A stretch of 62,226 nt of DNA from NCBI GenBank assembly GCA_022340585.1, contig JAJDNS010000096.1:1-62226 (forward strand), in the 5' to 3' direction. Shown here piece by piece: positions 1-62,226 of the stretch. The position numbers and the translations under genes were made by a program. This DNA comes from Acidobacteriota bacterium (lineage in GTDB: Bacteria > Acidobacteriota > Vicinamibacteria > Fen-336). How positions within the stretch are numbered: position 1 is the first letter of the stretch; each line of letters begins with the position of its first letter. The notes under the pieces were generated by a model. The model made no database searches. It saw only the letters and a program-made list of their open reading frames with translations, and was not told the origin of the DNA.

Positions 1-396
1 CACCTTCACGCCGTCCGCGGTGTCGATCTTGATGGACTGACCCTCCGCCGTCTTGGCCTCCTTGATCTTCACCACGTCGGCCGCGGTGACCTTGCCGGGG
101 ACCACGTGGTAGGTGAGGACCTTCGTCAGCTTCGCCTTGTCGGCCAGGAGGGCCTGGAGGTCGGCGTGGGGGATCTTGGCGAAGGCCTCGTCGGTCGGGG
201 CAAAGACGGTGAAGGGACCCTCACCCTTGAGCGTCTCGACGAGACCGGCCGCCTGCAGCGCGGTGGCCAGGGTATTGAACTGGCCGGCGGCGACCGCGGT
301 CTCGACGATGTCCTTCTCGTGGTGCTCGCCTCGGGCGGCCGGGGTGAGGGCGAGGGCGAAGGTGAGGGTGGCGGCCAGGGCCGTGAGTTTTCGCAT
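1..396 (-). CDS. Fasciclin (FAS1) domain protein, 3' end cut by window edge
   Basis: Reading leftward from the ATG at 394-396, an open frame runs off the window edge, giving 132 codons with no stop. The first ~24 residues are a signal peptide ([20 protein letters not shown]). A FAS1 domain follows, with the H1-like stretch [13 protein letters not shown] and the strand [13 protein letters not shown], both typical of the family. FAS1 proteins are secreted or surface-attached adhesion modules. The start is supported by AGGAGAAGGA about 7 nt upstream. A single-domain bacterial FAS1 protein is about 160 residues, so perhaps 30 residues are missing. Family identity is clear; the role here is unknown. 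Confidence 0.88.
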
Positions 397-610
397 GTTC
401 TTCCTTCTCCTTTGAGATCAACCAGCAACAACGCCCGTTCCGGCGGGCTCCATCGGCGTGGTGGGGGCGCGACACCAGCGCCGCGGGCCCCGAAGGGCCA
501 GGGTCGTTCCGCCGTCTCTCCCCCGTACATACGAGAAAGCCAATGAACTTGTTCTGAATAGTTTTTGAATATCTCACCACGAGTCGTGGCGGGCGCTCGG
601 CCGGAATGCG

Positions 611-706
611 ATGCGGGCTGGAATTTCCGAGCGGGTCTTCGTCTTCGAGGACGGGAGCGTGGTGGGCTTGCGGGGAGCCAATCAGCTCGCCAGGAAGATC
701 GAGTAG
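611..706 (+). CDS. Possible 31-residue small protein
   Basis: The 350 bp between the fasciclin gene and the photolyase hold one short reading frame with protein-like composition (begins MRAGISERVFVFEDGS, contains LRGANQLARKIE). There is no good ribosome binding site, and the frame ends just before the photolyase promoter. It could be a gene remnant or chance. The same gap also holds a perfect GAACTTGTTC palindrome at about 545-554, a possible operator, in an AT-richer stretch. I do not recognise the product. Confidence 0.22.
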   Translation: MRAGISERVFVFEDGSVVGLRGANQLARKIE

Positions 707-711
707 CTTGA

Positions 712-741
712 TGACGAACCATCGTCCATCGCGGCTATGAT
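712..741 (+). promoter_or_regulatory. Photolyase promoter, probably leaderless
   Basis: A -10 box TATGAT at 736-741 lies six bases before the GTG start at 748, so transcription would begin at or next to the start codon. A weak -35, TGACGA at 712-717, sits 18 bp upstream. No Shine-Dalgarno sequence could fit. This is inferred from sequence only. Confidence 0.5.
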
Positions 742-747
742 CGTTCG

Positions 748-2244
748 GTGAGCTACAAGCAGGCCCGGCTCCGCCGGCTCAACACCGCCCCGACGGCCGG
801 CGAGCGGGACTACGTCCTCTACTGGATCCAGGCGTACCGGCGGCTCGAGCGGAACCACGCCCTCGACTACGCGCTCTGGTGCGCGGAGCGACTCGACCGG
901 CCCTTGGTCGTCTACGAAGGACTCCGGCTCGACTACCCCTGGGCGAGCCGCCGGCTCCACCGATTCATCCTCGAGGGGATGGCCGCGAACGCCGCCCGGG
1001 CGAAGGAGCACGGCCTCAACTACTGGCCCTTCGTGGAAGAGAAGAGAGGCGAGGGGCGAGGGCTCCTCCGGAAGCTGTCCGAGCGGGCCGCCCTCGTAGT
1101 GACCGACGACTTCCCGTGCTTCATCGTCCCCGGACAGAGCCGCGCCCTGGCCCGGAAGGTGGACGTCCCGGTCCTCGCGGTGGACTCGAGCTCGATCGTT
1201 CCCCTCTCCCTCCTCGGCTCTCCGGTCTCCGCGGCCGCGCACCTGCGGCCGCGCATCCACAAGGCCTTCGCCGAGGCCTGGCTCCACCGCGCCGCTGCCG
1301 AGCCCGAGGTGTCCCGGGCCGCGGCCCGGCCGGTCTCGGCCCCGTTCGATCGCTGGTCGGGCGCCGACGACCCGGCCGCCTTCGTGGACGCCCTCCCCCT
1401 CGAGGGCACCGTGCCCCCGGTGGAGGGCATGCCCGGGGGAACGGGGGCCGCCCGGGCGCGGCTGGGGACGTTTCTCGAGCACCGCCTCCGCGGATACGCC
1501 GAGCGCCGCTCCGAGCCGAGGCCGCCGGACGAGGGGCACGCCAGCGGCCTCAGCCCCTACCTCCACTTCGGTCATATCTCCATCGAGGAGGTCGCCGAGA
1601 AGGTGCTGGCCACGACCGGAGACTGGACTCCCGAGGAGCTGCGGATCCACAACCGGGGGAAACGGGAGGGCTTCTTCTCGGACGATGCCGACGTCAACTC
1701 CTTCCTGGACGAGGCCCTCACCTGGCGGGACGTGGGGCTCCATTGGCACCGGTCCCGGCGCGCGGACGCCGCCAGCCTGGAGACGGCCCTGCCGTCCTGG
1801 GTGCTGGAGACGCTCGGGGCCCACGCGGGTGACGAACGGCCCCACCTCTACTCTGCCGACGAGCTCGAGGCGGGACAGACGCACGACGAGCTCTGGAACG
1901 CCGCCCAGCGTGAGCTCGTCGCCACCGGCACGATCCACAACTACCTGCGGATGCTCTGGGGGAAGAAGGTCCTCGAGTGGTCGCCGTCACCCGTCGAGGC
2001 CTACCGCATCCTCGAGCACCTGAACAACAAGTACGCCCTCGACGGGCGCGATCCCAACTCCTACACGGGGATCCTGTGGTGCTTCGGGCTCTTCGACCGC
2101 CCCTGGGCGCCGGACCGGAAGATCTTCGGGCGGATCCGATACATGTCGTCGGCGAACACCGCCCGCAAGTTCAGGCTCAGCCCCTACCTGGGATACGTCG
2201 AGAGCCTGCCGACCATCGAGGCCGTGCGCTCCGGGCGGGCGTGA
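748..2244 (+). CDS. phrB: Class II CPD photolyase
   Basis: Deoxyribodipyrimidine photolyase of the class II type: it uses FAD and visible light to split cyclobutane pyrimidine dimers. The N-terminus has the class II signature YVLYWIQAYRRLERNHALDYA (Rossmann-like antenna domain). The C-terminal FAD domain contains TWRDVGLHWH, HNYLRMLWGKKVLEWS and the closing FDRPWAPDRKIFGRIRYM block. The 498 residues are slightly longer than usual (about 450-480); the extra lies in a Pro/Glu-rich segment near residues 190-260. The start is GTG with no ribosome binding site but a -10 box six bases upstream. It converges with the NIF3-like gene, with a 1 bp gap. Confidence 0.93.
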   Translation: MSYKQARLRRLNTAPTAGERDYVLYWIQAYRRLERNHALDYALWCAERLDRPLVVYEGLRLDYPWASRRLHRFILEGMAANAARAKEHGLNYWPFVEEKRGEGRGLLRKLSERAALVVTDDFPCFIVPGQSRALARKVDVPVLAVDSSSIVPLSLLGSPVSAAAHLRPRIHKAFAEAWLHRAAAEPEVSRAAARPVSAPFDRWSGADDPAAFVDALPLEGTVPPVEGMPGGTGAARARLGTFLEHRLRGYAERRSEPRPPDEGHASGLSPYLHFGHISIEEVAEKVLATTGDWTPEELRIHNRGKREGFFSDDADVNSFLDEALTWRDVGLHWHRSRRADAASLETALPSWVLETLGAHAGDERPHLYSADELEAGQTHDELWNAAQRELVATGTIHNYLRMLWGKKVLEWSPSPVEAYRILEHLNNKYALDGRDPNSYTGILWCFGLFDRPWAPDRKIFGRIRYMSSANTARKFRLSPYLGYVESLPTIEAVRSGRA

Positions 2245-2245
2245 C

Positions 2246-3142
2246 TCAGAGGGGACGCAGGGCGTCGCGCAGGGGAACGTGGGTCACGCTCACCCCCGGG
2301 AAGCGGGGGCGCAGCCACTCGGCCAGCCACTTCATGCCGGGCTCCTCGCTGGCGGCGTGGCCGACGACGAGCACGGCCCGATGCTGCCCGGCGTGGATGG
2401 CGTCCCGGGCGTACTCCGACGTCTCCCACTCGGCGAGCTCGCCCACCACCAGCACCTCGACCCCCGTCTCCCGGGCGAACTGTATCTGGGCCCTGCCGCC
2501 GGCGGCGCCCACCATGAGCCCCACCGTGCGGTAGACGCGCCGCGGGTCCCCCACCGCCAGCACCCTCATCGTGCCGAGCCGCTCCCGGAGGAGGGTGGCC
2601 AGCTCGGGAAGAGACATGGCGGGGATCTCGCAGACCCGGGGGTCGTCGGGACGCGCGAAGCCCTTCCACCCCAGGGCCTCGAGGACTCCGGTGATGACCC
2701 CGTCGGGCTCGAGCCGGTGGATTCCGTCGTGGAATCGCCACACCACGATCCCGCTGTCCTGGAGCAGCTTCAGCTTGTGGCGGTAGACGTCGTCCTCCTG
2801 GAGCCAGTCCACCTCGTCGAGGTGGTTGTAGAACGTCGGCTCGTGGGTGATGACGAGGTTCGCCCCGAGCGAGACGGCCCGGTCGATCACCTCGCAGCTG
2901 GCGAGGAACGTGGTCACGATGCCGGTCACGGGCTGCGCGGGGTCACCCACCTTGACCGTGTCGACGGTCTCCGGGGGCCCCGGCGGCACCTCCGACAGGA
3001 TCCGGTCGATGACCTGCTGGACGGTGGGGCCCTCCTGGGCATCGGCTGCCGAAGCCCGCAGCACCCCGGCGGCGGTGAGAGCCAGGGCACCCCGGGCCAG
3101 GAAGTCGCGGCGGGTCTCCGAGGAAAGCGGACGTTCGGGCAT
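2246..3142 (-). CDS. Tat-exported NIF3-family dinuclear-metal protein
   Basis: NIF3/DUF34 family protein of 298 residues. The N-terminus is a twin-arginine signal (ETRRDFLARGALALTAAGVL, then an Ala-rich cleavage region). The body has the NIF3 metal-site motifs ITHEPTFYN (family HHP-like) and the C-terminal VVGHAASEEPGMKWL (family GHxxSE). These residues bind a di-metal centre in the hexameric family members. The function of NIF3 is not settled in any bacterium; proposed roles include GTP cyclohydrolase I-like or metal-dependent hydrolase activity. It lies 37 bp downstream of proC in the same direction. Export through Tat, which carries folded cofactor proteins, is unusual because most NIF3 proteins are cytosolic. 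Confidence 0.85.
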   Translation of the reverse strand: MPERPLSSETRRDFLARGALALTAAGVLRASAADAQEGPTVQQVIDRILSEVPPGPPETVDTVKVGDPAQPVTGIVTTFLASCEVIDRAVSLGANLVITHEPTFYNHLDEVDWLQEDDVYRHKLKLLQDSGIVVWRFHDGIHRLEPDGVITGVLEALGWKGFARPDDPRVCEIPAMSLPELATLLRERLGTMRVLAVGDPRRVYRTVGLMVGAAGGRAQIQFARETGVEVLVVGELAEWETSEYARDAIHAGQHRAVLVVGHAASEEPGMKWLAEWLRPRFPGVSVTHVPLRDALRPL

Positions 3143-3179
3143 TGGGGTCGGTGCTCCTCTCTGTGGGGCGACGGCTCTC

Positions 3180-4013
3180 TCAGCGCTCCTCGGGTTTCAC
3201 CGCCTGCTCGCCCAGCTCTCGACTCCTCTTCGTGGCCGCTTCCACCGCGTCCATCAGGGTGGTGCGCAGGCCCCCGGCCTCGATGGTGTGCAGCCCGGCG
3301 ATGGCGGTGCCGCCGGGGGAGGTGACCATATCCTTCAGCCGGCCCGGGTGCTCGTTCGTCTCGATGAGGAGCTTGGCCGACCCCAGGAGCGTCTGCGCGG
3401 CGAGAGCCTGGGCGTGGTGGCGCGAGAGGCCGACTTTGACGCCGGCATCGGCGAGAGCCTCGATGACGAGGAACACGTAGGCGGGGCCACTTCCCGAGAG
3501 GCCGGTGACCGCATCCATCTGGGCCTCGTCGAGGGCCACCGTCATTCCCACGGAGTCGAAGATCCGCTTGGCCGCCTCGAGGTCGTCCTCGGTGGCGTGT
3601 CCGCCCACCGCGATCGCGGTGGCTCCCGCGCCCACGAGCGCAGGGGTGTTCGGCATGGTTCGGATGACCCGGGCCTGGGGAAGCCGTGCCTCGATGGCAG
3701 CGAGGGGAATGCCGGCAGCGATGGAGATTACCAGGGCGTGGGCGTGGATCTCGGCGCCGATCTCCTCGAGCACCCGCTCCATCACCTGGGGCTTGACCGC
3801 AAGGATCAAGATGTCGGCCTGGCGCGCGACCTCGACGTTGTCCCCGGTCGTCCGGATGCCGTAGGTCTCGGCCAGCTCAGCCGCTCGATCGGACCGCGGA
3901 TCGCTCCCCACGATCTGCGACGGCTCGGTCACCCCGACCTTCAGCAGCCCACGGATGAGCGCCTCCCCCATGTTCCCGGTGCCGACGAACCCGATCGTGC
4001 CCTCGATCTTCAT
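3180..4013 (-). CDS. proC: Pyrroline-5-carboxylate reductase
   Basis: Reduces 1-pyrroline-5-carboxylate to L-proline with NAD(P)H, the last step of proline synthesis in the cytosol. The 277 residues show the N-terminal Rossmann loop GFVGTGNMGEALIRG, AVKPQVM, the conserved RTMPNTPALVGAGAT, and the C-terminal signature built around LSGSGPAYVF and TSPGGTTIAGL-like VTSPGGTAIAGL. The length is normal for the family. It sits between the coiled-coil protein gene (31 bp upstream) and the NIF3-like gene, all leftward, so probably one transcript. Confidence 0.96.
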   Translation of the reverse strand: MKIEGTIGFVGTGNMGEALIRGLLKVGVTEPSQIVGSDPRSDRAAELAETYGIRTTGDNVEVARQADILILAVKPQVMERVLEEIGAEIHAHALVISIAAGIPLAAIEARLPQARVIRTMPNTPALVGAGATAIAVGGHATEDDLEAAKRIFDSVGMTVALDEAQMDAVTGLSGSGPAYVFLVIEALADAGVKVGLSRHHAQALAAQTLLGSAKLLIETNEHPGRLKDMVTSPGGTAIAGLHTIEAGGLRTTLMDAVEAATKRSRELGEQAVKPEER

Positions 4014-4044
4014 CTGTCAGTCTCCCCTCGCCGTGGAGGAAACC

Positions 4045-6174
4045 TCACCCCTCGGCGGCCGCCTGCTTCTGCGCCAGAACCTGCAGCTTCTCGATGAGCT
4101 GGGGGCCCGGGATGGGCCGGGGCAGCCGACCCGCGGTGAGCGACATGGGCACGCGCTTGGCCCGCTCGGCCTCGGCCGCGTCCTCCGGGCTGAAGCTCAG
4201 GAAGAACGCGAGGCCGGCGCGGTCCTTCTGCCAGCCCCGGAACAGGCCGGCGACCGTCTGGTCGGGTCGGAAGGCGAGGATGTCGCAGACCGCCACGTTC
4301 AGCTTCTGGGCATCCGGTGTCTTCATCAAGAGAGCCAGCTCCTCCGGGTAGTTGGCGATCTTGACGTCCAGCCCCGCCTCCTCGAGCTCGGCGGCCAGTG
4401 GCTCGAGGCTGGCGGCGTCACGATCCAGCAGCGCCACGCGCAGCCAGGGGTCGCGTCTCTCGTCCCTCTGGCCCACGAGCGCAAGCCCCTCCTGCATGGA
4501 GACGCGCAGGCCCGGGGGCACGAACGGGGTGCGTCGCAGCACGTCCAGTGTCCCCCGCAGGGTCCCCAGGGCCTTCTCCGCCATCTCGTTGGCGTCGCCA
4601 CCGGGCACGCTCGCTTCGCGTGCCTCCCCGAGCTGCTCCCGCATCGAGGCCAGGGCCTCCTCCGACGAGCGCACTGCGGCTTCGGCAGCTCTCTTCTGCT
4701 CCTCCAGGGTATCCGCCCGGCCCCGGACAGCGTCGCGCTCGCCCTCGGTGTCCTGGAGAGTCTTCTCGAGAGAAGCCACCCGAGCCCTCAGCTCACCGGC
4801 TTCGGAGGTGGCGCGCCGCTCCTCCTCCCGGGCGGCCTCCAGCTCGCGCTGCGTGGTGGCCAGGGTGTCCTCGACGCTTCTCGCCGCGTCGGCGGCGGCC
4901 CGGCTCTCGGCCTCGAGACGCTCCAACGTGCCGCGGATTTCGTCCCGTTCGTTCTCCGCCCCTTGCAGGGCCACCTCGAGCGGGGACAAGCGCGCCTTGA
5001 GCGCCTCGACCTCGGCGGCGGCACGCTGCGCCTCCTGGCGCGCCGACTCCAGCTCCTGCTGCGCCGAGGCCTGCGCCTCTTCGGCGGACCGGGCTCCATC
5101 GCTGAGGGCGCGGCGCTGCTCCTCCAGCCGCTCGGCCACCGACGCGTGCTCGGCCTGCAGGGATTCCACCCGCGCGGTGAGCCTCTCGGACTCGTCGCGG
5201 GCGCCATCACGCTCCACCTCTGCGTTCTGGAGGGCCTCCTGGAGCGTGGCCACCCGGGCCTTGAGCTCGTCCCACTCGAGCGTCGAGTGCTCCCCCTCCG
5301 TCCGAGCCGCCTCGAGCTCCTGCCGCGCCGCGCTCAGGGCTTCCTCGGCCGCGCGGGCCCGATCCTCGGTGTCCCGTCCCTGCTCGTCGAGCTCCTTCGC
5401 CCCGGCGAGGACCCGGTCTCGCTCGACCTCCGCCTCCTTCAAGGCCGTCTCGAGGGCAATCAGACGTTCTCGCAGCTCGTCGCGCTCGGCGATGGAGCGC
5501 TGCTCTGCCTGCCGGGCCGCGGCCAGCTCCTTCTCCAGCTCGGGCCCCCGGTCAGCGAGGCCCGGCCCCTCCTTGCCGGCTTCCGCCGCGGGCGGTTGCG
5601 AGGCCCGGAGCCGTTCCAGGTGCCGGCCGGCGTCCTCCTCGAGCCGCTCCGCGACACGCTTCAGCTCGACCACCAGGGATTCGACCCGCTCGGCGGGGCT
5701 GCCGAGGAGCCGTGGCCACACCGGGGCGGCAAGGACCGTGAGGGCGTCGCCCAGGTTCGGGGCCGAGGGGCGGGGGAGACCGCGCAACACGAGCACCCCC
5801 GACTCGCCCTCGTGCACCCAGGGGACGATGCAGTTGTCTCGGAGCTGGACGCCCGGGGCCGACTCGCCCGGCTGGAACAGCGTCGGGCGCTCGAGGCAGC
5901 CAGGAGTCTCTTCGATGAGCCGGGAGAGGGCGCGCTCCGCCCCGAGGGGTCCCGACCCCAGGCTCAGGGCCGGAAGCAGCCGCCAGCCGCTCTCCGCCCT
6001 CGGGTCCCGCACCGCGGCCAGCAGCGCCGACGGTGACGCCCACTCGCGCACACGATCCAGGAAGCGCTCGAGGAGCCCGTCCAGCTCCTGCTCGGCCGCC
6101 AACTCGGCGGCGGCCCGCGCGACGTCTTCGAGCTGCAGGGGCTCCTTGCTGTTCGCGGTCCCGGGGTCGCTCAT
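4045..6174 (-). CDS. Long coiled-coil protein with GAF-like head and receiver-like tail
   Basis: Protein of 709 residues starting MSDPGTANSKEP, chosen because AGGAAGGAG lies 7 nt upstream; a longer in-frame extension to 6528 lacks coding character. Residues ~15-170 resemble a GAF/cofactor-type domain. Residues ~230-530 are a continuous coiled coil rich in Glu, Arg and Ala, built from four near-repeats of 70 residues (ten heptads), each opening with a DELKARVATLQEAL-like phrase; the second carries an 18-residue insertion. The last ~130 residues look like a response-regulator receiver: RVALLDRDAAS at strand 1, VAVCDILAFRPD at the phospho-site and a PRPIPGPQLIEKL end. No HTH or kinase domain is seen. 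A signalling or scaffold role is inference. Confidence 0.7.
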   Translation of the reverse strand: MSDPGTANSKEPLQLEDVARAAAELAAEQELDGLLERFLDRVREWASPSALLAAVRDPRAESGWRLLPALSLGSGPLGAERALSRLIEETPGCLERPTLFQPGESAPGVQLRDNCIVPWVHEGESGVLVLRGLPRPSAPNLGDALTVLAAPVWPRLLGSPAERVESLVVELKRVAERLEEDAGRHLERLRASQPPAAEAGKEGPGLADRGPELEKELAAARQAEQRSIAERDELRERLIALETALKEAEVERDRVLAGAKELDEQGRDTEDRARAAEEALSAARQELEAARTEGEHSTLEWDELKARVATLQEALQNAEVERDGARDESERLTARVESLQAEHASVAERLEEQRRALSDGARSAEEAQASAQQELESARQEAQRAAAEVEALKARLSPLEVALQGAENERDEIRGTLERLEAESRAAADAARSVEDTLATTQRELEAAREEERRATSEAGELRARVASLEKTLQDTEGERDAVRGRADTLEEQKRAAEAAVRSSEEALASMREQLGEAREASVPGGDANEMAEKALGTLRGTLDVLRRTPFVPPGLRVSMQEGLALVGQRDERRDPWLRVALLDRDAASLEPLAAELEEAGLDVKIANYPEELALLMKTPDAQKLNVAVCDILAFRPDQTVAGLFRGWQKDRAGLAFFLSFSPEDAAEAERAKRVPMSLTAGRLPRPIPGPQLIEKLQVLAQKQAAAEG

Positions 6175-6266
6175 CGTGGTCTCCTTCCTCTCGTGCTCCA
6201 AGAATGTACACCCTTCGCCGCTCTCGATGCTCCTCCGCCGGGAGAGGTCCTCCATCCTCCGGGGAG

Positions 6267-6296
6267 TTGATTCCCCCGCCAGTGATCTGCGACAAT
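6267..6296 (+). promoter_or_regulatory. Candidate promoter of the MATE leader
   Basis: TTGATT at 6267-6272 and GACAAT at 6291-6296 are separated by 18 bp. Each matches the housekeeping consensus at four of six bases. Transcription would start near 6303, just before the structured leader. No other promoter-like pair is visible between the coiled-coil gene and the MATE gene. Confidence 0.4.
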
Positions 6297-6324
6297 CTCG
6301 GCGCTTCCTAGAGGCGTGGACCCG

Positions 6325-6399
6325 ATGAGAACCCACATCGCCATTCCCGACCCCGGTTCCCGGCCCGTTCCGGGTGCACCGGCCTGCGGAGGTCCATAA
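6325..6399 (+). CDS. Possible leader peptide within the MATE attenuator
   Basis: A 24-codon frame (begins MRTHIAIPDPGS, six prolines) starts 10 nt after GAGG at 6311-6314. Its stop codon lies exactly at the 3' strand of stem P1. A ribosome reaching the stop would cover the GGAGGTCCA antiterminator arm and let the terminator form, whereas a ribosome stalled earlier would leave it free. That geometry fits ribosome-mediated attenuation, as known for some drug-resistance genes. Whether it is translated is unknown. Confidence 0.35.
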   Translation: MRTHIAIPDPGSRPVPGAPACGGP

Positions 6400-6428
6400 C
6401 TCAAGAGCAGAGACCGCACTCATCTCGA

Positions 6429-6465
6429 GCCCTGGACCTCCCGAGGTCCAGGGCTTTTCCTTTTT
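6429..6465 (+). terminator. Intrinsic terminator ahead of the MATE gene
   Basis: GCCCTGGACCTC at 6429-6440 is followed after two bases by its exact complement at 6443-6454, then TTTTCCTTTTT at 6455-6465. The T-tract is on the plus strand only. It lies 16 nt before the MATE start and far from any upstream plus-strand gene, so it must end a leader or small RNA. Confidence 0.85.
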
Positions 6466-6481
6466 AGAGTGAGCCAGCGTC

Positions 6482-7897
6482 ATGAGTCGTCCGGACACGT
6501 CGTACCGACAGATCATCAGCCTGAGCACGCCGGTGATGCTCAGCCAGCTGAGCTACACCGCGATGGGGATCATCGACACCATCATGGTGGGCCGGGTGGG
6601 GGTCGTGGCCCTCGCCAGCGTGGGCCTCGGGAGCATCCTGTTCTGGTGGCTGCTCAGCCTCTTCTGGGGCATGCTCGCCGGCGTCAACACCCTCGTGTCG
6701 CAGGCCGAGGGCGCGAACGACGGCAAGGGGGCCGGGGTGGCCTTCTGGCAGGGGATCTACCTCGGGCTCTTCCTCTCGGTCCTCGTCTTCGTGCTCTGGC
6801 CCCTGGCTCCCCACCTGATGGCCTGGACCGGGGCCTCGCCGGAGGTCCAGGAGAACGCCGCCGCCTACATGCGGATCCGCCTCCTGGGGGCATTCGGCCT
6901 CATGCTCCTGATGGCCTGCGACAACTTCTACCGCGGGATCGGGCGCACGGACGTGCCCATGTGGTTCGGGTTCGTGAAGCTGTTCCTGAACTCGGGGGCC
7001 AACTACGTCTTCATCTTCGGCCACCTCGGCGCGCCCGAGATGGGGGCAGTGGGAGCCGCGGTGGGCACCGCCATCGCCAACACCGTGATCGGGGTGGCCA
7101 TGTTCGTCACCCTCTTCATCCGAGCCGAGTTCCGGAATGTCTACCACCTGCTTCCCAGGGCCGGGCTGCACCGGCGCGTCTTCCGCGCGCTCGTCGTGCT
7201 GAGTCTCCCCATCGGGGTGCAGACCTTCATGGAGATGGGTGGTTTCAGCGTCTTCACTGCAGTCGTGGCGCGCCTGGGCGATCCCCAGCTCGCGGCCACC
7301 GACGCCGTGATCCACGCCTGGAGCGCCGCCTTCATGCTCTCCTACGGCCTGAGCATCGCCGGCCAGACGCTGGTGGGCCAATGCATCGGGGCGGGGGCGA
7401 AGCAGGAAGCTCGCCGGGTGATGCACCGGATCCTGCGGGTCGGCTACCTGCTCATGCTCGCGCTGGGCCTGGTGTATCTGTTTGTGCCGGAGACCCTCAT
7501 GGCGCTCTTCGTCCGCCCGAGCGAGCTCACGGTCCTGCTGCCCTTCGCGCGGCCGCTCTTCACCATCGTGGCCTTCTGCCTCTTCTTCGATCTGACCTTC
7601 ATGGTGATCGCGGGGGGCCTGCGTGGCGCGGGCGACACGACCTACGCGATGTTCGCCAACGTGGCCTCGGCCTGGGTGGTGTTCGTACCCCTGACGCTCT
7701 TCGTGGCGCCGCGCCATGGCCTGGTGGCCGCCTGGGCCTGCGTCATCGTCTACCTGGCGACCATGGCGCTGTTGATCTGGCTCCGCTTTCGAGGCACGGC
7801 CTGGATGAAGCCGGCCGTGGTGAGGGCGGGCTCGGCGGACGCCGCCGCGGCTGCGGAGCCGTCCTCCGAGGTGTCTGCCGCCGTGGAAAGCGGCTGA
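6482..7897 (+). CDS. MATE family multidrug efflux transporter
   Basis: Inner-membrane Na+ or H+ antiporter of the MatE/NorM type, 471 residues, about twelve hydrophobic segments in two homologous halves. Family features include the N-terminal LSTPVMLSQLSYTAMGIIDTIMVGR, the loop GLGSILFW, and in the second half IAGQTLVGQCIGAG and the GLRGAGDTTYAM block after TM10. The last ~20 residues are an Ala/Ser-rich tail. The ribosome binding site is weak (GAGTGAG). Expression is probably controlled by the terminator and alternative pairings just upstream. Substrates cannot be told from the sequence. Confidence 0.92.
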   Translation: MSRPDTSYRQIISLSTPVMLSQLSYTAMGIIDTIMVGRVGVVALASVGLGSILFWWLLSLFWGMLAGVNTLVSQAEGANDGKGAGVAFWQGIYLGLFLSVLVFVLWPLAPHLMAWTGASPEVQENAAAYMRIRLLGAFGLMLLMACDNFYRGIGRTDVPMWFGFVKLFLNSGANYVFIFGHLGAPEMGAVGAAVGTAIANTVIGVAMFVTLFIRAEFRNVYHLLPRAGLHRRVFRALVVLSLPIGVQTFMEMGGFSVFTAVVARLGDPQLAATDAVIHAWSAAFMLSYGLSIAGQTLVGQCIGAGAKQEARRVMHRILRVGYLLMLALGLVYLFVPETLMALFVRPSELTVLLPFARPLFTIVAFCLFFDLTFMVIAGGLRGAGDTTYAMFANVASAWVVFVPLTLFVAPRHGLVAAWACVIVYLATMALLIWLRFRGTAWMKPAVVRAGSADAAAAAEPSSEVSAAVESG

Positions 7898-7946
7898 GGG
7901 CGTAGAATCTGGCGTCCGTCGTCCGGGATCGCAAGGAGGACGCGCC

Positions 7947-8921
7947 ATGTCATCACCCCTCGACCGTCGCTCGTTCCTCGCCGGCGCCGCCGGCTCGGTG
8001 GTCGCGGCCGCCTCGACGGGACGGACGTCGACAGATCCCACTCCCCCGCGGGTCGGGGCGTCGGCTTCCGCTGCCGGGCACGTCCGCCTGGGCGCACCGG
8101 TGTGGGTGGACGGCGAGGACCCGGAAACGCAGGCCCAGGCGCACCGGGCGAAAGGCTACCGGGCCGGCTACTGCCCCGACATCCCGCTCGACGACACGGA
8201 TCTGCTGAGGGCCACCGAGGAAGCCTTCGCCCGTCACGACGTCGTGATCGCCGAGGTCGGCCGATGGGTCAACCTGCTGGCCGCGGATCCCGAGGAGCGG
8301 CGCAAGAACATGGAGACCGTCACCGACGGGCTGGCCCTCGCGGAGGCGGTGGGTGCCCGCTGCTGCGTGGACATCGCGGGATCCTTCAACCCGGACAGCT
8401 GGCTCGGTCCGCACCCGGACAACCTGTCCGAACGGTTCTTCGACGCCGCCGTCGAGAACGCCCGGGCCATCATCGACGCGGTGAAGCCCACGCGAACGAC
8501 GTTCTGCTACGAGATGATGGCGTGGTCCCTGCCGGACAGCCCCGAGGCCGCGCTCCGCCTGGTGAAGGCCGTGGACCGCAAGCCCTTCTCCGTTCACCTC
8601 GACCCGTGCAACCTCGTCAACTCACCCACGCGCTACTACACCTCGAGCGACGTCATCCGGGAGTGCTACGCAAAGCTGGGCCCGCTCATCGCCAGCGTCC
8701 ACGCCAAGGACCTCACCTGGGAGATCGAGATGGCGGTCCACTTCCGCGAGGTGCGCCCCGGCCTGGGGAGCGTCGACTACGCGACCTGGCTCGCCGAGCA
8801 CGCGAAGCGCGTGCCGGACGTGCCCCTCATGATCGAGCATCTACCCGACGAGGCCGAGTACGACGCGGCGCGAGACCACATCCTCGAGGTCGGCCGGGAG
8901 GTCGGCGTCCGCTTCGACTGA
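7947..8921 (+). CDS. Tat-exported TIM-barrel protein of the sugar isomerase/epimerase type
   Basis: 324 residues. The N-terminus is a twin-arginine signal (LDRRSFLAGAAGSVVAAAS). The rest matches the xylose-isomerase-like TIM barrel (AP endonuclease 2 family): metal-ligand-type motifs include CYEMMAW, SVHLDPCN, ASVHAKDL and a C-terminal PLMIEHLPDEAEY. Such proteins isomerise or epimerise sugars, often next to oxidoreductases, but no partner is adjacent here. AAGGAGG sits 8 nt before the ATG, and a -10 box TAGAAT lies at 7903-7908, so the gene has its own promoter behind the MATE gene. Substrate unknown. Confidence 0.82.
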   Translation: MSSPLDRRSFLAGAAGSVVAAASTGRTSTDPTPPRVGASASAAGHVRLGAPVWVDGEDPETQAQAHRAKGYRAGYCPDIPLDDTDLLRATEEAFARHDVVIAEVGRWVNLLAADPEERRKNMETVTDGLALAEAVGARCCVDIAGSFNPDSWLGPHPDNLSERFFDAAVENARAIIDAVKPTRTTFCYEMMAWSLPDSPEAALRLVKAVDRKPFSVHLDPCNLVNSPTRYYTSSDVIRECYAKLGPLIASVHAKDLTWEIEMAVHFREVRPGLGSVDYATWLAEHAKRVPDVPLMIEHLPDEAEYDAARDHILEVGREVGVRFD

Positions 8922-8935
8922 GCGGAGGAACTCGC

Positions 8936-9154
8936 CTAATCGGGTCTCGGACGGAACTCGGAACAGGCCGGCTCCGGGTCCTGGAAGGTGTGACGAGCGA
9001 GGCAGATCCCGGCGAGCCCGCGGGTCGACCCGCTGGCCGAGGACAGGATGGTGAGGCCGGGCAGGGCTCGCTCGAGGCGCTCCGGCTCGTCCCGGAAGAG
9101 CCCGCATCGCCTGCAGTCCGGCGGCGGCTGGTTGTCTCCGTCCGTCGTGCCCAC
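8936..9154 (-). CDS. Small Cys-rich protein, probable zinc or metal site
   Basis: A 72-residue protein with protein-like codon use and no overlap with another gene. It has CRRCGLF near residue 14, then GLTILSSASGSTRGLAGIC, and ends HTFQDPEPACSEFRPRPD: four cysteines and a histidine spaced as in small metal-binding domains. The start is GTG at 9154 with AAGGA about 9 nt upstream. It converges with the TIM-barrel gene (14 bp apart). I have an impression of a widespread uncharacterised small family with this C..C / C..H...P.C pattern but cannot name it. Confidence 0.62.
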   Translation of the reverse strand: MGTTDGDNQPPPDCRRCGLFRDEPERLERALPGLTILSSASGSTRGLAGICLARHTFQDPEPACSEFRPRPD

Positions 9155-9429
9155 GTCTCAGCGTCCTTCCCGGAGGGCATCCTGCGGGGGGCGGGAGGAG
9201 CGACTGCCCCAGGGGGGCGGTACGGGCGCCCACGGCGTCCTCGACCGGGGAATCATCATCGCACGGTTCGTGCCCGCCCAGGGGCTAGCATATCATTGAC
9301 CTTGCTCGCCCCGATGAACGAAACCGAGCTGTCGCGCGTGAACGCCCCGCCGGAGCCGATGTATGAGCGAGTCGGCCCCGCTCGTCGTCGGACCGCCCTT
9401 CTGCCTGCCTCGGGGTGGAGCTACGTCCG
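9155..9429. other. Divergent intergenic region with a short upstream frame
   Basis: The gap lies between the small Cys-rich gene (leftward) and the first CelD-type gene (rightward). TAGCAT (9286-9291) and TATCAT (9291-9296) are -10-like. A 39-codon frame from ATG 9314 ends in TGA at 9431-9433, overlapping the CelD ATG as ATGA, the usual layout of translational coupling. It has no clear ribosome binding site, so it may be chance. Confidence 0.35.
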
Positions 9430-10563
9430 ATGAAGATCGACACGGTCTCCCGGATCGCCGAGTTCGAGACGCTCCGCAACGAATGGGACGCGGTGGTTTC
9501 GACCGCTCGGTACCCTCACCTGTGCTTCACCCACGACTGGCTGGTGGTCTGGTGGCAGGCCTTCGATCGCCAGGAGAGACGGGTGGCCGTGTACCTGGGC
9601 CGGGAGGGGGACAAGGTCGTCGCCGCGGTCCCGGTCCAGCGACGAGCCACGGCGGTGGCAGGGATCCCCGTGCGGAGCCTCGAGCTCACCGCCAACCTCC
9701 ACACCTTTCGCCTCGACTTCGTCGTGCCCGGTGACCGAGACCCCGGGCCGTACGTCGAGTCCCTCCTCGACGGCGTCCTCGCGGGGCGCGAGATGCCCGA
9801 CGTCCTCTTCTTCAAGGATCTCCCGAGCGACTCTCCCACCGTGGCCGCACTGGAACGACTCGCGGCGCGCCGACGGCTGGGGATCGGTCGGGAGAACGAG
9901 CGGCGCTCTCCCTACGTGTGCACCGACGGCCCCTGGGAGGACTACTTCAGAGGACTCTCGAAGAACCTGCGGTCCTCGCTGCGCCGCTCGCGCAAGCGGT
10001 GCCAGGAGGCAGGGGTGTCCTTCGAGCGCGTCGTCGATGAACCTCGGGGGGCCAGCCTTCTCGAGGAAGGACTCGCCCTCGAGGCCGAGGGCTGGAAGGG
10101 CCGGGGGGGAACCGCCATCCTCGCCAGTCCGGAGGAGACCTCCTTCTACCGTGGGCTCCTGCGGAGGTTCGAAGGCAGCGGTCGGCTGGCACAATACGCC
10201 CTGCGCCTCGGCCAACGGCTGATCGCCTGGGACCTCTGCGTGACCGAGGCCGGGGCCAGCCACGACCTGAAGACGGCCTACGCCGAGGAGCAGGCTCAGC
10301 TGGCGCCGGGGTTTGCCCTGCAGATGGAGATGATGAAGCACGCGTTCCGGGCCCCGGAGGTGTGCATCTACGACATGCTGCCCCCACCCGCAGCCTACAA
10401 GCTTCGGTGGACCCCGGACGCCCTCGACCAGGTGAGCCTCCGGCTCTACTGCCGGACTCCCCGCGGGCGTCTCACCCACCTGCTTCAGGGACGGCTGCGT
10501 CCCCTGCTGCGGCGGTCGACGCTCCTGCGACGCGTCAAGAGGCGGGTACTCGGACCTCGATGA
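9430..10563 (+). CDS. CelD/BcsL-type GNAT family acyltransferase-like protein
   Basis: 377 residues of the Acetyltransf_6 (BcsL/CelD) family: two GNAT-like folds in tandem, relatives of Fem aminoacyltransferases. Visible signatures are THDWLVVWWQAF near the N-terminus, the basic motif KNLRSSLRRSRKR near residue 180, and the C-terminal IYDMLPPPAAYKLRW. Members occur in cellulose and exopolysaccharide loci and are thought to modify polysaccharide or peptide substrates. The ATG is preferred over a GTG five codons upstream because GGTGGAG lies 10 nt before it. It is paralogous to the two leftward genes nearby but lacks their C-terminal cysteines. Confidence 0.8.
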   Translation: MKIDTVSRIAEFETLRNEWDAVVSTARYPHLCFTHDWLVVWWQAFDRQERRVAVYLGREGDKVVAAVPVQRRATAVAGIPVRSLELTANLHTFRLDFVVPGDRDPGPYVESLLDGVLAGREMPDVLFFKDLPSDSPTVAALERLAARRRLGIGRENERRSPYVCTDGPWEDYFRGLSKNLRSSLRRSRKRCQEAGVSFERVVDEPRGASLLEEGLALEAEGWKGRGGTAILASPEETSFYRGLLRRFEGSGRLAQYALRLGQRLIAWDLCVTEAGASHDLKTAYAEEQAQLAPGFALQMEMMKHAFRAPEVCIYDMLPPPAAYKLRWTPDALDQVSLRLYCRTPRGRLTHLLQGRLRPLLRRSTLLRRVKRRVLGPR

Positions 10564-10582
10564 CCGGCCGTGCAGGGGCCGG
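10564..10582 (+). terminator. GC hairpin directly after the CelD-type gene
   Basis: CCGGCC (10564-10569) and GGCCGG (10577-10582) form a hairpin with a 7-nt loop, overlapping the end of the TGA stop. There is no T-run, so it may be a weak terminator or an RNA-stabilising stem. The palindromic repeat element starts 14 nt further on. Confidence 0.4.
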
Positions 10583-10595
10583 CAGTCTCTCCGGG

Positions 10596-10667
10596 GACCG
10601 AACCGGCCTGCGGCCGGCTGCCTTGGCCAGGGACACGATCCCGCCATGGCGATCGTGTCCTCGGCAG
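10596..10667 (+). repeat. 3'-end palindromic repeat element, copy A
   Basis: The element of about 70 bp starts GACCGAACCGGCC, folds first into a CCGGCC-type hairpin, then has TGCCTTGGCCAGG, then a long palindrome with arms GACACGATC and GATCGTGTC around a GCCATGG-like centre. It lies 33 bp behind the CelD-type gene, in the same orientation, between convergent genes. Related copies lie at 20968, 50112, 55301 (minus) and 60381 (minus, partial). Confidence 0.85.
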
Positions 10668-10701
10668 GTGCGGGACGACACGGGTACGTCGCCCGGGCCC
10701 C

Positions 10702-11886
10702 TCAGTGACCCCGGCGCCCCTTCAGCCTCCGTAGCCCCTGTTCGAGCCCCCTGAGAAGCGACGGGGCCCCGGCCGCCAGGGCCGGTCGAATCGTGCCCCG
10801 AGCCAGGGAGCAGGCACGGCATCCGACGGCTCCACCCGAATACACGCAGGCGTGGACATGCTCGCGGAGATCGTTGGCCACCTCGCGCTTCCAGCGCATC
10901 TCCGCTCCCAGCAGGTCCACGGTGGTCACCCCGGAGGCGAACGCGTCCTCCAGGGCGGCGAGGACCACCGCGATCCCCGGCGAGTACCGGGCCTGAGAGT
11001 GGTCGTACGACGTCCACAGCGCGTACAGCCGTTGCCGGAAGCGCATGCCCAGGAAGTGCGCGATGGGGTGGGAGTCGAGGTAGAGGACGTGGAGTCGGAG
11101 CCATCCCCGGTCCGCACCGCGCCGGGCCAGCTCGGGGTAGAAGACGCGGCCTCGTCGCTGGGTGGAGATGGCGAGGCCTGCCTCGTGCTTCCAGCTGGCC
11201 TCCTCGATGGCGAGAACGCCGGGCAGGACCTCGTCGAACTGTGCACGCGTCGTCACCTTTCGAATCTCCACTCGCCCCTGCTTCTCCAGCTGGCGACGCT
11301 TGCGACGCCACTCGTGCCGGACGTGCTTGGACCTCGATCCCAGATAGGCGTCCCAGCCTCCCCCCGGGACAACCAACCGGGAGGGCTCTGCCGGTCTCAC
11401 GAAGGCGTGCAGGCCCCGGGCTCGGGCGGCCTCGGGCAGGGCCGGCACGAGGGGCGAGGACGCCGGGCAACGAAGCAGCCCCAGACGCCAATGGCGACGC
11501 GTCCGCCCGAGATGGCCCAGCGCGGCGTCGAGGACCTCCGCCGCCGGCAGGGTGAAGGGGAAGTCCACGCGCTCCTCGGGCACGGTCAGGGCGCCGCGGC
11601 ACCAGACGTCGGCCTCCCGATCGACGATGAGGGGGGCCGCCCCCACGAGCCGACCTTCTCGGCGGATGAGCAGTATCGCGACGGGTGCCGTCGGCCAGTA
11701 GGACTCGAGCTTGGCGCTCGTCCACTCCCAGGAGTTGTAGAGGGTCGCCTCCGGCAGCTCCTCGACGAGGCGGCGCCACTCGCCCTCGTGAGCGGCGAGG
11801 TCGGCAACGCGTGTGATCTCCTGGGTGGTGAGCGGCGCGGAGGGCGCGTGGTGAGCGACGGCGTTTACCGGCGTGGCAGCGTGCAT
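10702..11886 (-). CDS. CelD/BcsL-type GNAT family protein with C-terminal Cys motif
   Basis: 394 residues, Acetyltransf_6 family. The first fold carries LYNSWEWTSAKLESYWP and the second begins at the basic block SKHVRHEWRRKRRQLE, followed by VDLLGAEMRWKREVAN. A motif C-V-Y-S-x5-C-x2-C (HACVYSGGAVGCRAC) lies near the C-terminus and is shared with the upstream paralogue at a level that suggests function, perhaps metal binding. The start is set by AAGGAGGG 7 nt upstream; a long GC-rich frame extends further but belongs to the other gene's shadow. Last gene of a three-gene leftward operon. Confidence 0.82.
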   Translation of the reverse strand: MHAATPVNAVAHHAPSAPLTTQEITRVADLAAHEGEWRRLVEELPEATLYNSWEWTSAKLESYWPTAPVAILLIRREGRLVGAAPLIVDREADVWCRGALTVPEERVDFPFTLPAAEVLDAALGHLGRTRRHWRLGLLRCPASSPLVPALPEAARARGLHAFVRPAEPSRLVVPGGGWDAYLGSRSKHVRHEWRRKRRQLEKQGRVEIRKVTTRAQFDEVLPGVLAIEEASWKHEAGLAISTQRRGRVFYPELARRGADRGWLRLHVLYLDSHPIAHFLGMRFRQRLYALWTSYDHSQARYSPGIAVVLAALEDAFASGVTTVDLLGAEMRWKREVANDLREHVHACVYSGGAVGCRACSLARGTIRPALAAGAPSLLRGLEQGLRRLKGRRGH

Positions 11887-11902
11887 GTCTGCCCTCCTTA
11901 GC

Positions 11903-13099
11903 CTAGGACCCACGTCGAGGAGGGCCCTGTCCTCGCCGAAACCACTGCGCCAGCACCCCGGCCGACTCCAGCACGACCGGAGCCTTCGTCTCGAGGAAGG
12001 GCTTGACCGTGCCTCGGGCCAGGCGGCACGCGTGGCAGTCGAGATGGGAGGCGGTGAAGACGCAGGCGTGCAGGTTCTGGCGTCCGCCGTTGGCCGCCTC
12101 GACCTTCCATCGCGAGTCGAAGCCGAGGAAGTCGATCGTCGAGACGCCCTCCTCGAATGCCTCCTGGAGCGCCTGCAGAACCACGACGACACCCGGGGAC
12201 AGCTTCGCCCACGCCACATCGTAGGACGTCTTCAGGCCGTAGAGCTGCTTGCGGAAGGCCACGCCGTAGAAATAGGCGACGGGCCGGCCGTCGAGGTAGA
12301 GCAGGTGGAGTCGGAGCCAGCTCCGCTCGGCGCAGCGCCGGGCGAGCGAGCGGTAGAAGCGCTCGGCTCGCTGGCCAGCGATGGAGCTGCCCTCGCCCTC
12401 CTTCCAACTCGCGGACTCGATGGCCACGACGTCGTCAAAGACCTCGTCGCTCTCCTTCGGCGATCGGATCGTTCGGATCTCGACGGCTCCCGCGCTCTCG
12501 AGCTTGCGCTGCTTTCGGCGCCACTCCCGCCGCACCTTGCTCGAGCGCGAGGCAAGGTAGGCGTCCCAGCCCCCATCGGTGTGGATGAGACGGACCGTGT
12601 CGGCTTCCCGGACGAAGGTGGAGAGTCCGTTCCGACGCGCGGCCTCGGGGAGCGCGGCGGCCACCTCGGAGTCGGCGGGCAGGCGGCCGAGCCCGATCCG
12701 CCACCGCCGGCGCGACGCCCGGAGCTTCACGAAGAGAGAGTCGAGGACCTCGGGGACGTGCTCGGTGCAGAGCAGGTCGAAGCCGTCCTCGGGCAGCGTC
12801 AACGAGCCACGGCACCACTGCTCCCCCTGCCGATCGACGACGAAGGGGGCAGCCGCCACCAGTCGCCCCTGGCATCGGACGAGGAGGAGCGCCAGCTCTT
12901 CATCCGCCCAGTAGGACTCCAGTCGCGCGGTGAGCCACTCCCACGTGTGGAAGAAGCTTGCCGCCGGTGCCTCCTCGATGAAGGCGCCCCACTCCTCCTC
13001 GAGCGCGGCGAAGGCATCGAGGCTTCGCACCTCGTCGACCACCAGTGGGCCCAATGCCGGAGCCGGATGCCCCCTACTCTCGGCTGGATCCGTCGCCAT
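11903..13099 (-). CDS. CelD/BcsL-type GNAT family protein with C-terminal Cys motif
   Basis: 398 residues, closest relative of the next gene downstream: matching blocks include FFHTWEWLTARLESYWAD, SKVRREWRRKQRKLE, STIDFLGFDSRWKVEAAN and the cysteine motif HACVFTASHLDCHACRLARG. The pair probably arose by tandem duplication and then diverged. The 5' end overlaps the end of the gene upstream by 26 bp, so translation is likely coupled. Family members sit in exopolysaccharide or surface-modification loci; the acyl donor and acceptor here are unknown. Confidence 0.82.
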   Translation of the reverse strand: MATDPAESRGHPAPALGPLVVDEVRSLDAFAALEEEWGAFIEEAPAASFFHTWEWLTARLESYWADEELALLLVRCQGRLVAAAPFVVDRQGEQWCRGSLTLPEDGFDLLCTEHVPEVLDSLFVKLRASRRRWRIGLGRLPADSEVAAALPEAARRNGLSTFVREADTVRLIHTDGGWDAYLASRSSKVRREWRRKQRKLESAGAVEIRTIRSPKESDEVFDDVVAIESASWKEGEGSSIAGQRAERFYRSLARRCAERSWLRLHLLYLDGRPVAYFYGVAFRKQLYGLKTSYDVAWAKLSPGVVVVLQALQEAFEEGVSTIDFLGFDSRWKVEAANGGRQNLHACVFTASHLDCHACRLARGTVKPFLETKAPVVLESAGVLAQWFRRGQGPPRRGS

Positions 13100-13622
13100 C
13101 GGTCACTCGCTCCAGCCAGGCTTCCTTCCAGAAGAGGAGGCACATGCGCTGGCAACCCGCGTAGTCGTAGGGGATGTTCTTCGCGGGCACGCAGTGGACG
13201 CCGTCCAGCAGCACGACATCCTTCACCTTGAGCATCCGCCGCGTTCGCTCGTCGAAGAAGCGATCGACCTTGCGAGCCACCTTGTAGGTTCCCCCGCAGA
13301 ATTCCTTCTGCAGTGGCATCCAGCCGAGCCCGCCGGTTCGCTCGTCCCGGTCGAAGGTGGTCTCGATCTCGGCCCAGGGCCGGACCCGCACCCTCTCCCC
13401 CTCCCGGAGTCCCAGCGCGGGCAGGGGGGCCGTGGCGGGCGCGACCTGAGGCGCCCGGCCCGAGACCTCGCGGGCCTTGCGCAGAAGAATGTGGGGGTCG
13501 CGAAGAACCTTACCCGTTCCGCGGGTGAAGAAACCCACTACTTTCTGGAGCGAGCGGGACGCCCGGTCCGTCGGGGTCAACTCCCGACCGGCCTCGGGCA
13601 GATCTCCGAGCTGACATTCCAT
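13074..13622 (-). CDS. Conserved hypothetical protein with GCQRMCLLFWKEAWL motif
   Basis: 182 residues, first gene of the operon with the two CelD-type proteins. The N-terminal half is Pro/Arg-rich linker. From residue ~90 it has an SH3-like strand pattern (EGERVRVRPWAEIETTFD), then MPLQKEFCGGTYKVARKVDRF, KVKDVVLLDGVHC and a terminal YAGCQRMCLLFWKEAWLERV. I recall similar unannotated proteins beside GNAT or biosynthetic genes in several phyla, but no function is established to my knowledge. Cys at CGG, HC, GC and MC could form a metal site. ATG start; the preceding CTCGGAG-like bases are weak. Confidence 0.7.
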   Translation of the reverse strand: MECQLGDLPEAGRELTPTDRASRSLQKVVGFFTRGTGKVLRDPHILLRKAREVSGRAPQVAPATAPLPALGLREGERVRVRPWAEIETTFDRDERTGGLGWMPLQKEFCGGTYKVARKVDRFFDERTRRMLKVKDVVLLDGVHCVPAKNIPYDYAGCQRMCLLFWKEAWLERVTDGDGSSRE

Positions 13623-13933
13623 GGCTCTCCTCTCTCGGCTGGGCGTCGGGAGGGAGACGCCGCCCTGCGGGCGTATTGGAATGACAAGATTCTACACCCG
13701 ATTCGACGGGCGCTCCAGCGTCGAGCTCCCGCGACAACGCGCGAATCGCAGACATTCTCGACGGGGAGGCATGAGACAGGGGGCGCCGGTCTCCGGGGCC
13801 GACGCTCTCGGCACGATTCTGGTCAGTACTGTCGCGCAATGTGCACCCTGGCCAGACAAGGCACGGTCGACCCCGGGCGCGACGGGAGCACGCGCCGCCG
13901 CTGGTGCTGCGTGTGGAACGCGGCGGGAGGGGC
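13623..13933. other. Intergenic region with operon promoter
   Basis: No convincing gene is present in these 311 bp. On the minus strand TAGAAT (ATTCTA at 13689-13694 on plus) is a -10-like box about 70 bp upstream of the GNAT operon. A GC-rich inverted repeat around 13645-13670 could be a hairpin. A 32-codon frame from 13839 looks random. Confidence 0.4.
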
Positions 13934-14389
13934 CTAGCGGATCCCGTGGGCGGCCCGGTGAACGGCCAGCACCTGCATCAACAGCGCCATCTCGAGCTGG
14001 TACTCGTCGGTCCCCGCCTCGACCTCGCGCCAGGGAGGAACGGTGCCGGCGGGCTCGTGCTCCCAGCACTTGATGGGCTCGGGGGTCCCGGGATGGCGGA
14101 CGAAGGCAAGGCGCTCGCCCCGGCGGCGGCCACGCTGGAGGTCCGTGGACGGCGTCAGCAGCTGGACGCGGTAGCGCATGACCTGGTAGAGCGCCTGCCG
14201 CCGCGGATTGACGTGGAAGCGGTACGCGCCCCGGGCGGCGGTCGTCTCGAACTCTCCGGAAACGATCTCCCACCCGCTGACGTCGGCGACCTCCTCGGGC
14301 AGGACGGCGGCGAACGTCACCCCAACGTCCTGGGGGAACGCTGGAGCGGGCCCGAGGAGCAGAAGGCTCAACGACAGACAGAGGCGCAT
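13934..14389 (-). CDS. Secreted protein of unknown function
   Basis: 151 residues from the ATG at 14389, chosen because it places a classic signal peptide at the start (MRLCLSLSLLLLGPAPAFPQ). The mature part contains AAVLPEEVADVSGWEIVSGEFET, a beta-rich middle (YRFHVNPRRQALYQVMRYRVQLL) and a C-terminal stretch DEYQLEMALLMQVLAVHR. No known domain is recognised. An upstream in-frame ATG at 14416 has no better ribosome binding site. It stands alone between the GNAT operon promoter and the idonate operon; a GC-rich gap of 130 bp precedes it. Confidence 0.6.
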   Translation of the reverse strand: MRLCLSLSLLLLGPAPAFPQDVGVTFAAVLPEEVADVSGWEIVSGEFETTAARGAYRFHVNPRRQALYQVMRYRVQLLTPSTDLQRGRRRGERLAFVRHPGTPEPIKCWEHEPAGTVPPWREVEAGTDEYQLEMALLMQVLAVHRAAHGIR

Positions 14390-14519
14390 CCTGCCCAAGA
14401 GTAGCGGCCGCCCCATCGAAAGGCGAACGCCCGAGCCACCAGGAGTGAGCCCGATCACAATCCGGCGCGCGTCGCCGGCCGCTCGGGGTTCGCTCTGTTT
14501 GTGATCGAGCGACGGGCGC

Positions 14520-15323
14520 TCAGCCCTCCTTCTTCGGCAGGGCCCGGGTGGCGCCGGTCGAGATCCCTCCGTCGACCAGGAGGTTCTGCCCCGTCACGTA
14601 CTCGGAGGCGTCGGAGGCCAGGAACACCACCGCCCCGTCGAGATCGTGGGGCTGCCCCGGCCGCTTGAGGGGGATCCGGTCGCAGAGGTACTCGACCCAC
14701 TCCTCGTTCTCGTAGAGGACCTTGTTCTGCGCAGTCTTGAACCAGCCCGGGGAGAGGCAGTTGACGGTGATGCCGTGGATGCCCCAGTCGTCGGCCAGGG
14801 CCATCGTCATCTGCCGGACGCCGCCCCGGCTGGCGCAGTAGGGGGCGAGTCCGGCGAACCCGGCGACGGTGGTGTACGAGCCGATGTTGACGATGCGGCC
14901 GTAGCCGTTGGGGATCATCGACTGCTTCGCCACGGCCTGGCTGACGAAGAACATGCCCCGCAGGTTGGTGTCGAGAACGAGGTTCCAGTCGTCCCAAGAT
15001 ATCTCGATCGAGGGCTTGCGGACGTTGCAGCCCGCGTTGTTGACGAGGACGTCGATGCGGGGCGCGGCCGCGGTGGCCGCCTTCGCGAACGACTCGATGC
15101 TGGCCTGATCGCGCACGTCCAGGGACAGGGCCTCGACCCGGCGCCCGAGCCCCTCGACCTCGGACACGAACTCGGCGCAGTCGTCGGCCTGGCGAGCGGT
15201 GACGATCAGGTCGGCCCCAGCCCGGGCCAGGGCCCGCCCCAGGTACTGCCCGAGTCCCCGGCTGGCCCCGGTGACGACCGCGGTCTTCCCGCTGAGATCG
15301 AAGGAGCTGTGACCTTCTCTCAT
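14520..15323 (-). CDS. idnO: SDR oxidoreductase, likely gluconate 5-dehydrogenase
   Basis: Classical short-chain dehydrogenase of 267 residues: cofactor loop TGASRGLGQYLGRAL, NNAGCNV, catalytic Ser in VNIGSYTTVAG and YCASRGGVRQM (YxxxK position is Y-C-A-S-R, so the usual Lys is Arg), then SPGWFKTAQN. Its best fit by motifs and context is gluconate 5-dehydrogenase, which reduces 5-ketogluconate to gluconate. It is 7 bp downstream of a Zn-dehydrogenase that would make 5-ketogluconate from L-idonate, behind a GntP permease. The Arg in place of the catalytic Lys is worth checking. Symbol assigned from context. Confidence 0.75.
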   Translation of the reverse strand: MREGHSSFDLSGKTAVVTGASRGLGQYLGRALARAGADLIVTARQADDCAEFVSEVEGLGRRVEALSLDVRDQASIESFAKAATAAAPRIDVLVNNAGCNVRKPSIEISWDDWNLVLDTNLRGMFFVSQAVAKQSMIPNGYGRIVNIGSYTTVAGFAGLAPYCASRGGVRQMTMALADDWGIHGITVNCLSPGWFKTAQNKVLYENEEWVEYLCDRIPLKRPGQPHDLDGAVVFLASDASEYVTGQNLLVDGGISTGATRALPKKEG

Positions 15324-15330
15324 GGCCTCC

Positions 15331-16359
15331 TCACGGCTGGAGAATGACCTTCATCAGGCCCGGCTCGCGAGCGTAGAGCCGTTCGAACCAGGCGGGGCCG
15401 TCCTCGAGGGGCGCCACCGCGGTCACCAGCTCGTCGACCCGGACGACGCCCCGAGCGAGGAGGTCCAGGCACAGGGGGTACTCGCCGCTTGAGGCGCAGC
15501 TACCGTAGAAGGTCAGCTCCCGGGTCACGAGCGCCTGGAGGTCGACGTCGACCTTCGGGGTGACGTTTCCGATCAGGACGAGCGCCCCTCCCTTGCGGAG
15601 CGACTCGATGGCGGTGGCAATGGGCCTCGCGGCGCCCACCGCCTCGAAGGCCACGTCGGCCCCCCGGCCGTCCGTGGCCGCGCCCACCGCGGCAGCAACG
15701 TTCTCCTTCGCGTTGACCGTGACATCAGCTCCCAACCGGGCCGCTCGCTCCAGTCGGGTCTCGTCCAGGTCGACCGCGAAGACGAAGCCGCACCCGGCGG
15801 CCTTCGCGGCCTGGACGGCCAGCAGACCGATCGTCCCGCAGCCGACCACAACCGCCCGGTCCCCCAGGCGGATGGGGGCGCGGCTGACGGCGTGGACGGC
15901 CACCGAGACCGGCTCGACCATGGCCGCGTGGGCGAAGCTCAGCCCGTCGGGCAGGCGGAACACGATTTGCTGGGGCACGACCACGTACTCGGCGAAGGCC
16001 CCGTGCTGCTTCCAGTCCCCGGGCGAGACACCCACCACCCGCCGGTTGTCGCAGAGGTTGATCTCCCCGACCCGGCAGAAACGGCACGTCCCGCAGGAGA
16101 TCATCGAATCGAAGGTGACCCGGTCACCCGGGCCGATCGACTCGACCCCCGCCCCCACCGAATCCACGACCCCCGCCGCCTCGTGGCCCATGATGAGGGG
16201 CGGGATCCGCCGTCCGCTCGACCCGTCGTACCCGTGCACGTCGCTGCCGCAGATCCCGCACGAGTCCACCTTGACTCGCACGTCTCCCGGCCCGGGCTCG
16301 GGCACGGGCATGTCCTTGATCTCGAGCTTCTTGTACTCGGTCAGCACCAGAGACTTCAT
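15331..16359 (-). CDS. idnD: Zn-dependent alcohol dehydrogenase, likely L-idonate 5-dehydrogenase
   Basis: Medium-chain dehydrogenase of 342 residues. Catalytic zinc ligands are in DSCGICGSDVHGYDG and MGHEAAGVV; structural zinc cysteines are in CGTCRFCRVGEINLC. The NAD(P)-binding loop is VVGCGTIGLLAVQAAKA followed by FAVDLDETR, where the Asp favours NAD. Its place between a GntP-type permease and a gluconate-5-dehydrogenase-like SDR supports oxidation of L-idonate to 5-ketogluconate. Sorbitol or galactitol dehydrogenase cannot be excluded by sequence alone. It starts 16 bp after the permease stop. Confidence 0.78.
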   Translation of the reverse strand: MKSLVLTEYKKLEIKDMPVPEPGPGDVRVKVDSCGICGSDVHGYDGSSGRRIPPLIMGHEAAGVVDSVGAGVESIGPGDRVTFDSMISCGTCRFCRVGEINLCDNRRVVGVSPGDWKQHGAFAEYVVVPQQIVFRLPDGLSFAHAAMVEPVSVAVHAVSRAPIRLGDRAVVVGCGTIGLLAVQAAKAAGCGFVFAVDLDETRLERAARLGADVTVNAKENVAAAVGAATDGRGADVAFEAVGAARPIATAIESLRKGGALVLIGNVTPKVDVDLQALVTRELTFYGSCASSGEYPLCLDLLARGVVRVDELVTAVAPLEDGPAWFERLYAREPGLMKVILQP

Positions 16360-16375
16360 CGTGCGTTCTCTTCTC

Positions 16376-17899
16376 TCAGGCCAGCGGGACGAGCCCGGCC
16401 AGGATCACGGTGAGGATGAACGCCACCGTCCCCACGATCGCCAGCGCCGGTGTCCAGGACTTGAGGGTCTGCACCTCGGTCAGCCCGCCCATCTTCGCGT
16501 AGATCCAGAACCCCGAGTCGTTCATCCAGGAGCCGACGAGGGAGCCGGCGCCGATCGCCGCCACGAGGTACGCGGCGTGGAAGGTCAGCTTCGCCGGATC
16601 GATCATGGCCACGATCATCCCCGAGGTCACGATCATGGCGGTGGTGCTCGAGCCCTGGGCGAACTTGATGAGGCTGGCGACGGCGAAAGCGAGGCCCAGC
16701 AGGGGCAAGCCGCTGAGGAGTGCAGGCGCGCCCCCCCCCGCCACCTGCGATTCGGCCAGCCGGCGGATGGCGTCGCCGAGCCCGGCCGCGCGCAGGGTCG
16801 CTCCGAAGGCCCCCCCGGCGGCGGTGATGAGGATGATGATGCCGCCGCTCATGAGCGCGGTTTCGACAATCTGTGGAATCGGGACGTCCAGATCGCGGCG
16901 CCGCCGCCAGAGCGTGGCCGTGGCGAGCACCGCGGAGAAGAAGAGCGCGAGGTTCGGGTTGCCGAGGACGTTGGTCCAGCGAAAGGCCGCTCCGAGACCG
17001 CTGCCCGCCTCCCCGGCCTGCAGGATCGCGAGGTTGAGCTCGTCCCCACGAAGGAGGCGCGCCTCGGCGTCGGCCGCGATCAGCTCCTGGTGGGCCAGCG
17101 TCTTGACGACCGCGTTCCCGGTGATGAGGACGATGGGCAGGACGATGGGCAGCAGCGACAGCGCGAGTCCGGGCAGCCCCTTCTCCTTCACCCCGGCCGG
17201 CGGCGCCTCGTCACCCTCCCCGGACTCCAGCGACGCTTCGCCGCCCGGCTTCAGCGGCATCCTCTTGTCGAGGTAGACCCCGTACCCAAGCCCCGCGATC
17301 GCCGCTGGCAGCGCGATCACCGCCCCCAGCACGATCATCGCCCCGAGGTTCACGTCGAACACGTTGGCCACGAAGAGAGGGCCCGGCGTGGGCGGCACGA
17401 TGGCGTGGGTGGCGACCCCGCCCGCGGCGATCGCCACGAGGTACTTGAGGTAGTGGCGGCCCGTCCTCTTGTAGAGCGAGCGGGCCAGCGGGACGAGGAG
17501 GTAGAAGGCGGTGTCGAAGAAGACCGGGACCGACAGCACGAATCCGCTGCTCATCATCGCGGTCGCGCCCCGCCTCTCGCCGAGCACGGCCAGGAAGGCC
17601 AGGACGATGCGGTCGGCGGCTCCGCTGCGCATCATGGCCTCCCCGATCACCGCGGCCAGGGCGATGACGATCCCGATGGCGCCCGCAGTGGCCCCAAAAG
17701 CGTCCACCACGCGGACGACGGGGTCGGTCAGGGCTGCCGCCGACTCCGGCACATCGGCCCCGACGAGGAAGCTCACCACCAGGGCCGCGGTGAGGAGCGC
17801 GAGGAAGGCGTTCACGCGCAGCAGAACGATCCCCCCCAACACCACGGCGATGCCGATGGCGAGGATCAGGAACGGGTACCAGGTGCTGGCGGTTTCCAG
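16376..17899 (-). CDS. GntP family gluconate/idonate permease
   Basis: Inner-membrane proton symporter for sugar acids, 507 residues with about 12-14 hydrophobic segments. GntP motifs include HAIVPPTPGPLFVANVF and GSSTTAMIVTSGM, and the C-terminal SLVGSWMNDSGFWIYAKMGGLT. First gene of the idonate-type operon. The frame has no ATG, GTG or TTG before the first membrane helix; a CTG at 17897-17899 lies 5 nt after AGGAAGGAGG and gives the complete helix, so CTG initiation is proposed. The GTG at 17845 would cut off half the first helix. Confidence 0.85.
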   Translation of the reverse strand: METASTWYPFLILAIGIAVVLGGIVLLRVNAFLALLTAALVVSFLVGADVPESAAALTDPVVRVVDAFGATAGAIGIVIALAAVIGEAMMRSGAADRIVLAFLAVLGERRGATAMMSSGFVLSVPVFFDTAFYLLVPLARSLYKRTGRHYLKYLVAIAAGGVATHAIVPPTPGPLFVANVFDVNLGAMIVLGAVIALPAAIAGLGYGVYLDKRMPLKPGGEASLESGEGDEAPPAGVKEKGLPGLALSLLPIVLPIVLITGNAVVKTLAHQELIAADAEARLLRGDELNLAILQAGEAGSGLGAAFRWTNVLGNPNLALFFSAVLATATLWRRRRDLDVPIPQIVETALMSGGIIILITAAGGAFGATLRAAGLGDAIRRLAESQVAGGGAPALLSGLPLLGLAFAVASLIKFAQGSSTTAMIVTSGMIVAMIDPAKLTFHAAYLVAAIGAGSLVGSWMNDSGFWIYAKMGGLTEVQTLKSWTPALAIVGTVAFILTVILAGLVPLA

Positions 17900-17935
17900 G
17901 GGGCCCTCCTTCCTGCTCGAGCGAGAAACCCCGGC

Positions 17936-17941
17936 ATTCTA
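17936..17941 (-). promoter_or_regulatory. -10 box of the idonate operon
   Basis: ATTCTA on the plus strand is TAGAAT on the minus strand, 37 nt upstream of the proposed CTG start, leaving a leader with a strong ribosome binding site. The same TAGAAT hexamer recurs before many genes in this window. No clear -35 is visible. Confidence 0.45.
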
Positions 17942-17974
17942 CGCTGAGCGACGCCTCACCCCGGGGGCCGACCG

Positions 17975-18047
17975 GCCGCAGCCCATGAGATCTTCCGGCA
18001 GCTCATCGGCCAAAACCGGCAGCTCATGGGGAAATCCGGCAACTCGG
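17975..18047 (-). repeat. Short tandem repeats, possible insertion sequence end remnant
   Basis: CCGGCAGCTCAT occurs at 17995-18006 and 18016-18027, CCGGCAACTCGG at 18036-18047, and a weaker copy at about 17975-17986: a period of 20-21 bp in a non-coding gap with AT-rich spacers unlike the surroundings. Arrays of ~20 bp repeats are typical of IS21-type element ends, where transposase binds. No transposase gene is present. Confidence 0.5.
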
Positions 18048-18089
18048 CCCGCGCCACGCTTTCCCGGGGCCTCCGTGGCTGGCCCGCCC

Positions 18090-20291
18090 CTACGGCTCCC
18101 GGATGATCTCGTAGTGCATGCAGCCATTGGCGGCGCTGAGGGGGATGACGATGCCGCCGGGGGCCTTCTCCACCGCCAGCTCGCCCAGGCGGGCGCCGCT
18201 CGTGGCGAGCCGGTAGACGGTGGCGGGACGGTCAGAGGCCAGGAAGAGACGACCTTCCACCGGCTGCATGAGGAACGGCCACCGCCCGGTCGACAGGATC
18301 TCGTCGCCGGTCTCGGACACCTCGACACCGGTCCAGCGGGCGTCGGCGGAGGTCGAGACGAGGATGCGGGCCGAGTCGGTGAGCTCCCGGTCGTCGAGGG
18401 CGGACAGGAGGACGACGCCGAAGGGGGTCGTCAGATCGAAGGCCGCCCCCCGGGTCTCCACGTGCTCCCCTCCGGCGAACCCGACGATGCCCTGGGTGCG
18501 CGCGGTGTTGACGGTGACCAGGCCCCGCTCGGGGTCCCACTCGAGCTGGCCCGTGGACGAGACCCGCGCCGAGTCCCGTCCCCTGGTGGCCTGCTGAAGC
18601 AGCCGGTCGTCGTTCTTCTCGGGCGTCGCGACGTCCGGGAAGGCGAGGCCGTACTTCCCGTAGAGGGCCACCTCCGGGTGACGCTCCACGCCCTGCAGGG
18701 GATCCAGGAGCCGCTCGGGCTCCACGACGTCGTAGTAGCCGGTGGGGGCCTCGCGCACGTCGCCCCTGAGAAAGAGCAGGGCGCTGGCCGGGATGAGGTT
18801 CATCTGGGTGGGGTCGAACATGACCTCGAAGGAGTTGATCATGGCCGGCGCCGCGTCGGTGACGCCCCAGTAGGCGTAGTGCATGGGGTGCCAGCCCTGA
18901 AGCGACGCGTAGGCGGCCATCACCGGAGTGCCCTCGGCGCGGTATGGGTTGGGAAGGCAGGCGTGCCACTCGGACACGGTGTAGGGCCGGCCGTACACGC
19001 GCCGCCGCGCAAGGCCGCCGATCATGCCGCCCCCGGCGTCCTTCACCAGGGGAAGGGGATCGATGCCCTGCCCCTTCTCGTAGTTGTACGACCCCTCGGG
19101 GTGGGTCCAGTACTCGTGGCGGTCCACGTAGTCGAAGCCCGCGTTCTGATGAAGGTCGACCACGTCGTCGAGCCAGTGGTTGCTCCCGGTGAGCGGCACC
19201 CGGAGGCCGACCGCTTTCAGGTGCTGGCGCATGGTGTCGAAGTAGCGGCCCTGGAGCTCGGCCAGGAAGCGGAAGGTGTCACGGATCCGGGTCTCGCTGA
19301 AGCGGTGGCGATCCCGGTCGCGGTAGGTCGGGGGGATCGCTACCGAGCTCGTGGCCGGGTCCTCGCTCTCGGCGAGACCGGCCTCACCCTCTGCCGGCGC
19401 CCAGCGGGCGGCCAGGGCCCGGCGGTCTCCCACCTCCCCGAGGAGCCAGGCGCCGAACTGCGCGCGGAGCATGTTCCGGTAGTAGTCGGTGGTGAGGGCG
19501 AACGCCCCGTCCTCCTGGGGCCACAGCGTCGTGTTCTCGTTGACGACCTCGGTCATGGCGAGGACCGGATCGCTCACGAGGGGGAGCCCGGTGTAGGGGT
19601 TCACGTGGGTCAGCAGCTGGGCCAGGTACTCTTTCTGGAGCTCGATGAGGAACGGATCGAACATGCCCTCGAACTTCAGTCCCCAGCCGATCTCCTCCGC
19701 GGCCTCCCAGGGGCCGGGGAATCCGTCGCCCGGGCGGACCATGCGTGAGGAGAGGTGGCTCAGGAAGACGTAGACCCCACGCTCCTTGAGGCAGTGGATG
19801 AGGTACTCGAACCGGTCGAGCATCTCGGGGTCCAGCTTTCGTGTGGTCTCCGGCTGTTGGCCGCCGAAGAGGCTCCGCTGCACGACCTTGTCCGTCCAGG
19901 GAGCCACGACGTCCACGTGGTGGAGACGGATGATGTTGGCTCCGGCGCGGGCCACGATGTCGGCCAGTCGCTCCGCATCCTCCTTTTCGGGAAAATCGGC
20001 TTCGCCGAAGAAGTTGCCGCCCCAGAAGCGCGCCGGGGTGCCGTCCTCGAATACGAACCGGTCGCCGCGCACGGTGAGAAACCCGTGGCGACCAGCAGGG
20101 GCGTCGAGGAGGCCCGACATGTCGAGGGCGCTGCCGGCCAGGGCCGGCCTGGCGGCGTGCTCCCAGGGGATCCAGCCGCTCGTGTCGGTGACGACGCCCG
20201 GAGCGGAGCTGGCGCGGGCGGCGTCGACGGGGGGGACGGCGAGGACGACCAGGCAGAGGGCGAGGAGGGGACCGAGGGAGCGAAGCGTCAT
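18090..20291 (-). CDS. Secreted glycoside hydrolase, cellulase-like TIM barrel
   Basis: 733 residues. The start MTLRSLGPLLALCLVVLAVPPVDA is a signal peptide, and GGAGGAATCCTG directly precedes the ATG. After a ~60-residue leader region comes a GH5/GH-A-type barrel: FWGGNFFGEADFP, NIIRLHHVDVVAPW, YVFLSHLSSRM, then the acid/base-like MTEVVNENTTLW (Asn-Glu) and a later YTVSEWHACLPNP in which Glu is the likely nucleophile. The C-terminal ~180 residues are beta-rich and may bind carbohydrate. A -10 box TAGAAT (ATTCTA at 20338-20343) lies upstream. The substrate is unknown; it may feed the neighbouring sugar-acid operon, but this is a guess. Confidence 0.8.
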   Translation of the reverse strand: MTLRSLGPLLALCLVVLAVPPVDAARASSAPGVVTDTSGWIPWEHAARPALAGSALDMSGLLDAPAGRHGFLTVRGDRFVFEDGTPARFWGGNFFGEADFPEKEDAERLADIVARAGANIIRLHHVDVVAPWTDKVVQRSLFGGQQPETTRKLDPEMLDRFEYLIHCLKERGVYVFLSHLSSRMVRPGDGFPGPWEAAEEIGWGLKFEGMFDPFLIELQKEYLAQLLTHVNPYTGLPLVSDPVLAMTEVVNENTTLWPQEDGAFALTTDYYRNMLRAQFGAWLLGEVGDRRALAARWAPAEGEAGLAESEDPATSSVAIPPTYRDRDRHRFSETRIRDTFRFLAELQGRYFDTMRQHLKAVGLRVPLTGSNHWLDDVVDLHQNAGFDYVDRHEYWTHPEGSYNYEKGQGIDPLPLVKDAGGGMIGGLARRRVYGRPYTVSEWHACLPNPYRAEGTPVMAAYASLQGWHPMHYAYWGVTDAAPAMINSFEVMFDPTQMNLIPASALLFLRGDVREAPTGYYDVVEPERLLDPLQGVERHPEVALYGKYGLAFPDVATPEKNDDRLLQQATRGRDSARVSSTGQLEWDPERGLVTVNTARTQGIVGFAGGEHVETRGAAFDLTTPFGVVLLSALDDRELTDSARILVSTSADARWTGVEVSETGDEILSTGRWPFLMQPVEGRLFLASDRPATVYRLATSGARLGELAVEKAPGGIVIPLSAANGCMHYEIIREP

Positions 20292-20437
20292 CAGGATTCC
20301 TCCGAGTGCCGCGGCGGGGCGCCGGGCGGCCGGACCGATTCTAGTCCGGGAGGATTCGGCAATGTGGACGCAGACGCGGGGGGGTGCGTCGGCGGCCTCT
20401 TCAGGTGCCACAATGCGACGCTTGGGACCCGACCCCC

Positions 20438-20966
20438 ATGACTCTTCAGGTGGTGATGGTGATCGTGTTGAGCAGCGTGGTCGGGGTGTCGCTCGGGCTG
20501 CTCGGGGGCGGGGGCTCGATCCTCGCGGTGCCGCTGCTCGTGTACGTGGCCGGCATCGAGGTGCACGGGGCCATCGCTATGTCCCTGGCCATCGTGGGGG
20601 CGACGAGCCTCGGGGGGGCGCTGGTCCACGCCCGGGCCGGACGGGTCGACCTCAAGGCGGCGCTGGTGTTCGGAGCCGCGGGGATGGTCGCGGCACCCCT
20701 GGGCGCCCGGGCCTCCCAGGCGGTGAGGCAAGAAGCGCTGCTCCTCACCTTCGCCGCCCTGATGATCGTCGTCGGGGGGCTGATGCTGCGCCGGCGGCAC
20801 CCGGGAGCGGCGGCGGCCCCCTCCCACCGCCGCGTCCCTGCTCGGGGCGTCCTTCGGAGGGCGGATGGCGGAGCGCTTCGAGCCCGTCCGCCTGCGACGG
20901 GCCTTCGCCGTGTTCGTGATCCTCGTCGGGCTGGCCCTGCTGGCCGCCAACGCCCGCCCGGTCTGA
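20438..20966 (+). pseudogene. Broken TauE/SafE-type membrane exporter gene
   Basis: The first ~120 codons encode the N-terminal half of a TauE/SafE permease (GLLGGGGSILAVPLLVYVAG, then AAPLGARASQ and LMIVVGGLMLRRR). After about 20800 this frame becomes Arg/Pro-rich noise. The last ~40 codons of the family, GASFGGRMAERFEPVRL and RRAFAVFVILVGLALLAAN, appear in another frame and stop at 20966. Most of the second half, including its own glycine-rich repeat, is absent. So there is an internal deletion of roughly 250-300 bp plus a frameshift. An assembly or sequencing error could explain the shift but not easily the missing segment. Confidence 0.72.
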
Positions 20967-20967
20967 G

Positions 20968-21036
20968 GGCCGAGCCGGACTGCGGCCGGCTACCTTGGCC
21001 AGGGCGCGATCGCGCCATGGCGATCGTGCCCGGGCC
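20968..21036 (+). repeat. 3'-end palindromic repeat element, copy B
   Basis: The element begins one base after the TauE-remnant stop: GCCGAGCCGGAC, the CGGCCGG stem, TACCTTGGCCAGG, then palindrome arms GCGCGATC and GATCGTGCC around CGCCATGG. Paired changes in the two arms (GCGCGATC here against ACACGATC in copy A) partly preserve pairing. It fills the gap to the convergent sigma-factor gene. Confidence 0.85.
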
Positions 21037-21040
21037 GGGC

Positions 21041-21871
21041 TCAACCCGCGGCATCGAGGACGGCCCGGATGGCGGTGCGCACCTTCTCCTGCAGGGCCGC
21101 CGGCACCTCCGGCGATGGAGCCGTCCGGCAGAGTTGGAGCACGTCGCGCAGGGCGTCGCAGGAGGCGCGACAGCGCGGGCAGGCGGCAAGGTGCTCCTCC
21201 ATCCGGGCGCAGGTCCTCGGGGAGATGTCCCCCTCGAGATGGCGGGAGAAGAGCTTCACCACATCGGGACAGGGAAGCTCGGAGGCCACCGGGCCCGTCT
21301 CGTCGGGCATCAAGAGCGGGGCGAGCTGCTCGCGAACCCGGGCCCGGGCCCGGTGGAGACGGCTCTTGATGGCGGCGATGGAAAGCCCGGTGACCGTGGC
21401 CACCTCCGGGGCGGTCAGCCCTTCGACGTCGCGAAGAACGAAGATCTCACGGTACTTGCGGTCGAGCCCGGCGATGGCCCGCTCCAGCGCGGCTTCCAGC
21501 CTCCGGGAATGGAGGGCCTCCTCGGGGTCGGGCGCCGGGTCGGGACTCTCCCGGGCGGCGTCGGCCTCCCCGGCCTCCAGCGAAACCTCGGTAGGGGCGA
21601 ACCGGCTCCGACGACGCTTCTTGATGCAGTGGCTGCGCGCGATGGTGAACAGCCAGGTGCTGAGGGAGGAGGCCCCTCGAAAGCCCGAGAGACCGCGGGC
21701 GGCGGCAAGGAGCGACTCCTGGAGGACGTCCTCCGCGTCCTCGTGATGACGGCAGAGGCGACGGGCAAAGCGATACACCCGCGACTCCTGCTGCTCGAGC
21801 AGCGCCTCGAGGGCCTCGGCGTCCCCAGCGCGGGCAGCCTCGAGCAGCGTGTTCTCCTCCGGCGCGGCCAT
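21041..21871 (-). CDS. ECF sigma factor fused to a zinc-finger anti-sigma domain
   Basis: 276 residues. Residues ~5-80 are sigma region 2 (YRFARRLCRHHEDAEDVLQE, then LSTWLFTIARSHCIKKRRR); residues ~125-180 are region 4 with an HTH (YREIFVLRDVEGLTAPEVA, SIAAIKSRLHRARARVRE). After a linker, residues ~200-250 form a zf-HC2/ZAS-type domain: CPDVVKLFSRHLEGDIS and EEHLAACPRCRASCDAL with the H-x3-C-x2-C zinc motif normally found in separate anti-sigma factors. It lies 9 bp behind a thioredoxin and disulfide-reductase-like pair, which suggests redox control through the zinc cysteines, though this is inference. Confidence 0.88.
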   Translation of the reverse strand: MAAPEENTLLEAARAGDAEALEALLEQQESRVYRFARRLCRHHEDAEDVLQESLLAAARGLSGFRGASSLSTWLFTIARSHCIKKRRRSRFAPTEVSLEAGEADAARESPDPAPDPEEALHSRRLEAALERAIAGLDRKYREIFVLRDVEGLTAPEVATVTGLSIAAIKSRLHRARARVREQLAPLLMPDETGPVASELPCPDVVKLFSRHLEGDISPRTCARMEEHLAACPRCRASCDALRDVLQLCRTAPSPEVPAALQEKVRTAIRAVLDAAG

Positions 21872-21880
21872 GGGGCCGGA

Positions 21881-22321
21881 TTATGTCACCGGCGAGAGCC
21901 TCCGCAGCAGCTCGTCCTTGTCCCGCACGCCGATCATCCGGGTGACCTCCCGTCCATCCTCGAAGATGATGAGGGTGGGAACTCCCCGAATGCGCAGCCG
22001 GGCCACGGTCTCGGGGCTCTCGTCCACGTTCATCCTGGCGACGCGCAGCCGTCCCGCGAAGCTGGAGGCGATCTCCGCGACGACGGGCTCCATGCTGCGG
22101 CACGGCACGCACCACGGAGCCCAGATGTCGAGGAGCACGGGGAGCGCCGCACCCAGCACCTCGCCGTCGAATACCGCGTCGTTCACCTCCACCGGAGCGA
22201 CGCAGACCGGGAGGTGGGCACGGCAGCGGCCGCACACGGGCTCGCGGCCGCGGCTCACCTGCTCGGGCTCGACTCGATTGGGGGAGCCGCAGGAAGGACA
22301 GGAAACGGTCCGGGCACTCAC
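21881..22321 (-). CDS. trxC: Thioredoxin 2-like protein with N-terminal zinc ribbon
   Basis: 146 residues. An N-terminal zinc ribbon (CPSCGSPNRV and CGRCRAHL) precedes a thioredoxin fold with VLLDIWAPWCVPCRSMEP, the cis-Pro loop IRGVPTLIIFEDG and a terminal helix. The active site is W-C-V-P-C rather than the usual W-C-G-P-C. E. coli TrxC has the same ribbon layout and reduces cytosolic disulfides. The GTG start overlaps the stop of the upstream flavoprotein as GTGA, so the two are co-translated, and the sigma-anti-sigma fusion follows 9 bp later. Confidence 0.88.
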   Translation of the reverse strand: MSARTVSCPSCGSPNRVEPEQVSRGREPVCGRCRAHLPVCVAPVEVNDAVFDGEVLGAALPVLLDIWAPWCVPCRSMEPVVAEIASSFAGRLRVARMNVDESPETVARLRIRGVPTLIIFEDGREVTRMIGVRDKDELLRRLSPVT

Positions 22322-23712
22322 CGCCCGACGCGGCCGACGGCGGCCGCCTCCTTTCGTGCCGCCGCCTGCAGCCTCTTCCGGGCCACCGCGGCGGCGACGA
22401 GAACGGGGTCGTAGACCGGCGCGAACGGCGGCGCGTAGGACAGGTCCAGGGCCTCCAGGGCCTCCACCGTGAGGCCGGCGGCCAGGGCGGTCGCGAAGAC
22501 GTCGATCCGCTTGGCCACCACGCCGACGCCCGCCATCTGGGCCCCGATGAGTCGGCCGGTGCCGCGCTCGGCGGCGAGGGTGGTCGTGATGGGGTTGGCC
22601 CCGGGGTAGCCGCGGGCACGCGACGGCTGGCGGGACACGGCCGTCACCACGTCGATTCCGAGACTGGCGGCCTCCGTCGCGGTGAGGCCGGTGCGGGCCA
22701 CCTCGAGATCGAACACCTTGAACCCGACGGTGCCGGCGACGCCGGCGAAGACCTCGGTCGCGCCGGCGGCGTTGGCACCCGCCACCTTGCCCTGCTTGTT
22801 CGCGGTGGTGCCCAGCGGGATCCAGACCGGCCGGCCTGACACGATGTGCCGAGCCTCGGCACAGTCCCCGGCGGCAAAGACGCCGGGCACGTTCGTCCGC
22901 ATCCCATCGTCGACCGCGATGGCCCCGGTCTCCCCCAGTGCCACGCCAGCGGAGCGGGCGAGCTCCACCCGCGGGCGGACCCCCACCGCGACCAGCACCA
23001 CGTCGGTCGGAAGGCAGCCGCGATCGGTGCGGACCGTGAGCCCGTCGCCCCCGGCCTCTTCCACCGCCTGAACGGCGACGCCGGTCTCGACGGACACGCC
23101 GTGGCGCCCGAGGGCATCGGTCACCAGGGCCGCGATCACCGGGTCGAAGCCCGGGGTGACCTGGTCCATCCTCTCGACGACGGTGACCGCCAGGCCCCGG
23201 CTCCGCAGTGACTCCGCCATCTCCATGCCAATGTAGCCAGCACCCACGATCACCGCTCGGGCCGGCCGGGCCTCGGCCAGGTGCTGCTTGAGCGCCTGAC
23301 CGTCGGTCAACTGCCGCAGGACGAAGACGCCCCGCTTGTCGAGGCCCGGGATCGGCGGCTGGACCGGGGTCGCTCCGGTCGCCAGGACGAGGGCGTCGTA
23401 GTCGACCTCGACCGTCGTTCCCACCTCGAGGTCCTGGACCGTGACCACCCGGCGACCGGAGTCGACGCCGGACGCCCGGTGGCGGAGCCGCAGGTCGATC
23501 CCTCGCTCTCGGACGTCGGCGGGAGTCAGAACCACGAGGTCGTCCAACGTCCGGGCGGGATCCTCGATGTTGTAGGGCATCCCGCAGGCCGCGTAGGAGA
23601 CGTAGGGACCGCGCTCGAGGACGACGACGTCGTCGTCGGGCTGCCGCCTCTTGGCCTGGCTGGCCGCACTCATCCCGGCGGCCACGCCGCCGATCACGAC
23701 GATCCGGGACAT
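22318..23712 (-). CDS. CoA-disulfide reductase / NADH oxidase-like flavoprotein
   Basis: 464 residues of the pyridine nucleotide-disulfide oxidoreductase class III. FAD site VVIGGVAAGMSAASQAKR; active-site cysteine in VSYAACGMPYN, the single Cys typical of CoA-disulfide reductases and NADH peroxidases; NAD(P)H site VIVGAGYIGMEMAESL; second FAD motif VFAAGDCAEARH; C-terminal dimerisation domain. The final ~20 residues are an Ala/Arg-rich tail. It heads an operon with a thioredoxin and the fused sigma factor. Electron acceptor not decidable from sequence. Confidence 0.88.
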   Translation of the reverse strand: MSRIVVIGGVAAGMSAASQAKRRQPDDDVVVLERGPYVSYAACGMPYNIEDPARTLDDLVVLTPADVRERGIDLRLRHRASGVDSGRRVVTVQDLEVGTTVEVDYDALVLATGATPVQPPIPGLDKRGVFVLRQLTDGQALKQHLAEARPARAVIVGAGYIGMEMAESLRSRGLAVTVVERMDQVTPGFDPVIAALVTDALGRHGVSVETGVAVQAVEEAGGDGLTVRTDRGCLPTDVVLVAVGVRPRVELARSAGVALGETGAIAVDDGMRTNVPGVFAAGDCAEARHIVSGRPVWIPLGTTANKQGKVAGANAAGATEVFAGVAGTVGFKVFDLEVARTGLTATEAASLGIDVVTAVSRQPSRARGYPGANPITTTLAAERGTGRLIGAQMAGVGVVAKRIDVFATALAAGLTVEALEALDLSYAPPFAPVYDPVLVAAAVARKRLQAAARKEAAAVGRVGR

Positions 23713-23733
23713 CTCACCTCCTCCGCGGCAGCC

Positions 23734-23782
23734 CCGGCAAGTGTGTCATGCCTTGCCGGCAAATGTGCCGATTTGCTACGCT
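23734..23782 (+). promoter_or_regulatory. Promoter with overlapping operator between divergent genes
   Basis: CCGGCAAG (23734-23741) and CTTGCCGG (23752-23759) form a perfect inverted repeat with a 10 bp spacer. The phrase CCGGCAARTGTGYC also repeats directly at 23734 and 23756, a 22 bp period (two helix turns). A promoter for the rightward gene, TTGCCG (23754-23759), 17 bp, TACGCT (23777-23782), overlaps the second arm, so a bound repressor would block it and possibly the divergent redox operon. Confidence 0.55.
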
Positions 23783-23801
23783 TCGCACTGGGAGGACCCG
23801 C

Positions 23802-24305
23802 ATGGCCGACGACGAGGGTTCGAAGGCCCGCTGTGTGAACTGCCGGGAGGAAGTGCTGGTCCCCGATCAGTACAGCCACGGCGACCACATCGCGTGTGGC
23901 ACATGCGGGACGAAGCACAAGGTCGCGCGTGGCGAGCGCGTCCGTCTGGTCGTGGCCGACCCTGGTCCGCTCCGCGACGCCCTGGCCCAGAACGAGCACG
24001 CCATTCGGCGGATCGAGGCCGACCTCGCACAGGCGCGGGCCAGCTTCGGGATTGGCGCCAACGGCTTCGGGATCGGCGTGGCTTTCGCCATCTACCAGGT
24101 GGGGTTCAAGGGAGAGCCGCTGGGCCTCAACCTGCTCCTGAACGCGGTCGGGATCGCCCTCGTGTCCGGCATGCTCCTCGAGGCAGCCAACTGGGCGTTC
24201 CTGGCCAAGCGTCAGAGGATCGCCCGGCTGTCCGAGGAGCTGGCCGAAGCGGAGGCCGAGGCTCGGCAGCTCCGCATGAAGATCCGCGACGCCACGCGCC
24301 TCTGA
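23802..24305 (+). CDS. Zinc-ribbon membrane protein with C-terminal coiled coil
   Basis: 167 residues from the ATG at 23802, preceded by GGGAGGA 6 nt upstream. The N-terminus holds a zinc ribbon (RCVNCREEV and CGTCGTKH). A short helix (EHAIRRIEADLAQARAS) leads to two hydrophobic segments (FGIGVAFAIYQVGF; LLLNAVGIALVSGMLLEAANW), and a terminal coiled coil rich in Glu/Ala/Arg faces the cytosol. Ribbons of this kind often sense or recruit rather than catalyse. Its divergent promoter from the redox operon suggests co-regulation. No family name recognised. Confidence 0.72.
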   Translation: MADDEGSKARCVNCREEVLVPDQYSHGDHIACGTCGTKHKVARGERVRLVVADPGPLRDALAQNEHAIRRIEADLAQARASFGIGANGFGIGVAFAIYQVGFKGEPLGLNLLLNAVGIALVSGMLLEAANWAFLAKRQRIARLSEELAEAEAEARQLRMKIRDATRL

Positions 24306-24337
24306 GCTCCAGCCCCTGCTCGACCGGGGCTGTGTCG

Positions 24338-25327
24338 TCACTCGATCTGGCCAGCCTCCAGGAGCGTGGCCACGGTGTTGTAGATCGCGTGGGAGCACCG
24401 GGGGACATCCCTCTGGAGGTCGCGGATCGAGGCCCCCTTCTTGAGCCGCGCCCAGACCGAGACCGCGAGCTCCACGTTCTCGACATCATCCCAGCTCAGC
24501 TGCTCGGCCCGTTGCCGGAAGATGCGGTCGGGGTCGGGGAGCTTCTCCCTGAGCATCGGCAACTCGTCCTGGAGCCGGACGGACTCCATCAGCAGGGAGA
24601 TCGCGGGCATGGAGACCTCGCCCTTGACCTCGTCCTCCCGAAAGTCACGGTCGGTGAAGGAGAACTCGCCCTCGGCCTCGGTCTGGAAGAGCTGAAAGAC
24701 CGCGTCCTCGCCGACCAGCTGGCGATAGCGCGCCCGAAACACGTTTCCGCGGAAGAAGAGCAGCTCGGCCAGCTTGCGCTTCTCGCGAGACACGACCAGG
24801 TTGCCGGTCTGGTGGGAGCCGATGAGGGTCTGGATGACCGTGGCGAGGTCGAAGTACTTCAGGCTCCCCTGCAGCTGCTTCCCGGAGGCGCGGGGGACCT
24901 TGAGCGTCGTCGTTTCCAGACGACGGGCCAGCACCACGCACAGGTTCCGCGAGAAGGCGGGCAAGGTGTCCATGAGGTCGATGAAGACGGCGCGGTCGAC
25001 GGCAAACACCTCCGCGTGCTCCGGGGAACGGACGGTGGCGCTGCGGGGAGAGCCGGTGAGGAGCGCCAGCTCCCCGAGGACCTCCCCCGTGCCGAGGTAC
25101 GCGACCGGGACCTCCTCGGTCGCGTCGGTCGGGGTCGAGAGCACCTCGAGCACGCCGCTCTTGACCACGAAGAGGCGATCGCCCCGGTCCCCCTGACGAA
25201 AGACGACCTCGCCGGGGCCGAACTCGAGGAGACGGCCCTGGGCGAGCACCGCCCCGATGACCTCGTCGGGCTGGCTCTCGAACAGCTCGGAGTTGCGGAG
25301 GAAGGCGGGATCGATCGTGCCGGTCAT
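24338..25327 (-). CDS. Cyclic nucleotide-binding domain plus DUF4388 protein
   Basis: 329 residues. Residues ~10-130 are a cNMP-binding domain (Crp type): VVFRQGDRGDRLFVVKSGVLEV and GEVLGELALLTGSPRSATVRS hold the phosphate-binding cassette (GELAL..PRSAT). Residues ~150-260 match DUF4388 (LQGSLKYFDLATVIQTLIGSHQTG, LVVSREKRKLAELLFFRGNVF), a domain found in two-component and GTPase-linked signalling proteins. There is no DNA-binding HTH of Crp. A perfect -10 box TATAAT lies on the minus strand (25340-25345), 12 nt from the start. It may relay a second-messenger signal to a partner; the partner is unknown. Confidence 0.85.
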   Translation of the reverse strand: MTGTIDPAFLRNSELFESQPDEVIGAVLAQGRLLEFGPGEVVFRQGDRGDRLFVVKSGVLEVLSTPTDATEEVPVAYLGTGEVLGELALLTGSPRSATVRSPEHAEVFAVDRAVFIDLMDTLPAFSRNLCVVLARRLETTTLKVPRASGKQLQGSLKYFDLATVIQTLIGSHQTGNLVVSREKRKLAELLFFRGNVFRARYRQLVGEDAVFQLFQTEAEGEFSFTDRDFREDEVKGEVSMPAISLLMESVRLQDELPMLREKLPDPDRIFRQRAEQLSWDDVENVELAVSVWARLKKGASIRDLQRDVPRCSHAIYNTVATLLEAGQIE

Positions 25328-25550
25328 GGGAGGCCGATGATTATAGCGCCCGGGCCGCCCTCGCCTCCCCGGGGAGATCCTGTGCTACCATCCCCGTCGC
25401 GAGGCCCGGCGGGTGGTCTCGCCTCGGACCAGGCTAGGGGCTATCCTATTGAAAATAGGGATGTTGTCGGAACACGACCGGGGAACGAACTAGGAAGCGG
25501 CGCGCCCCCCGTGCCCCGTTCACAGAGTGATTCACAACGGAGCTCCGGCC
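25328..25550. promoter_or_regulatory. Divergent regulatory region with a palindrome
   Basis: The gap holds the leftward TATAAT (25340-25345) and, in an AT-rich island, an inverted repeat CCTATT-GAA-AATAGG (25445-25459) that could be an operator or a small hairpin for the rightward genes. Nothing else coding is seen. Confidence 0.4.
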
Positions 25551-25679
25551 ATGACGACCTCGACCCTTTCCGCGATCTCCCCCGACGGCGTCCACCGAAT
25601 CCTCGCCCGCCAGGTCCTCGCCGACGGACTGGAGGATACCCCGCCGGAGATCGTCCACAAGAGCCTCAAGGAGCTTTAG
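25551..25679 (+). CDS. Small protein of 42 residues
   Basis: ATG at 25551 with GGAG 8 nt upstream, ending TAG at 25679; the next gene's ribosome binding site overlaps its end, a normal operon layout. The sequence starts MTTSTLSAISPDGVHRILAR and contains VLADGLEDTPPEIVHKSLKEL. The first half recalls the N-terminal arm of lysine 6-aminotransferases (SPxxVHxxLxxxxLxDG), but the aminotransferase body is absent. Could be a free-standing small protein or a relic. Confidence 0.5.
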   Translation: MTTSTLSAISPDGVHRILARQVLADGLEDTPPEIVHKSLKEL

Positions 25680-25683
25680 GGAC

Positions 25684-25911
25684 ATGATCGAGAGCGACGC
25701 CGCGATACGGATCTACAGCGAGACGCTGGCCACGCTGCTGGGAGCCAAGGTGGCGAACGGGAAGCTGGTCCGGGTGTCGAAGGACGGGTACTACGAGGTC
25801 CGCCTGGCCACCCAGGGGGGCAACTACACGACCCTCCTTCCCATCGCCACGACCGTGATCATGGCGGCGAAGCCCGAGGCCGAAGTCGAGACCATCGAGG
25901 TCGAACGCTGA
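25684..25911 (+). CDS. Small protein of 75 residues, unknown function
   Basis: ATG at 25684 behind GGAGCTTTAGGGAC. The chain begins MIESDAAIRIYSETLATLLG and then is beta-rich (KLVRVSKDGYYEVRLATQGG, NYTTLLPIATTVIM) with an acidic end. No cysteines, no signal peptide. It sits between the 42-residue protein and a DapB-like dehydrogenase, 32 bp before the latter, so probably one operon. I do not recognise the family. Confidence 0.62.
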   Translation: MIESDAAIRIYSETLATLLGAKVANGKLVRVSKDGYYEVRLATQGGNYTTLLPIATTVIMAAKPEAEVETIEVER

Positions 25912-25942
25912 GATAGGGAAGGCTTCGGAGAGGAGGAACGGC

Positions 25943-26983
25943 ATGCCGCGGACGGTGAAGGTCGCCGTGGTGGGCCTTGGCTCGGTTGGCCAGGCCGTGA
26001 CCCGCCTGCTCCTGCAGACACCGACGGTGAAGGTGGTCGGGGTGGCCGATCCCGCCCCCTCGTCGGCGGGGAAGGATCTCGGGACCGCACTCGGTCTTCC
26101 GCGCCGGCTCCGCGTCAAGGTCGACGCCGATCCTGGCCGCTTCGTCCGCAAGCTGGCCGCGGACGCCGCCGTCGTCTGCACGTCCTCGCTCCTCAAGGAG
26201 GTCAAGCCCCAGATCCTGGGGCTCGTCTCGCGACGCATCCGGGTCCTGACGACCTGTGAGGAGCTGGCCTTTCCGGTGCCCCCGCACGTGGCCGGTGCAC
26301 GGGAGATCGCCCGGGCGGCGAAGGCGAAGAAGGTCGCCGTGCTCGCCGCCGGCCTGAACCCCGGCTTCGCCATGGACTCCCTCGCCCTGACCCTGACCGC
26401 TCCCTGCACGGGGGTGCGACGGGTCTCGGTGACCCGCGTCCAGGACGCGAGCACGAGACGCCTTCCCCTTCAGCGCCGCGTCGGCGCGGGATTGAACGTC
26501 GGGCAGTTCCGCCGGGCGGTCACCGAGGGCACGGTCCGGCACGTCGGTCTCGTGGAATCCGCGCACATGATCGCGAGTGCCCTCGGCTGGAAGCTCGACC
26601 GGGTGGACGAGACCCTGGAACCCGCTATCGCCCCGCGAGACCTCGACACCGAGTACCTGCGTATCCCGGCGGGCGCGGCGGCCGGGATCCGCCAGGCCGT
26701 CCGCGGCTTCCGAAAAGGCGAGCTCGCGGTGAGCCTCGACCTCCAGGTCTACGTGGGGGCGGAGGCGCCACGGGATCACATCCTGATCGACGCCGACCCT
26801 CCGGTCGACGCCACCGTCGCCGGCGGGATCTCCGGGGAGGTCGCGGCCGCGGCCATCCTCGTCAACGCCCTCCCGCGGTTGCTGGCCGCCCCCCCGGGCC
26901 TGGCCACCGTGAAGGACCTGCCCCTGCTCCACGCCCTGAACCCCCACGACCTGGCCCCCGCTTCCCCGGCTCGGGGGCGGTAG
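25943..26983 (+). CDS. DapB-like NAD(P)-dependent dehydrogenase
   Basis: 346 residues. N-terminal Rossmann fold VAVVGLGSVGQAVTRLLLQ, then VVGVADPAPSSAGKDLG, TCEELAFP and the conserved AAGLNPGFAMDSLAL. The layout matches dihydrodipicolinate reductase-like proteins such as 2,4-diaminopentanoate dehydrogenase, which act on diamino acids. The start is supported by GGAGAGGAGG. An amino-acid dehydrogenase role fits the aminotransferase-like 42-residue protein upstream, but the true substrate cannot be told. It is not the usual DapB: it is ~80 residues longer. Confidence 0.72.
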   Translation: MPRTVKVAVVGLGSVGQAVTRLLLQTPTVKVVGVADPAPSSAGKDLGTALGLPRRLRVKVDADPGRFVRKLAADAAVVCTSSLLKEVKPQILGLVSRRIRVLTTCEELAFPVPPHVAGAREIARAAKAKKVAVLAAGLNPGFAMDSLALTLTAPCTGVRRVSVTRVQDASTRRLPLQRRVGAGLNVGQFRRAVTEGTVRHVGLVESAHMIASALGWKLDRVDETLEPAIAPRDLDTEYLRIPAGAAAGIRQAVRGFRKGELAVSLDLQVYVGAEAPRDHILIDADPPVDATVAGGISGEVAAAAILVNALPRLLAAPPGLATVKDLPLLHALNPHDLAPASPARGR

Positions 26984-27025
26984 CAAAGTGAGCCCGGGAG
27001 CGGCGCGAGCAGCCGGGGTGTCGGC

Positions 27026-28783
27026 ATGAACGGCGAGCTGGCCGAAGGCGTCGTTCCCGGCCTGCTGCGGGAGCTGTATGTCGGCCGGCGCAGCGGGATG
27101 CTCCACTTCTCCAGGGGTTCCGAGGAGCAGAGCATCCGCGTCCACCACGGCCACATCGTCAATGCCCGGACGAACGTCCTCGAGGATCGGCTCGGGGAGA
27201 TCCTCGTTCGTCACGGACGCCTCACCGAGGAGGATCTGGCCCGGGCTACCGAGGTGGTGATCCGTGACAAGAGGCGCCTCGGCGAGGTGCTCGTCGAGTT
27301 CGGGCTGCTGGACCAGACCGGGCTCGAGGACGCGGTCGCGCTCCGGGTGCGGGAGATGCTCGCGAAGGTGTTCACCTGGGACGACGGCACCTACAGCTTC
27401 GAGGACGAGGAGAGTGTCGCCGGCGAGCTGACCCTCAGGCTCTCCACCGGCGAGCTGATCCTCGAAGCGGTGCGGGCGATCCGCGACCCCGACGTGGTCC
27501 GCTACGCCCTCGGCGACATGAAGCGGGTACTCACGCTGTCGTCGGATCCCCTGCTGCGCTTCCAGCAGCTCCCCCTCTCCCCCAACGACGGCTTCGTGCT
27601 GTCGCGGGTCGACGGAACGCTCAGCGCGAGGGAGATCGAGCGGATGATTCCGCTCCCGGCGGAAGACGTGCGCCGGAGCCTGCTGGGTCTGCTGTCCACT
27701 GGCGTCGTGGAGTACGAGTCCGCCCCGGAGGGGGACGAGGCGCCAGAAGGGGCCGCCGCCGGGACACCCCGCCCCCCCAAGCCGGACACCCGACCCGTCG
27801 AGCCGCTCCCCGAAGCCCCGGGAGCCGAACCGAGGGAGGACACCGCCCCGGTTGCAGAGCCCCCGCTCCCCCTGCCTGCCGACGCCTTCGCGGGACTGGC
27901 CCAGGCCCAGGCTCCGGGCGCGGAGAAGGAGGGCGGGCCACCGGAGGCTCCGGTGGTCGATGGGGCGACCGCCGAGCGGCGCCGCGAGATCGAGGACGCG
28001 TGGGAAGGTCTCCGATCGAAGAACCACTTCGAGGTTCTGGGATTGACCCGCAAGGCCTCCGCCGGTGATGTGAAGAAGGCCTACTTCAGCTTCGCCCGGC
28101 GCTTCCACCCGGACGTGCACCACGAAGCCTCGCTGGGCGACCTGCGCGACAAGCTCGAAGCGGTGTTCATCCGCCTGGGGGAGGCCTACGAGGTCCTGCG
28201 CGACCAGGGCAAGCGCAGCGACTACGAGGAGCGACTCGGGCGACCGCGACCGCAGGCGCCGACCGAACCCGGGGGCCAGGCGCCCGCGCCCGGAGCGGCG
28301 GCGGAAGAGGACGAGGCGGTGGGGGCGGATCGAGGCGCCGAGGCAGTGCAACGGGCCGAGCGCCTGTACAGCGCCGCCGCCGAGGCCGAGAATGACGCCG
28401 CGGTCAGGCAGAAGTACTGGGAGGCGATTCAGCTGGTCGAGCCGATATTCAAGCGCCTCTCCGGCCAGACGCGCCTGCGCGGGCGGCTCGTCCTCGCCCG
28501 CTGCTACCTCGAGAACCCCAACTGGGTGAAGCGCGCGGAAGAAACACTCCGGGCCGCCGTCCAGGAGGAGCCCGGGGACGCCGAGGCCTATCGCCTCCTC
28601 GGGAAGCTGTACGAGGAGCGCGGCCTCCGCACCCGAGCCACGAGCATGTTTCGCCGGGTGCTGGAGTTGAAGCCCGACGATGCCCAGGCCACCGAGGCGC
28701 TCACCCGGGTTGACACCCCCAACGAGTCGTCGCCCTCCGAAGGCGGGGGCGGATTCCTGAGGAAGATCTTCCGACGATCATGA
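27026..28783 (+). CDS. DUF4388, J-domain and TPR multidomain protein
   Basis: 585 residues. Residues ~1-130: DUF4388 (VPGLLRELYVGRRSGMLHF, VHHGHIVNARTNVLEDRLGE). Residues ~185-230: winged-helix-like segment (FVLSRVDGTLSAREIERM). A Pro/Ala/Glu linker of ~90 residues follows. Residues ~340-410: DnaJ J-domain with NHFEVLGLTRKASAGDVKKA and the essential HPD (RFHPDVHH). Residues ~450-560: TPR-like helices. J-domains recruit and activate Hsp70, so this may direct the chaperone to a signalling complex or to gliding or secretion machinery, as proposed for relatives in Myxococcota. Second DUF4388 protein in 3 kb. Confidence 0.85.
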   Translation: MNGELAEGVVPGLLRELYVGRRSGMLHFSRGSEEQSIRVHHGHIVNARTNVLEDRLGEILVRHGRLTEEDLARATEVVIRDKRRLGEVLVEFGLLDQTGLEDAVALRVREMLAKVFTWDDGTYSFEDEESVAGELTLRLSTGELILEAVRAIRDPDVVRYALGDMKRVLTLSSDPLLRFQQLPLSPNDGFVLSRVDGTLSAREIERMIPLPAEDVRRSLLGLLSTGVVEYESAPEGDEAPEGAAAGTPRPPKPDTRPVEPLPEAPGAEPREDTAPVAEPPLPLPADAFAGLAQAQAPGAEKEGGPPEAPVVDGATAERRREIEDAWEGLRSKNHFEVLGLTRKASAGDVKKAYFSFARRFHPDVHHEASLGDLRDKLEAVFIRLGEAYEVLRDQGKRSDYEERLGRPRPQAPTEPGGQAPAPGAAAEEDEAVGADRGAEAVQRAERLYSAAAEAENDAAVRQKYWEAIQLVEPIFKRLSGQTRLRGRLVLARCYLENPNWVKRAEETLRAAVQEEPGDAEAYRLLGKLYEERGLRTRATSMFRRVLELKPDDAQATEALTRVDTPNESSPSEGGGGFLRKIFRRS

Positions 28784-29547
28784 GACCACTTGCCACGCTC
28801 CTGCTCGCACTCCTCCTGGCCGCTCCCGGCTCAGCCGCCGATCTCGTCGTCTTCGTGAACGGCGACCGCCTCAGCGGCGACATCGTCGCCACGGGCACGA
28901 GGCGCATCCGCTTGAGGACGCCCTACGGGCGCCTGGAGATCCCCCGCACCGACATCGAACGCCTGGTCTGGGAGGACGGCCGGGAGGAGATCGTGTCCGC
29001 TCCGGCGGCGACCGCCGCTCCCAGCACCACGATCGACCTCGCGCTCGTCATCACCGGGAGCACCTTCTGGCAGGCGTGGAACCCGAAGGATGCCCCGGCC
29101 GATCCCAGCCTCCGGCTGGTCGTGTTCCTGGGCGAGGAACCGGCCGTCACCTACACCGACGTCAACCTCGACCCCGACGACCTCCCGGGGGCGGTGGTCA
29201 ACTCGTTCGTCTTCGCCCCGGAGCGGCTGCTGGTCGCCCCGGCGGAGCAGGTGAAGGCACACCCCCCGGAGCCGGGGAAGGGAGGGGTCCGGCTCGCGCT
29301 CGAGCTCCCCGCGCGCCTGGGAGGCCAGCAGCAGCTGGCCCTCGCCTATCAGCTGAACGACGGCACGTCCTCCAATCCGGAATGGCGGGACGTGGTCGAG
29401 GCCCGAGCCAGCGTGGATCTGCAACCCGGAAAGCCGCAGCGTGTGATGCTCGAGCAGGACCGCGGGCGGATGGAATACACCGACCGCTACATGCACTACG
29501 TGGAGACGTTCCGGGTCTTCGCCCACGTGGCCTCGCCCTCACCTTGA
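28780..29547 (+). CDS. Secreted protein of unknown function
   Basis: 255 residues, start overlapping the previous stop as ATGA. Signal peptide MRPLATLLLALLLAAPGSA, then DLVVFVNGDRLSGDIVATGT, which resembles the short SH3-like repeat in many periplasmic proteins that begin with a NGDRLSG motif. The later part has beta-strand character (LALELPARLGGQQQLALAYQL). No enzyme motif. Probably periplasmic, co-expressed with the J-domain protein. The NGDRxxG phrase is common in DUF481-like outer membrane proteins, but the barrel itself is missing. Confidence 0.68.
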   Translation: MRPLATLLLALLLAAPGSAADLVVFVNGDRLSGDIVATGTRRIRLRTPYGRLEIPRTDIERLVWEDGREEIVSAPAATAAPSTTIDLALVITGSTFWQAWNPKDAPADPSLRLVVFLGEEPAVTYTDVNLDPDDLPGAVVNSFVFAPERLLVAPAEQVKAHPPEPGKGGVRLALELPARLGGQQQLALAYQLNDGTSSNPEWRDVVEARASVDLQPGKPQRVMLEQDRGRMEYTDRYMHYVETFRVFAHVASPSP

Positions 29548-29573
29548 CACCCCCCGAACGGGGACCCTAGGCT
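29544..29573 (+). promoter_or_regulatory. Promoter of the DUF4126 operon, leaderless
   Basis: Perfect -35 TTGACA at 29544-29549, 18 bp spacer, -10 TAGGCT at 29568-29573, then six bases to the ATG at 29580. The start point would fall at the start codon. It overlaps the stop of the preceding gene. A small GC hairpin (CCCCGAACGGGG) lies in the spacer. Confidence 0.65.
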
Positions 29574-29579
29574 GGGAGT

Positions 29580-30164
29580 ATGGACGTTGCCACGCTTTCA
29601 GAGTTCCTGCCCGCGTTGGCCCTCGCCATCGCTCTCGCCGCGTCGGCGGGGCTGCGGGCCTGGTTGCCCCTCCTCCTCGCCGGAGGACTGGCCCGGGCGG
29701 GGGTGCTGGAGCTCGGAGACTCCTTTTCGTTCCTCGCCTCGAACAAGGCCCTCGTGCTGTTCGGGGTGGCCACGGTGATCGAGCTCGTCGGCGACAAGGT
29801 GCCGACAATCGACCACGCCCTGGACGCCATCGGCACCCCGGTCCGCCCCGCGGCGGGGGCGCTGCTCGCCGCGTCGGTGCTCGGCACCGTCTCCGACCCC
29901 CTGACCGCCCTCGTCCTGGGGACCGCCGTGGGTGCCCCGTCCGCCCTCGTCCCCCATGCCGCCAAGACCGCGCTCAGAACGGTCTCCACGACGTTGACCG
30001 GGGGCCTCGCCAACCCCATCCTGAGCTTCCTCGAGGACGCGATTTCTCTCATCACGTTCGTCCTGGCCGTCCTCGTCCCGGTCCTCGTCGTCGCCCTCCT
30101 GGGCCTCACCACCTACGTCCTGGTGCGGCTCTTCCGCCGCCGCAAGGCCGAGGTCCCGGCATGA
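29580..30164 (+). CDS. DUF4126 integral membrane protein
   Basis: 194 residues, about five or six hydrophobic segments, beginning PALALAIALAASAGLRAWLPLLLAG, typical of DUF4126. The middle has GDKVPTIDHALDAIGTPVRP, the family signature, and the C-terminus is a basic RLFRRRKAE tail, so it faces the cytosol. Function unknown. The start sits six bases after a -10 box. It overlaps the VWA gene by 4 bp (ATGA). Confidence 0.85.
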   Translation: MDVATLSEFLPALALAIALAASAGLRAWLPLLLAGGLARAGVLELGDSFSFLASNKALVLFGVATVIELVGDKVPTIDHALDAIGTPVRPAAGALLAASVLGTVSDPLTALVLGTAVGAPSALVPHAAKTALRTVSTTLTGGLANPILSFLEDAISLITFVLAVLVPVLVVALLGLTTYVLVRLFRRRKAEVPA

Positions 30165-31099
30165 TCCGCCGCGCCCTCCTCGCTGCCGTCACCCTCGCCC
30201 CCGTCATCACCCTGAGCGGGTCAGCGCCCGTCACCGCGCAGGATCCTCCCCAGATCAAGCCGTTCACCGTCGGGGTCGAGGTCGACGTCGTCTCGGTGAC
30301 CGCGGTGGTGTTCGACAAGAAGGGTACCTTCATCCGGGGCCTGGGAACCGAGGACGTGGAGCTCTACGAGGACGGGGTCCGCCAGGACGTCGACTACTTC
30401 CGCGAGGCCTCCAGCGACGAGGCGGAGCGGGTGCCGCTCACGGTGGTGCTGGTCCTCGACACCAGCGGCAGCATGAACAAGAGCATGCGTTTCCTCCAGG
30501 AGGCAGTGCTCAACTTCGTCTACAAGCTCGAGGAGGTCGACACCGCGATGGTCGTCAGCTTCAACGACAGCGTGAAGGGGAGCGCCGAGTTCACCGGCGA
30601 CCTCGACCGCCTGGAGCGCATCGTGGAAGGCCTGCAGCCGTGGGGCGGGACGAGCCTGTACGACGCCATTCACTACTCGCTGAACCGCATCCGCGACGCC
30701 CCCGGGCGCAAGGCGGTCATCGTCTTCAGCGACGGGGCGGACACCACGTCGAGCCTGCGCGACCGCGACGTCGTGGACTACGCCCGCGCGGTGGAGGCCA
30801 CGGTGTACTGCATCGGCTTCCAGGGAATGGGCCCGGGGGGCAGCCCCAAGGGCTTCCTCAAGAAGATCGCGAAGGAGACCGGCGGCCAGTTCTTCTCTCC
30901 GGGGGACGTCGGTGACCTGGTGAAGGTCTTCAACGAGATCTCCGACGAGCTCAAGAACCACTACCTGCTCGCCTACACCCCCAAGCGCGAGGCGGACGGC
31001 AGCTGGCGAGAGATCGAGCTCAAGGTGAACCGCCCCGACGCCAAGGTGCGGGTGCGCAAGGGCTACTTCCACATCAAGCGGTCGGGCGCGTCGGGGTGA
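30161..31099 (+). CDS. Secreted VWA protein of the VWFA-related Acidobacterial type
   Basis: 312 residues. Signal peptide up to about residue 28 (LLAAVTLAPVITLSGSAPVTAQ). The N-terminal part, VDVVSVTAVVFDKKGTFIRGLGTEDVELYEDG, is the TIGR03436-type region abundant in Acidobacteriota. The VWA domain has the MIDAS motif VLDTSGSMNKS, the Thr in GGTSLYDAI and the Asp in FSDGADTTSS, so a metal-dependent adhesion site appears intact. Ends with the strands of the domain's tail. Periplasmic or surface interaction role is inferred. Confidence 0.88.
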   Translation: MIRRALLAAVTLAPVITLSGSAPVTAQDPPQIKPFTVGVEVDVVSVTAVVFDKKGTFIRGLGTEDVELYEDGVRQDVDYFREASSDEAERVPLTVVLVLDTSGSMNKSMRFLQEAVLNFVYKLEEVDTAMVVSFNDSVKGSAEFTGDLDRLERIVEGLQPWGGTSLYDAIHYSLNRIRDAPGRKAVIVFSDGADTTSSLRDRDVVDYARAVEATVYCIGFQGMGPGGSPKGFLKKIAKETGGQFFSPGDVGDLVKVFNEISDELKNHYLLAYTPKREADGSWREIELKVNRPDAKVRVRKGYFHIKRSGASG

Positions 31100-31875
31100 G
31101 CCACCTCTCCTCGGCCGAGATCGAGGAGCTGAAGAGAGCACGCTCCCTCCTCGAGAGCGGGGGACTGGTCGTTCGCGTGGCGGAGGCCCTCGGACGCCCC
31201 CTGGAGGCCGGGCTGGAGCGACTGCCCGCCCCGGCCCGGGACGCGGTCCAGCGTGTGACGCAGACCGCCCTCGAGCGAGCCCTGGGGGTCGCCCTCGGGA
31301 CCCTGGCCGAGCGGCCCCGGGGCGCGTCGGAGCGACTCCACAAGGCGGCGGCGGCGGCCACCGGCGCCGTGGGGGGGTTCTTCGGACTGGGGGGCCTGAC
31401 CGTCGAGCTGCCGGTCGCCACCGTCCTGATGTTGCGCTCCATCGCCGACATCGCCCGGAGCGAGGGCCAGGACATCACCCTTCCCGAGACGCGTGTGGCC
31501 TGCCTCGAGGTCTTTGCCCTGGGGGGAGGGGGTGGCGAGCGGGCGGCCGAGACGGGCTACTACGCCGTCCGGGCTGCCCTCTCGCAGACCCTCGCCGAGG
31601 CCGCCCGCCACATCGCCCGGCACGGCCTGAGCCGAGAAGGGGCCCCGGCGGTGGTGCGCGCGGTGGCCGCGATCGCGGCCCGCTTCGGGGTCGTGGTCGA
31701 GCAGAAGGTGGCCCTCGCGTCGGTCCCCTTCCTCGGGGCGGTGACCGCGTCGGTCGTCAACACCGTGTTCATCGATCATTTCCAGAAGCGGGCCCGGGGC
31801 CACTTCCTCGTCCGCCGGCTGGAGGAGGAGCACGGGTACGAGGCGGTGCGGGCCGCCTACGAGGCTCTGGGCTGA
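31096..31875 (+). CDS. EcsC family protein
   Basis: 259 residues, GTG start overlapping the previous stop as GTGA. EcsC features: a central Gly/Ala-rich amphipathic stretch (AAAATGAVGGFFGLGGLTVELPVATVLMLRSIADIA), ALGGGGGERAAETGYYAVR, and the C-terminal PFLGAVTASVVNTVFIDHFQ. B. subtilis EcsC is a poorly understood membrane-associated protein. It ends the DUF4126-VWA-EcsC operon. Confidence 0.85.
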   Translation: MSHLSSAEIEELKRARSLLESGGLVVRVAEALGRPLEAGLERLPAPARDAVQRVTQTALERALGVALGTLAERPRGASERLHKAAAAATGAVGGFFGLGGLTVELPVATVLMLRSIADIARSEGQDITLPETRVACLEVFALGGGGGERAAETGYYAVRAALSQTLAEAARHIARHGLSREGAPAVVRAVAAIAARFGVVVEQKVALASVPFLGAVTASVVNTVFIDHFQKRARGHFLVRRLEEEHGYEAVRAAYEALG

Positions 31876-31935
31876 CCCGGCCCGGCCCCGGGACCAGAGC
31901 GCGGATGTAGAATGCCGAGGACTCCCGACGAAGAC

Positions 31936-33588
31936 ATGCCCGAGATCGCCATCCAGACCGCCGGCGGAACGAAGGAGCGTTTCCCGCTCACCCGGGAACG
32001 CGTGACCATCGGGCGCTCCCGCGAGAGCGACATCTTCCTGCCCGATCAGTGGCTCTCGCGCAACCACGCGGCCATCGAGCACCGGTCCGACGGCTACTTC
32101 GTCAACGACCTGAGCAGCAAGAACGGGACCCTGCTGAACGGGGAGCCGCTGCAGGAGTGGCGCCGGCTGCGCCCCGGGGACATCATCACCCTGGGCGAGC
32201 ACACCCTCACCTTCTCCCCGGACTCGGTGGAGGAGGAAGAGGAGGAGCCGGAGCCGGAAGGGACCCGCGTCTTCTCCGTCCGCGAGCTCAGTGACATCTC
32301 GACGCGGCCGGCCATCGACCCCGTCGACCTCCAACGGCAGAACCGCGTTCTCGCCATCCTGAGCAAGGCTGCCTCCGAGCTCGTCGTCCACCGCCCTCTC
32401 GACGAGCTCTTCGACCTCGTGCTTCACCTCCTGTTCGAGGCGGTGGCGGCGGAGCGGGGGGCCATCCTCCTGCTGGAGGGCAGCCCACCGACACCGGCCA
32501 TCAAGGCGTCCACCAGCCGGCAGGGAGAGCCTCTCACCCGCATCAGTCGGTCGATTGCCCGGCGGGCGATCGAGGAGAGGGTTTCGTTGCTCATCCCCAA
32601 CGTTCTCGACGACGTCCGCTTCAAGAGCGAGGATTCGATCCTCGCCTCGGGCATCCGGTCCGCCATGTGCGCACCGCTGTGGTTCACCGCCCCCGGAGAG
32701 GGGAAGGACTCCGTCATCGGTCTCGTCTACGTCGACTCCCTGCAGCACTCTCACTCCTTCGGCGAGGACGACCTGCGCGTCCTGACCGCGCTGGCCAACG
32801 TGGCCGCGGCCAAGATCGAGAACGTCCGTCTCCTCGAGGAGAGCCTCGAGAAGCGCCGCATGGAGGAGGACATGCGGATGGCGGCGGAAATCCAGACCGG
32901 GCTCCTGCCCCGGGAGGCGCCCGAGGTCCCCGGCTACGAGGTCGTCGGCTGCAACCAGCCCTGCCGGACGGTGGGAGGCGACTACTACGACTTCGCCACC
33001 GAGGAGGGTCGCCTGCTGATCGCCCTCGGTGACGTCTCGGGGAAGGGCACGGGGGCGGCGCTGCTCATGACGGTGCTTCGGGCCGCGGTGCGGGCGCACT
33101 GGACCGAGGACGCGCTCGGGGACGCGGTGGCCCGTATCAACCGGACGGTGTGCCAGAACGTCCCCTCCAACAAGTTCGTGACCTTCTTCGTGTCCACCCT
33201 CGATCCGCCCTCGGGGCGGCTCACCTACGTTAACGCCGGGCACAATCCGCCACTGCTCATCCGGGCCGACGGCGAAGTGGAGAGCCTGCACGAGGGCGGG
33301 ATGGTCCTGGGGCTCTTCGAGGGCGTGCCCTACGAGGCGGGGCAGGTGGAGATGCGCCCGGGGGACACGCTCCTCGCCTACTCCGACGGTGTCACCGAGA
33401 CCTGGAGCCCGGAGGGCGACGAGTACGGCGAGGAGAAGCTCAGCGCCTTCGCCGTGGGGAATCACGGCCTCGACGCTGCCGCTCTCCAGGACGCGATCCT
33501 CGGCGACATCGAGAGCTTCGAGGCCGGGGCCCGGGCCACGGACGACCGGACGCTGGTCGTGCTCCGGCGCCTGTCGGAGACGCCGTGA
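31936..33588 (+). CDS. FHA-GAF-SpoIIE (PP2C) phosphatase
   Basis: 550 residues from ATG 31936. An earlier ATG at 31912 overlaps a -10 box TAGAAT (31908-31913), so it cannot be within the transcript from that promoter. Residues ~10-95: FHA domain (TIGRSRESDIFLPD, LSRNHAAIEH, SSKNGTLLNG). Residues ~130-300: GAF domain. Residues ~330-550: PPM/SpoIIE phosphatase with VGGDYYDF, ALGDVSGKGTGAAL, AYSDGVTETW and DDRTLVVL, the metal-binding aspartates. Such proteins bind a phosphopeptide, sense a signal and dephosphorylate an anti-anti-sigma partner. Heads the Hsp20-Lon-YmdB operon, overlapping Hsp20 by 4 bp. Confidence 0.9.
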   Translation: MPEIAIQTAGGTKERFPLTRERVTIGRSRESDIFLPDQWLSRNHAAIEHRSDGYFVNDLSSKNGTLLNGEPLQEWRRLRPGDIITLGEHTLTFSPDSVEEEEEEPEPEGTRVFSVRELSDISTRPAIDPVDLQRQNRVLAILSKAASELVVHRPLDELFDLVLHLLFEAVAAERGAILLLEGSPPTPAIKASTSRQGEPLTRISRSIARRAIEERVSLLIPNVLDDVRFKSEDSILASGIRSAMCAPLWFTAPGEGKDSVIGLVYVDSLQHSHSFGEDDLRVLTALANVAAAKIENVRLLEESLEKRRMEEDMRMAAEIQTGLLPREAPEVPGYEVVGCNQPCRTVGGDYYDFATEEGRLLIALGDVSGKGTGAALLMTVLRAAVRAHWTEDALGDAVARINRTVCQNVPSNKFVTFFVSTLDPPSGRLTYVNAGHNPPLLIRADGEVESLHEGGMVLGLFEGVPYEAGQVEMRPGDTLLAYSDGVTETWSPEGDEYGEEKLSAFAVGNHGLDAAALQDAILGDIESFEAGARATDDRTLVVLRRLSETP

Positions 33589-34046
33589 AGCAGCGGCCCG
33601 GCCGGCCCCCGGTTTCGGCACTCGCCCTCCTCCAGCAGGAGGTGAACGACCTCTTCCACCGGCTCACCCTCCTCGACCGCTCCGAGCACCTGCCCGGCAG
33701 CGAGTGGTGCCCACCGGTGGACGTGTACGAGAGACGCGGCCGTCTGGTCCTGGTCATCGAGGTGCCGGGGCTCGCCCCGGAGTCTCTGCAGATCGCCATC
33801 CGCGGCCACAGCGTGGTCGTCTCCGGAGAGCGGCGGACCCGCCGGCCGGGCACCGGGGTCTCCTTCCGGTGCCTGGAGCGGCCCCACGGCCGCTTCGAGC
33901 GCGTCCTCCCCCTGGACGTACCCGTGGACGTGGCCCGCGCCCGGGCCAGCCTCGAGCAAGGCCTCCTCACCGTGACCCTGCCCCGTCTGCCCGAGCGGAG
34001 GGGCGGGGAGACCCTCATACCCATCGAGAGAGGGCGGAGCGAATGA
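33585..34046 (+). CDS. Small heat shock protein, Hsp20/alpha-crystallin
   Basis: 153 residues, GTG start overlapping the phosphatase stop. Alpha-crystallin domain from about residue 40: PPVDVYERRGRLVLVIEVPG, GHSVVVSGERR, ERPHGRFERVLPLD and the closing LTVTLPRLP. Holds unfolding proteins in an ATP-independent way. It overlaps lon (ATGA), so chaperone and protease are made together. The N-terminal segment lies in front of the domain and is Pro/Leu-rich as usual. Confidence 0.9.
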   Translation: MKQRPGRPPVSALALLQQEVNDLFHRLTLLDRSEHLPGSEWCPPVDVYERRGRLVLVIEVPGLAPESLQIAIRGHSVVVSGERRTRRPGTGVSFRCLERPHGRFERVLPLDVPVDVARARASLEQGLLTVTLPRLPERRGGETLIPIERGRSE

Positions 34047-36481
34047 CCGACGAAGAGCGCAAGGACGAGGACCAGCCGGCGATCCCCGAGGTGCTGCCGG
34101 TGCTGCCCCTGCGGGACATCGTGATCTTTCCCTTCATGATCGTGCCGCTCTACGTGAGCCGGGACAAGTCGATCAAGGCGGTGGATCAGGCCCTCGCCGA
34201 GAACCGGATGATCCTCCTCGCGGCCCAGAAGAACCAGGACGAGGACGACCCGGGCCCCGACGACATCCACCCGGTGGGGACCGCCGCCCTCATCATGCGC
34301 ATGCTGAAGCTGCCGGACGGGCGGATTCGCGTGCTGGTGCAGGGCCTGTCGCGGGCCCGCACCGTCGCCTACGAGGAAGGCCTGGACCACCTCCAGGCCA
34401 GCATCGAAACGGTCAGCGACCCCGAGCTCACCGAGGAGGGATCCCTCGAGGTCGAGGCCCTGATGCGCAACGTCAAGGAGGCCCTCGAGCAGTCGCAGAA
34501 CCTGGGCAAGCCCATCTCCCCGGAGGTGGTGGTCATCGCCAACAATATGGAGGAGGCGGGTCGCCTCGCCGACCTCACCGCCTCCAACCTCGACCTGAAG
34601 GTCGATGGGGCCCAGGCCATCCTCGAGGCCCTCGATCCCGTGGAGAGGCTCCAGCGGGTCTACGAGCTCATGACCAAGGAGCTCGAGGTCCTCAACATGC
34701 AGCAGGAGATCTCCTCCCAGGCCAAGGGGGAGATGGACCGCACGCAGCGGGAGTTCTTCCTGCGCCAGCAGCTCAAGGCGATACAGGCGGAGCTGGGCGA
34801 GGGGAACGAGCTCGCCGAGGAAATCGTCCAGCTCGGGGAGAAGGCCCACAAGGCCAAGATGCCGAAGCAGGTTCTCGAGGAGGTCGAGCGCCAGCTCAAG
34901 AAGCTCGAGCGAATGCACCCCGACGCGGCGGAGACCGCGACGCTCCGGAACTGGCTGGACTGGATGGTGACCCTTCCCTGGAGCAAGTCCACGAAGGACA
35001 ACCTGGACCTGAAGGCGGCGCAGCAGATCCTCGACGAGGATCACTACGGCCTGGAGAAGATCAAGGAGCGCATCGTCGAGTACCTGGCGGTGCGAAAGCT
35101 GAAGGACAAGATGAAGGGCCCGCTGCTGTGCTTCGTGGGTCCCCCGGGGGTCGGGAAGACGAGCCTGGGGCGGTCCATCGCCCGGGCCCTCGGCCGCAAG
35201 TTCATCCGGCTGTCCCTGGGCGGGGTCAAGGACGAGGCGGAGATCCGGGGGCACCGGCGTACCTACGTGGGCTCGCTGCCGGGCCGCATCATCCAGGGCA
35301 TCCAGCAGGCCGGGGCCAACAACCCGGTCTTCATGATGGACGAGGTGGACAAGGTGGGGGCCGACTTCCGGGGTGATCCGTCCTCGGCGCTCCTCGAGGT
35401 CCTCGACCCCGAGCAGAACAACTCCTTCCGGGACCACTACCTCGGGGTGCCTTTCGACCTGTCCAACGTCATGTTCATCACCACCGCCAACCTGACCGAC
35501 ACCATCCAGGCCGCGTTCCTCGACCGCATGGAGGTGATCCGCCTCCCCGGCTACACCGAGGAGGAGAAGCTGGCCATCGCCAAGTGCCACCTCGTGCCCA
35601 AGCAGCTCGAGGAGCACGGGCTCACCGCCGACCAGCTCGCCTTCACCGACAAGGCGCTCCGAGTGGTGATCAGCTCCTACACCCGGGAGGCGGGCCTCAG
35701 GAACCTCGAGCGAGAGATCGCGGCCATCGCCCGCAAGGTGGCACGCAAGGTCGCGGAGGGCGAGACCGGGAAGGTCCGCGTCGCCCCGGGCTCGCTGCAC
35801 AAGTACATCGGGGCGCCGAAGACCCTCCCCGAGGAGCGGCTCAAGAAGGACGCGGTCGGGATCGCCACCGGGCTGGCCTGGACCGCCACCGGGGGCGACG
35901 TGCTCTTCATCGAGGCCACCACCATGAAGGGCAAGGGGGGGCTCACCCTCACCGGCCAGCTCGGCGACGTCATGAAGGAGTCGGCCCAGGCCGCCCTTTC
36001 CTACGCCCGGAGTCGGGCAAGGCAATGGGGTATTCGCGACGAGTTCTTCGCCGAGAACGACCTGCACGTGCACGTGCCGGAGGGGTCGATCCCCAAGGAC
36101 GGTCCTTCGGCCGGCATCACCATGGCCACCGCTCTCATCTCCGCCTTCACCGGCCGTCCGGTCCGTTGCTCGGTGGCCATGACCGGGGAGATCACCCTGC
36201 GCGGTCACGTGCTTCCCATCGGCGGCCTCAAGGAAAAGATCCTCGCCGCCCGGCGGGCGGGGATCGAGACCATCGTCTGCCCGAAGCTCAATCAGAAGGA
36301 GCTCGACGAGGTACCCGCGCCGCTCCGTCGCGGGATCACCTTCCACCTCGTGGAGGACGTGGAGGAGGTGCTGAACATCGCGCTGGTGCCAGCGCCGAAG
36401 GCGAAGGCGAGGGCGTCGGCCTCGGGGAAGAGCCGGCCGCGCCCCTACCGCTCCCGGCCACGCCGTCAGGTGAATGTGTGA
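34043..36481 (+). CDS. lon: ATP-dependent protease Lon
   Basis: 812 residues. Start ATG 34043 overlaps the Hsp20 stop, with GGGCGGAG upstream; a longer in-frame extension through Hsp20 is not real. LON substrate domain ([21 protein letters not shown]), coiled linker, AAA+ module with Walker [12 protein letters not shown], Walker [10 protein letters not shown] and sensor residues, then the protease domain with catalytic Ser in [10 protein letters not shown] and Lys in [10 protein letters not shown]. Degrades misfolded and regulatory proteins in the cytosol. The tail is a basic [11 protein letters not shown] stretch. Co-expressed with Hsp20 under the FHA-SpoIIE phosphatase gene, a stress-linked arrangement. 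Confidence 0.97.
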
Positions 36482-37281
36482 ACATCCTGGTCATCGGTGA
36501 CGTCGTTGGCAGCGCGGGACGCGGCATCCTGAAGAAGGCGCTCCCGCGCCTCTTCGAAAAGCACGACATCGACTACTGCATCGCCAACGCCGAGAACGCC
36601 GCCGGCGGCTTCGGGGTCACCAGGGGCGTCTGCGACGAGCTTCTGGAGGCGGGCGTTGACTGCCTCACCTCCGGGAACCACATCTGGGACAAGAGGGAGA
36701 TCATCGGTGTCATCGACCTCATCCCCCAGCTCATCCGCCCGCTCAACTACCCGCAGGGCCAGCCGGGGCGCGGCACCCACGTCGGAAGGGGAAAGAGGTC
36801 GGGGATCCCGGTGGCCACCCTCAACCTCAGCTGCCGGGTCTTCATGCACGGGTCCCTGGACGACCCCTTCCGCCAGGGCCTGGACGCGGTCCAGAGGCTG
36901 CACAACGAGGCGAAGATCGTCATCGTGGACGTCCACGGCGAGGCCTCTTCGGAGAAGGTGGCCCTGGGCCACTACCTCGACGGAAAGGTGACGGCGGTGC
37001 TGGGGACCCACACCCACGTCCCCACCTGCGACCACTGGGTCCTCCCGAAGGGCACGGCCTACTGCACCGACCTCGGCATGACCGGCCCCTACGACTCGGT
37101 CATCGGCGTCGAGAAGGAAGCGGTCCTGCAGCGCTTCCTCACCGGCATGCGCACCCGCTTCGAGACCGCCAGCGGCGACCCTCGCTTCGCCGCCGCGGTC
37201 GTGGAGGCCGATCCCGAGACCGGCCTCGCCAGGTCGATCGACCGGATGCTGCTCACCAGGGACGAGGTGAAGGCGCTGTAG
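36478..37281 (+). CDS. YmdB/TIGR00282 metallophosphoesterase
   Basis: 267 residues, GTG start overlapping the lon stop as GTGA, with AGGTGA upstream. Metal ligands in GDVVGSAGR, ANAENAAGG, TSGNHIWDKREI, VDVHGEASSEK and GTHTHVPTCD. B. subtilis YmdB hydrolyses 2',3'-cyclic nucleotides and affects biofilm and motility choice. It is the fourth gene of this operon. A leaderless promoter for the histidine kinase follows at 37341. Confidence 0.92.
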   Translation: MNILVIGDVVGSAGRGILKKALPRLFEKHDIDYCIANAENAAGGFGVTRGVCDELLEAGVDCLTSGNHIWDKREIIGVIDLIPQLIRPLNYPQGQPGRGTHVGRGKRSGIPVATLNLSCRVFMHGSLDDPFRQGLDAVQRLHNEAKIVIVDVHGEASSEKVALGHYLDGKVTAVLGTHTHVPTCDHWVLPKGTAYCTDLGMTGPYDSVIGVEKEAVLQRFLTGMRTRFETASGDPRFAAAVVEADPETGLARSIDRMLLTRDEVKAL

Positions 37282-37340
37282 CCAGCCTCCCGGGGGCGGA
37301 GTGAATCCACCCCCCGACCCCCATCCCTCACCTGAACCGC

Positions 37341-37346
37341 TATACT
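37341..37346 (+). promoter_or_regulatory. -10 box of the histidine kinase operon, leaderless
   Basis: TATACT, six bases before the GTG start at 37353. No -35 of note is visible. An initiation point at or beside the start codon is implied. Confidence 0.5.
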
Positions 37347-37352
37347 CTCGCC

Positions 37353-38423
37353 GTGCCGCTCCGCGCCTCGACAACCTCCCTCCCGGAGGAGCCCGGCTCC
37401 ATTCTCGATGCCCTTCCCATCGGGCTCTACGTGGTGGACCGCAACCTCGACGTCGTGGCCTGGAACCGACTGCGGGAGAAGGGCCCAATCGGCCGGCGCC
37501 GGGTCGACGCCCTCGGCAAGCCGCTGCGCCGGCTGCTCGGGGCCGCGGGGTTCCGGGAGACGGAGCCGGTCCTGCGCGAGGTCTTTCGGACCGGCAAGCC
37601 CCACGAAGAGATCGTGGAGACGGGCGACGTGCTCTACCACGTGCGCCGGCTCCCGGTGCGCAAGGGGCGGAAGGTGACCCACGTCCTCTCCTGGTTCGAG
37701 GACATCACCGAGCGACGGGCCCTGGAGATGCAGCTCATCGCCTCCGACCGCTTCGCCTTCCTGGGCCAGCTGGTCTCCGGAGTGGCCCACGAGATCTCGA
37801 ACCCGCTGGCCGGGATCGCCGGCTGCGCGGAGGCCCTCGCCTCTCTCGCCGAGCAGGGCGACCGAAAGACGGCGAAGGAGGCGCGGCAGTTCCGGGACCT
37901 CATCCGCACCGAGATCGCCCGCAGCGAGAAGATCGTGCGCTTCCTTCTCGACTCCTCGCGGCCCTCGGACGATGGGAAGGCCGACCTGGCGGGAACGATC
38001 TCCCTCGCCCTCAAGCTGCTCGAGCGCCACCCGGCCTTCTCCCGGGTTCGCGTCCGGGCGGTCGTCCCCGAGACCCTGCCGACGGCCGCGATCGACGCCG
38101 ACTCGCTCAAGCAGGTGGTCATGGCCCTGGCCATGGGCGCGACCCGGGCCATGCCCTCGGGGGGCACTCTCACCGTCAAGGCGGCCCGGCAGGGGCGCAC
38201 CCTCGTGCTCGACGTGGTGGACAACGGGACTCCGTTGCCCGCCTCCCGTCGTGCGCACCTCTTCGAGCCGTTTGCCACCGCCGATGCCCAGCGGGGAGCC
38301 GGACTCGGGCTGGCCGTCGCCCGGAGCCTGCTCCGCAGCCGCGGGGGCGATCTCGTGTATCGGCCCCGGAAGGGCGGCAACGCGTTTCGCGTCGTCCTCC
38401 GGGCGGCATCAGGAAAAGCATGA
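37353..38423 (+). CDS. PAS-HisKA-HATPase histidine kinase with degenerate N-box
   Basis: 356 residues, cytosolic (no membrane segment). PAS fold residues ~15-115 (LDALPIGLYVVDRNLDVVAWN), H-box GVAHEISNPLAGI, HATPase G1-box VDNGTPLP, F-box LFEPF and G2-box GAGLGLAVA. NtrB-like by layout. In the N-box, where the family has N-L-x-x-N-A, the reading is ALAMGATRAMPSGG: the Mg-coordinating Asn is Gly. Kinase activity may be lost or reduced while phosphatase or scaffold function is kept. Overlaps the NtrC-like gene by 4 bp, so the pair is coupled. Confidence 0.85.
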   Translation: MPLRASTTSLPEEPGSILDALPIGLYVVDRNLDVVAWNRLREKGPIGRRRVDALGKPLRRLLGAAGFRETEPVLREVFRTGKPHEEIVETGDVLYHVRRLPVRKGRKVTHVLSWFEDITERRALEMQLIASDRFAFLGQLVSGVAHEISNPLAGIAGCAEALASLAEQGDRKTAKEARQFRDLIRTEIARSEKIVRFLLDSSRPSDDGKADLAGTISLALKLLERHPAFSRVRVRAVVPETLPTAAIDADSLKQVVMALAMGATRAMPSGGTLTVKAARQGRTLVLDVVDNGTPLPASRRAHLFEPFATADAQRGAGLGLAVARSLLRSRGGDLVYRPRKGGNAFRVVLRAASGKA

Positions 38424-39808
38424 ACGAAGCCGGCTTCCGTGTGCTTCTGGCCGAGGACGAGGCCACGTTCGGACTCACCGTGGCCCGCGCCCTCAAGAAC
38501 CTGAATCACGACGTCAAGGTCTGCCCCACCGGCAAGGCCACCCTCAAGTCACTCGACAGCACCGAGTGGGACGTGCTGCTTCTCGATCTCAAGCTCCCCG
38601 ACGCCGACGGGGTCGACATCCTCGCCCGCGTCCGCAAGGAGCACCCGGAGCTGCAGACGATCATCGTGACCGGCTTCGCCAACGTGCAGTCGGCGATCGA
38701 GACCATGCGCCTCGGGGCCTTCGACTACCTGACCAAGCCCCCGAACTTCGAGGAGCTGGGCATGCGGGTGGAGAAGGCGGGCGAGAAGACGCTCCTCGAG
38801 CGGGAGAACCGCCGGCTGCGCTTCCAGGTGCAGCGCAACCTCTCCTCCAACATCCTGACCCGCTCCCCGGTGCTCAAGAAGGTGCTGCGCACCATCGAGA
38901 TGGTGGCGGCGGCCCGGACGCCGGTACTGATCGAGGGCGAGAGCGGCGTGGGAAAGGAGCTCCTCGCCCAGCACGTCCACCGCACCTCGCCCCGGGCCGG
39001 CAAGGGCTTCGTGGACCTCAACTGCGCGGCGGTTCCTTCCAGCCTCCTGGAAAGCGAGCTGTTCGGCTTCGAGCGGGGGGCCTTCACCGGGGCCGGGACC
39101 GAGAAGCCGGGTCTCGTGGAGGTCGCGGACGGGGGCACGCTGTTTCTCGACGAGGTCGGGGAGATGGCGGCCGAGATCCAGTCGAAGTTCCTCCGGGTCC
39201 TGGACTCGGGGACCTTCTACCGCGTGGGAGCGACCCGCAAGCGTCGCGCGGACTTTCGCCTCGTCTGTGCCACCAACCGGGACCTCAAGGAGGAGGTATC
39301 GGAGGGACGGTTCCGGAAGGACCTCTTCTACCGGATCAACGGCGTCAAGGTCGTCATCCCGCCCCTCAGGGACCGGCCCGAGGACGTCCCTCTCCTCGTC
39401 GAGCACTTTGCCCGCCAGCTCCCCAACCAGAAGAGCTTCACGTCGGCGGCCCTCGCCGCGCTTGCCGTCTACGACTGGCCGGGGAACGTGCGCGAGCTCC
39501 ACTTCGCGGTGGAGCGAGCGGTGCTGCTGGCCGAGGGAGAGAACATCGATCTCCACGATCTGCCCACCGAGATCGTGGAGAAGAGCGGACGGTCCCCGTC
39601 GACCCGCTCGGCGCCGGCCGTCTCGCCCCGCACCGAGGACGTCGACGACGACATCGTGATCCCACCGCCCTCCGGCGGCGACGGTCCCGACCTCGAGCGC
39701 GTGCGGGCGGCCCTCGAGAAGGCCAAGTGGCGCCGCGAAAAGGCGGCGGAGATCCTCGGGGTCTCTCCGCGGACACTCTACCGCTGGATCAAGAAGCTCG
39801 GGCTGTAG
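38420..39808 (+). CDS. NtrC-type sigma-54 response regulator
   Basis: 462 residues. Receiver residues ~5-120 with the acidic pair AEDEA, phospho-Asp in LLLDLKLPDADG, and Lys in YLTKPP. AAA+ domain: Walker A GESGVGKELLA, the sigma-54-contacting GAFTGA loop in ERGAFTGAG, Walker B TLFLDEVGEM, and the R-finger region. A C-terminal Fis-type HTH ends the protein (REKAAEILGVSPRTLYRWIKK). It should activate sigma-54 promoters on phosphorylation by its partner histidine kinase just upstream. A ~50-residue Ser/Pro/Asp linker separates AAA+ and HTH. Target genes are not known. Confidence 0.95.
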   Translation: MNEAGFRVLLAEDEATFGLTVARALKNLNHDVKVCPTGKATLKSLDSTEWDVLLLDLKLPDADGVDILARVRKEHPELQTIIVTGFANVQSAIETMRLGAFDYLTKPPNFEELGMRVEKAGEKTLLERENRRLRFQVQRNLSSNILTRSPVLKKVLRTIEMVAAARTPVLIEGESGVGKELLAQHVHRTSPRAGKGFVDLNCAAVPSSLLESELFGFERGAFTGAGTEKPGLVEVADGGTLFLDEVGEMAAEIQSKFLRVLDSGTFYRVGATRKRRADFRLVCATNRDLKEEVSEGRFRKDLFYRINGVKVVIPPLRDRPEDVPLLVEHFARQLPNQKSFTSAALAALAVYDWPGNVRELHFAVERAVLLAEGENIDLHDLPTEIVEKSGRSPSTRSAPAVSPRTEDVDDDIVIPPPSGGDGPDLERVRAALEKAKWRREKAAEILGVSPRTLYRWIKKLGL

Positions 39809-39829
39809 GGTCCTGAAGCCTCGGGAGAG

Positions 39830-39844
39830 GAGACGCTCCGTCTC
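39830..39844 (+). terminator. Short hairpin behind the response regulator
   Basis: GAGACG-CTC-CGTCTC (39830-39844) is a 6 bp stem with a 3-nt loop between two convergent genes; flanking bases extend it slightly. No T-run on either side, so a weak or Rho-linked terminator at best. Confidence 0.35.
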
Positions 39845-39862
39845 TCGGGTCGGGCGTCGTGC

Positions 39863-40231
39863 TCAGTGCGGGCCGGCGCCGTTCCCGTTGCCGTTCCCGT
39901 AGCTGCCCACCGCATCCGGCAGGGTCGCCTTGCGGACCACGGGGAAGCCGAGCGCGGCCTCGAGGATCTCTTCGGGGAGCAGGGGCGCCCCCACGCTCAG
40001 GTAGAGGCGGGGCACGCGGCGGGCGAGCTCACGCCCCAGGTCGACACCTCCTCCGGGAACCAGCACGTCCACCACCGCCAGGTCGAACGCCTCCCGCGCG
40101 GCCCAGGCCGAGGCGGCCCGGGCGGTTCGGACGAGGCGCACCCGGTGACCGTTGCGACGGAGCAGCCGGGCCAGGGTCCGGCCGCATTCGGCGTCCGACT
40201 CGACGAGAAGGATGGCGTGCGGGCCTGTCAT
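39863..40231 (-). CDS. Single-domain receiver-like protein
   Basis: 122 residues. Strand 1 with acidic residues (ILLVESDAECG), phospho-Asp candidate in LAVVDVLVPGGG, and Lys in VVRKATLP: a minimal CheY-like receiver. The end is a low-complexity GNGNGNGAG tail. The ATG used has GGAGG only one base upstream, so a TTG at 40240 may be the true start. It lies convergent to the NtrC-type regulator and may take part in the same pathway. No output domain. Confidence 0.7.
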   Translation of the reverse strand: MTGPHAILLVESDAECGRTLARLLRRNGHRVRLVRTARAASAWAAREAFDLAVVDVLVPGGGVDLGRELARRVPRLYLSVGAPLLPEEILEAALGFPVVRKATLPDAVGSYGNGNGNGAGPH

Positions 40232-40359
40232 GCCTCCAGGCAAAGCAACCGTCGTACCATCAGCGAGACGTTGATCACAAAGGACTTCAGGGATCTGTCG
40301 CTGCCACCTGTCCGTCGACCGGACGTGTCCGGGGCCCGGAAGGCGGACGCCCACCCGAC

Positions 40360-41505
40360 CTACGGGGAGGGGGCCTGCAGTCGAACCTCGACCTCGCTCG
40401 TCTCCCCGTCCCGCCAGACGGTCAGGGTGACGGTGTCCCCTGGTCGGTAGCCGCCGAGCCGCCCGAGGAGATCGGCCTGGCTCGAGACCTTCTTGCCGTC
40501 GATCTTCTGGATGATGTGCCCGGGAACGACCCGGCCCCGCCGGGTGACCTCCGTCCCCTCCAGCCCCGCCGCCGCCGCCCCGCCGCCGGGGGCCACGGCC
40601 CGGACCAGGACGCCCTCGACCCCGAGGCGGCGGGTCACCACCGCGCTGAGCCGGTCGTGGAAGTACACACCCAGCACCGGGCGGACGACCCGGCCGTACT
40701 GGATGAGGTCGGGGACGATCCGGCTCACGGTGTCCACCGGCACTGCGAAGCCAATCCCCGCGCTGGCCCCCGAGGGGCTGGCGATCTGGGTGTTGACACC
40801 GATGAGCCGCCCGCCGCTGTCGAGCAGCGGTCCCCCGGAGTTGCCGGGGTTGATCGCGGCGTCGGTCTGGATGACGTCGAAGATCGTGATGCCGGTGACG
40901 GCCGGGATCGTGCGCCCCAGCGCGCTGACGATGCCGGTGGTGAGCGTGTAGTCGTAGCCGAAGGGGTTGCCGATGGCGTTGACCTTCTGCCCGACCCGGA
41001 GGTCACCGCTGGTGCCAATCCGGATGGGCACCAGGCGCTCGGGGGGGGCGTCGATCCGGAGGACGGCCAGGTCCTGGTCCTCGGCGTGGCCCACGAGCGT
41101 GGTGTCGAAGTCGTCGTCGCCCAGCGTCACCTTGGCCGAGCCCCGCCCCTGGGCGACGTCTTCGACGACGTGGTAGTTCGTCACCACGTGTCCCTGGTCG
41201 TCCCACAGGAATCCCGAGCCCGTGCCCCGCGGCACCTCGAAGACGTTGCGGGTCCAGAAATCGATCTGTCGGACCTCGGTGGTGATGTAGGCCACTGAGG
41301 GAGCCGCGGTTTCGAACAGCTCGATCGTCCGGCGCTCGTCCTCGTCGTAGACGGGTGCCGAGGCGGCGGCCCGGGCCCCCGGGGGTGACTCCGGCCCCGC
41401 GCCGCCGCCGGGCGAGAGGGCCCGCTGGATCCCGGTCGAGATGAGCAGACCGAGCACGACACCGACGACCAGGCTGAAGAGGAAGAACGCGCGGGTTCGA
41501 CTCAT
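40360..41505 (-). CDS. DegP/HtrA-type S1C serine protease with PDZ domain
   Basis: 381 residues from the ATG at 41505 (GGAGG 9 nt upstream). An N-terminal membrane anchor (FFLFSLVVGVVLGLLISTG) keeps it in the periplasm. Trypsin-like domain with catalytic His (VVTNYHVVED), Asp (DQDLAVLRID) and Ser (NPGNSGGPLLD); a PDZ domain follows (GRVVPGHIIQKIDGKKV). Degrades or chaperones misfolded envelope proteins. 155 bp from xseA, divergent. Length normal for the family. Confidence 0.93.
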   Translation of the reverse strand: MSRTRAFFLFSLVVGVVLGLLISTGIQRALSPGGGAGPESPPGARAAASAPVYDEDERRTIELFETAAPSVAYITTEVRQIDFWTRNVFEVPRGTGSGFLWDDQGHVVTNYHVVEDVAQGRGSAKVTLGDDDFDTTLVGHAEDQDLAVLRIDAPPERLVPIRIGTSGDLRVGQKVNAIGNPFGYDYTLTTGIVSALGRTIPAVTGITIFDVIQTDAAINPGNSGGPLLDSGGRLIGVNTQIASPSGASAGIGFAVPVDTVSRIVPDLIQYGRVVRPVLGVYFHDRLSAVVTRRLGVEGVLVRAVAPGGGAAAAGLEGTEVTRRGRVVPGHIIQKIDGKKVSSQADLLGRLGGYRPGDTVTLTVWRDGETSEVEVRLQAPSP

Positions 41506-41585
41506 GAGCGGGACCTCCGAATTTCCCATCTCATCATAAGCTCTCGCCCTCCCGCCTGGGGACCGGGCTCGGCGGGGTGCCCTGA

Positions 41586-41591
41586 TAGAAT
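41586..41591 (+). promoter_or_regulatory. -10 box of the xseA operon
   Basis: TAGAAT, 12 bases before the ATG at 41604, so the leader would be only ~5 nt, too short for a ribosome binding site. No -35 element recognisable. Confidence 0.5.
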
Positions 41592-41603
41592 GGCCCCCGC
41601 GCG

Positions 41604-42989
41604 ATGCAACAGAAGGGGCTGGACTTCGAAGGCTCGGCCGGGCCGCGGCCCGGGCGGCGGCGCGCCCTCACCGTCTCGGAGCTCACCGACCGGATTCGGG
41701 GCGTCCTGGAGACCGAGTTCTTCGACGTCTGGGTCGAGGGCGAGATCTCGAACCTGAAGCGGGCGGCCTCGGGGCACGTCTACTTCTCCCTCAAGGACGC
41801 GGACGCCCAGATTGCGGCGACGGTCTGGAAGAGCGACGCGCGGCGACTCCGCTTCCGCCCCGAGGACGGCATGCACGTTCTCGCCCGTGGCTCGATCCGG
41901 GTCTACCCGCCGCGGGGCAGCTACCAGGTCTCGGTACAGCTTCTCGAGCCTCTCGGCAAGGGATCGCTGGCCCAGGCCTTCGAGGAGCTCAAGAAGAAGC
42001 TCGAGGAGGAGGGACTCTTCGCGGCCGAGCGGAAGCGGCCCCTCCCCGTGCTGCCCCGGCGCATCGGGGTCGTGACGTCTCCCACCGGGGCGGTGATCCG
42101 CGACATCCTCCGGGTCCTGAGTCGCCGCTACGTGAACCTCGACGTGCTCCTCTACCCGGCCCGGGTCCAGGGCGAGGGTGCCGCCGTCGAGATCGTGAAG
42201 GGGCTCGAGGTCCTGAACCGGCTGGGGGGGCTCGACGTCGTGATCCTCGCTCGTGGCGGCGGCAGCCTGGAGGACCTCTGGCCGTTCAACGAGGAGAGAG
42301 TGGCCCGGGCCATCGCGGCCTCGCGCATTCCCACCATCTCCGCGGTGGGCCACGAGACCGACTTCACCATCGCCGACTTCGTGGCCGACGTCCGCGCGCC
42401 CACCCCCTCGGCGGCCGCCGAGCGGGTGGTCCAGGCCAAGGAGGAGCTCGCGGCCCGGATCGGCGCCCTCCAGGACCGGCTCGGGGCCGGGCTCCGCCTG
42501 AAGCTCACGCGGACCCGGGCTCGCGTGGAGGCCGCGGCGGCGCACCGGGTCTTCGCCGCCGAGCGGGGCCGGTTGCACGTGAAGGCCCAGCGGGTGGACG
42601 AGATGATGCGGCGAGCGGAGAGAGCTCTCCTGGGCCTGCTGAACCGCGGGCGAGAGGGACAGAGGCGACTGCGCGAGCGGGCGGAGGCGTTTCGTTGGGA
42701 TCGGCAGATCGCGGCGCGACGCGAGCGCCTGGCCTACCGATCCGGCCGATTGCAGGATCTCGTCCAGGGCGGGATGGACCGCCGGCGTGCGGGCCTGGCC
42801 CGGCTCGCGAGCCAGATGGAGGCCCTCTCGCCACTGGCGGTCCTGGGACGGGGCTACGCCCTCGTGTGGGACGAGGCGGAGGGGGCGCTACTGCGCAACG
42901 CCACCGACACCGAGGAGGGACGTCCCCTCCGCATTCAGCTGCATCGGGGCGTGATCCGCGCCACCGTGGAATCGAGGGAGCCCGAGTGA
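41604..42989 (+). CDS. xseA: Exodeoxyribonuclease VII large subunit
   Basis: 461 residues. OB-fold N-terminus (FFDVWVEGEISNLKRAASGHVYFSLKD), the catalytic domain with IGVVTSPTGAVIRDI, ILARGGGSLEDLWPFNEE and AVGHETDFTIADFVAD, then a long coiled coil that holds the small subunits. Degrades single-stranded DNA and takes part in mismatch repair and DNA damage clean-up. First gene of a five-gene operon that runs to nadK; the small subunit gene follows with a 4 bp overlap. Confidence 0.96.
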   Translation: MQQKGLDFEGSAGPRPGRRRALTVSELTDRIRGVLETEFFDVWVEGEISNLKRAASGHVYFSLKDADAQIAATVWKSDARRLRFRPEDGMHVLARGSIRVYPPRGSYQVSVQLLEPLGKGSLAQAFEELKKKLEEEGLFAAERKRPLPVLPRRIGVVTSPTGAVIRDILRVLSRRYVNLDVLLYPARVQGEGAAVEIVKGLEVLNRLGGLDVVILARGGGSLEDLWPFNEERVARAIAASRIPTISAVGHETDFTIADFVADVRAPTPSAAAERVVQAKEELAARIGALQDRLGAGLRLKLTRTRARVEAAAAHRVFAAERGRLHVKAQRVDEMMRRAERALLGLLNRGREGQRRLRERAEAFRWDRQIAARRERLAYRSGRLQDLVQGGMDRRRAGLARLASQMEALSPLAVLGRGYALVWDEAEGALLRNATDTEEGRPLRIQLHRGVIRATVESREPE

Positions 42990-43261
42990 AGAAGACCGAA
43001 GTGATCACGTTCGAGCAGGCCCTCGTCGCGCTGGAGAAGGTCGTCGAGCGCCTCGAGAAGGGTGAGCTGCCGCTCGAGGAATCGCTCCAGCTCTACGAGG
43101 AGGGGATCCGGCTCTCCCGCCTGTGCCACGGGAAGCTGGAGGAGGCGGAGGGGAAGATCGAGATGCTCCTCAAGGACGCCAGGGGAGAGCCTGCGCTCGA
43201 CGCGAAAGGACGCCCGGAGACAAAGGCCCTCTCCCCGCCCGAGAACGAGGAAGCCGGCTGA
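42986..43261 (+). CDS. xseB: Exodeoxyribonuclease VII small subunit
   Basis: 91 residues, GTG start overlapping the xseA stop as GTGA. Family pattern FEQALVALEKVVERLEKGEL and the two-helix LEESLQLYEEGIRLSRLCHGKLEEAEGKIEMLL. Binds the coiled coil of the large subunit. Slightly longer than usual (60-80) because of a C-terminal extension with Pro/Glu-rich residues. Confidence 0.94.
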   Translation: MKKTEVITFEQALVALEKVVERLEKGELPLEESLQLYEEGIRLSRLCHGKLEEAEGKIEMLLKDARGEPALDAKGRPETKALSPPENEEAG

Positions 43262-43271
43262 GGGGGTGCTG

Positions 43272-44171
43272 GTGACGACGAGTCGGCCCTCAACCCTCGA
43301 AGCTCTCCGCGCCGAAGTCGAGCCCGCGCTCGACCGGGCGCTGCCGACCGAGAGCGCCTGGCCGGAGACGATCCACCGGGCGGTGCGCTACAGCCTCTTC
43401 GCCGGGGGCAAGCGCATACGCCCGGTCCTGGCGCTCGCCGCCGGCGAGGCGGTGGGGGGGGGCCGTGAAGAGATCATGCCCCTGGCCTGCGCAGTGGAGA
43501 TGATCCACACCTACAGCCTCGTCCACGACGACCTGCCCGCCATGGACGACGACGACCTGCGCCGGGGCAAGCCCACCTGCCACAAGGTCTTCGGCGAGGC
43601 CGTGGCCATCCTCGCCGGGGACGCGCTCCTCACCCGGGCCTTCCACCTTCTGGCCGCGATGCCCCCCGACTGGGACGAGACGAGGATCCGCCGCCGCGTC
43701 CAGGCCACCGCGGTCCTGGGTGAGGCCTGCGGAACGACCGGCTTGATCGGCGGCCAGGTGATGGACCTGGAGTCGGAGGGCCGGGCGATCGACGCGGGAT
43801 CGCTCGAGACCCTGCACCGCGCCAAGACCGGGGCGCTCCTCTCCGCGTGCGTCCGAGGCGGAGCGATCCTGGGAGGTGCGGGAGAGGCCAGCCTGGCGCT
43901 CCTCGCCCGGTACTCGGCCGCCATCGGCCTCGCGTTCCAGGTCGTGGACGACATCCTCGACACCACCGAGGGGGCGGAGCAGCTGGGAAAGACCGCGGGC
44001 AAGGACGAGGCCGCGGGCAAGGCGACGTACGTCAGCCTGCACGGCCTCGAGGGCGCGCGGGAGATGGCGGCCGCCCTGCGCGAGGAGGCCCTCGACGCCC
44101 TCGGGCCGCTGGGACCTCGAGGGGAGCGTCTGGCCGAGATCGCCCGCCTGATCGTGGACCGCCACTCGTGA
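43272..44171 (+). CDS. ispA: Polyprenyl synthetase, likely geranyl/farnesyl diphosphate synthase
   Basis: 299 residues from GTG 43272, behind GAGGGGG that overlaps the xseB end. First Asp-rich motif HDDLPAMDDDDLRRGKPT with the two extra residues between the Asps (DDx4D) typical of bacterial FPP synthases, second Asp motif VVDDILD, and the GKxxA-like region GKDEAAGKATYV. Condenses IPP with DMAPP and GPP. Forms the usual xseA-xseB-ispA set; dxs, which often follows, is not here and tlyA comes next. Confidence 0.93.
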   Translation: MTTSRPSTLEALRAEVEPALDRALPTESAWPETIHRAVRYSLFAGGKRIRPVLALAAGEAVGGGREEIMPLACAVEMIHTYSLVHDDLPAMDDDDLRRGKPTCHKVFGEAVAILAGDALLTRAFHLLAAMPPDWDETRIRRRVQATAVLGEACGTTGLIGGQVMDLESEGRAIDAGSLETLHRAKTGALLSACVRGGAILGGAGEASLALLARYSAAIGLAFQVVDDILDTTEGAEQLGKTAGKDEAAGKATYVSLHGLEGAREMAAALREEALDALGPLGPRGERLAEIARLIVDRHS

Positions 44172-44181
44172 AGAAGAACCG

Positions 44182-44967
44182 GTGACTCGCCTCGACGTCT
44201 GGCTCGCCGACCACGGCCTCGCCGAGTCGCGGGAGAAGGCCCAGGCCCTGGTGATGGCCGGCCGGGTCACGATGAACGGCGAGCGGGTGAGCAAGCCCGG
44301 AGCGCGGGTCAGGGAGGGCGCGGAGATCTCCGTCGACCCCGGCCCGGCCCACGTGGGCCGGGGCGCCTTGAAGCTCGCCGGCGCCCTCGACGCCTTCGCC
44401 ATCGACGTCCGGGGCCGGGTGGCGGTGGACGTCGGCGCCTCGACCGGCGGGTTCACCGAGACGCTCCTCACCCGGGGCGCGATCCGTGTCTACGCCGTCG
44501 ACGTGGGTCGCGGCCAGCTTCACGAAAGCCTTCGCACCGACCCGCGGGTGGTGGTGTGCGACCGGACGAACGCGCGTGAGCTCTCCCCGACTGCGGTGCC
44601 CGAGCCCTGCGGGACGGCGTCGGTGGACGTGTCGTTCATCTCCACGAGGCTGATCCTGCCCGCCTTGAGAACGGTCGTCGACGAGGGGGCCGACGTCGTC
44701 GTGCTGGTCAAGCCTCAGTTCGAGGTCGGCCGTCGACAGGTCGGCCGGGGCGGGATCGTCCGGGAGCCCGAGCTGCACCGGCAGGCGCTCCGGGACGTGG
44801 CGACGGCGGCACAGGAGCTGAGCGGCTACGCGGTACGGGAGAGCTGCGCCTCGCCGATCACCGGGGCCGAGGGCAACCGCGAGTTCTTCCTGCACCTCGT
44901 TCCCGAGGGTGCGCCCCTGGCCCGGGATCGGATCGAGGACCTCGTGAGAAAGGCGGTGGAGGGATGA
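44182..44967 (+). CDS. tlyA: TlyA family rRNA 2'-O-methyltransferase
   Basis: 261 residues, GTG start. N-terminal S4 RNA-binding domain (RLDVWLADHGLAESREKAQ, AGRVTMNGERVSKPG), then an FtsJ-like fold with VAVDVGASTGGFTETLL, YAVDVGRGQLHESLR and VVVLVKPQFEVGR. In mycobacteria TlyA methylates 16S C1409 and 23S C1920; in other bacteria only 23S. Sits between ispA and nadK, overlapping the latter by 4 bp. Confidence 0.93.
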   Translation: MTRLDVWLADHGLAESREKAQALVMAGRVTMNGERVSKPGARVREGAEISVDPGPAHVGRGALKLAGALDAFAIDVRGRVAVDVGASTGGFTETLLTRGAIRVYAVDVGRGQLHESLRTDPRVVVCDRTNARELSPTAVPEPCGTASVDVSFISTRLILPALRTVVDEGADVVVLVKPQFEVGRRQVGRGGIVREPELHRQALRDVATAAQELSGYAVRESCASPITGAEGNREFFLHLVPEGAPLARDRIEDLVRKAVEG

Positions 44968-45854
44968 GCACGATCGGCGTTCTGGCTCGGGCCGATCTCC
45001 AGGAGGCAGGACCCGTTGTCCGCGACCTCGTGACGTGGCTCCGGGAGCGCGGGCACCGGCCGTGCCTCGAGGAGGCCACCGCCGCCCTCGGTGGCCCGGA
45101 GGTCGAGCCCGGCTGTCTGGTGGCGACGGGCGGCGAGCTCGCCGGACGGGCTGACGCCCTGGTGGTCCTGGGAGGGGACGGCACGCTGCTCGCGGCGAGC
45201 CGTCTCCTCGAGCGACCGATCCCGGTGCTCGGCGTCAACTTCGGCAGCCTCGGCTTCCTCACCGAGATCACCCTTCCCGAGCTCTACCCGACCCTCGAGG
45301 GGGTCCTCGGCGGCCGTTTCGAGCACGAGGACCGGCGTCTCCTGCGGGCGATCGTGCAGCGGCAGGGGCAGGACGACGTGACGCAGGACGTCCTGAATGA
45401 CGTGGTCGTCACCAAGGCCGGCCCGTCGCGAATCATCGAGGTGGACGTGGCGGTCGACGGCCTCTTCGTGTCGTCCTTCCGCGCGGACGGGATGATCGTC
45501 TCGTCGCCCACCGGCTCCACCGCCTACAACCTGGCCGCCGGGGGACCGATCCTGAGGCCCACGCTTCCGGCGATGGTGGTGACCCCCATCTGTCCCCACA
45601 TGCTCTCCAACCGTCCCCTCGTGGTCGGCGACGAGTCCCGGGTGGAGGTCCGGCTGCGGGCGGCCCGCGGGGTCGAGGTCTACACCGCCCTGGACGGACA
45701 GGAGACCTTCGCCCTCGCCGACGGAGACGGGGTGACGGTCACCGGCAGCCCCTCCCGGCTCAAGCTGGTCACGGCCCGGGGCCGCGACCACTTCGAGGTC
45801 CTCCGCACCAAGCTCAAGTGGGGAGACTCGAGTGCGAACGACCGGAGGACATGA
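44964..45854 (+). CDS. nadK: NAD kinase
   Basis: 296 residues. Phosphorylates NAD to NADP. Signature VVLGGDGTLLAASRLL (GGDG), GVNFGSLGFLTEI (NxGxxGFL), the substrate loop ADGMIVSSPTGSTAYNLAAGG, and the conserved SNRPLVVGDESRVEV. Ends the xseA operon, overlapping the preceding stop as ATGA. It converges with a membrane protein gene, 6 bp apart. Confidence 0.95.
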   Translation: MSTIGVLARADLQEAGPVVRDLVTWLRERGHRPCLEEATAALGGPEVEPGCLVATGGELAGRADALVVLGGDGTLLAASRLLERPIPVLGVNFGSLGFLTEITLPELYPTLEGVLGGRFEHEDRRLLRAIVQRQGQDDVTQDVLNDVVVTKAGPSRIIEVDVAVDGLFVSSFRADGMIVSSPTGSTAYNLAAGGPILRPTLPAMVVTPICPHMLSNRPLVVGDESRVEVRLRAARGVEVYTALDGQETFALADGDGVTVTGSPSRLKLVTARGRDHFEVLRTKLKWGDSSANDRRT

Positions 45855-45860
45855 CCGCGC

Positions 45861-47471
45861 TCAACGAAGACGGATGACGTTCTCGGGCTCGCCGGGCGGG
45901 ACCAGGGCGACGCTCGCGATCTCGAGGCTTCCGTCGCGGGGCGCGATGCGGATGTCCCCGCCTCCGGAGTCGGCGTAGGACCAGGGAGCCCGCACACGGA
46001 AGGAGCCGCCGACCGTGTGCTCGTGCACGGTTCCCGGGGTCCAGAAGGTCTTTTCGGTCACCGCCAGGGTCCCGGACCCCGTTCCCACGACCCGAAGCTC
46101 CAGGCTCCGGAGCCGCGCCCCCGAGGGCACCCGGAAGAAGAGGGCGTCGGCGGGGCCCTGCAGGCGGAGGCGGCCGTCGACCACCCGCGCCCCGCCCTCG
46201 AGGAGCACGTCGCCGAGGGTGGCATCCGCCCCCTCCAGGAACGGGCCGGCGACAGGAAAGGTCACGCGGGAGCCGGTCGCGCCCCCGAGGACGAGCGGAT
46301 GCTCACGCACGACCAGACGGTTCCCCTCCACGGCGGGCAGGGCGAGCCGTACGACCCGCTCACGGATCTGGAAGAGGATGGGGCTCCTGGCCAGGTCCCA
46401 CATGGCCTCGGGGTCGCTTCCGTACAGCCGGTCCCAGCGTCCGTCGTAGGAGAGGGCCCCCAGCGCCTGCACCGCCACCGACAAGGCGACCAGGACGCTG
46501 CCGGCGACGCGCAGGAGGGCGAGGCCCTCGGGGAGGAAGAGCAGGAGCGCCGGCCACAGCGGGGCGAGGAGACGCGGCCCCCAGAAGGGGCCGACGCTCC
46601 ACCCCCCGTCCAGCGCCACTGCCGCCACGTGCGCGACGGCTGCGGTTCCTGCGGTGAGGGGAAGCCAGGGAGCAGACACCGCCTCGTCCCAGCGGTGTCG
46701 GGCACGGGGCGGCCGGACCGCGCGGGCGACGCCGGCCAGGCCAACGACCGCCACCGGAGCGAAGACGAAGAGACCATCCGCCGGCGAGAAGAGCAACGCG
46801 AGCCCTCCCGAGTCCCCCGGGGGGCCCGGGGCGGTTCTCCCGATGGCCAGGCCGAGGCCGGCCAGCAGGACGCCGCCCACCGTCCAGGCCAGGAGCATCA
46901 AGCCCGACCGCCACCACCGCACGAGGGTGCCGGCCAGGAGCACGAGGGCCAGGGCCCAGGTCGAGGGGGCCAGCAGGACGGCGACACCCAGCGGCACCGC
47001 GGCCCGGGCCGCCGGGGCCGGGTCGTCGTCCGCCGATGCCCGGGTCAGGAGCAGGAGAGCCACTGCCACCGCGGCGGTGGCCGGGGCTTCACCCGTCCAC
47101 GACTGCGACGCGGCGGCAAGGGTGGTCCCCACCGCGAGGACGACCCCACTCGCCCGCGCGTCCCCGAGCGCGTGCCGGCGGGTGACGGCGGCGAAGAGCG
47201 CCCCGGCGGCCACGCCCGCGCACAGGGCCGCGAGGATCTTCCCCACGAGCGCACGTCCGGTCTCGTCCAGCTCGAAGACCACGCCCACGGGCACGAGCAC
47301 CGCCTGGAGCAGGGCGCCCGCGATGCCTTCGAGCTGGGGCGCGCCGATCGGTCGCCCGTTGGCCAGGAGGAGGGCGACGGCGAGACCTCCGACCAGGAAG
47401 GTCGCCGCCGGGTCCGGGCCGGGCCGGGGCGGCGGCCGGTCCGGGGCGGTCTCGTAGGTCCGAACACCCAT
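45861..47471 (-). CDS. Multi-pass membrane protein with C-terminal beta domain
   Basis: 536 residues. About ten to twelve hydrophobic segments in the first ~330 residues (for example FLVGGLAVALLLAN, VLLAPSTWALALVLLAG, LLAPLWPALLLFLPEG), with short loops containing WDEAVSAPWLP. The last ~200 residues are beta-rich and polar (PDxxWDRLYGSDPEAMWDLA region then repeated strands RLVVREHPLVLGG). The topology recalls dolichyl-phosphate-mannose-type glycosyltransferases, but no DxD or ExD motif is visible. Start ATG overlaps the mltG stop by one base (TGATG), so it ends the ruvX-mltG operon. Function unknown. Confidence 0.68.
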   Translation of the reverse strand: MGVRTYETAPDRPPPRPGPDPAATFLVGGLAVALLLANGRPIGAPQLEGIAGALLQAVLVPVGVVFELDETGRALVGKILAALCAGVAAGALFAAVTRRHALGDARASGVVLAVGTTLAAASQSWTGEAPATAAVAVALLLLTRASADDDPAPAARAAVPLGVAVLLAPSTWALALVLLAGTLVRWWRSGLMLLAWTVGGVLLAGLGLAIGRTAPGPPGDSGGLALLFSPADGLFVFAPVAVVGLAGVARAVRPPRARHRWDEAVSAPWLPLTAGTAAVAHVAAVALDGGWSVGPFWGPRLLAPLWPALLLFLPEGLALLRVAGSVLVALSVAVQALGALSYDGRWDRLYGSDPEAMWDLARSPILFQIRERVVRLALPAVEGNRLVVREHPLVLGGATGSRVTFPVAGPFLEGADATLGDVLLEGGARVVDGRLRLQGPADALFFRVPSGARLRSLELRVVGTGSGTLAVTEKTFWTPGTVHEHTVGGSFRVRAPWSYADSGGGDIRIAPRDGSLEIASVALVPPGEPENVIRLR

Positions 47472-48517
47472 CAGCGGCTGCGCCGACGGCGCTGGTAGCG
47501 GCTCACCGCCCGGTTGTGCTCGGAGAGCGTCTCACTGAACTGGTGGGTCCCGTCGTTGCGGCTGACGAAGTACAGCTCGCGGGTCTCGACGGGATCGAGC
47601 ACCGCCAGGATGGCCTCCCGACCCGGCGACCCGATGGGACTCGGGGGCAGCCCGGGGTGACGGTACGTGTTGAACGGGGATTCCATGTCCAGATCCTTCT
47701 TGCGGATGTTCCCCTCCCAGCGCCCTTCCTTCTTCATGGCGTAGATGATCGTGGGGTCGGTCTGCAGGAGCATCCCCTTCTCGAGGCGGTTGAGAAAGAC
47801 CGCGGCGATCCGCGGCCGCTCCTCGGCGGCCGCGGTCTCGAGCTCGACGAGGGAGGCGAGGATCACGACCTCCCGCACGGTGAGGCCGCTCGGGGCGATG
47901 CGGGGTAGCTCGGGCTCGACGACCTCGCGGAAGCGCCGCACCATGCGGCGCACGAGGGCCCGCGCGGGATCCGGGGTCAGGGGGATGTCGTAGGTGTCGG
48001 GGAAGAGATAGCCCTCGAGGTCGGTGGCCTCGGGGTCGAGGTCCCGGATGAGGCGGGGATCCCGTGCCTCGGCGAGGAACTCGTCCACGGCCATCCCCTC
48101 GGCACCCGCGAGGGTGGCCGTCTCCTCGAGCGTGCGCCCTTCGGGAATGGTGATCTCTCTCCGGACCACCTCGCCCCGGGCCAGGACCTGGAGAATCTCC
48201 TCGAGGGAGAGAGGGCCCTGGAGGGCGTACTCCCCCGCCTTGAGCTGGCCCCCGAGGCCACGGGAGCGGACGAGAAGCCGGAAGATCAGCGGGTGGCGCA
48301 CGAGACCCAGGGCCTCGAGCTTCCGGGCGATCGCCTCCGCGCTGGCCCCCGGGGGCACGACGAACTTCAACGGGGGGGCCCCGGCCGCCAGCCGCGTGGA
48401 GCGAGTCTCGTGGCGCCACGCCCCCCACCCGGCGACCGCCAGCAGGGCCACGGCCAGGAGGAAGAGCGCCAGGAGACGGCGGGCTCGACCGGAGCCTCCG
48501 CGCTTGCCTCGCTTCAC
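47471..48517 (-). CDS. mltG: Endolytic murein transglycosylase
   Basis: 348 residues. One membrane anchor (LLALFLLAVALLAVAGWGAW), a LysM-like region, then the YceG domain with catalytic Glu in ILASLVELETAAAEERPRIAAVFLNRL and LQTDPTIIYAM, NTYRHPGLPPSPIGSPG. Cuts nascent peptidoglycan strands in the periplasm and sets their length. Overlaps ruvX by 4 bp; this pairing is common in many phyla. Confidence 0.94.
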   Translation of the reverse strand: MKRGKRGGSGRARRLLALFLLAVALLAVAGWGAWRHETRSTRLAAGAPPLKFVVPPGASAEAIARKLEALGLVRHPLIFRLLVRSRGLGGQLKAGEYALQGPLSLEEILQVLARGEVVRREITIPEGRTLEETATLAGAEGMAVDEFLAEARDPRLIRDLDPEATDLEGYLFPDTYDIPLTPDPARALVRRMVRRFREVVEPELPRIAPSGLTVREVVILASLVELETAAAEERPRIAAVFLNRLEKGMLLQTDPTIIYAMKKEGRWEGNIRKKDLDMESPFNTYRHPGLPPSPIGSPGREAILAVLDPVETRELYFVSRNDGTHQFSETLSEHNRAVSRYQRRRRSR

Positions 48518-48948
48518 GGGCCCTCTTCCCGGGGCCGGGACGGACGGGCGTCGATGTAGCCCTGCAGGATCAAGACCGCCGCCGCGCGGTCGATGCGGGC
48601 CTTCCGGTCGCGACGGCGCACCCCTGCCTCCGCGAGGAGCTCATCCGCGGCCACGGTCGTGAGCCGCTCGTCCCAGGTCACGACCGGCACCGGAAGGGCG
48701 CGGCGCAGCCCCTCGACGAGGGTCGTCACCTTCTCGCCCTGTGGCCCCAGGGTTCCGTCGAGCCGATACGGCATCCCGACCACGACCTCGCCCACATCGT
48801 GCTCGCGCACGAGAGCCGCCACCGCTCTCACGTCCTTGCGCGGCCCGACCCGCTCGAGCGTGAGGAGACCGGAGGCGAGGGTGGCCGTCTCGTCCGAGAG
48901 CGCCACCCCGATGCGGACGTCGCCCACGTCGAGGCCCAGGTAGCGCAT
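48514..48948 (-). CDS. ruvX: Holliday junction resolvase-like protein RuvX/YqgF
   Basis: 144 residues. RNase H fold with YLGLDVGDVRIGVALSDE, VVGMPYRLDGTLGPQGE, VTWDERLTTVAADELL and RIDRAAAVLILQGYID, all family motifs with the metal-binding acids. Linked to 16S rRNA 5' end processing and Holliday junction cutting. The ATG at 48948 is seven bases behind a TATACT box on the minus strand, so the transcript is probably leaderless. Confidence 0.94.
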   Translation of the reverse strand: MRYLGLDVGDVRIGVALSDETATLASGLLTLERVGPRKDVRAVAALVREHDVGEVVVGMPYRLDGTLGPQGEKVTTLVEGLRRALPVPVVTWDERLTTVAADELLAEAGVRRRDRKARIDRAAAVLILQGYIDARPSRPREEGP

Positions 48949-48955
48949 CCTCGGC

Positions 48956-48961
48956 AGTATA
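48956..48961 (-). promoter_or_regulatory. -10 box of the ruvX operon, leaderless
   Basis: AGTATA on the plus strand reads TATACT on the minus strand, seven bases before the ruvX ATG. The divergent kinase gene may use TTGACA at 48983-48988 on the plus strand, whose -10 is poor (CGATCC 17 bp away). Confidence 0.5.
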
Positions 48962-49044
48962 GCCGCTCCACGGGGAGTGACCTTGACACCCTCCGGCAGG
49001 CTCTGCGATCCTGCCCGCTCGTCGGTGGGAACGGAGCCACACCC

Positions 49045-50109
49045 ATGTCCGAGACCAAGTACCGGATCCTGAAAGAGCTGGGCGCCGGCGGCATGGGAAC
49101 GGTGTGCAAGGGTCTCCTCATCGGCGAGGCCGGGTTCCAGCGCCCCATCGTCATCAAGCAGCTCAAGCACGCGGAGCCCGAGCACCTGAGGCTCTTCGTG
49201 GAGGAGGCTCGTCGGTACGCGCTTCTCGACCACGAGAACATCGGGCGCATCTTCGACTTCGAGCGGGTCCGGGGCGAGCTGTGCATCATTCTGGAGTTCA
49301 TCGACGGCTGGAGCCTCATCGAGTACCTGGATCGACACCGTGAGCTCGGGTACCTGCCCGACGTGGACCTCTCGGTGTTCATCGTGAGCCGGGTCTGCCG
49401 GGCCCTCCAGTACGTCTTCGAGCGGGCACGGATCGCCCACCGCGACGTGAGCCCGGGCAACATCATGATGACCACCGAGGGAACGGTGAAGCTCATCGAT
49501 TTCGGGATTGCCACCCGGAGCGGGGCCCGGGAGAGCCACCTGGCCGGAAAGCCGGCCTACATCTCTCCCGAGATGGTGACGGAGAAGCGTGCCGACCACC
49601 GGAGCGATCTCTTCTCTCTCGGGACCGTGCTCTACGAGATGCTCACCGGCGAGCGCCTGTTCCCGGGAGAGACCACGGGCGAGGTCCTCGAGAAGGTGGT
49701 CGCGGGACGGATCCCGACCGCGCAGGAGACGAACGAGGCGGTTCCCGACGCGGTCGAGATGATCCTGGCCCGAGCCCTCGAGCGCAAGGCCGCTCGGCGG
49801 TTCCCGTCAGCCTCGGCCATGGGTGAGGCCTGCGAGCACTTCCTCTACGACAAGGGGTACGGGCCGACCAACCTGACCCTCAAGCACTACCTCGGCTCCC
49901 TGTTCGGCCGGGGCGTCGGCGACGTCCCGGGCGGGCCGGGAGCCCCGCGCCACGAGCCCACCCTCATCCCGGTGCGGGACGACATGAAGACGGTCCCCCG
50001 GGAGGCCGAGGAGCCCACGCGGGTCTCGGTCCCCCTCATCCGCGTGGCCGTGCCGGTGACGACGCCCCTTCCGGAGCCCGTCGGCCCCCGGAAGCGCTCG
50101 TCCTCGTGA
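49045..50109 (+). CDS. Serine/threonine protein kinase
   Basis: 354 residues. Gly loop ELGAGGMGTVCKG, catalytic Lys in IVIKQLK, Glu in EEARRYALL, catalytic loop AHRDVSPGNIMM (HRDVSPGN instead of HRDLKPxN, as in a bacterial subgroup), DFG in LIDFGIATR, and the APE-like KPAYISPEM. Eukaryotic-like PknB-type kinase without a sensor domain; the C-terminal ~70 residues are Pro/Thr-rich and may be substrate or tether. It stands alone, divergent from ruvX. Substrate unknown; FHA proteins are candidates. Confidence 0.92.
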   Translation: MSETKYRILKELGAGGMGTVCKGLLIGEAGFQRPIVIKQLKHAEPEHLRLFVEEARRYALLDHENIGRIFDFERVRGELCIILEFIDGWSLIEYLDRHRELGYLPDVDLSVFIVSRVCRALQYVFERARIAHRDVSPGNIMMTTEGTVKLIDFGIATRSGARESHLAGKPAYISPEMVTEKRADHRSDLFSLGTVLYEMLTGERLFPGETTGEVLEKVVAGRIPTAQETNEAVPDAVEMILARALERKAARRFPSASAMGEACEHFLYDKGYGPTNLTLKHYLGSLFGRGVGDVPGGPGAPRHEPTLIPVRDDMKTVPREAEEPTRVSVPLIRVAVPVTTPLPEPVGPRKRSSS

Positions 50110-50111
50110 GG

Positions 50112-50184
50112 GACCTTACCGGCCTGCGGCCGGATGCCTTGGCCAGGGATACGATTGCGCCGTGGCGGTCGTGTCCCTGGCAGG
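50112..50184 (+). repeat. 3'-end palindromic repeat element, copy C
   Basis: Begins two bases after the kinase stop: GACCTTACCGGCC, CGGCCGG stem, ATGCCTTGGCCAGG, then palindrome arms ATACGATT and GGTCGTGTC around GCGCCGTGGC. It abuts the end of the convergent rhomboid gene. The most diverged of the full copies, with changes on both sides of the second stem. Confidence 0.85.
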
Positions 50185-50185
50185 A

Positions 50186-51034
50186 CTAGCGAAGGATCTT
50201 CAGGCCCTCCACCACCGAGGCCAGGACGGCCAGGAGCGAGGCGGCCAGGCACCCGAGGGCGATGAGGGTGTGGTCGCCCCGCTCGGGTTTCAGGGGATCG
50301 AGGAGCTTCGCGGTCAGATAGCCGCCCCCCAGGCCCCCGAGATGGGCCCAGTTGTCGACCCCGGGCATGATGAAGCCGAAGATCAGGAGGACGATGACCA
50401 GGCCCTTGGCCTGTTGGCCAACATGGCTGCTGCCACCGCGACGCCCATAGTGCAGCAGGGCTCCGAGAAGGCCAAGGATCGGGGCGGAGGCCCCAACGGT
50501 GAAGCCGGCGCCGCGCAGGAACGAAGGCAGGAAGGGGAGGAAGGCCCCGGCCACGCTGCTCGCGAGAAAGCCGCCAACGGACGAAGCCACGTAGATGATG
50601 ACCGTCCGGCTCGGGCCGTAGAGTTGCGCGGTCCCGGGCGCCAGGTTTCGGACCCAGTAGAGGTTGAAGAGGATGTGGAGCACGCCCCCGTGCAGCCAGG
50701 CGGCGCTCAGGACCGTCCACCACCGGCCGTAGCCGAACACCGGCAACGCTCCGCTCGCGCCAAAGAGGAACAGGCTCTCGAGGCTGGGAGAGAGAAAGGA
50801 CAGCATGCCACCCGTCCGCACGCCCTTGAAGTCGGCGGCGAGGCTGGCCAGGTAGAGCGCCCCGCACGCCCACATGACGAGTTTCGTGAAGCCCAGGTCA
50901 TCACCAAGGTTGCGGAGAACGTGGGCGAACCCCCACATCCCGGGGTTGCGCCGGCCGCAGTTGAGGCACTTCGGGTCCTTGACACCGACCAGGGTGCCGC
51001 ACGACGGGCAGAGGGTGGAGCTGGGTCGCGTCAC
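50186..51034 (-). CDS. Rhomboid family intramembrane protease with zinc ribbon
   Basis: 282 residues. N-terminal zinc ribbon (CPSCGTLVGVKDPKCLNCGRRN), then six or seven membrane helices. Rhomboid features: LHGGVLHILFNLYWVRNL (HxxxN), catalytic Ser in TVGASAPILGLLGALL, and catalytic His in VDNWAHLGGLGGGYLTA. The Ser motif is G-A-S-A instead of the usual G-x-S-G. Cuts transmembrane substrates in the inner membrane. GTG start nine bases from a TAGAAT box (51044-51049, minus). Divergent from the EnvC-like gene. Confidence 0.88.
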   Translation of the reverse strand: MTRPSSTLCPSCGTLVGVKDPKCLNCGRRNPGMWGFAHVLRNLGDDLGFTKLVMWACGALYLASLAADFKGVRTGGMLSFLSPSLESLFLFGASGALPVFGYGRWWTVLSAAWLHGGVLHILFNLYWVRNLAPGTAQLYGPSRTVIIYVASSVGGFLASSVAGAFLPFLPSFLRGAGFTVGASAPILGLLGALLHYGRRGGSSHVGQQAKGLVIVLLIFGFIMPGVDNWAHLGGLGGGYLTAKLLDPLKPERGDHTLIALGCLAASLLAVLASVVEGLKILR

Positions 51035-51043
51035 AATCCCGGC

Positions 51044-51075
51044 ATTCTACCTGCCCTTCGCCGCTCGGCTACAAT
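51044..51075. promoter_or_regulatory. Divergent promoters of rhomboid and EnvC-like genes
   Basis: Minus strand: TAGAAT (ATTCTA at 51044-51049), nine bases from the rhomboid GTG. Plus strand: TACAAT at 51070-51075, eight bases from the EnvC-like TTG start. Both leave no room for a ribosome binding site. The two -10 boxes are only 20 bp apart, so the promoters interfere or are coupled. Confidence 0.5.
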
Positions 51076-51083
51076 CAAATGAC

Positions 51084-52208
51084 TTGAGAGTTGCTCTTCT
51101 CCTTCTCGCACTCGTCGCCGGGCCGGTCGTGGCCCAGGACCCGACTCCCACCGCCGCAGACGAGGAGCGGCTGCTCCGCGTGCAGGAGAGGCGCGTGGCC
51201 CTCGAGGAGGAGCTGAAGCGCCTGCGGGGCGAGGAGAAGAGCCTCCTCGGCGAGGTGGAGCAGCTCGAGGTGGAGCTGCGCCTGCGCACGGAAGAGCTTC
51301 GGGAGATCCGGCTCACCCTCCGTCGCACCCAGGCCGAGCTCGACGCGACCGTGGAGAGGGTCGATGAGCTGGAGGGCCGTCTCGCCGCCGCCCGCCCCGC
51401 CCTCGCCGCCCACGCTCGGGCCCTCTACAAGCTGGGGGAGCTGAGCTACGCCCGCTTGCTGCTCTCGGTCGACCGGCCTTCGGACTTCTTTCGTGGGTAC
51501 CGCTTCGTGACGACCCTCGCCCGCCACGACCGGGAGCGGGTGGCCGCGTTTCGGAGCGACCTCGCGACCCTCAACGAGCAGAGAGCCGAGCTCGAGAGAC
51601 AGACCGCGGAGTCCATCGAGCTGAGGGGGCGGCTGGTGGCCGCACGGGGGCGCCTCGACAATCAGCGAAAGCGCAAGACCGAGCTGCTGATGTCGATCGT
51701 GGAGCGCAAGGAGACCCACGTCGCCTACGTGAAGGAGCTCGCCGAGGCGGAGTCGCGCCTCGGCCAGATGCTGAGCGGGCTGGGCGAGGAGGACGTGACC
51801 ATCCCGGTGGCGGCGTTCAAGGGCAGCCTCCCCTGGCCGGTCAAGGGCAGGGTCCGCTCCGGCTTCGGGCGGCGCAAGCACCCCCGCTTCGACACCTACA
51901 CGGTCCACAACGGCATCGAGATCGCCTCGCCGCCGGACGTGGAGGTCCACGTGGTCCACGAGGGCACGGTGGTCTTCGCCCGTCGCTTTCGCGGCTACGG
52001 CCTCATGGTGGTCGTCGACCACGGGGGCAAGCACTACTCGCTGTACGCCCACCTCGCCGAGCTCGAGGTCGAGGAGGGACAGAAGCTCGCCGCGGGCGAC
52101 GTGGTGGGCCTCTCCGGTCAGGGAGGCCTGGAGAAGCCGGGAGTCTACTTCGAGATGCGTCACCGGGGCCGCCCCGAGGACCCGCTCGACTGGCTTCAGC
52201 GCCCCTGA
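51084..52208 (+). CDS. EnvC-like murein hydrolase activator
   Basis: 374 residues from TTG 51084, the only start giving a signal peptide (LRVALLLLALVAGPVVAQ). Residues ~25-230 are a coiled coil (RRVALEEELKRLRGEEKSLL and onward). Residues ~250-370 are a LytM/M23-type domain, VKGRVRSGFGRRKHPRF, HNGIEIASP, DHGGKHYSLYAHLAELEV and GVYFEMRHRG. The zinc ligands of active LytM (HxxxD and HxH) are not complete: HNGIE has Glu for Asp and the last HxH is VYF. E. coli EnvC is likewise inactive and switches on amidases during division. The S41-like gene follows 12 bp later. Confidence 0.88.
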   Translation: MRVALLLLALVAGPVVAQDPTPTAADEERLLRVQERRVALEEELKRLRGEEKSLLGEVEQLEVELRLRTEELREIRLTLRRTQAELDATVERVDELEGRLAAARPALAAHARALYKLGELSYARLLLSVDRPSDFFRGYRFVTTLARHDRERVAAFRSDLATLNEQRAELERQTAESIELRGRLVAARGRLDNQRKRKTELLMSIVERKETHVAYVKELAEAESRLGQMLSGLGEEDVTIPVAAFKGSLPWPVKGRVRSGFGRRKHPRFDTYTVHNGIEIASPPDVEVHVVHEGTVVFARRFRGYGLMVVVDHGGKHYSLYAHLAELEVEEGQKLAAGDVVGLSGQGGLEKPGVYFEMRHRGRPEDPLDWLQRP

Positions 52209-52220
52209 TATCCTCGTCTC

Positions 52221-53402
52221 ATGAGCCCCCGCGTTCGCCTCCTCGTCGCCCTCGCATCCACCGGTCTCATCGGGTACGTCGCCGTCGGATCTCTTCTGGC
52301 CCGGGCCCTGGGTGACTCCGGCTACGGACAGCTCGCCATCTTCAACGAGGTCGTCCGCCTCGTCCTCGACGCCTACGTGGAGCCGGTCAACGTGGAGCGG
52401 GCGATGGCCGGGGCGCGGCTCGGGATGACCGACGCCCTCGATGGAGACAGTGCCTACCTCGACGCCGAGCAGTTCCTGGAGTACCAGCGGTCGGCGCCCG
52501 AGCAGGATGCCGACATCGGCCTGACCCTGACTCGACGCTTCTCCTTCCTGATGGTCGTGGGCGCGCGGCCCGGCTCACCGGCGGAGCAGGCAGGGCTCCG
52601 GGCCGGGGACATCATCAAGTCGATCGACGGCCGCCACAGCCGGCCGGTGCCGGCGGTGATCGGGCAGCGACGTCTCCGGGGTGCCCCGGGCTCGACGGTG
52701 ACGCTCGGGATCCTGCGGGCGGGGGCCGACCCCTTCGACGTCTCGGTGGTCCGCGAGCGGATTCTCCCGGCGCCGCCAGAGGGACGAATGCTCGACGGGG
52801 CGACCGGTTACCTCCGCGTCTCGGACTTCGACAGCGACACCGACGAGGCCCTCCGGACGCAGATCGAGGTGCTGAAGCGGGACGGGGCGACCCGGATGGT
52901 CCTCGACCTGCGGGGCGCGGGCTGGGGAGACCCGGCCCACGGGGCTCCCGTCGCCTCGCTCTTCATGGAGGGAGGGGTGGTGGCGCGGCTCGTGGGCCGC
53001 CGGGTCGACGAGACAACCCTCGAGGCCGACCCCGCCGGCACCGCGTGGCGCGGCCCGCTGGTGGTCCTGGTCGACTCGGGAACCGCCGGCCCCGGCGAGA
53101 TCGTGGCCGCGGCCCTCTCCGACAGCGCGAGGGCGACGCTGGTCGGCGAGCACACCTTCGGGCGGGCCGCCCGGATGCAGCCCGTGCCCCTGCCCGAGGG
53201 CGGGCTGATCCTGACCGTCGCAAAGTACATGTCGCCGTCGGGCATCTCGATCCACGGCGACGGCCTCGAGCCCGGGGTGAAGGTGGCGGCGACGGACCCC
53301 AACGGCCCGGAGCTCGAGGGCGAGGAGACCGGCCCGGATCGGATCCTCGAGAGGGCCCTCGAGGTGCTCAGCGAGAGCGCCGAGCAGAAGGCCGCGGCCT
53401 AG
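52221..53402 (+). CDS. S41 C-terminal-processing-protease-like protein, probably inactive
   Basis: 393 residues. An N-terminal membrane anchor, a PDZ domain (VVGARPGSPAEQAGLRAGDIIKSI) and an S41 core (GATGYLRVSDFDSDTDEAL, MVLDLRG). In CTPs the Ser/Lys dyad lies in a S-A-S-A-S-E and T-F-G-K-G context; here the same place reads DSGTAGPGEIVAAAL and HTFGRAARMQ. By alignment to E. coli Tsp the Ser430 position is Gly and Lys455 is Arg. So proteolysis is unlikely; binding through PDZ may be the role. Next to an EnvC-like gene, as active CTPs often are. Confidence 0.85.
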   Translation: MSPRVRLLVALASTGLIGYVAVGSLLARALGDSGYGQLAIFNEVVRLVLDAYVEPVNVERAMAGARLGMTDALDGDSAYLDAEQFLEYQRSAPEQDADIGLTLTRRFSFLMVVGARPGSPAEQAGLRAGDIIKSIDGRHSRPVPAVIGQRRLRGAPGSTVTLGILRAGADPFDVSVVRERILPAPPEGRMLDGATGYLRVSDFDSDTDEALRTQIEVLKRDGATRMVLDLRGAGWGDPAHGAPVASLFMEGGVVARLVGRRVDETTLEADPAGTAWRGPLVVLVDSGTAGPGEIVAAALSDSARATLVGEHTFGRAARMQPVPLPEGGLILTVAKYMSPSGISIHGDGLEPGVKVAATDPNGPELEGEETGPDRILERALEVLSESAEQKAAA

Positions 53403-53706
53403 CGGCCCGCGGCTTGGCGGGCCGCGGTCTGGCCTCGGCCACCAGCTTCTTCAGGTCCTTCCCCGGGCTGAACTTGGGGAGTCGCCGAGCGGAGATCCTC
53501 ATCGGCTCGTGGGTCCGGGGGTTGTGCCCGGCCCGAGGACGGTGCCGGCCGACCTGGAAGGTACCGAAGCCGACCAGCTTCACCTTGCCGCCCCGCCGGA
53601 GCGAACGTCCGATGACGTCGAGCACTCCGTCGAGCACCCGGAGCACGTCGGCCTTGGTGAGACCGGTGTCCCGGGCCACACGGGCAACGAGCTCCGCCTT
53701 GTTCAT
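53368..53706 (-). CDS. HU family DNA-binding protein with basic tail
   Basis: 112 residues. HU fold: MNKAELVARVARDTGLTKADV, GKVKLVGFGTFQVGRHRPRAG, HNPRTHEPMRISARRLPKFSPG (the beta-arm and Pro that intercalate DNA). The final ~20 residues are a Lys/Arg/Pro/Ala-rich tail that recalls histone H1-like extensions. The start overlaps the GWxTD stop (ATGA), so it is the last gene of that transcript. The tail-encoding bases overlap the convergent S41 gene by 35 bp. Confidence 0.9.
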   Translation of the reverse strand: MNKAELVARVARDTGLTKADVLRVLDGVLDVIGRSLRRGGKVKLVGFGTFQVGRHRPRAGHNPRTHEPMRISARRLPKFSPGKDLKKLVAEARPRPAKPRAARPRPSARRSR

Positions 53707-55172
53707 TGGGTCGCACCCTCGGCAGCGAGGATCTTGAACTTCTCGTTCTTGACCACGGTCTTCTTGGCCAGGCGGTCGGTGACCCTGATCTGAACGACGT
53801 AGTCCCCCGGCGGATAGGCCGCGAGGGGAACCGGACCGATCGCCGACGCCATCACCTCGGTCGTGACCGGGTTCTCCGGGGCCTGGGCGACGGGCGTTCT
53901 CCCGTTCTTGAGAATGGAGAACGCGACGACCGAATCCGCCTTTCCCGAGGCCGCGTCCACCTGGAGGTCGTAGATCAGGTAGAAGAAGGAAACGGTGTCG
54001 CCCTGGTGCAGCTCCCGCCCAAAGAACGGGTGGAGCTGGGTCTGGCCGAGCCGGTAGGCCGCGTAGTGGTACTCGGGATCCTTCTCGACCCCGGCCGGAA
54101 TGTCCTCGATCTCGCGGACGAAGAGGATCGAGGCGACCGAGGGCACCTTGGACGTGGTGCCATCCGCCGCGGTCACGACGCGGGTGAGGTCCGGGGCTTC
54201 GACCGCCGCGGTGGCCAGGCTCCCCTGCCCATCCGGCAGCACGACTCCTGCGTTCAGCGTGTACTTGCCCGGCGGGAGACCCATGCCGAAGGACGCCACG
54301 AAGGAGCCATCCTCCTGTACCGCCGCGGCCACCGGCTGCTCGCTCCAGCCGACCTCGGCACCGTCCGTGCCCACAGCGCTGGTGACGACGACCACGGGGA
54401 CGACGTCAAGCCCGTTCCGCTTCTCGACGGACAGGCCCGAAGCTTCCCCCCGGATGAGGCCCACGAGACCCGTGACCTCCTCCGAGACCTTCATGAAGCT
54501 GGTGTCGATGGCCACCGGGAAGTCCTGGCGAGGCGAGTCGAGGAGGGCCCGCGCCGGCGAGGCCTTGGGGAGTTGGTCCTCGAGGGTCACCAGGTGGCCA
54601 TCCTCCCCGGTCCGATAGGCCAGCTGGGGCTGGACCACCTTCTCGGTGGCGAGGTCCTCGAGCACTTCCTGGAGGTTGCTGCGGGACCGGCACTGGTCGT
54701 CGAAGGCGATCGTCGCCTCCCCGCCCTCGAAGGTCCGCCCCCCCTCCTTGCTGCGGTAGGTCCAGACCTCGGGGACGCGATGGAGGACGCTGGCCTCGCC
54801 TGGCTGAACCTCCTTGTCGTCGGGCTCACCGAGCAGGATGAGGAATCGGCCACAGTCCGTCTGGGATCCCGGGCGCCCGGGGACCCGGTACTGCACGTCC
54901 GCCTTCTCACGGACCGCCTCGTACTCGGGCTGGTACTCGTTCTCAGGCGTCGAGAGGTCGGGATCGCGGCGGGCCCAGAAGATCCTCCGGAACTCCTCGC
55001 GGTCGGACTTGTCCTCCAAGTCCTTGTAGGTGCTCTCCTCGTCCGGGAGCATGATCGGACGGACCTCGTCAAGCCACGTCTTGTCGTCCTTGTCGAGATC
55101 GGCGGCCACGGCGGGGCCGGCCCCGACGATGAGCAGCGCGAGGATCGTCAGGGCGGGGGGGCGGATCGGCAT
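53703..55172 (-). CDS. GWxTD domain secreted protein
   Basis: 489 residues from ATG 55172 with AAGGAG 9 nt upstream. Signal peptide (PALTILALLIVGAGPAVAA). N-terminal GWxTD-type domain: TWLDEVRPIMLPDEES, EEFRRIFWARRDPDLSTPENEY, GRFLILLGEPDD. The remainder has repeated Ig-like strand blocks (LPPGKYTLNAGVVLPDGQG; PPGDYVVQIRVTDRLAKK). GWxTD proteins occur mainly in Acidobacteriota and Bacteroidota and their role is unknown. Cotranscribed with HU, an unusual pairing. Confidence 0.85.
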   Translation of the reverse strand: MPIRPPALTILALLIVGAGPAVAADLDKDDKTWLDEVRPIMLPDEESTYKDLEDKSDREEFRRIFWARRDPDLSTPENEYQPEYEAVREKADVQYRVPGRPGSQTDCGRFLILLGEPDDKEVQPGEASVLHRVPEVWTYRSKEGGRTFEGGEATIAFDDQCRSRSNLQEVLEDLATEKVVQPQLAYRTGEDGHLVTLEDQLPKASPARALLDSPRQDFPVAIDTSFMKVSEEVTGLVGLIRGEASGLSVEKRNGLDVVPVVVVTSAVGTDGAEVGWSEQPVAAAVQEDGSFVASFGMGLPPGKYTLNAGVVLPDGQGSLATAAVEAPDLTRVVTAADGTTSKVPSVASILFVREIEDIPAGVEKDPEYHYAAYRLGQTQLHPFFGRELHQGDTVSFFYLIYDLQVDAASGKADSVVAFSILKNGRTPVAQAPENPVTTEVMASAIGPVPLAAYPPGDYVVQIRVTDRLAKKTVVKNEKFKILAAEGATQ

Positions 55173-55300
55173 GGGTGGGATCTCCTTCTTCAGCTCGAGA
55201 AGGGCCCATTCTATGCGGCCCGCCCCGCGCCCACAACGTGCGCGAGGCCGGGCAGACACCACCGCAGGGGCCGCGGGCGACCGGGGTTCGCCCCTTCTGC

Positions 55301-55370
55301 CCAGGACACGATCGCCATGGCGGGATCGTGTCCCTGGCCGAGGCAGCCGGCCCCAGGCCGGCTCGGTCCT
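55301..55370 (-). repeat. 3'-end palindromic repeat element, copy D
   Basis: On the minus strand the element begins at the TGA of the PEGA gene (GGACCGAGCCGGCC), then CCTGGGGCCGGC, TGCCTCGGCCAGG and the long palindrome with arms GACACGATC and GATCGTGTC around the centre GCCATGG. It is the closest relative of copy A. It fills the gap to the GWxTD gene. Confidence 0.85.
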
Positions 55371-56368
55371 CAGGGGCGCTGCAGCTCGATCGAGAGCTCC
55401 GCCGACCCGTCCGGGGCGACGTCGAGCTCCCGCTCCTCGGTGCGGTAGCCCGGACGAACCACCTCGACCCGATGCCGACCCGGCGACAGGGAGAGTGTGC
55501 CCGCTTCGCGGCCGGTGCCCCGGAACTCGCCGTCGACATAGACCGACGCGTCTCGGGGGTCGACCAGAAGACGCAGCTCGCCCACGCCCTCCGCCGGGGC
55601 TTGCTCACGAGAACGGTCGGTTTCGAAGGGCGCCGTCGGGGCGCGTCTGGCCTCACGGAGGGCCGAGTCCGGAGCCAGGTCTTCGAACGTCTCGCCCGTT
55701 CCCTCTTCCATCTCGTGGTCGATCTTCAGCGTGGAGCCCGAATCCGCGTAGACCCGGACCCGGTGAGTCTTGTAGCCGCCGAGCTTCAAGGAGATCTCGT
55801 GCCGCCCCGGCGCCAGGTGGAGCCGCTGGAACAGGCCATCGAAGTCGTCAACGACGCCGGCGTAGTAGCCGTCGACGTAGACACGGGCATCGGACGGGTC
55901 GACGAGCACCCTGATGGAGCCCCGGTCGGGCTGAGCGTAGGAGTACACCGCACCGGCGCCCCACGGGGCCGCCCAGTAGCCGGTCCCCCACCCGGTGTAG
56001 CCGTAGCCGTAGGGCCACCAGTACCCCCAGTACGCCGGGTAGTAGCCCCCCCAGCCCCATCCCGGGTAGCCCGGGTAGACCGGGTGGCTCGGGTAGTAGC
56101 CGCCACCGCCGCGGCCGGTCCCGGCCCGCGGGTGCCGGCGCTGTGCGGTCGTCATGCTGTTCGAGGGCGTCGAGTGGTAGCCCGTCGACGGGCTGCTGCT
56201 CCCGCTGCTCCCGCTCGAAGAGTGGACCGCTGACGGAGTGTGGTGCGAACCCGCGCTCGAGGATCCACCGCCGCCGGAACGCGGCACCGCGCGGTCCTGC
56301 TGGCCAGACGCCGACGCCGCGAGCAGAGCGCATCCTGCGGCGTAGAGCAGTGTGTGCCGTCCGTTCAT
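55370..56368 (-). CDS. PEGA domain protein with Gly/Tyr/Trp-rich segment
   Basis: 332 residues from ATG 56368, behind GGAGGGGGTC. Signal peptide (LLYAAGCALLAASASG). Residues ~25-75 are Ser/Gly-rich; ~80-130 form a Gly/Tyr/Trp/Pro-rich tract (YYPSHPVYPGYPGWGWGGYY), then two PEGA domains (IRVLVDPSDARVYVDGYYAG, LRLLVDPRDASVYVDGEFRG), each ending with an LxPGRHxxxL turn. PEGA domains bind or attach to surface structures. Periplasmic or outer-surface location is likely. Role unknown; other organisms place such proteins near S-layer or secretion genes. Confidence 0.82.
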   Translation of the reverse strand: MNGRHTLLYAAGCALLAASASGQQDRAVPRSGGGGSSSAGSHHTPSAVHSSSGSSGSSSPSTGYHSTPSNSMTTAQRRHPRAGTGRGGGGYYPSHPVYPGYPGWGWGGYYPAYWGYWWPYGYGYTGWGTGYWAAPWGAGAVYSYAQPDRGSIRVLVDPSDARVYVDGYYAGVVDDFDGLFQRLHLAPGRHEISLKLGGYKTHRVRVYADSGSTLKIDHEMEEGTGETFEDLAPDSALREARRAPTAPFETDRSREQAPAEGVGELRLLVDPRDASVYVDGEFRGTGREAGTLSLSPGRHRVEVVRPGYRTEERELDVAPDGSAELSIELQRP

Positions 56369-56597
56369 GACCCCCTCCCGCATCCTGATCCGATCACGTC
56401 CACCCACGTCGGGTGCAAGCCTCGTGCCCGATTCGCCGAGTCTCCCGCGTGACCCAAGCGCCTGAATCAAAAGGATCTCTCCGATCCTCCGGCCGGACGC
56501 CCCCGAAACGAGCGTCCGCAAATGGGGACACCCCCCGTCCTGACGTCCGGCGGTCCCGCGTGCCGCCGTCCCGCGGTCCCCTATATACTCCCTCGGC
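56369..56597. promoter_or_regulatory. Divergent intergenic region with lpxB -10 box
   Basis: TATACT at 56584-56589 is the -10 of lpxB, eight bases before its GTG start, so the message is probably leaderless. An AGGATC-GATCCT inverted repeat lies near 56478-56495. On the minus strand nothing beyond the PEGA ribosome binding site stands out. No gene is seen in these 229 bp. Confidence 0.45.
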
Positions 56598-57737
56598 GTG
56601 CCCACCGCGTCCAGGAAGCGTCTCCTCGTCTCGTGCGGCGAGCCCTCCGGCGACCTGTACGCCGGCGAGCTGGTACGCCACCTCCGCCCCCACGTCCCCG
56701 GCCTCGAGGTCTTCGGCCTGGGCGGTGATCGTCTGGAGGCCGAGGGGGCCCACCTCCTCGCCCACGTGCGCGACGTGGCGGTGGTCGGTCTGTTCGAGGT
56801 GCTCCGCCACCTGCGCCGGCTCCGCGGGCTGTTTCGCGCCCTGCTCGCGGAGGCCGAGCGCGAGAGCCCGGCGCTCACGGTCCTCATCGACTACCCCGAT
56901 TTCAACCTGCGTCTCGGAGGGGCACTGCGGGCGCGGGGAGTGAAGGTCGCCTACTACGTGTCGCCACAGGTCTGGGCCTGGCGCCGCGGAAGGCTCAGCA
57001 CGATCCGGGACGTGGTGGCGCACATGATCGTCATCTTCCCCTTCGAGGAAGCGCTCTACCGGGACGCGGGGGTTCCCGTGACCTTCGCGGGCCACCCCCT
57101 CGTGGACCTGGTGAAGCCTGCCCCCGATCCCGCCGCCTTCCTGCGCTCGGCCGGGCTGGATCCCTCGCGGCCGGTCATTGCCGTCCTGCCGGGAAGCCGC
57201 CCGCAGGAGGTCCGCCACAACATCACCCCCCTGGCCGGCGCCCTCCGCCTCCTCGCGCAGCGCCGGCCCGGGGTCCAGTTCGCCCTGGCAGTGGCCCCCG
57301 GCCTCGACCCCCTTCTCTTCTCCCGGGCCCTCGCAGGCCTACCGGTTGTGCAGGTGACCGACCAGACCCACTTCCTGATGGGCGCAGCCACCCTCGGCCT
57401 CGTGGCTTCGGGGACGGCGACGGTGGAGGCCGCGCTGTTGCAGATGCCGATGGTCGTCGTCTACCGGCTCTCCCCCATCACCTACGCGCTCGGGCGGCCC
57501 CTCGTCCGGGTCCCCCACTACGCGATGGCCAATCTGATCGCCGGCAAAGAAGTTGCCAAAGAGCTGATACAAAAGAACTTCTCTCAGATCAAGGTGGCCG
57601 ATGAGGCGCTTCGTCTCCTCGATGACCCGGCCCAGCGCGACAGGCAGAGGGCCGAGCTGAGAGGCGTTCGAGAGGCCCTCGGTGGCCCCGGGGCCTCGGC
57701 GCGGGCAGCGGAGGTGGTCGCCAAGCTGATTGGCTGA
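56598..57737 (+). CDS. lpxB: Lipid-A-disaccharide synthase
   Basis: 379 residues. GT19 fold: RLLVSCGEPSGDLYAGELV, GLGGDRLEAEGAHLL, YYVSPQVWAWRRGR, VTFAGHPLVDLV, IAVLPGSRPQEVRHNI and the C-terminal SGTATVEAALLQMPMVVVYR. Joins UDP-2,3-diacylglucosamine and lipid X to make the disaccharide of lipid A, at the inner face of the cytoplasmic membrane. Its presence supports an outer membrane. No other lpx gene is in the window. Confidence 0.95.
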   Translation: MPTASRKRLLVSCGEPSGDLYAGELVRHLRPHVPGLEVFGLGGDRLEAEGAHLLAHVRDVAVVGLFEVLRHLRRLRGLFRALLAEAERESPALTVLIDYPDFNLRLGGALRARGVKVAYYVSPQVWAWRRGRLSTIRDVVAHMIVIFPFEEALYRDAGVPVTFAGHPLVDLVKPAPDPAAFLRSAGLDPSRPVIAVLPGSRPQEVRHNITPLAGALRLLAQRRPGVQFALAVAPGLDPLLFSRALAGLPVVQVTDQTHFLMGAATLGLVASGTATVEAALLQMPMVVVYRLSPITYALGRPLVRVPHYAMANLIAGKEVAKELIQKNFSQIKVADEALRLLDDPAQRDRQRAELRGVREALGGPGASARAAEVVAKLIG

Positions 57738-57744
57738 TGTCGAA

Positions 57745-57809
57745 AAAGCTTGACTTCAAGGGAGGTTATATGTGATTTTGTGAGACGAATTCTAGATAAG
57801 GGAGTCGCG
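57745..57809 (+). promoter_or_regulatory. AT-rich upstream region of the lipoprotein cluster
   Basis: The perfect palindrome CTTGA-CT-TCAAG (57749-57760) lies in a stretch richer in A and T than any neighbour. TTGACT (57750-57755) fits a -35, but the -10 is not clear; TATATG and TAGATA are both possible. GGGAG lies 7 nt before the ATG at 57810. It may drive all three lipoproteins. Confidence 0.35.
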
Positions 57810-58460
57810 ATGCCGAGGATTTCGGTCGGAACGGTCGTCGCAGCGGGGGCGCTGCTCGTGGGTTGCCACACCATCACCGAGGAGCTGCCGACACAACCCA
57901 CGGAGACGAACAAGCCGGCGGGCACGGGAGTCCTGACGGTGTCCATACCGGCCCTCACTCTGGCCTCGACCCCGGCCACGCCGACGCCCACCCCCACCCC
58001 TGCTCCGGACCCGGCGCCCGAGCCGGACCCGACGCCCGAGCCCACGCCGACAACGCCGGTAGACGCCGGAGGCTGCGGCGAGCCGCTCCCGCCACCGATC
58101 CAGAAGGTGAACGTCTATATCCACATCCGCGGCGCCAACAAGTACACGCTGGACTCCACCCCGCTCGTGGCCGGCTACGAGTACTGCAAGCAGATCGGCT
58201 TCACCGACGGACGCAACCGGTGCCCGGTTCGCCCCGAGGGTCACCCGGAGCGGGTGGCGTGCGAGACCTACGCCGTCGGACTGGCCCAGGACACCGGTCG
58301 CCCCGGGCCCACCTGGCGACGCGACGGGGGCTTCTGCACCGACGGCAACGGGTGCGAGAACCACCCGGACAACCAGTATCTGCTCTGGGCCTACGTGAGC
58401 GGGCACTACGAGGCGTGCGTCCAGAACGGCAAGTGCGGGTCCGTCGACGTCGTCCGCTGA
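57810..58460 (+). CDS. Cys-rich lipoprotein, paralogue 1 of 3
   Basis: 216 residues. Lipobox LLVGC at residue ~18 marks an acylated Cys (type II signal). A Thr/Pro-rich spacer (TPTPTPAPDPAPEPDPTPE) of ~45 residues extends the fold from the membrane. The globular part has GCGEPLPP, YIHIRGANKYTLDSTPLV, FTDGRNRCPVRPEGHPERVAC, RPGPTWRRDGGFC, GCENHPDNQYL and a C-terminal AC...C pair: eight cysteines besides the lipid Cys, probably disulfide-bonded. Outer-surface location is likely. I recognise no known domain. The next two genes share the same pattern. Confidence 0.78.
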   Translation: MPRISVGTVVAAGALLVGCHTITEELPTQPTETNKPAGTGVLTVSIPALTLASTPATPTPTPTPAPDPAPEPDPTPEPTPTTPVDAGGCGEPLPPPIQKVNVYIHIRGANKYTLDSTPLVAGYEYCKQIGFTDGRNRCPVRPEGHPERVACETYAVGLAQDTGRPGPTWRRDGGFCTDGNGCENHPDNQYLLWAYVSGHYEACVQNGKCGSVDVVR

Positions 58461-58519
58461 GGGCGATGCGTGTCACATCTCCGCGGTCCCCTTGCGGGTA
58501 GCCTGAGGGCGGGGGAGAG

Positions 58520-59167
58520 ATGACGAGGAAGGCCGTTCTGGTCGCGCTGCTTGCCGTCGGCGTCCTGGCGTGTGCCATCCCCGAGGACCCGGGCCCCTCC
58601 GAACAGCCGCTGCCGCAGGGTCCCAGCGCGGTCGTGCCGGCTCCACCGGCGGCGGACGGAAGCGCGCCGGTTCTCGGCGGCCCGCCGACCGCCCCGGAGC
58701 CGGAGCCGACACCGGAGGCCGATCCCGACGCCCCGTCCGACACGTCGACGCCTCCTCCTCCCGACGGCAGTGGCTGTGGAGAGCCGCTCCCCCCGGGGCT
58801 TCTGAAGATCAACGTCGCCGTCCACCTCAGGGGCCCCAACTTCTGGACGCTGGACGCCACGCCGCTGGTGGGACCGGATCCGGTCTACTGCGCCGAGATC
58901 GGGTTCACCGACGGACGGGCGAATTGCCCGGTCCGGCCCGAGGGGCACCCTGAGCGTACGGCCTGTGAAGCCTTCCTGGTCGGCGTCGCGGTGGACACCG
59001 GGCGCCCCGGTCCAACGTGGAGACGCGACGGCTCGCTGTGCACCGGACCGTCGAGCGGGTGCGAGAACCACCCCGAGAACCAGTACCTGGTTCGGGCGAG
59101 CGGGGGAGGCCTCTACACGGCCTGCGCGGAGAACGGCGTCTGCGGCGAGCAGAACGTGGACCGCTGA
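58520..59167 (+). CDS. Cys-rich lipoprotein, paralogue 2 of 3
   Basis: 215 residues. Lipobox around LLAVGVLAC. A Pro/Ser/Glu-rich spacer is followed by the shared fold: GCGEPLPP, VHLRGPNFWTLDATPLVG, FTDGRANCPVRPEGHPERTAC, RPGPTWRRDGSLC and SGCENHPENQYL, then AC and CG. About half the residues of the globular part match paralogue 1. It begins 59 bp behind paralogue 1. The Cys spacing is conserved although the spacer is not. Function unknown. Confidence 0.78.
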   Translation: MTRKAVLVALLAVGVLACAIPEDPGPSEQPLPQGPSAVVPAPPAADGSAPVLGGPPTAPEPEPTPEADPDAPSDTSTPPPPDGSGCGEPLPPGLLKINVAVHLRGPNFWTLDATPLVGPDPVYCAEIGFTDGRANCPVRPEGHPERTACEAFLVGVAVDTGRPGPTWRRDGSLCTGPSSGCENHPENQYLVRASGGGLYTACAENGVCGEQNVDR

Positions 59168-59272
59168 GCGCCTTCGCGGCGGCCTGACGACGGACCGAGA
59201 CGTCGCGGACGAAGGATGTCGGCCCCCCCGCTTGACAGCCCGCGAGCCGTGTGTGACCGTGCGGAACATACG

Positions 59273-59875
59273 ATGAGAGTACTTCCTGGCGTCATGATCT
59301 CCATCTGTGTCGCGGCGGGAGCCTGCTCGGGGTCCCCCGGAGAGCTTCCGACGAACCCCAAGATTGCCGATGCTTCGCTCATTCCGGACGAGCCGTCCCC
59401 CACACCCACACCCACCCCGGACGTGGCACCGCTGCCCTCGAACCCCGGGGGCGGAAGCGGGGCCGGAGTCAGCGAGTCCTGCGGCGAGCCGGAGCCACCG
59501 TCCCTCACTCGCGTCAAGGTGACGGTGCTCAACACCCAGCCCACGCAGCGCATCCTGGACGCCACTCCCCTGGTCGGACCCGACGGGGCCTACTGCCGCC
59601 TCATCGGCTACACCGACGGACGGCTCTACTGTCCGCTGCGACCCGAGGGCCATCCCGAGCGCTCGGCCTGCGAGGCCCTCCAGGTCGGCCGCGCCACGGA
59701 CACCGGTCGGATCGGACCCACGTGGACGGTCGAGGGTCGTCCCTGCCTCGGGAAGACCGGGCCGGCATCCTGCCTCAACCATCCCGACAACCAGTTCCTC
59801 GTCGTCACGTACGGGACGGGCACATTCCAGGCCTGCATCGACGGCGGGATCTGCGACCGGTACGTGGCGCCCTGA
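59273..59875 (+). CDS. Cys-rich lipoprotein, paralogue 3 of 3
   Basis: 200 residues from ATG 59273. Lipobox SICVAAGAC. Shorter spacer (TPTPTPDVAPLPSNPGGG). The fold has SCGEPEPP, VTVLNTQPTQRILDATPLVG, GYTDGRLYCPLRPEGHPERSAC, RIGPTWTVEGRPC and SCLNHPDNQFL, ending with AC and C. It is the most diverged copy: GFTDGR is GYTDGR and WRRDG is WTVEG. A TTGACA at 59232-59237 lies upstream, with no good -10. The three genes differ in spacer, suggesting reach to different distances from the membrane. Confidence 0.78.
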   Translation: MRVLPGVMISICVAAGACSGSPGELPTNPKIADASLIPDEPSPTPTPTPDVAPLPSNPGGGSGAGVSESCGEPEPPSLTRVKVTVLNTQPTQRILDATPLVGPDGAYCRLIGYTDGRLYCPLRPEGHPERSACEALQVGRATDTGRIGPTWTVEGRPCLGKTGPASCLNHPDNQFLVVTYGTGTFQACIDGGICDRYVAP

Positions 59876-59966
59876 GCGAGCCTGTGCGACCCCGGGCTTT
59901 ATCCCGCACCGGGTGCCCTGCTAGAATCCGGCGCACTGCGCACAGCACTCCCACCGGGAGGAGTTG

Positions 59967-60347
59967 ATGGCCAAGCGGATCCTTGTCGTGGACGACGACG
60001 AGAACATACTGAGCCTGGAACGCACCATCCTGGAGCAGAAAGGGTTCGATGTCACCACCGCTGGGGGCGGAGCCGAGGCGCTCAAGGTCATCGGTGATCA
60101 CGACTTCGACCTCGTCCTTCTCGACGTGATGATGCCCGAGATCGACGGCTTCACGGTCTGCCGGCGCATCAAGGAAGAGGCGCGGACGAAGGAGATTCCG
60201 GTCATCTTCCTCACCGCCAAGGGAGGAGGCGAGGCCCTCGCCGAGGGGTTCGAGTCGGGCGCGATCATGTACATCAACAAGCCCTTCACCGCGAACAAGC
60301 TTCTGACCATCGTCAACACGATGCTCGAGCCTCCGGCGGCGCCGTAA
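59967..60347 (+). CDS. CheY-like single-domain response regulator
   Basis: 126 residues from ATG 59967 (GGGAGGA 5 nt upstream; a TTG just before it is less likely). Receiver fold: ILVVDDDENILSLE (acidic pocket), phospho-Asp in LVLLDVMMPEIDG, Thr in VIFLTAKGG, Lys in INKPFTANKL. No output domain, so it acts by protein contact. A -10 box TAGAAT lies at 59922-59927. Neighbours do not reveal a partner. Confidence 0.9.
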   Translation: MAKRILVVDDDENILSLERTILEQKGFDVTTAGGGAEALKVIGDHDFDLVLLDVMMPEIDGFTVCRRIKEEARTKEIPVIFLTAKGGGEALAEGFESGAIMYINKPFTANKLLTIVNTMLEPPAAP

Positions 60348-60380
60348 CCCCCTGCCCCACCTCGCGGGAGGGATCAGGGG

Positions 60381-60415
60381 CTGCCAAGGCAGCCGGCCGC
60401 AGGCCGGTTCGGTCC
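60381..60415 (-). repeat. 3'-end palindromic repeat element, copy E, partial
   Basis: On the minus strand it starts right behind the PfkB stop (GGACCGAACCGGCC), keeps the CGGCCGG stem and TGCCTTGGCAG, then lacks the second palindrome (GATCGTG) found in the other copies; a short degenerate GGATC at 60371 may be the trace. It lies between convergent genes. Confidence 0.78.
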
Positions 60416-61324
60416 TCAGAGGCTCGCGAACCGGGTGAGGCGCTGGAAGAGACCGTAGCGCTCCTCGATCTCCTCGCGGGTCAGGGTCAGGAGACGGTCG
60501 AGGCTGAAGGCCTCGCAGCAGAACGACGCGAGGGCGCTGCCCACGATGACCGCGCGCCGGAGCGCCGGATCTCCCACCTCCCCGGTGCTCGCGAGATAGC
60601 CGAGAAACCCTCCGGCGAAGGTGTCCCCGGCGCCGGTGGGGTCGAAGACCTCCTCGAGCGGGTACGCCGGGGCGGCGAAGGAGCCCTCCCCGGTGAACAT
60701 CAGGACCCCGTGTTCACCCTTCTTCACGACCAGGGTTCGGGGCCCCATCTCACGGATGGCCCGCGCCGCCTTGACGAGATTCCACTCACCCGAGAGGTCA
60801 CGGGCCTCGGCGTCGTTGATCAGCAGCACCTGGACGTCGCGGAGGAGCTCCCTCAGCTCCTCGGGCTTGCCGTCGATCCAGAAGTTCATGGTGTCACAAG
60901 CGACGAGCCTCGGGCCCTCGACCTGGTCGAGCACCTCACGCTGCAAGACAGGATCGATGTTGCCCAGGAAGACGGCCTCGGAGGTCCGGTAGGAGGCGGG
61001 AATCTTGGGCTTGAAGAACTCGAACACGTTCAGGTCGGTGCGGATCGTGTCGCGGGAATTGAGGTCGAGCGAGTACTTCCCCTGCCACTGGAACGTCTTC
61101 CCCTCCGTCCGCTCGAGGCCTTCGAGATCGATGGGCCGGTCACGGAATGCGGCGAGCTGCTCTTCGCCGAAATCCTCGCCGACCACGGCCACGAGGTTGA
61201 CGGGGGCGAAGAAGGACGCGGCCACCGAGAAGAACGAAGCGCTCCCCCCGAGCACCTGCTCGGCCTGTCCAAACGGCGTCTCCACCGTGTCGTAGGCGAC
61301 GCTCCCGACGACGAGAATCGGCAT
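60416..61324 (-). CDS. PfkB family sugar kinase
   Basis: 302 residues from ATG 61324 (AAGGAG 6 nt upstream; GTG 61330 also in frame). N-terminal ILVVGSVAYDTVETP, first signature GGSASFFSVAAS, and the C-terminal active site DPTGAGDTFAGGFLG with the catalytic Asp. The second gene of the operon, 9 bp after mtnP. The pairing with methylthioadenosine phosphorylase suggests a kinase for ribose-type or nucleoside products in methionine salvage, but substrate is not decidable. Other PfkB members act on adenosine, ribose or fructose. Confidence 0.88.
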   Translation of the reverse strand: MPILVVGSVAYDTVETPFGQAEQVLGGSASFFSVAASFFAPVNLVAVVGEDFGEEQLAAFRDRPIDLEGLERTEGKTFQWQGKYSLDLNSRDTIRTDLNVFEFFKPKIPASYRTSEAVFLGNIDPVLQREVLDQVEGPRLVACDTMNFWIDGKPEELRELLRDVQVLLINDAEARDLSGEWNLVKAARAIREMGPRTLVVKKGEHGVLMFTGEGSFAAPAYPLEEVFDPTGAGDTFAGGFLGYLASTGEVGDPALRRAVIVGSALASFCCEAFSLDRLLTLTREEIEERYGLFQRLTRFASL

Positions 61325-61333
61325 GGACACTCC

Positions 61334-62206
<873 letters not shown>

Positions 62207-62226
62207 GGAGTCTCCTGGGGCCAAAG

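What the first reader, a model, noticed from the sequence alone, without database searches (positions are those of the whole stretch)
6303..6481. Candidate attenuator or new riboswitch controlling a MATE efflux pump
The leader has a terminator with a 12 bp stem and T-tract 16 nt before the gene. Its 5' arm (6433-6441) is perfectly complementary over 9 bp to 6388-6396, and that same arm can instead pair with 6316-6322. So two exclusive folds exist, the hallmark of transcription attenuation. A 24-codon Pro-rich frame with a ribosome binding site (GAGG at 6311) stops exactly where the switching arm ends. This supports ribosome-stalling attenuation, perhaps induced by antibiotics that the pump exports; a ligand-binding riboswitch is the alternative. 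I recognise no known class.
Basis: partly seen in the sequence, partly recalled or inferred. Interest (0 to 1): 0.82.

Follow-up and report, generated by a model that had tools for sequence, protein, structure and literature searches.

The report
Ribosome-read attenuator before MATE pump
A bacterium, probably of the phylum Acidobacteriota, carries just before the gene for a MATE-family efflux pump a 24-codon reading frame whose last codons are exactly complementary to the first arm of a transcription terminator; this is predicted to act as a switch that would raise pump expression when ribosomes stall before finishing the short frame, a known kind of control at a gene type where our searches found no earlier report of it.

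Summary
A strong intrinsic terminator (6427-6465) precedes the MATE start (6482). Its 5' arm (6433-6441) is perfectly complementary to 6388-6396, the last three codons of a 24-codon ORF (6325-6399) with a Shine-Dalgarno; 6317-6322 can pair with 6391-6396. This is the 1-2-3-4 arm layout of trp-type attenuators. The same-genus genome G001 has the same layout before the orthologous MATE gene. There, leader codons 2-18 have drifted at the neutral rate (29 of 51 bases identical; MATE four-fold sites 142 of 252), while codons 19-stop (19 of 21) and the terminator (37 of 39) are conserved. That argues against an aptamer, and no control-codon run is kept. Modelled ribosomes at codons 1-17 allow the antiterminator; at codons 20-24 they block arm 2-arm 3 pairing, in both species. 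A pheA-like leader of the same class behaves similarly; a second control did not. It is not 6S (found elsewhere in the genome) and matches no Rfam family at gathering. Best reading: ribosome-mediated transcription attenuation, probably induced by slowed translation, closest to bmrB of Bacillus. The inducer is unknown, only two leader sequences were found, and covariation could not be tested.

The parts
6267..6296 (+). Predicted promoter: TTGATT (6267-6272), 18-nt spacer, extended -10 TG-C-GACAAT (6288-6296); predicted start of transcription about 6302
   Evidence: Read from sequence; G001 has TTGAAC-17-AACAAT at the same place. 8 of 12 consensus matches by my count; the scanner, which asks for 9, reported none. 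Predicted only.
6310..6314 (+). Shine-Dalgarno AGAGG of the leader ORF
   Evidence: Sequence; GAGG kept in G001.
6317..6322 (+). Arm 1 (TGGACC), between Shine-Dalgarno and ATG; pairs with arm 2
   Evidence: Pair probabilities 0.93-1.0 in the window and 0.73-0.83 in G001 in the RNA that ends before arm 3.
6325..6399 (+). Leader ORF, 24 codons, MRTHIAIPDPGSRPVPGAPACGGP*
   Evidence: G001 has 24 codons, MKNRNRIIDAGNFPVTAVPACGGP*, no indel. Translation not shown.
6388..6396 (+). Arm 2 (GGAGGTCCA): codons Gly-Gly-Pro just before the stop; pairs with arm 1 or arm 3
   Evidence: Identical in G001; 19 of 21 bases of codons 19-stop conserved.
6433..6441 (+). Arm 3 (TGGACCTCC): 5' arm of the terminator and 3' arm of the antiterminator
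   Evidence: Exact complement of arm 2; 8 bp kept in G001.
6427..6465 (+). Intrinsic terminator: stem 6427-6456 plus T tract to 6465
   Evidence: 37 of 39 ungapped columns identical in G001, one arm change being C to T that leaves a G-U pair.
6482..7897 (+). MATE-family efflux transporter, NorM-like, 471 aa
   Evidence: PF01554 194.3 bits; TIGR00797 267 bits, above its cut-off; the 7 other NCBIfam models matched, NorM among them, stay below theirs.

Best explanation
The leader at 6303-6481 is most likely a ribosome-mediated transcription attenuator: a 24-codon leader ORF, whose last codons are complementary to the 5' arm of an intrinsic terminator, is predicted to report whether ribosomes reach its end and so to set read-through into the MATE gene. 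Shown by sequence: the four mutually complementary arms, the ORF with a Shine-Dalgarno, the terminator, and their presence in a second species. Predicted by folding: a ribosome held at codons 1-17 leaves arm 2 free, arm 2 pairs with arm 3 before arm 4 is made, and transcription would continue; a ribosome at codon 20 to stop covers arm 2, so the terminator would form. Without any translation, arm 1 can pair with arm 2 first and might also favour termination; this state is the least certain. Arm 1 lies between the Shine-Dalgarno and the ATG, so a ribosome parked at the start would mask it. Inferred: the natural inducer is slowed elongation in general, such as by ribosome-targeting antibiotics, because no run of control codons and no conserved N-terminal peptide was seen.
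For: Four-arm layout in both species of the genus. The gene upstream is most likely divergent, so plus-strand transcripts that meet the terminator would begin in this region. Antiterminator -24.8 and -25.5 kcal/mol against terminator -23.8 and -20.9. Ribosome scan: mean probability of arm 2-arm 3 pairing 0.98-1.00 at the 11 P-site codons tested from 1 to 17, 0.62 at 18 in both species, 0.03 and 0.18 at 19, 0.00 at 20-24; with footprints of +12 to +18 the drop stays near codons 17-20. Control: the pheA-like leader MHGAVTVSRRFTFTFVTLRREGG* (L050) also drops near codons 18-20, with its Phe codons 11, 13 and 15 inside the permissive zone. Conservation: codons 2-18 29 of 51, equal to four-fold sites 142 of 252; codons 19-stop 19 of 21 (p 0.0008); terminator 37 of 39 (p 9e-8).
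Against: Only two leader sequences, from one genus, so covariation could not be tested. Full-length RNA favours the terminator in the window (-70.9 against -63.5) but the antiterminator in G001 (-69.4 against -66.0), and the ribosome-free RNA cut before arm 4 favours arm 2-arm 3 at 0.99 in both, so the no-translation state is uncertain. With a looser measure (terminator 5' arm paired with anything upstream), residual pairing of 0.12-0.48 remains at codons 20-24, with a partial rise at 22-24 in the window. A second control, the L039 leader with CPCCRSC, gave no clean profile. The open frame over 17 neutral codons without an indel could persist partly by chance. The RNAalifold consensus used for model R1 places a different hairpin around the leader stop. 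Promoter match is weak. No RNA or ribosome data.
Confidence: 0.72

Rival explanations
1. Ligand-binding riboswitch: the branched fold closed by 6316-6322/6391-6397 is an aptamer whose ligand binding stabilises arm 1-arm 2 and so controls the terminator.
For: The whole leader with its terminator folds well (z -4.94, 0 of 200 shuffles as stable); without the terminator the signal is modest (z -2.14, 5 of 200). The arm 1-arm 2 domain is predicted in both species.
Against: The interior (codons 2-18) is only 29 of 51 identical, the neutral level, and its hairpins differ in G001. Rfam: 0 matches at gathering in the window; at E up to 10 the region gave 7 matches, all far below gathering and none named a riboswitch, 2 of them over the terminator hairpin and 5 on the minus strand.
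Confidence: 0.1
2. Arrest-peptide attenuator of the TnaC/SecM sort: the conserved end PACGGP* stalls the ribosome at the stop, and a small molecule changes the stall and thus pump expression.
For: PACGGP* is identical in both species while most of the rest drifted; Pro before the stop recalls TnaC (24 residues ending in Pro, recalled). Codons 19-21, outside the arm 2-arm 3 helix, are also kept, and both changes in codons 19-stop are silent.
Against: Codons 22-24 must be kept for arm 2 anyway, and codons 19-21 could be kept for a local hairpin (TGCGG/CCGCA). Of codons 2-18 five residues (I7, D9, G11, P14, V15) are shared, at neutral base identity.
Confidence: 0.12
3. Constitutive partial terminator or a small RNA gene with its own terminator, with no regulation.
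For: The predicted promoter-to-terminator distance of about 160 nt fits a small RNA; no expression data.
Against: Arm 2 is conserved and sits exactly at the end of an ORF of conserved length; the complement is unlikely by chance in each species.
Confidence: 0.05
4. 6S-type RNA.
For: An irregular hairpin of about 100 nt lies upstream of the terminator.
Against: RF00013 finds one match in this genome, elsewhere (C82:45380-45557, 85.2 bits), and nothing here at E up to 10.
Confidence: 0.01

Closest known systems
bmrB leader of bmrCD, Bacillus subtilis (PMC4191407, passages seen)
   Same: Leader ORF, terminator, antiterminator and predicted anti-antiterminator before a multidrug exporter; lincomycin, chloramphenicol or erythromycin raise transcription of the pump genes.
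   Different: bmrB has 53 codons and the terminator lies inside the ORF; the pump is an ABC transporter; different phylum. Here arm 2 is the end of a 24-codon ORF and the terminator follows it.
Amino-acid attenuators (trp/phe type; layout recalled), such as the pheA-like leader at L050
   Same: Arm 2 at the leader's last codons and stop, switch near codon 18-20 in the model.
   Different: No run of control codons in the MATE leader.
tnaC leader of tnaCAB, E. coli (details recalled; listing and abstract starts seen)
   Same: 24-residue leader ending in Pro-stop.
   Different: tnaC uses Rho and Trp-dependent arrest (recalled); here an intrinsic terminator, and a ribosome at the stop is predicted to favour termination.
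mdtU-mdtJI, E. coli (PMC7815308, passages seen)
   Same: Leader ORF before an efflux pump gene, best conserved at its C-terminus.
   Different: Rho-dependent and spermidine-induced; the pump is a spermidine exporter, not MATE.
Guanidine-IV riboswitch, some before MATE genes (PMC7736828, passages seen)
   Same: Controls transcription termination; MATE is among its gene classes.
   Different: Highly conserved loop nucleotides across phyla; here the leader interior is not conserved, and no Rfam model matches at gathering.

Membership tests
Ribosome-mediated transcription attenuators | Short leader ORF with ribosome binding site | tested here: met
   ORF 6325-6399, GAGG 6311-6314; 24 codons also in G001. 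Translation itself not shown
Ribosome-mediated transcription attenuators | Mutually exclusive terminator and antiterminator sharing one arm | tested here: met
   Arms 2-3 and 3-4 in both species; sequence and folding only
Ribosome-mediated transcription attenuators | Ribosome position in the leader decides the fold | tested here: inconclusive
   Supported in a folding model, with residual pairing at codons 20-24; no experiment
Ribosome-mediated transcription attenuators | Compensatory changes in the arms across relatives | tested here: inconclusive
   Two sequences; one C to T giving G-U in the terminator
Ribosome-mediated transcription attenuators | Read-through changes with leader translation | not testable with these tools
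   Needs RNA or reporter data
Amino-acid (trp/phe-type) attenuators | Run of codons for the sensed amino acid in the permissive zone | tested here: not met
   No conserved run in codons 2-18
Guanidine-IV or any Rfam riboswitch | Match to a family model | tested here: not met
   0 matches at gathering in the window; none of the 7 matches at E up to 10 is named a riboswitch. Whether guanidine-IV is among the 4227 models was not checked
6S RNA (RF00013) | Model match at this place | tested here: not met
   Only match in the genome is at C82

The most novel reading that the evidence does not exclude
The leader encodes a new arrest peptide, PACGGP*, which holds the ribosome over arm 2 at its own stop codon and keeps the pump off, until a translation-perturbing compound that the MATE pump exports shifts ribosomes upstream: a drug sensor built from the end of a peptide whose first 18 residues are free to vary.
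Probability: 0.13. Interest if true: 0.72.

Novelty: new member of a known kind. Interest (0 to 1): 0.45.

Why it matters
[quoted passage not shown] This would be a MATE pump under ribosome-read attenuation in that phylum, with a clear prediction: translation inhibitors that halt ribosomes before codon 18 induce it. It also suggests how neutral drift inside a leader can help tell an attenuator from a riboswitch when covariation data are missing.

Tried and rejected
6S RNA was rejected, as was a known Rfam riboswitch. Starvation sensing through Pro or Cys was rejected: Pro falls from 6 to 3 in G001, and a ribosome waiting at the single conserved Cys codon (21; P-site codon 20) blocks arm 2-arm 3 pairing in the model (0.00).

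A wider family was sought and not found. MATE orthologues at E <= 1e-80 were in 2 of 149 class genomes. At E <= 1e-60, 17 of 396 phylum genomes matched, own included; the upstream DNA of the 16 others showed no such leader by inspection (six were first printed in the wrong orientation and redone). One of them, L018, has a terminator-like hairpin upstream, whose 5' arm has only a 5-nt upstream complement. The covariance model of the leader's 3' part scored 115.4 and 110.9 bits in the two species; matches at E <= 0.1 were in 18 of 193 class genomes, the next best at 38.2 bits (with filters that lose some weak matches). The 17 other loci were printed: unrelated leaders, terminators or chance by my reading. 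Genome contigs gave one relative among 27 candidate stretches, L015, whose contig has the length of G001:C157 and whose match starts at the same base. An extended apical antiterminator helix is predicted in both species but not with matching columns, so I claim no covariation.

Full report
What is there. The window is contig C14 of a 6.26-Mb genome; the window is 70% G+C. The only same-genus genome listed among its 60 relatives is G001. The contig of G001 that bears the MATE gene agrees in length and match position with a named record titled as an Acidobacteria bacterium, so the phylum is inferred. On the minus strand an ORF most likely starts at 6174: I chose that ATG by eye because the bases around it are conserved in G001; the mechanical frame stays open to 6528 and the protein has no Pfam match. 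The MATE gene starts at 6482 on the plus strand. Between them lie a predicted promoter (6267-6296), a Shine-Dalgarno, a 24-codon ORF (6325-6399), and an intrinsic terminator with a T tract to 6465. The pump is a MATE transporter of the NorM-like kind; it passes the subfamily model TIGR00797 but no equivalog cut-off, so its substrate is unknown.

The switch. Four segments are mutually complementary: arm 1 TGGACC (6317-6322), arm 2 GGAGGTCCA (6388-6396), arm 3 TGGACCTCC (6433-6441) and arm 4 (within 6443-6455). Arms 1-2 and 3-4, or 2-3 (with 1-4), can form. In the RNA that ends before arm 3, arm 1-arm 2 pairs have probabilities 0.93-1.0 in the window and 0.73-0.83 in G001. The antiterminator region is -24.8 and -25.5 kcal/mol, the terminator -23.8 and -20.9. 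Shuffle controls reach the observed complement in 18 of 2000 and 20 of 2000, and the antiterminator energy in 2 of 500 and 0 of 500.

Comparison with the relative. MATE four-fold degenerate sites are 142 of 252 identical, which I take as the neutral level. Leader codons 2-18 are 29 of 51 identical, indistinguishable from it, without an indel. Codons 19-stop are 19 of 21 identical (both changes silent: GCC/GCG and TAA/TAG), the stop-to-terminator stretch 21 of 26 ungapped columns, and the terminator 37 of 39 ungapped columns. An aptamer should be most conserved exactly where this leader is not. What is kept is a start, a length, an end that doubles as arm 2, and a terminator: the parts that a ribosome-read attenuator needs.

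Ribosome position. With everything up to the leading edge of a ribosome left out, arm 2-arm 3 pairing stays at 0.98-1.00 at the tested P-site codons 1-17 and is 0.00 from codon 20 in both species. The place of the drop moves by about two codons when the footprint is varied from +12 to +18; on a looser measure, pairing of the terminator's 5' arm with anything upstream, 0.12-0.48 remains at codons 20-24. As a control, a pheA-like leader of another genome of the class (L050, Phe at codons 11, 13 and 15) behaves similarly, falling from about 0.74 to 0.11-0.19 at its last codon. A second control, L039 before a gene that reads as cysteine synthase, gave no clear profile. Thus the MATE leader has the geometry of an amino-acid attenuator but lacks control codons. 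The simplest inference is that it responds to slowed or halted elongation in general, as reported for bmrB of B. subtilis with ribosome-targeting antibiotics (PMC4191407, passages). That inducer is inferred, not shown.

Limits. Two sequences from one genus cannot show covariation. Energies of the full leader favour the terminator in the window (-70.9 against -63.5) and the antiterminator in G001 (-69.4 against -66.0), so the state without ribosomes is open. There are no transcript data. Beyond the genus the leader was not found: 2 of 193 genomes of the class have it by model search, and MATE relatives of 46-50% identity elsewhere in the phylum lack it by inspection (16 of 16).

Literature. I found no report of ribosome-mediated attenuation of a MATE gene: a search for uORF, MATE family, attenuation, terminator and antibiotic returned 0 papers; the 20 listed of 29 papers, the 1 and the 3 do not announce one in title or start of abstract. 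The library lacks most subscription papers. Guanidine-IV riboswitches precede some MATE genes (PMC7736828, passages), but their hallmark is conserved loop nucleotides, and this leader's interior is not conserved.

Verdict. An attenuator of a known kind, well built, at an unusual target, in a phylum where such elements are poorly described. Observation confirmed; interpretation partly supported; new member of a known kind.

Noticed in passing
L050, about 1410-1560 on the match strand (G106:C423): A gene that reads by eye as prephenate dehydratase (pheA) is preceded by a leader ORF MHGAVTVSRRFTFTFVTLRREGG* whose last codons are complementary to the 5' arm of the following terminator: a likely phenylalanine attenuator.
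   Followed up: partly
L034 (G028:C146), L039 (G072:C13), L041 (G131:C46): Cys-rich leader frames (CVCMC, CPCCRSC, VCCCCC) precede genes that read by eye as cysD, cysteine synthase and siroheme synthase, each with a terminator: possible cysteine attenuators of sulfur assimilation in this class. L039 gave no clean ribosome profile.
   Followed up: partly
L035, L037, L042 (three genomes of family f8): A shared leader with GGAGGTGGCGTCCTCGTAGG(G)ACCTCCAGC and a downstream terminator; no Rfam match at gathering.
   Followed up: no
6385-6389 and 6409-6413: TGCGG around the leader's Cys codon is complementary to CCGCA downstream of the stop in both species, and AGACCGCACTC after the stop is fully conserved, more than a plain loop needs; the RNAalifold consensus of model R1 also draws a hairpin around the stop.
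   Followed up: partly
9415-13099: Three neighbouring ORFs of about 380-505 aa (9415-10563 +, 10702-12219 -, 11903-13099 -) look like paralogous acetyltransferase-type proteins by eye; not searched.
   Followed up: no
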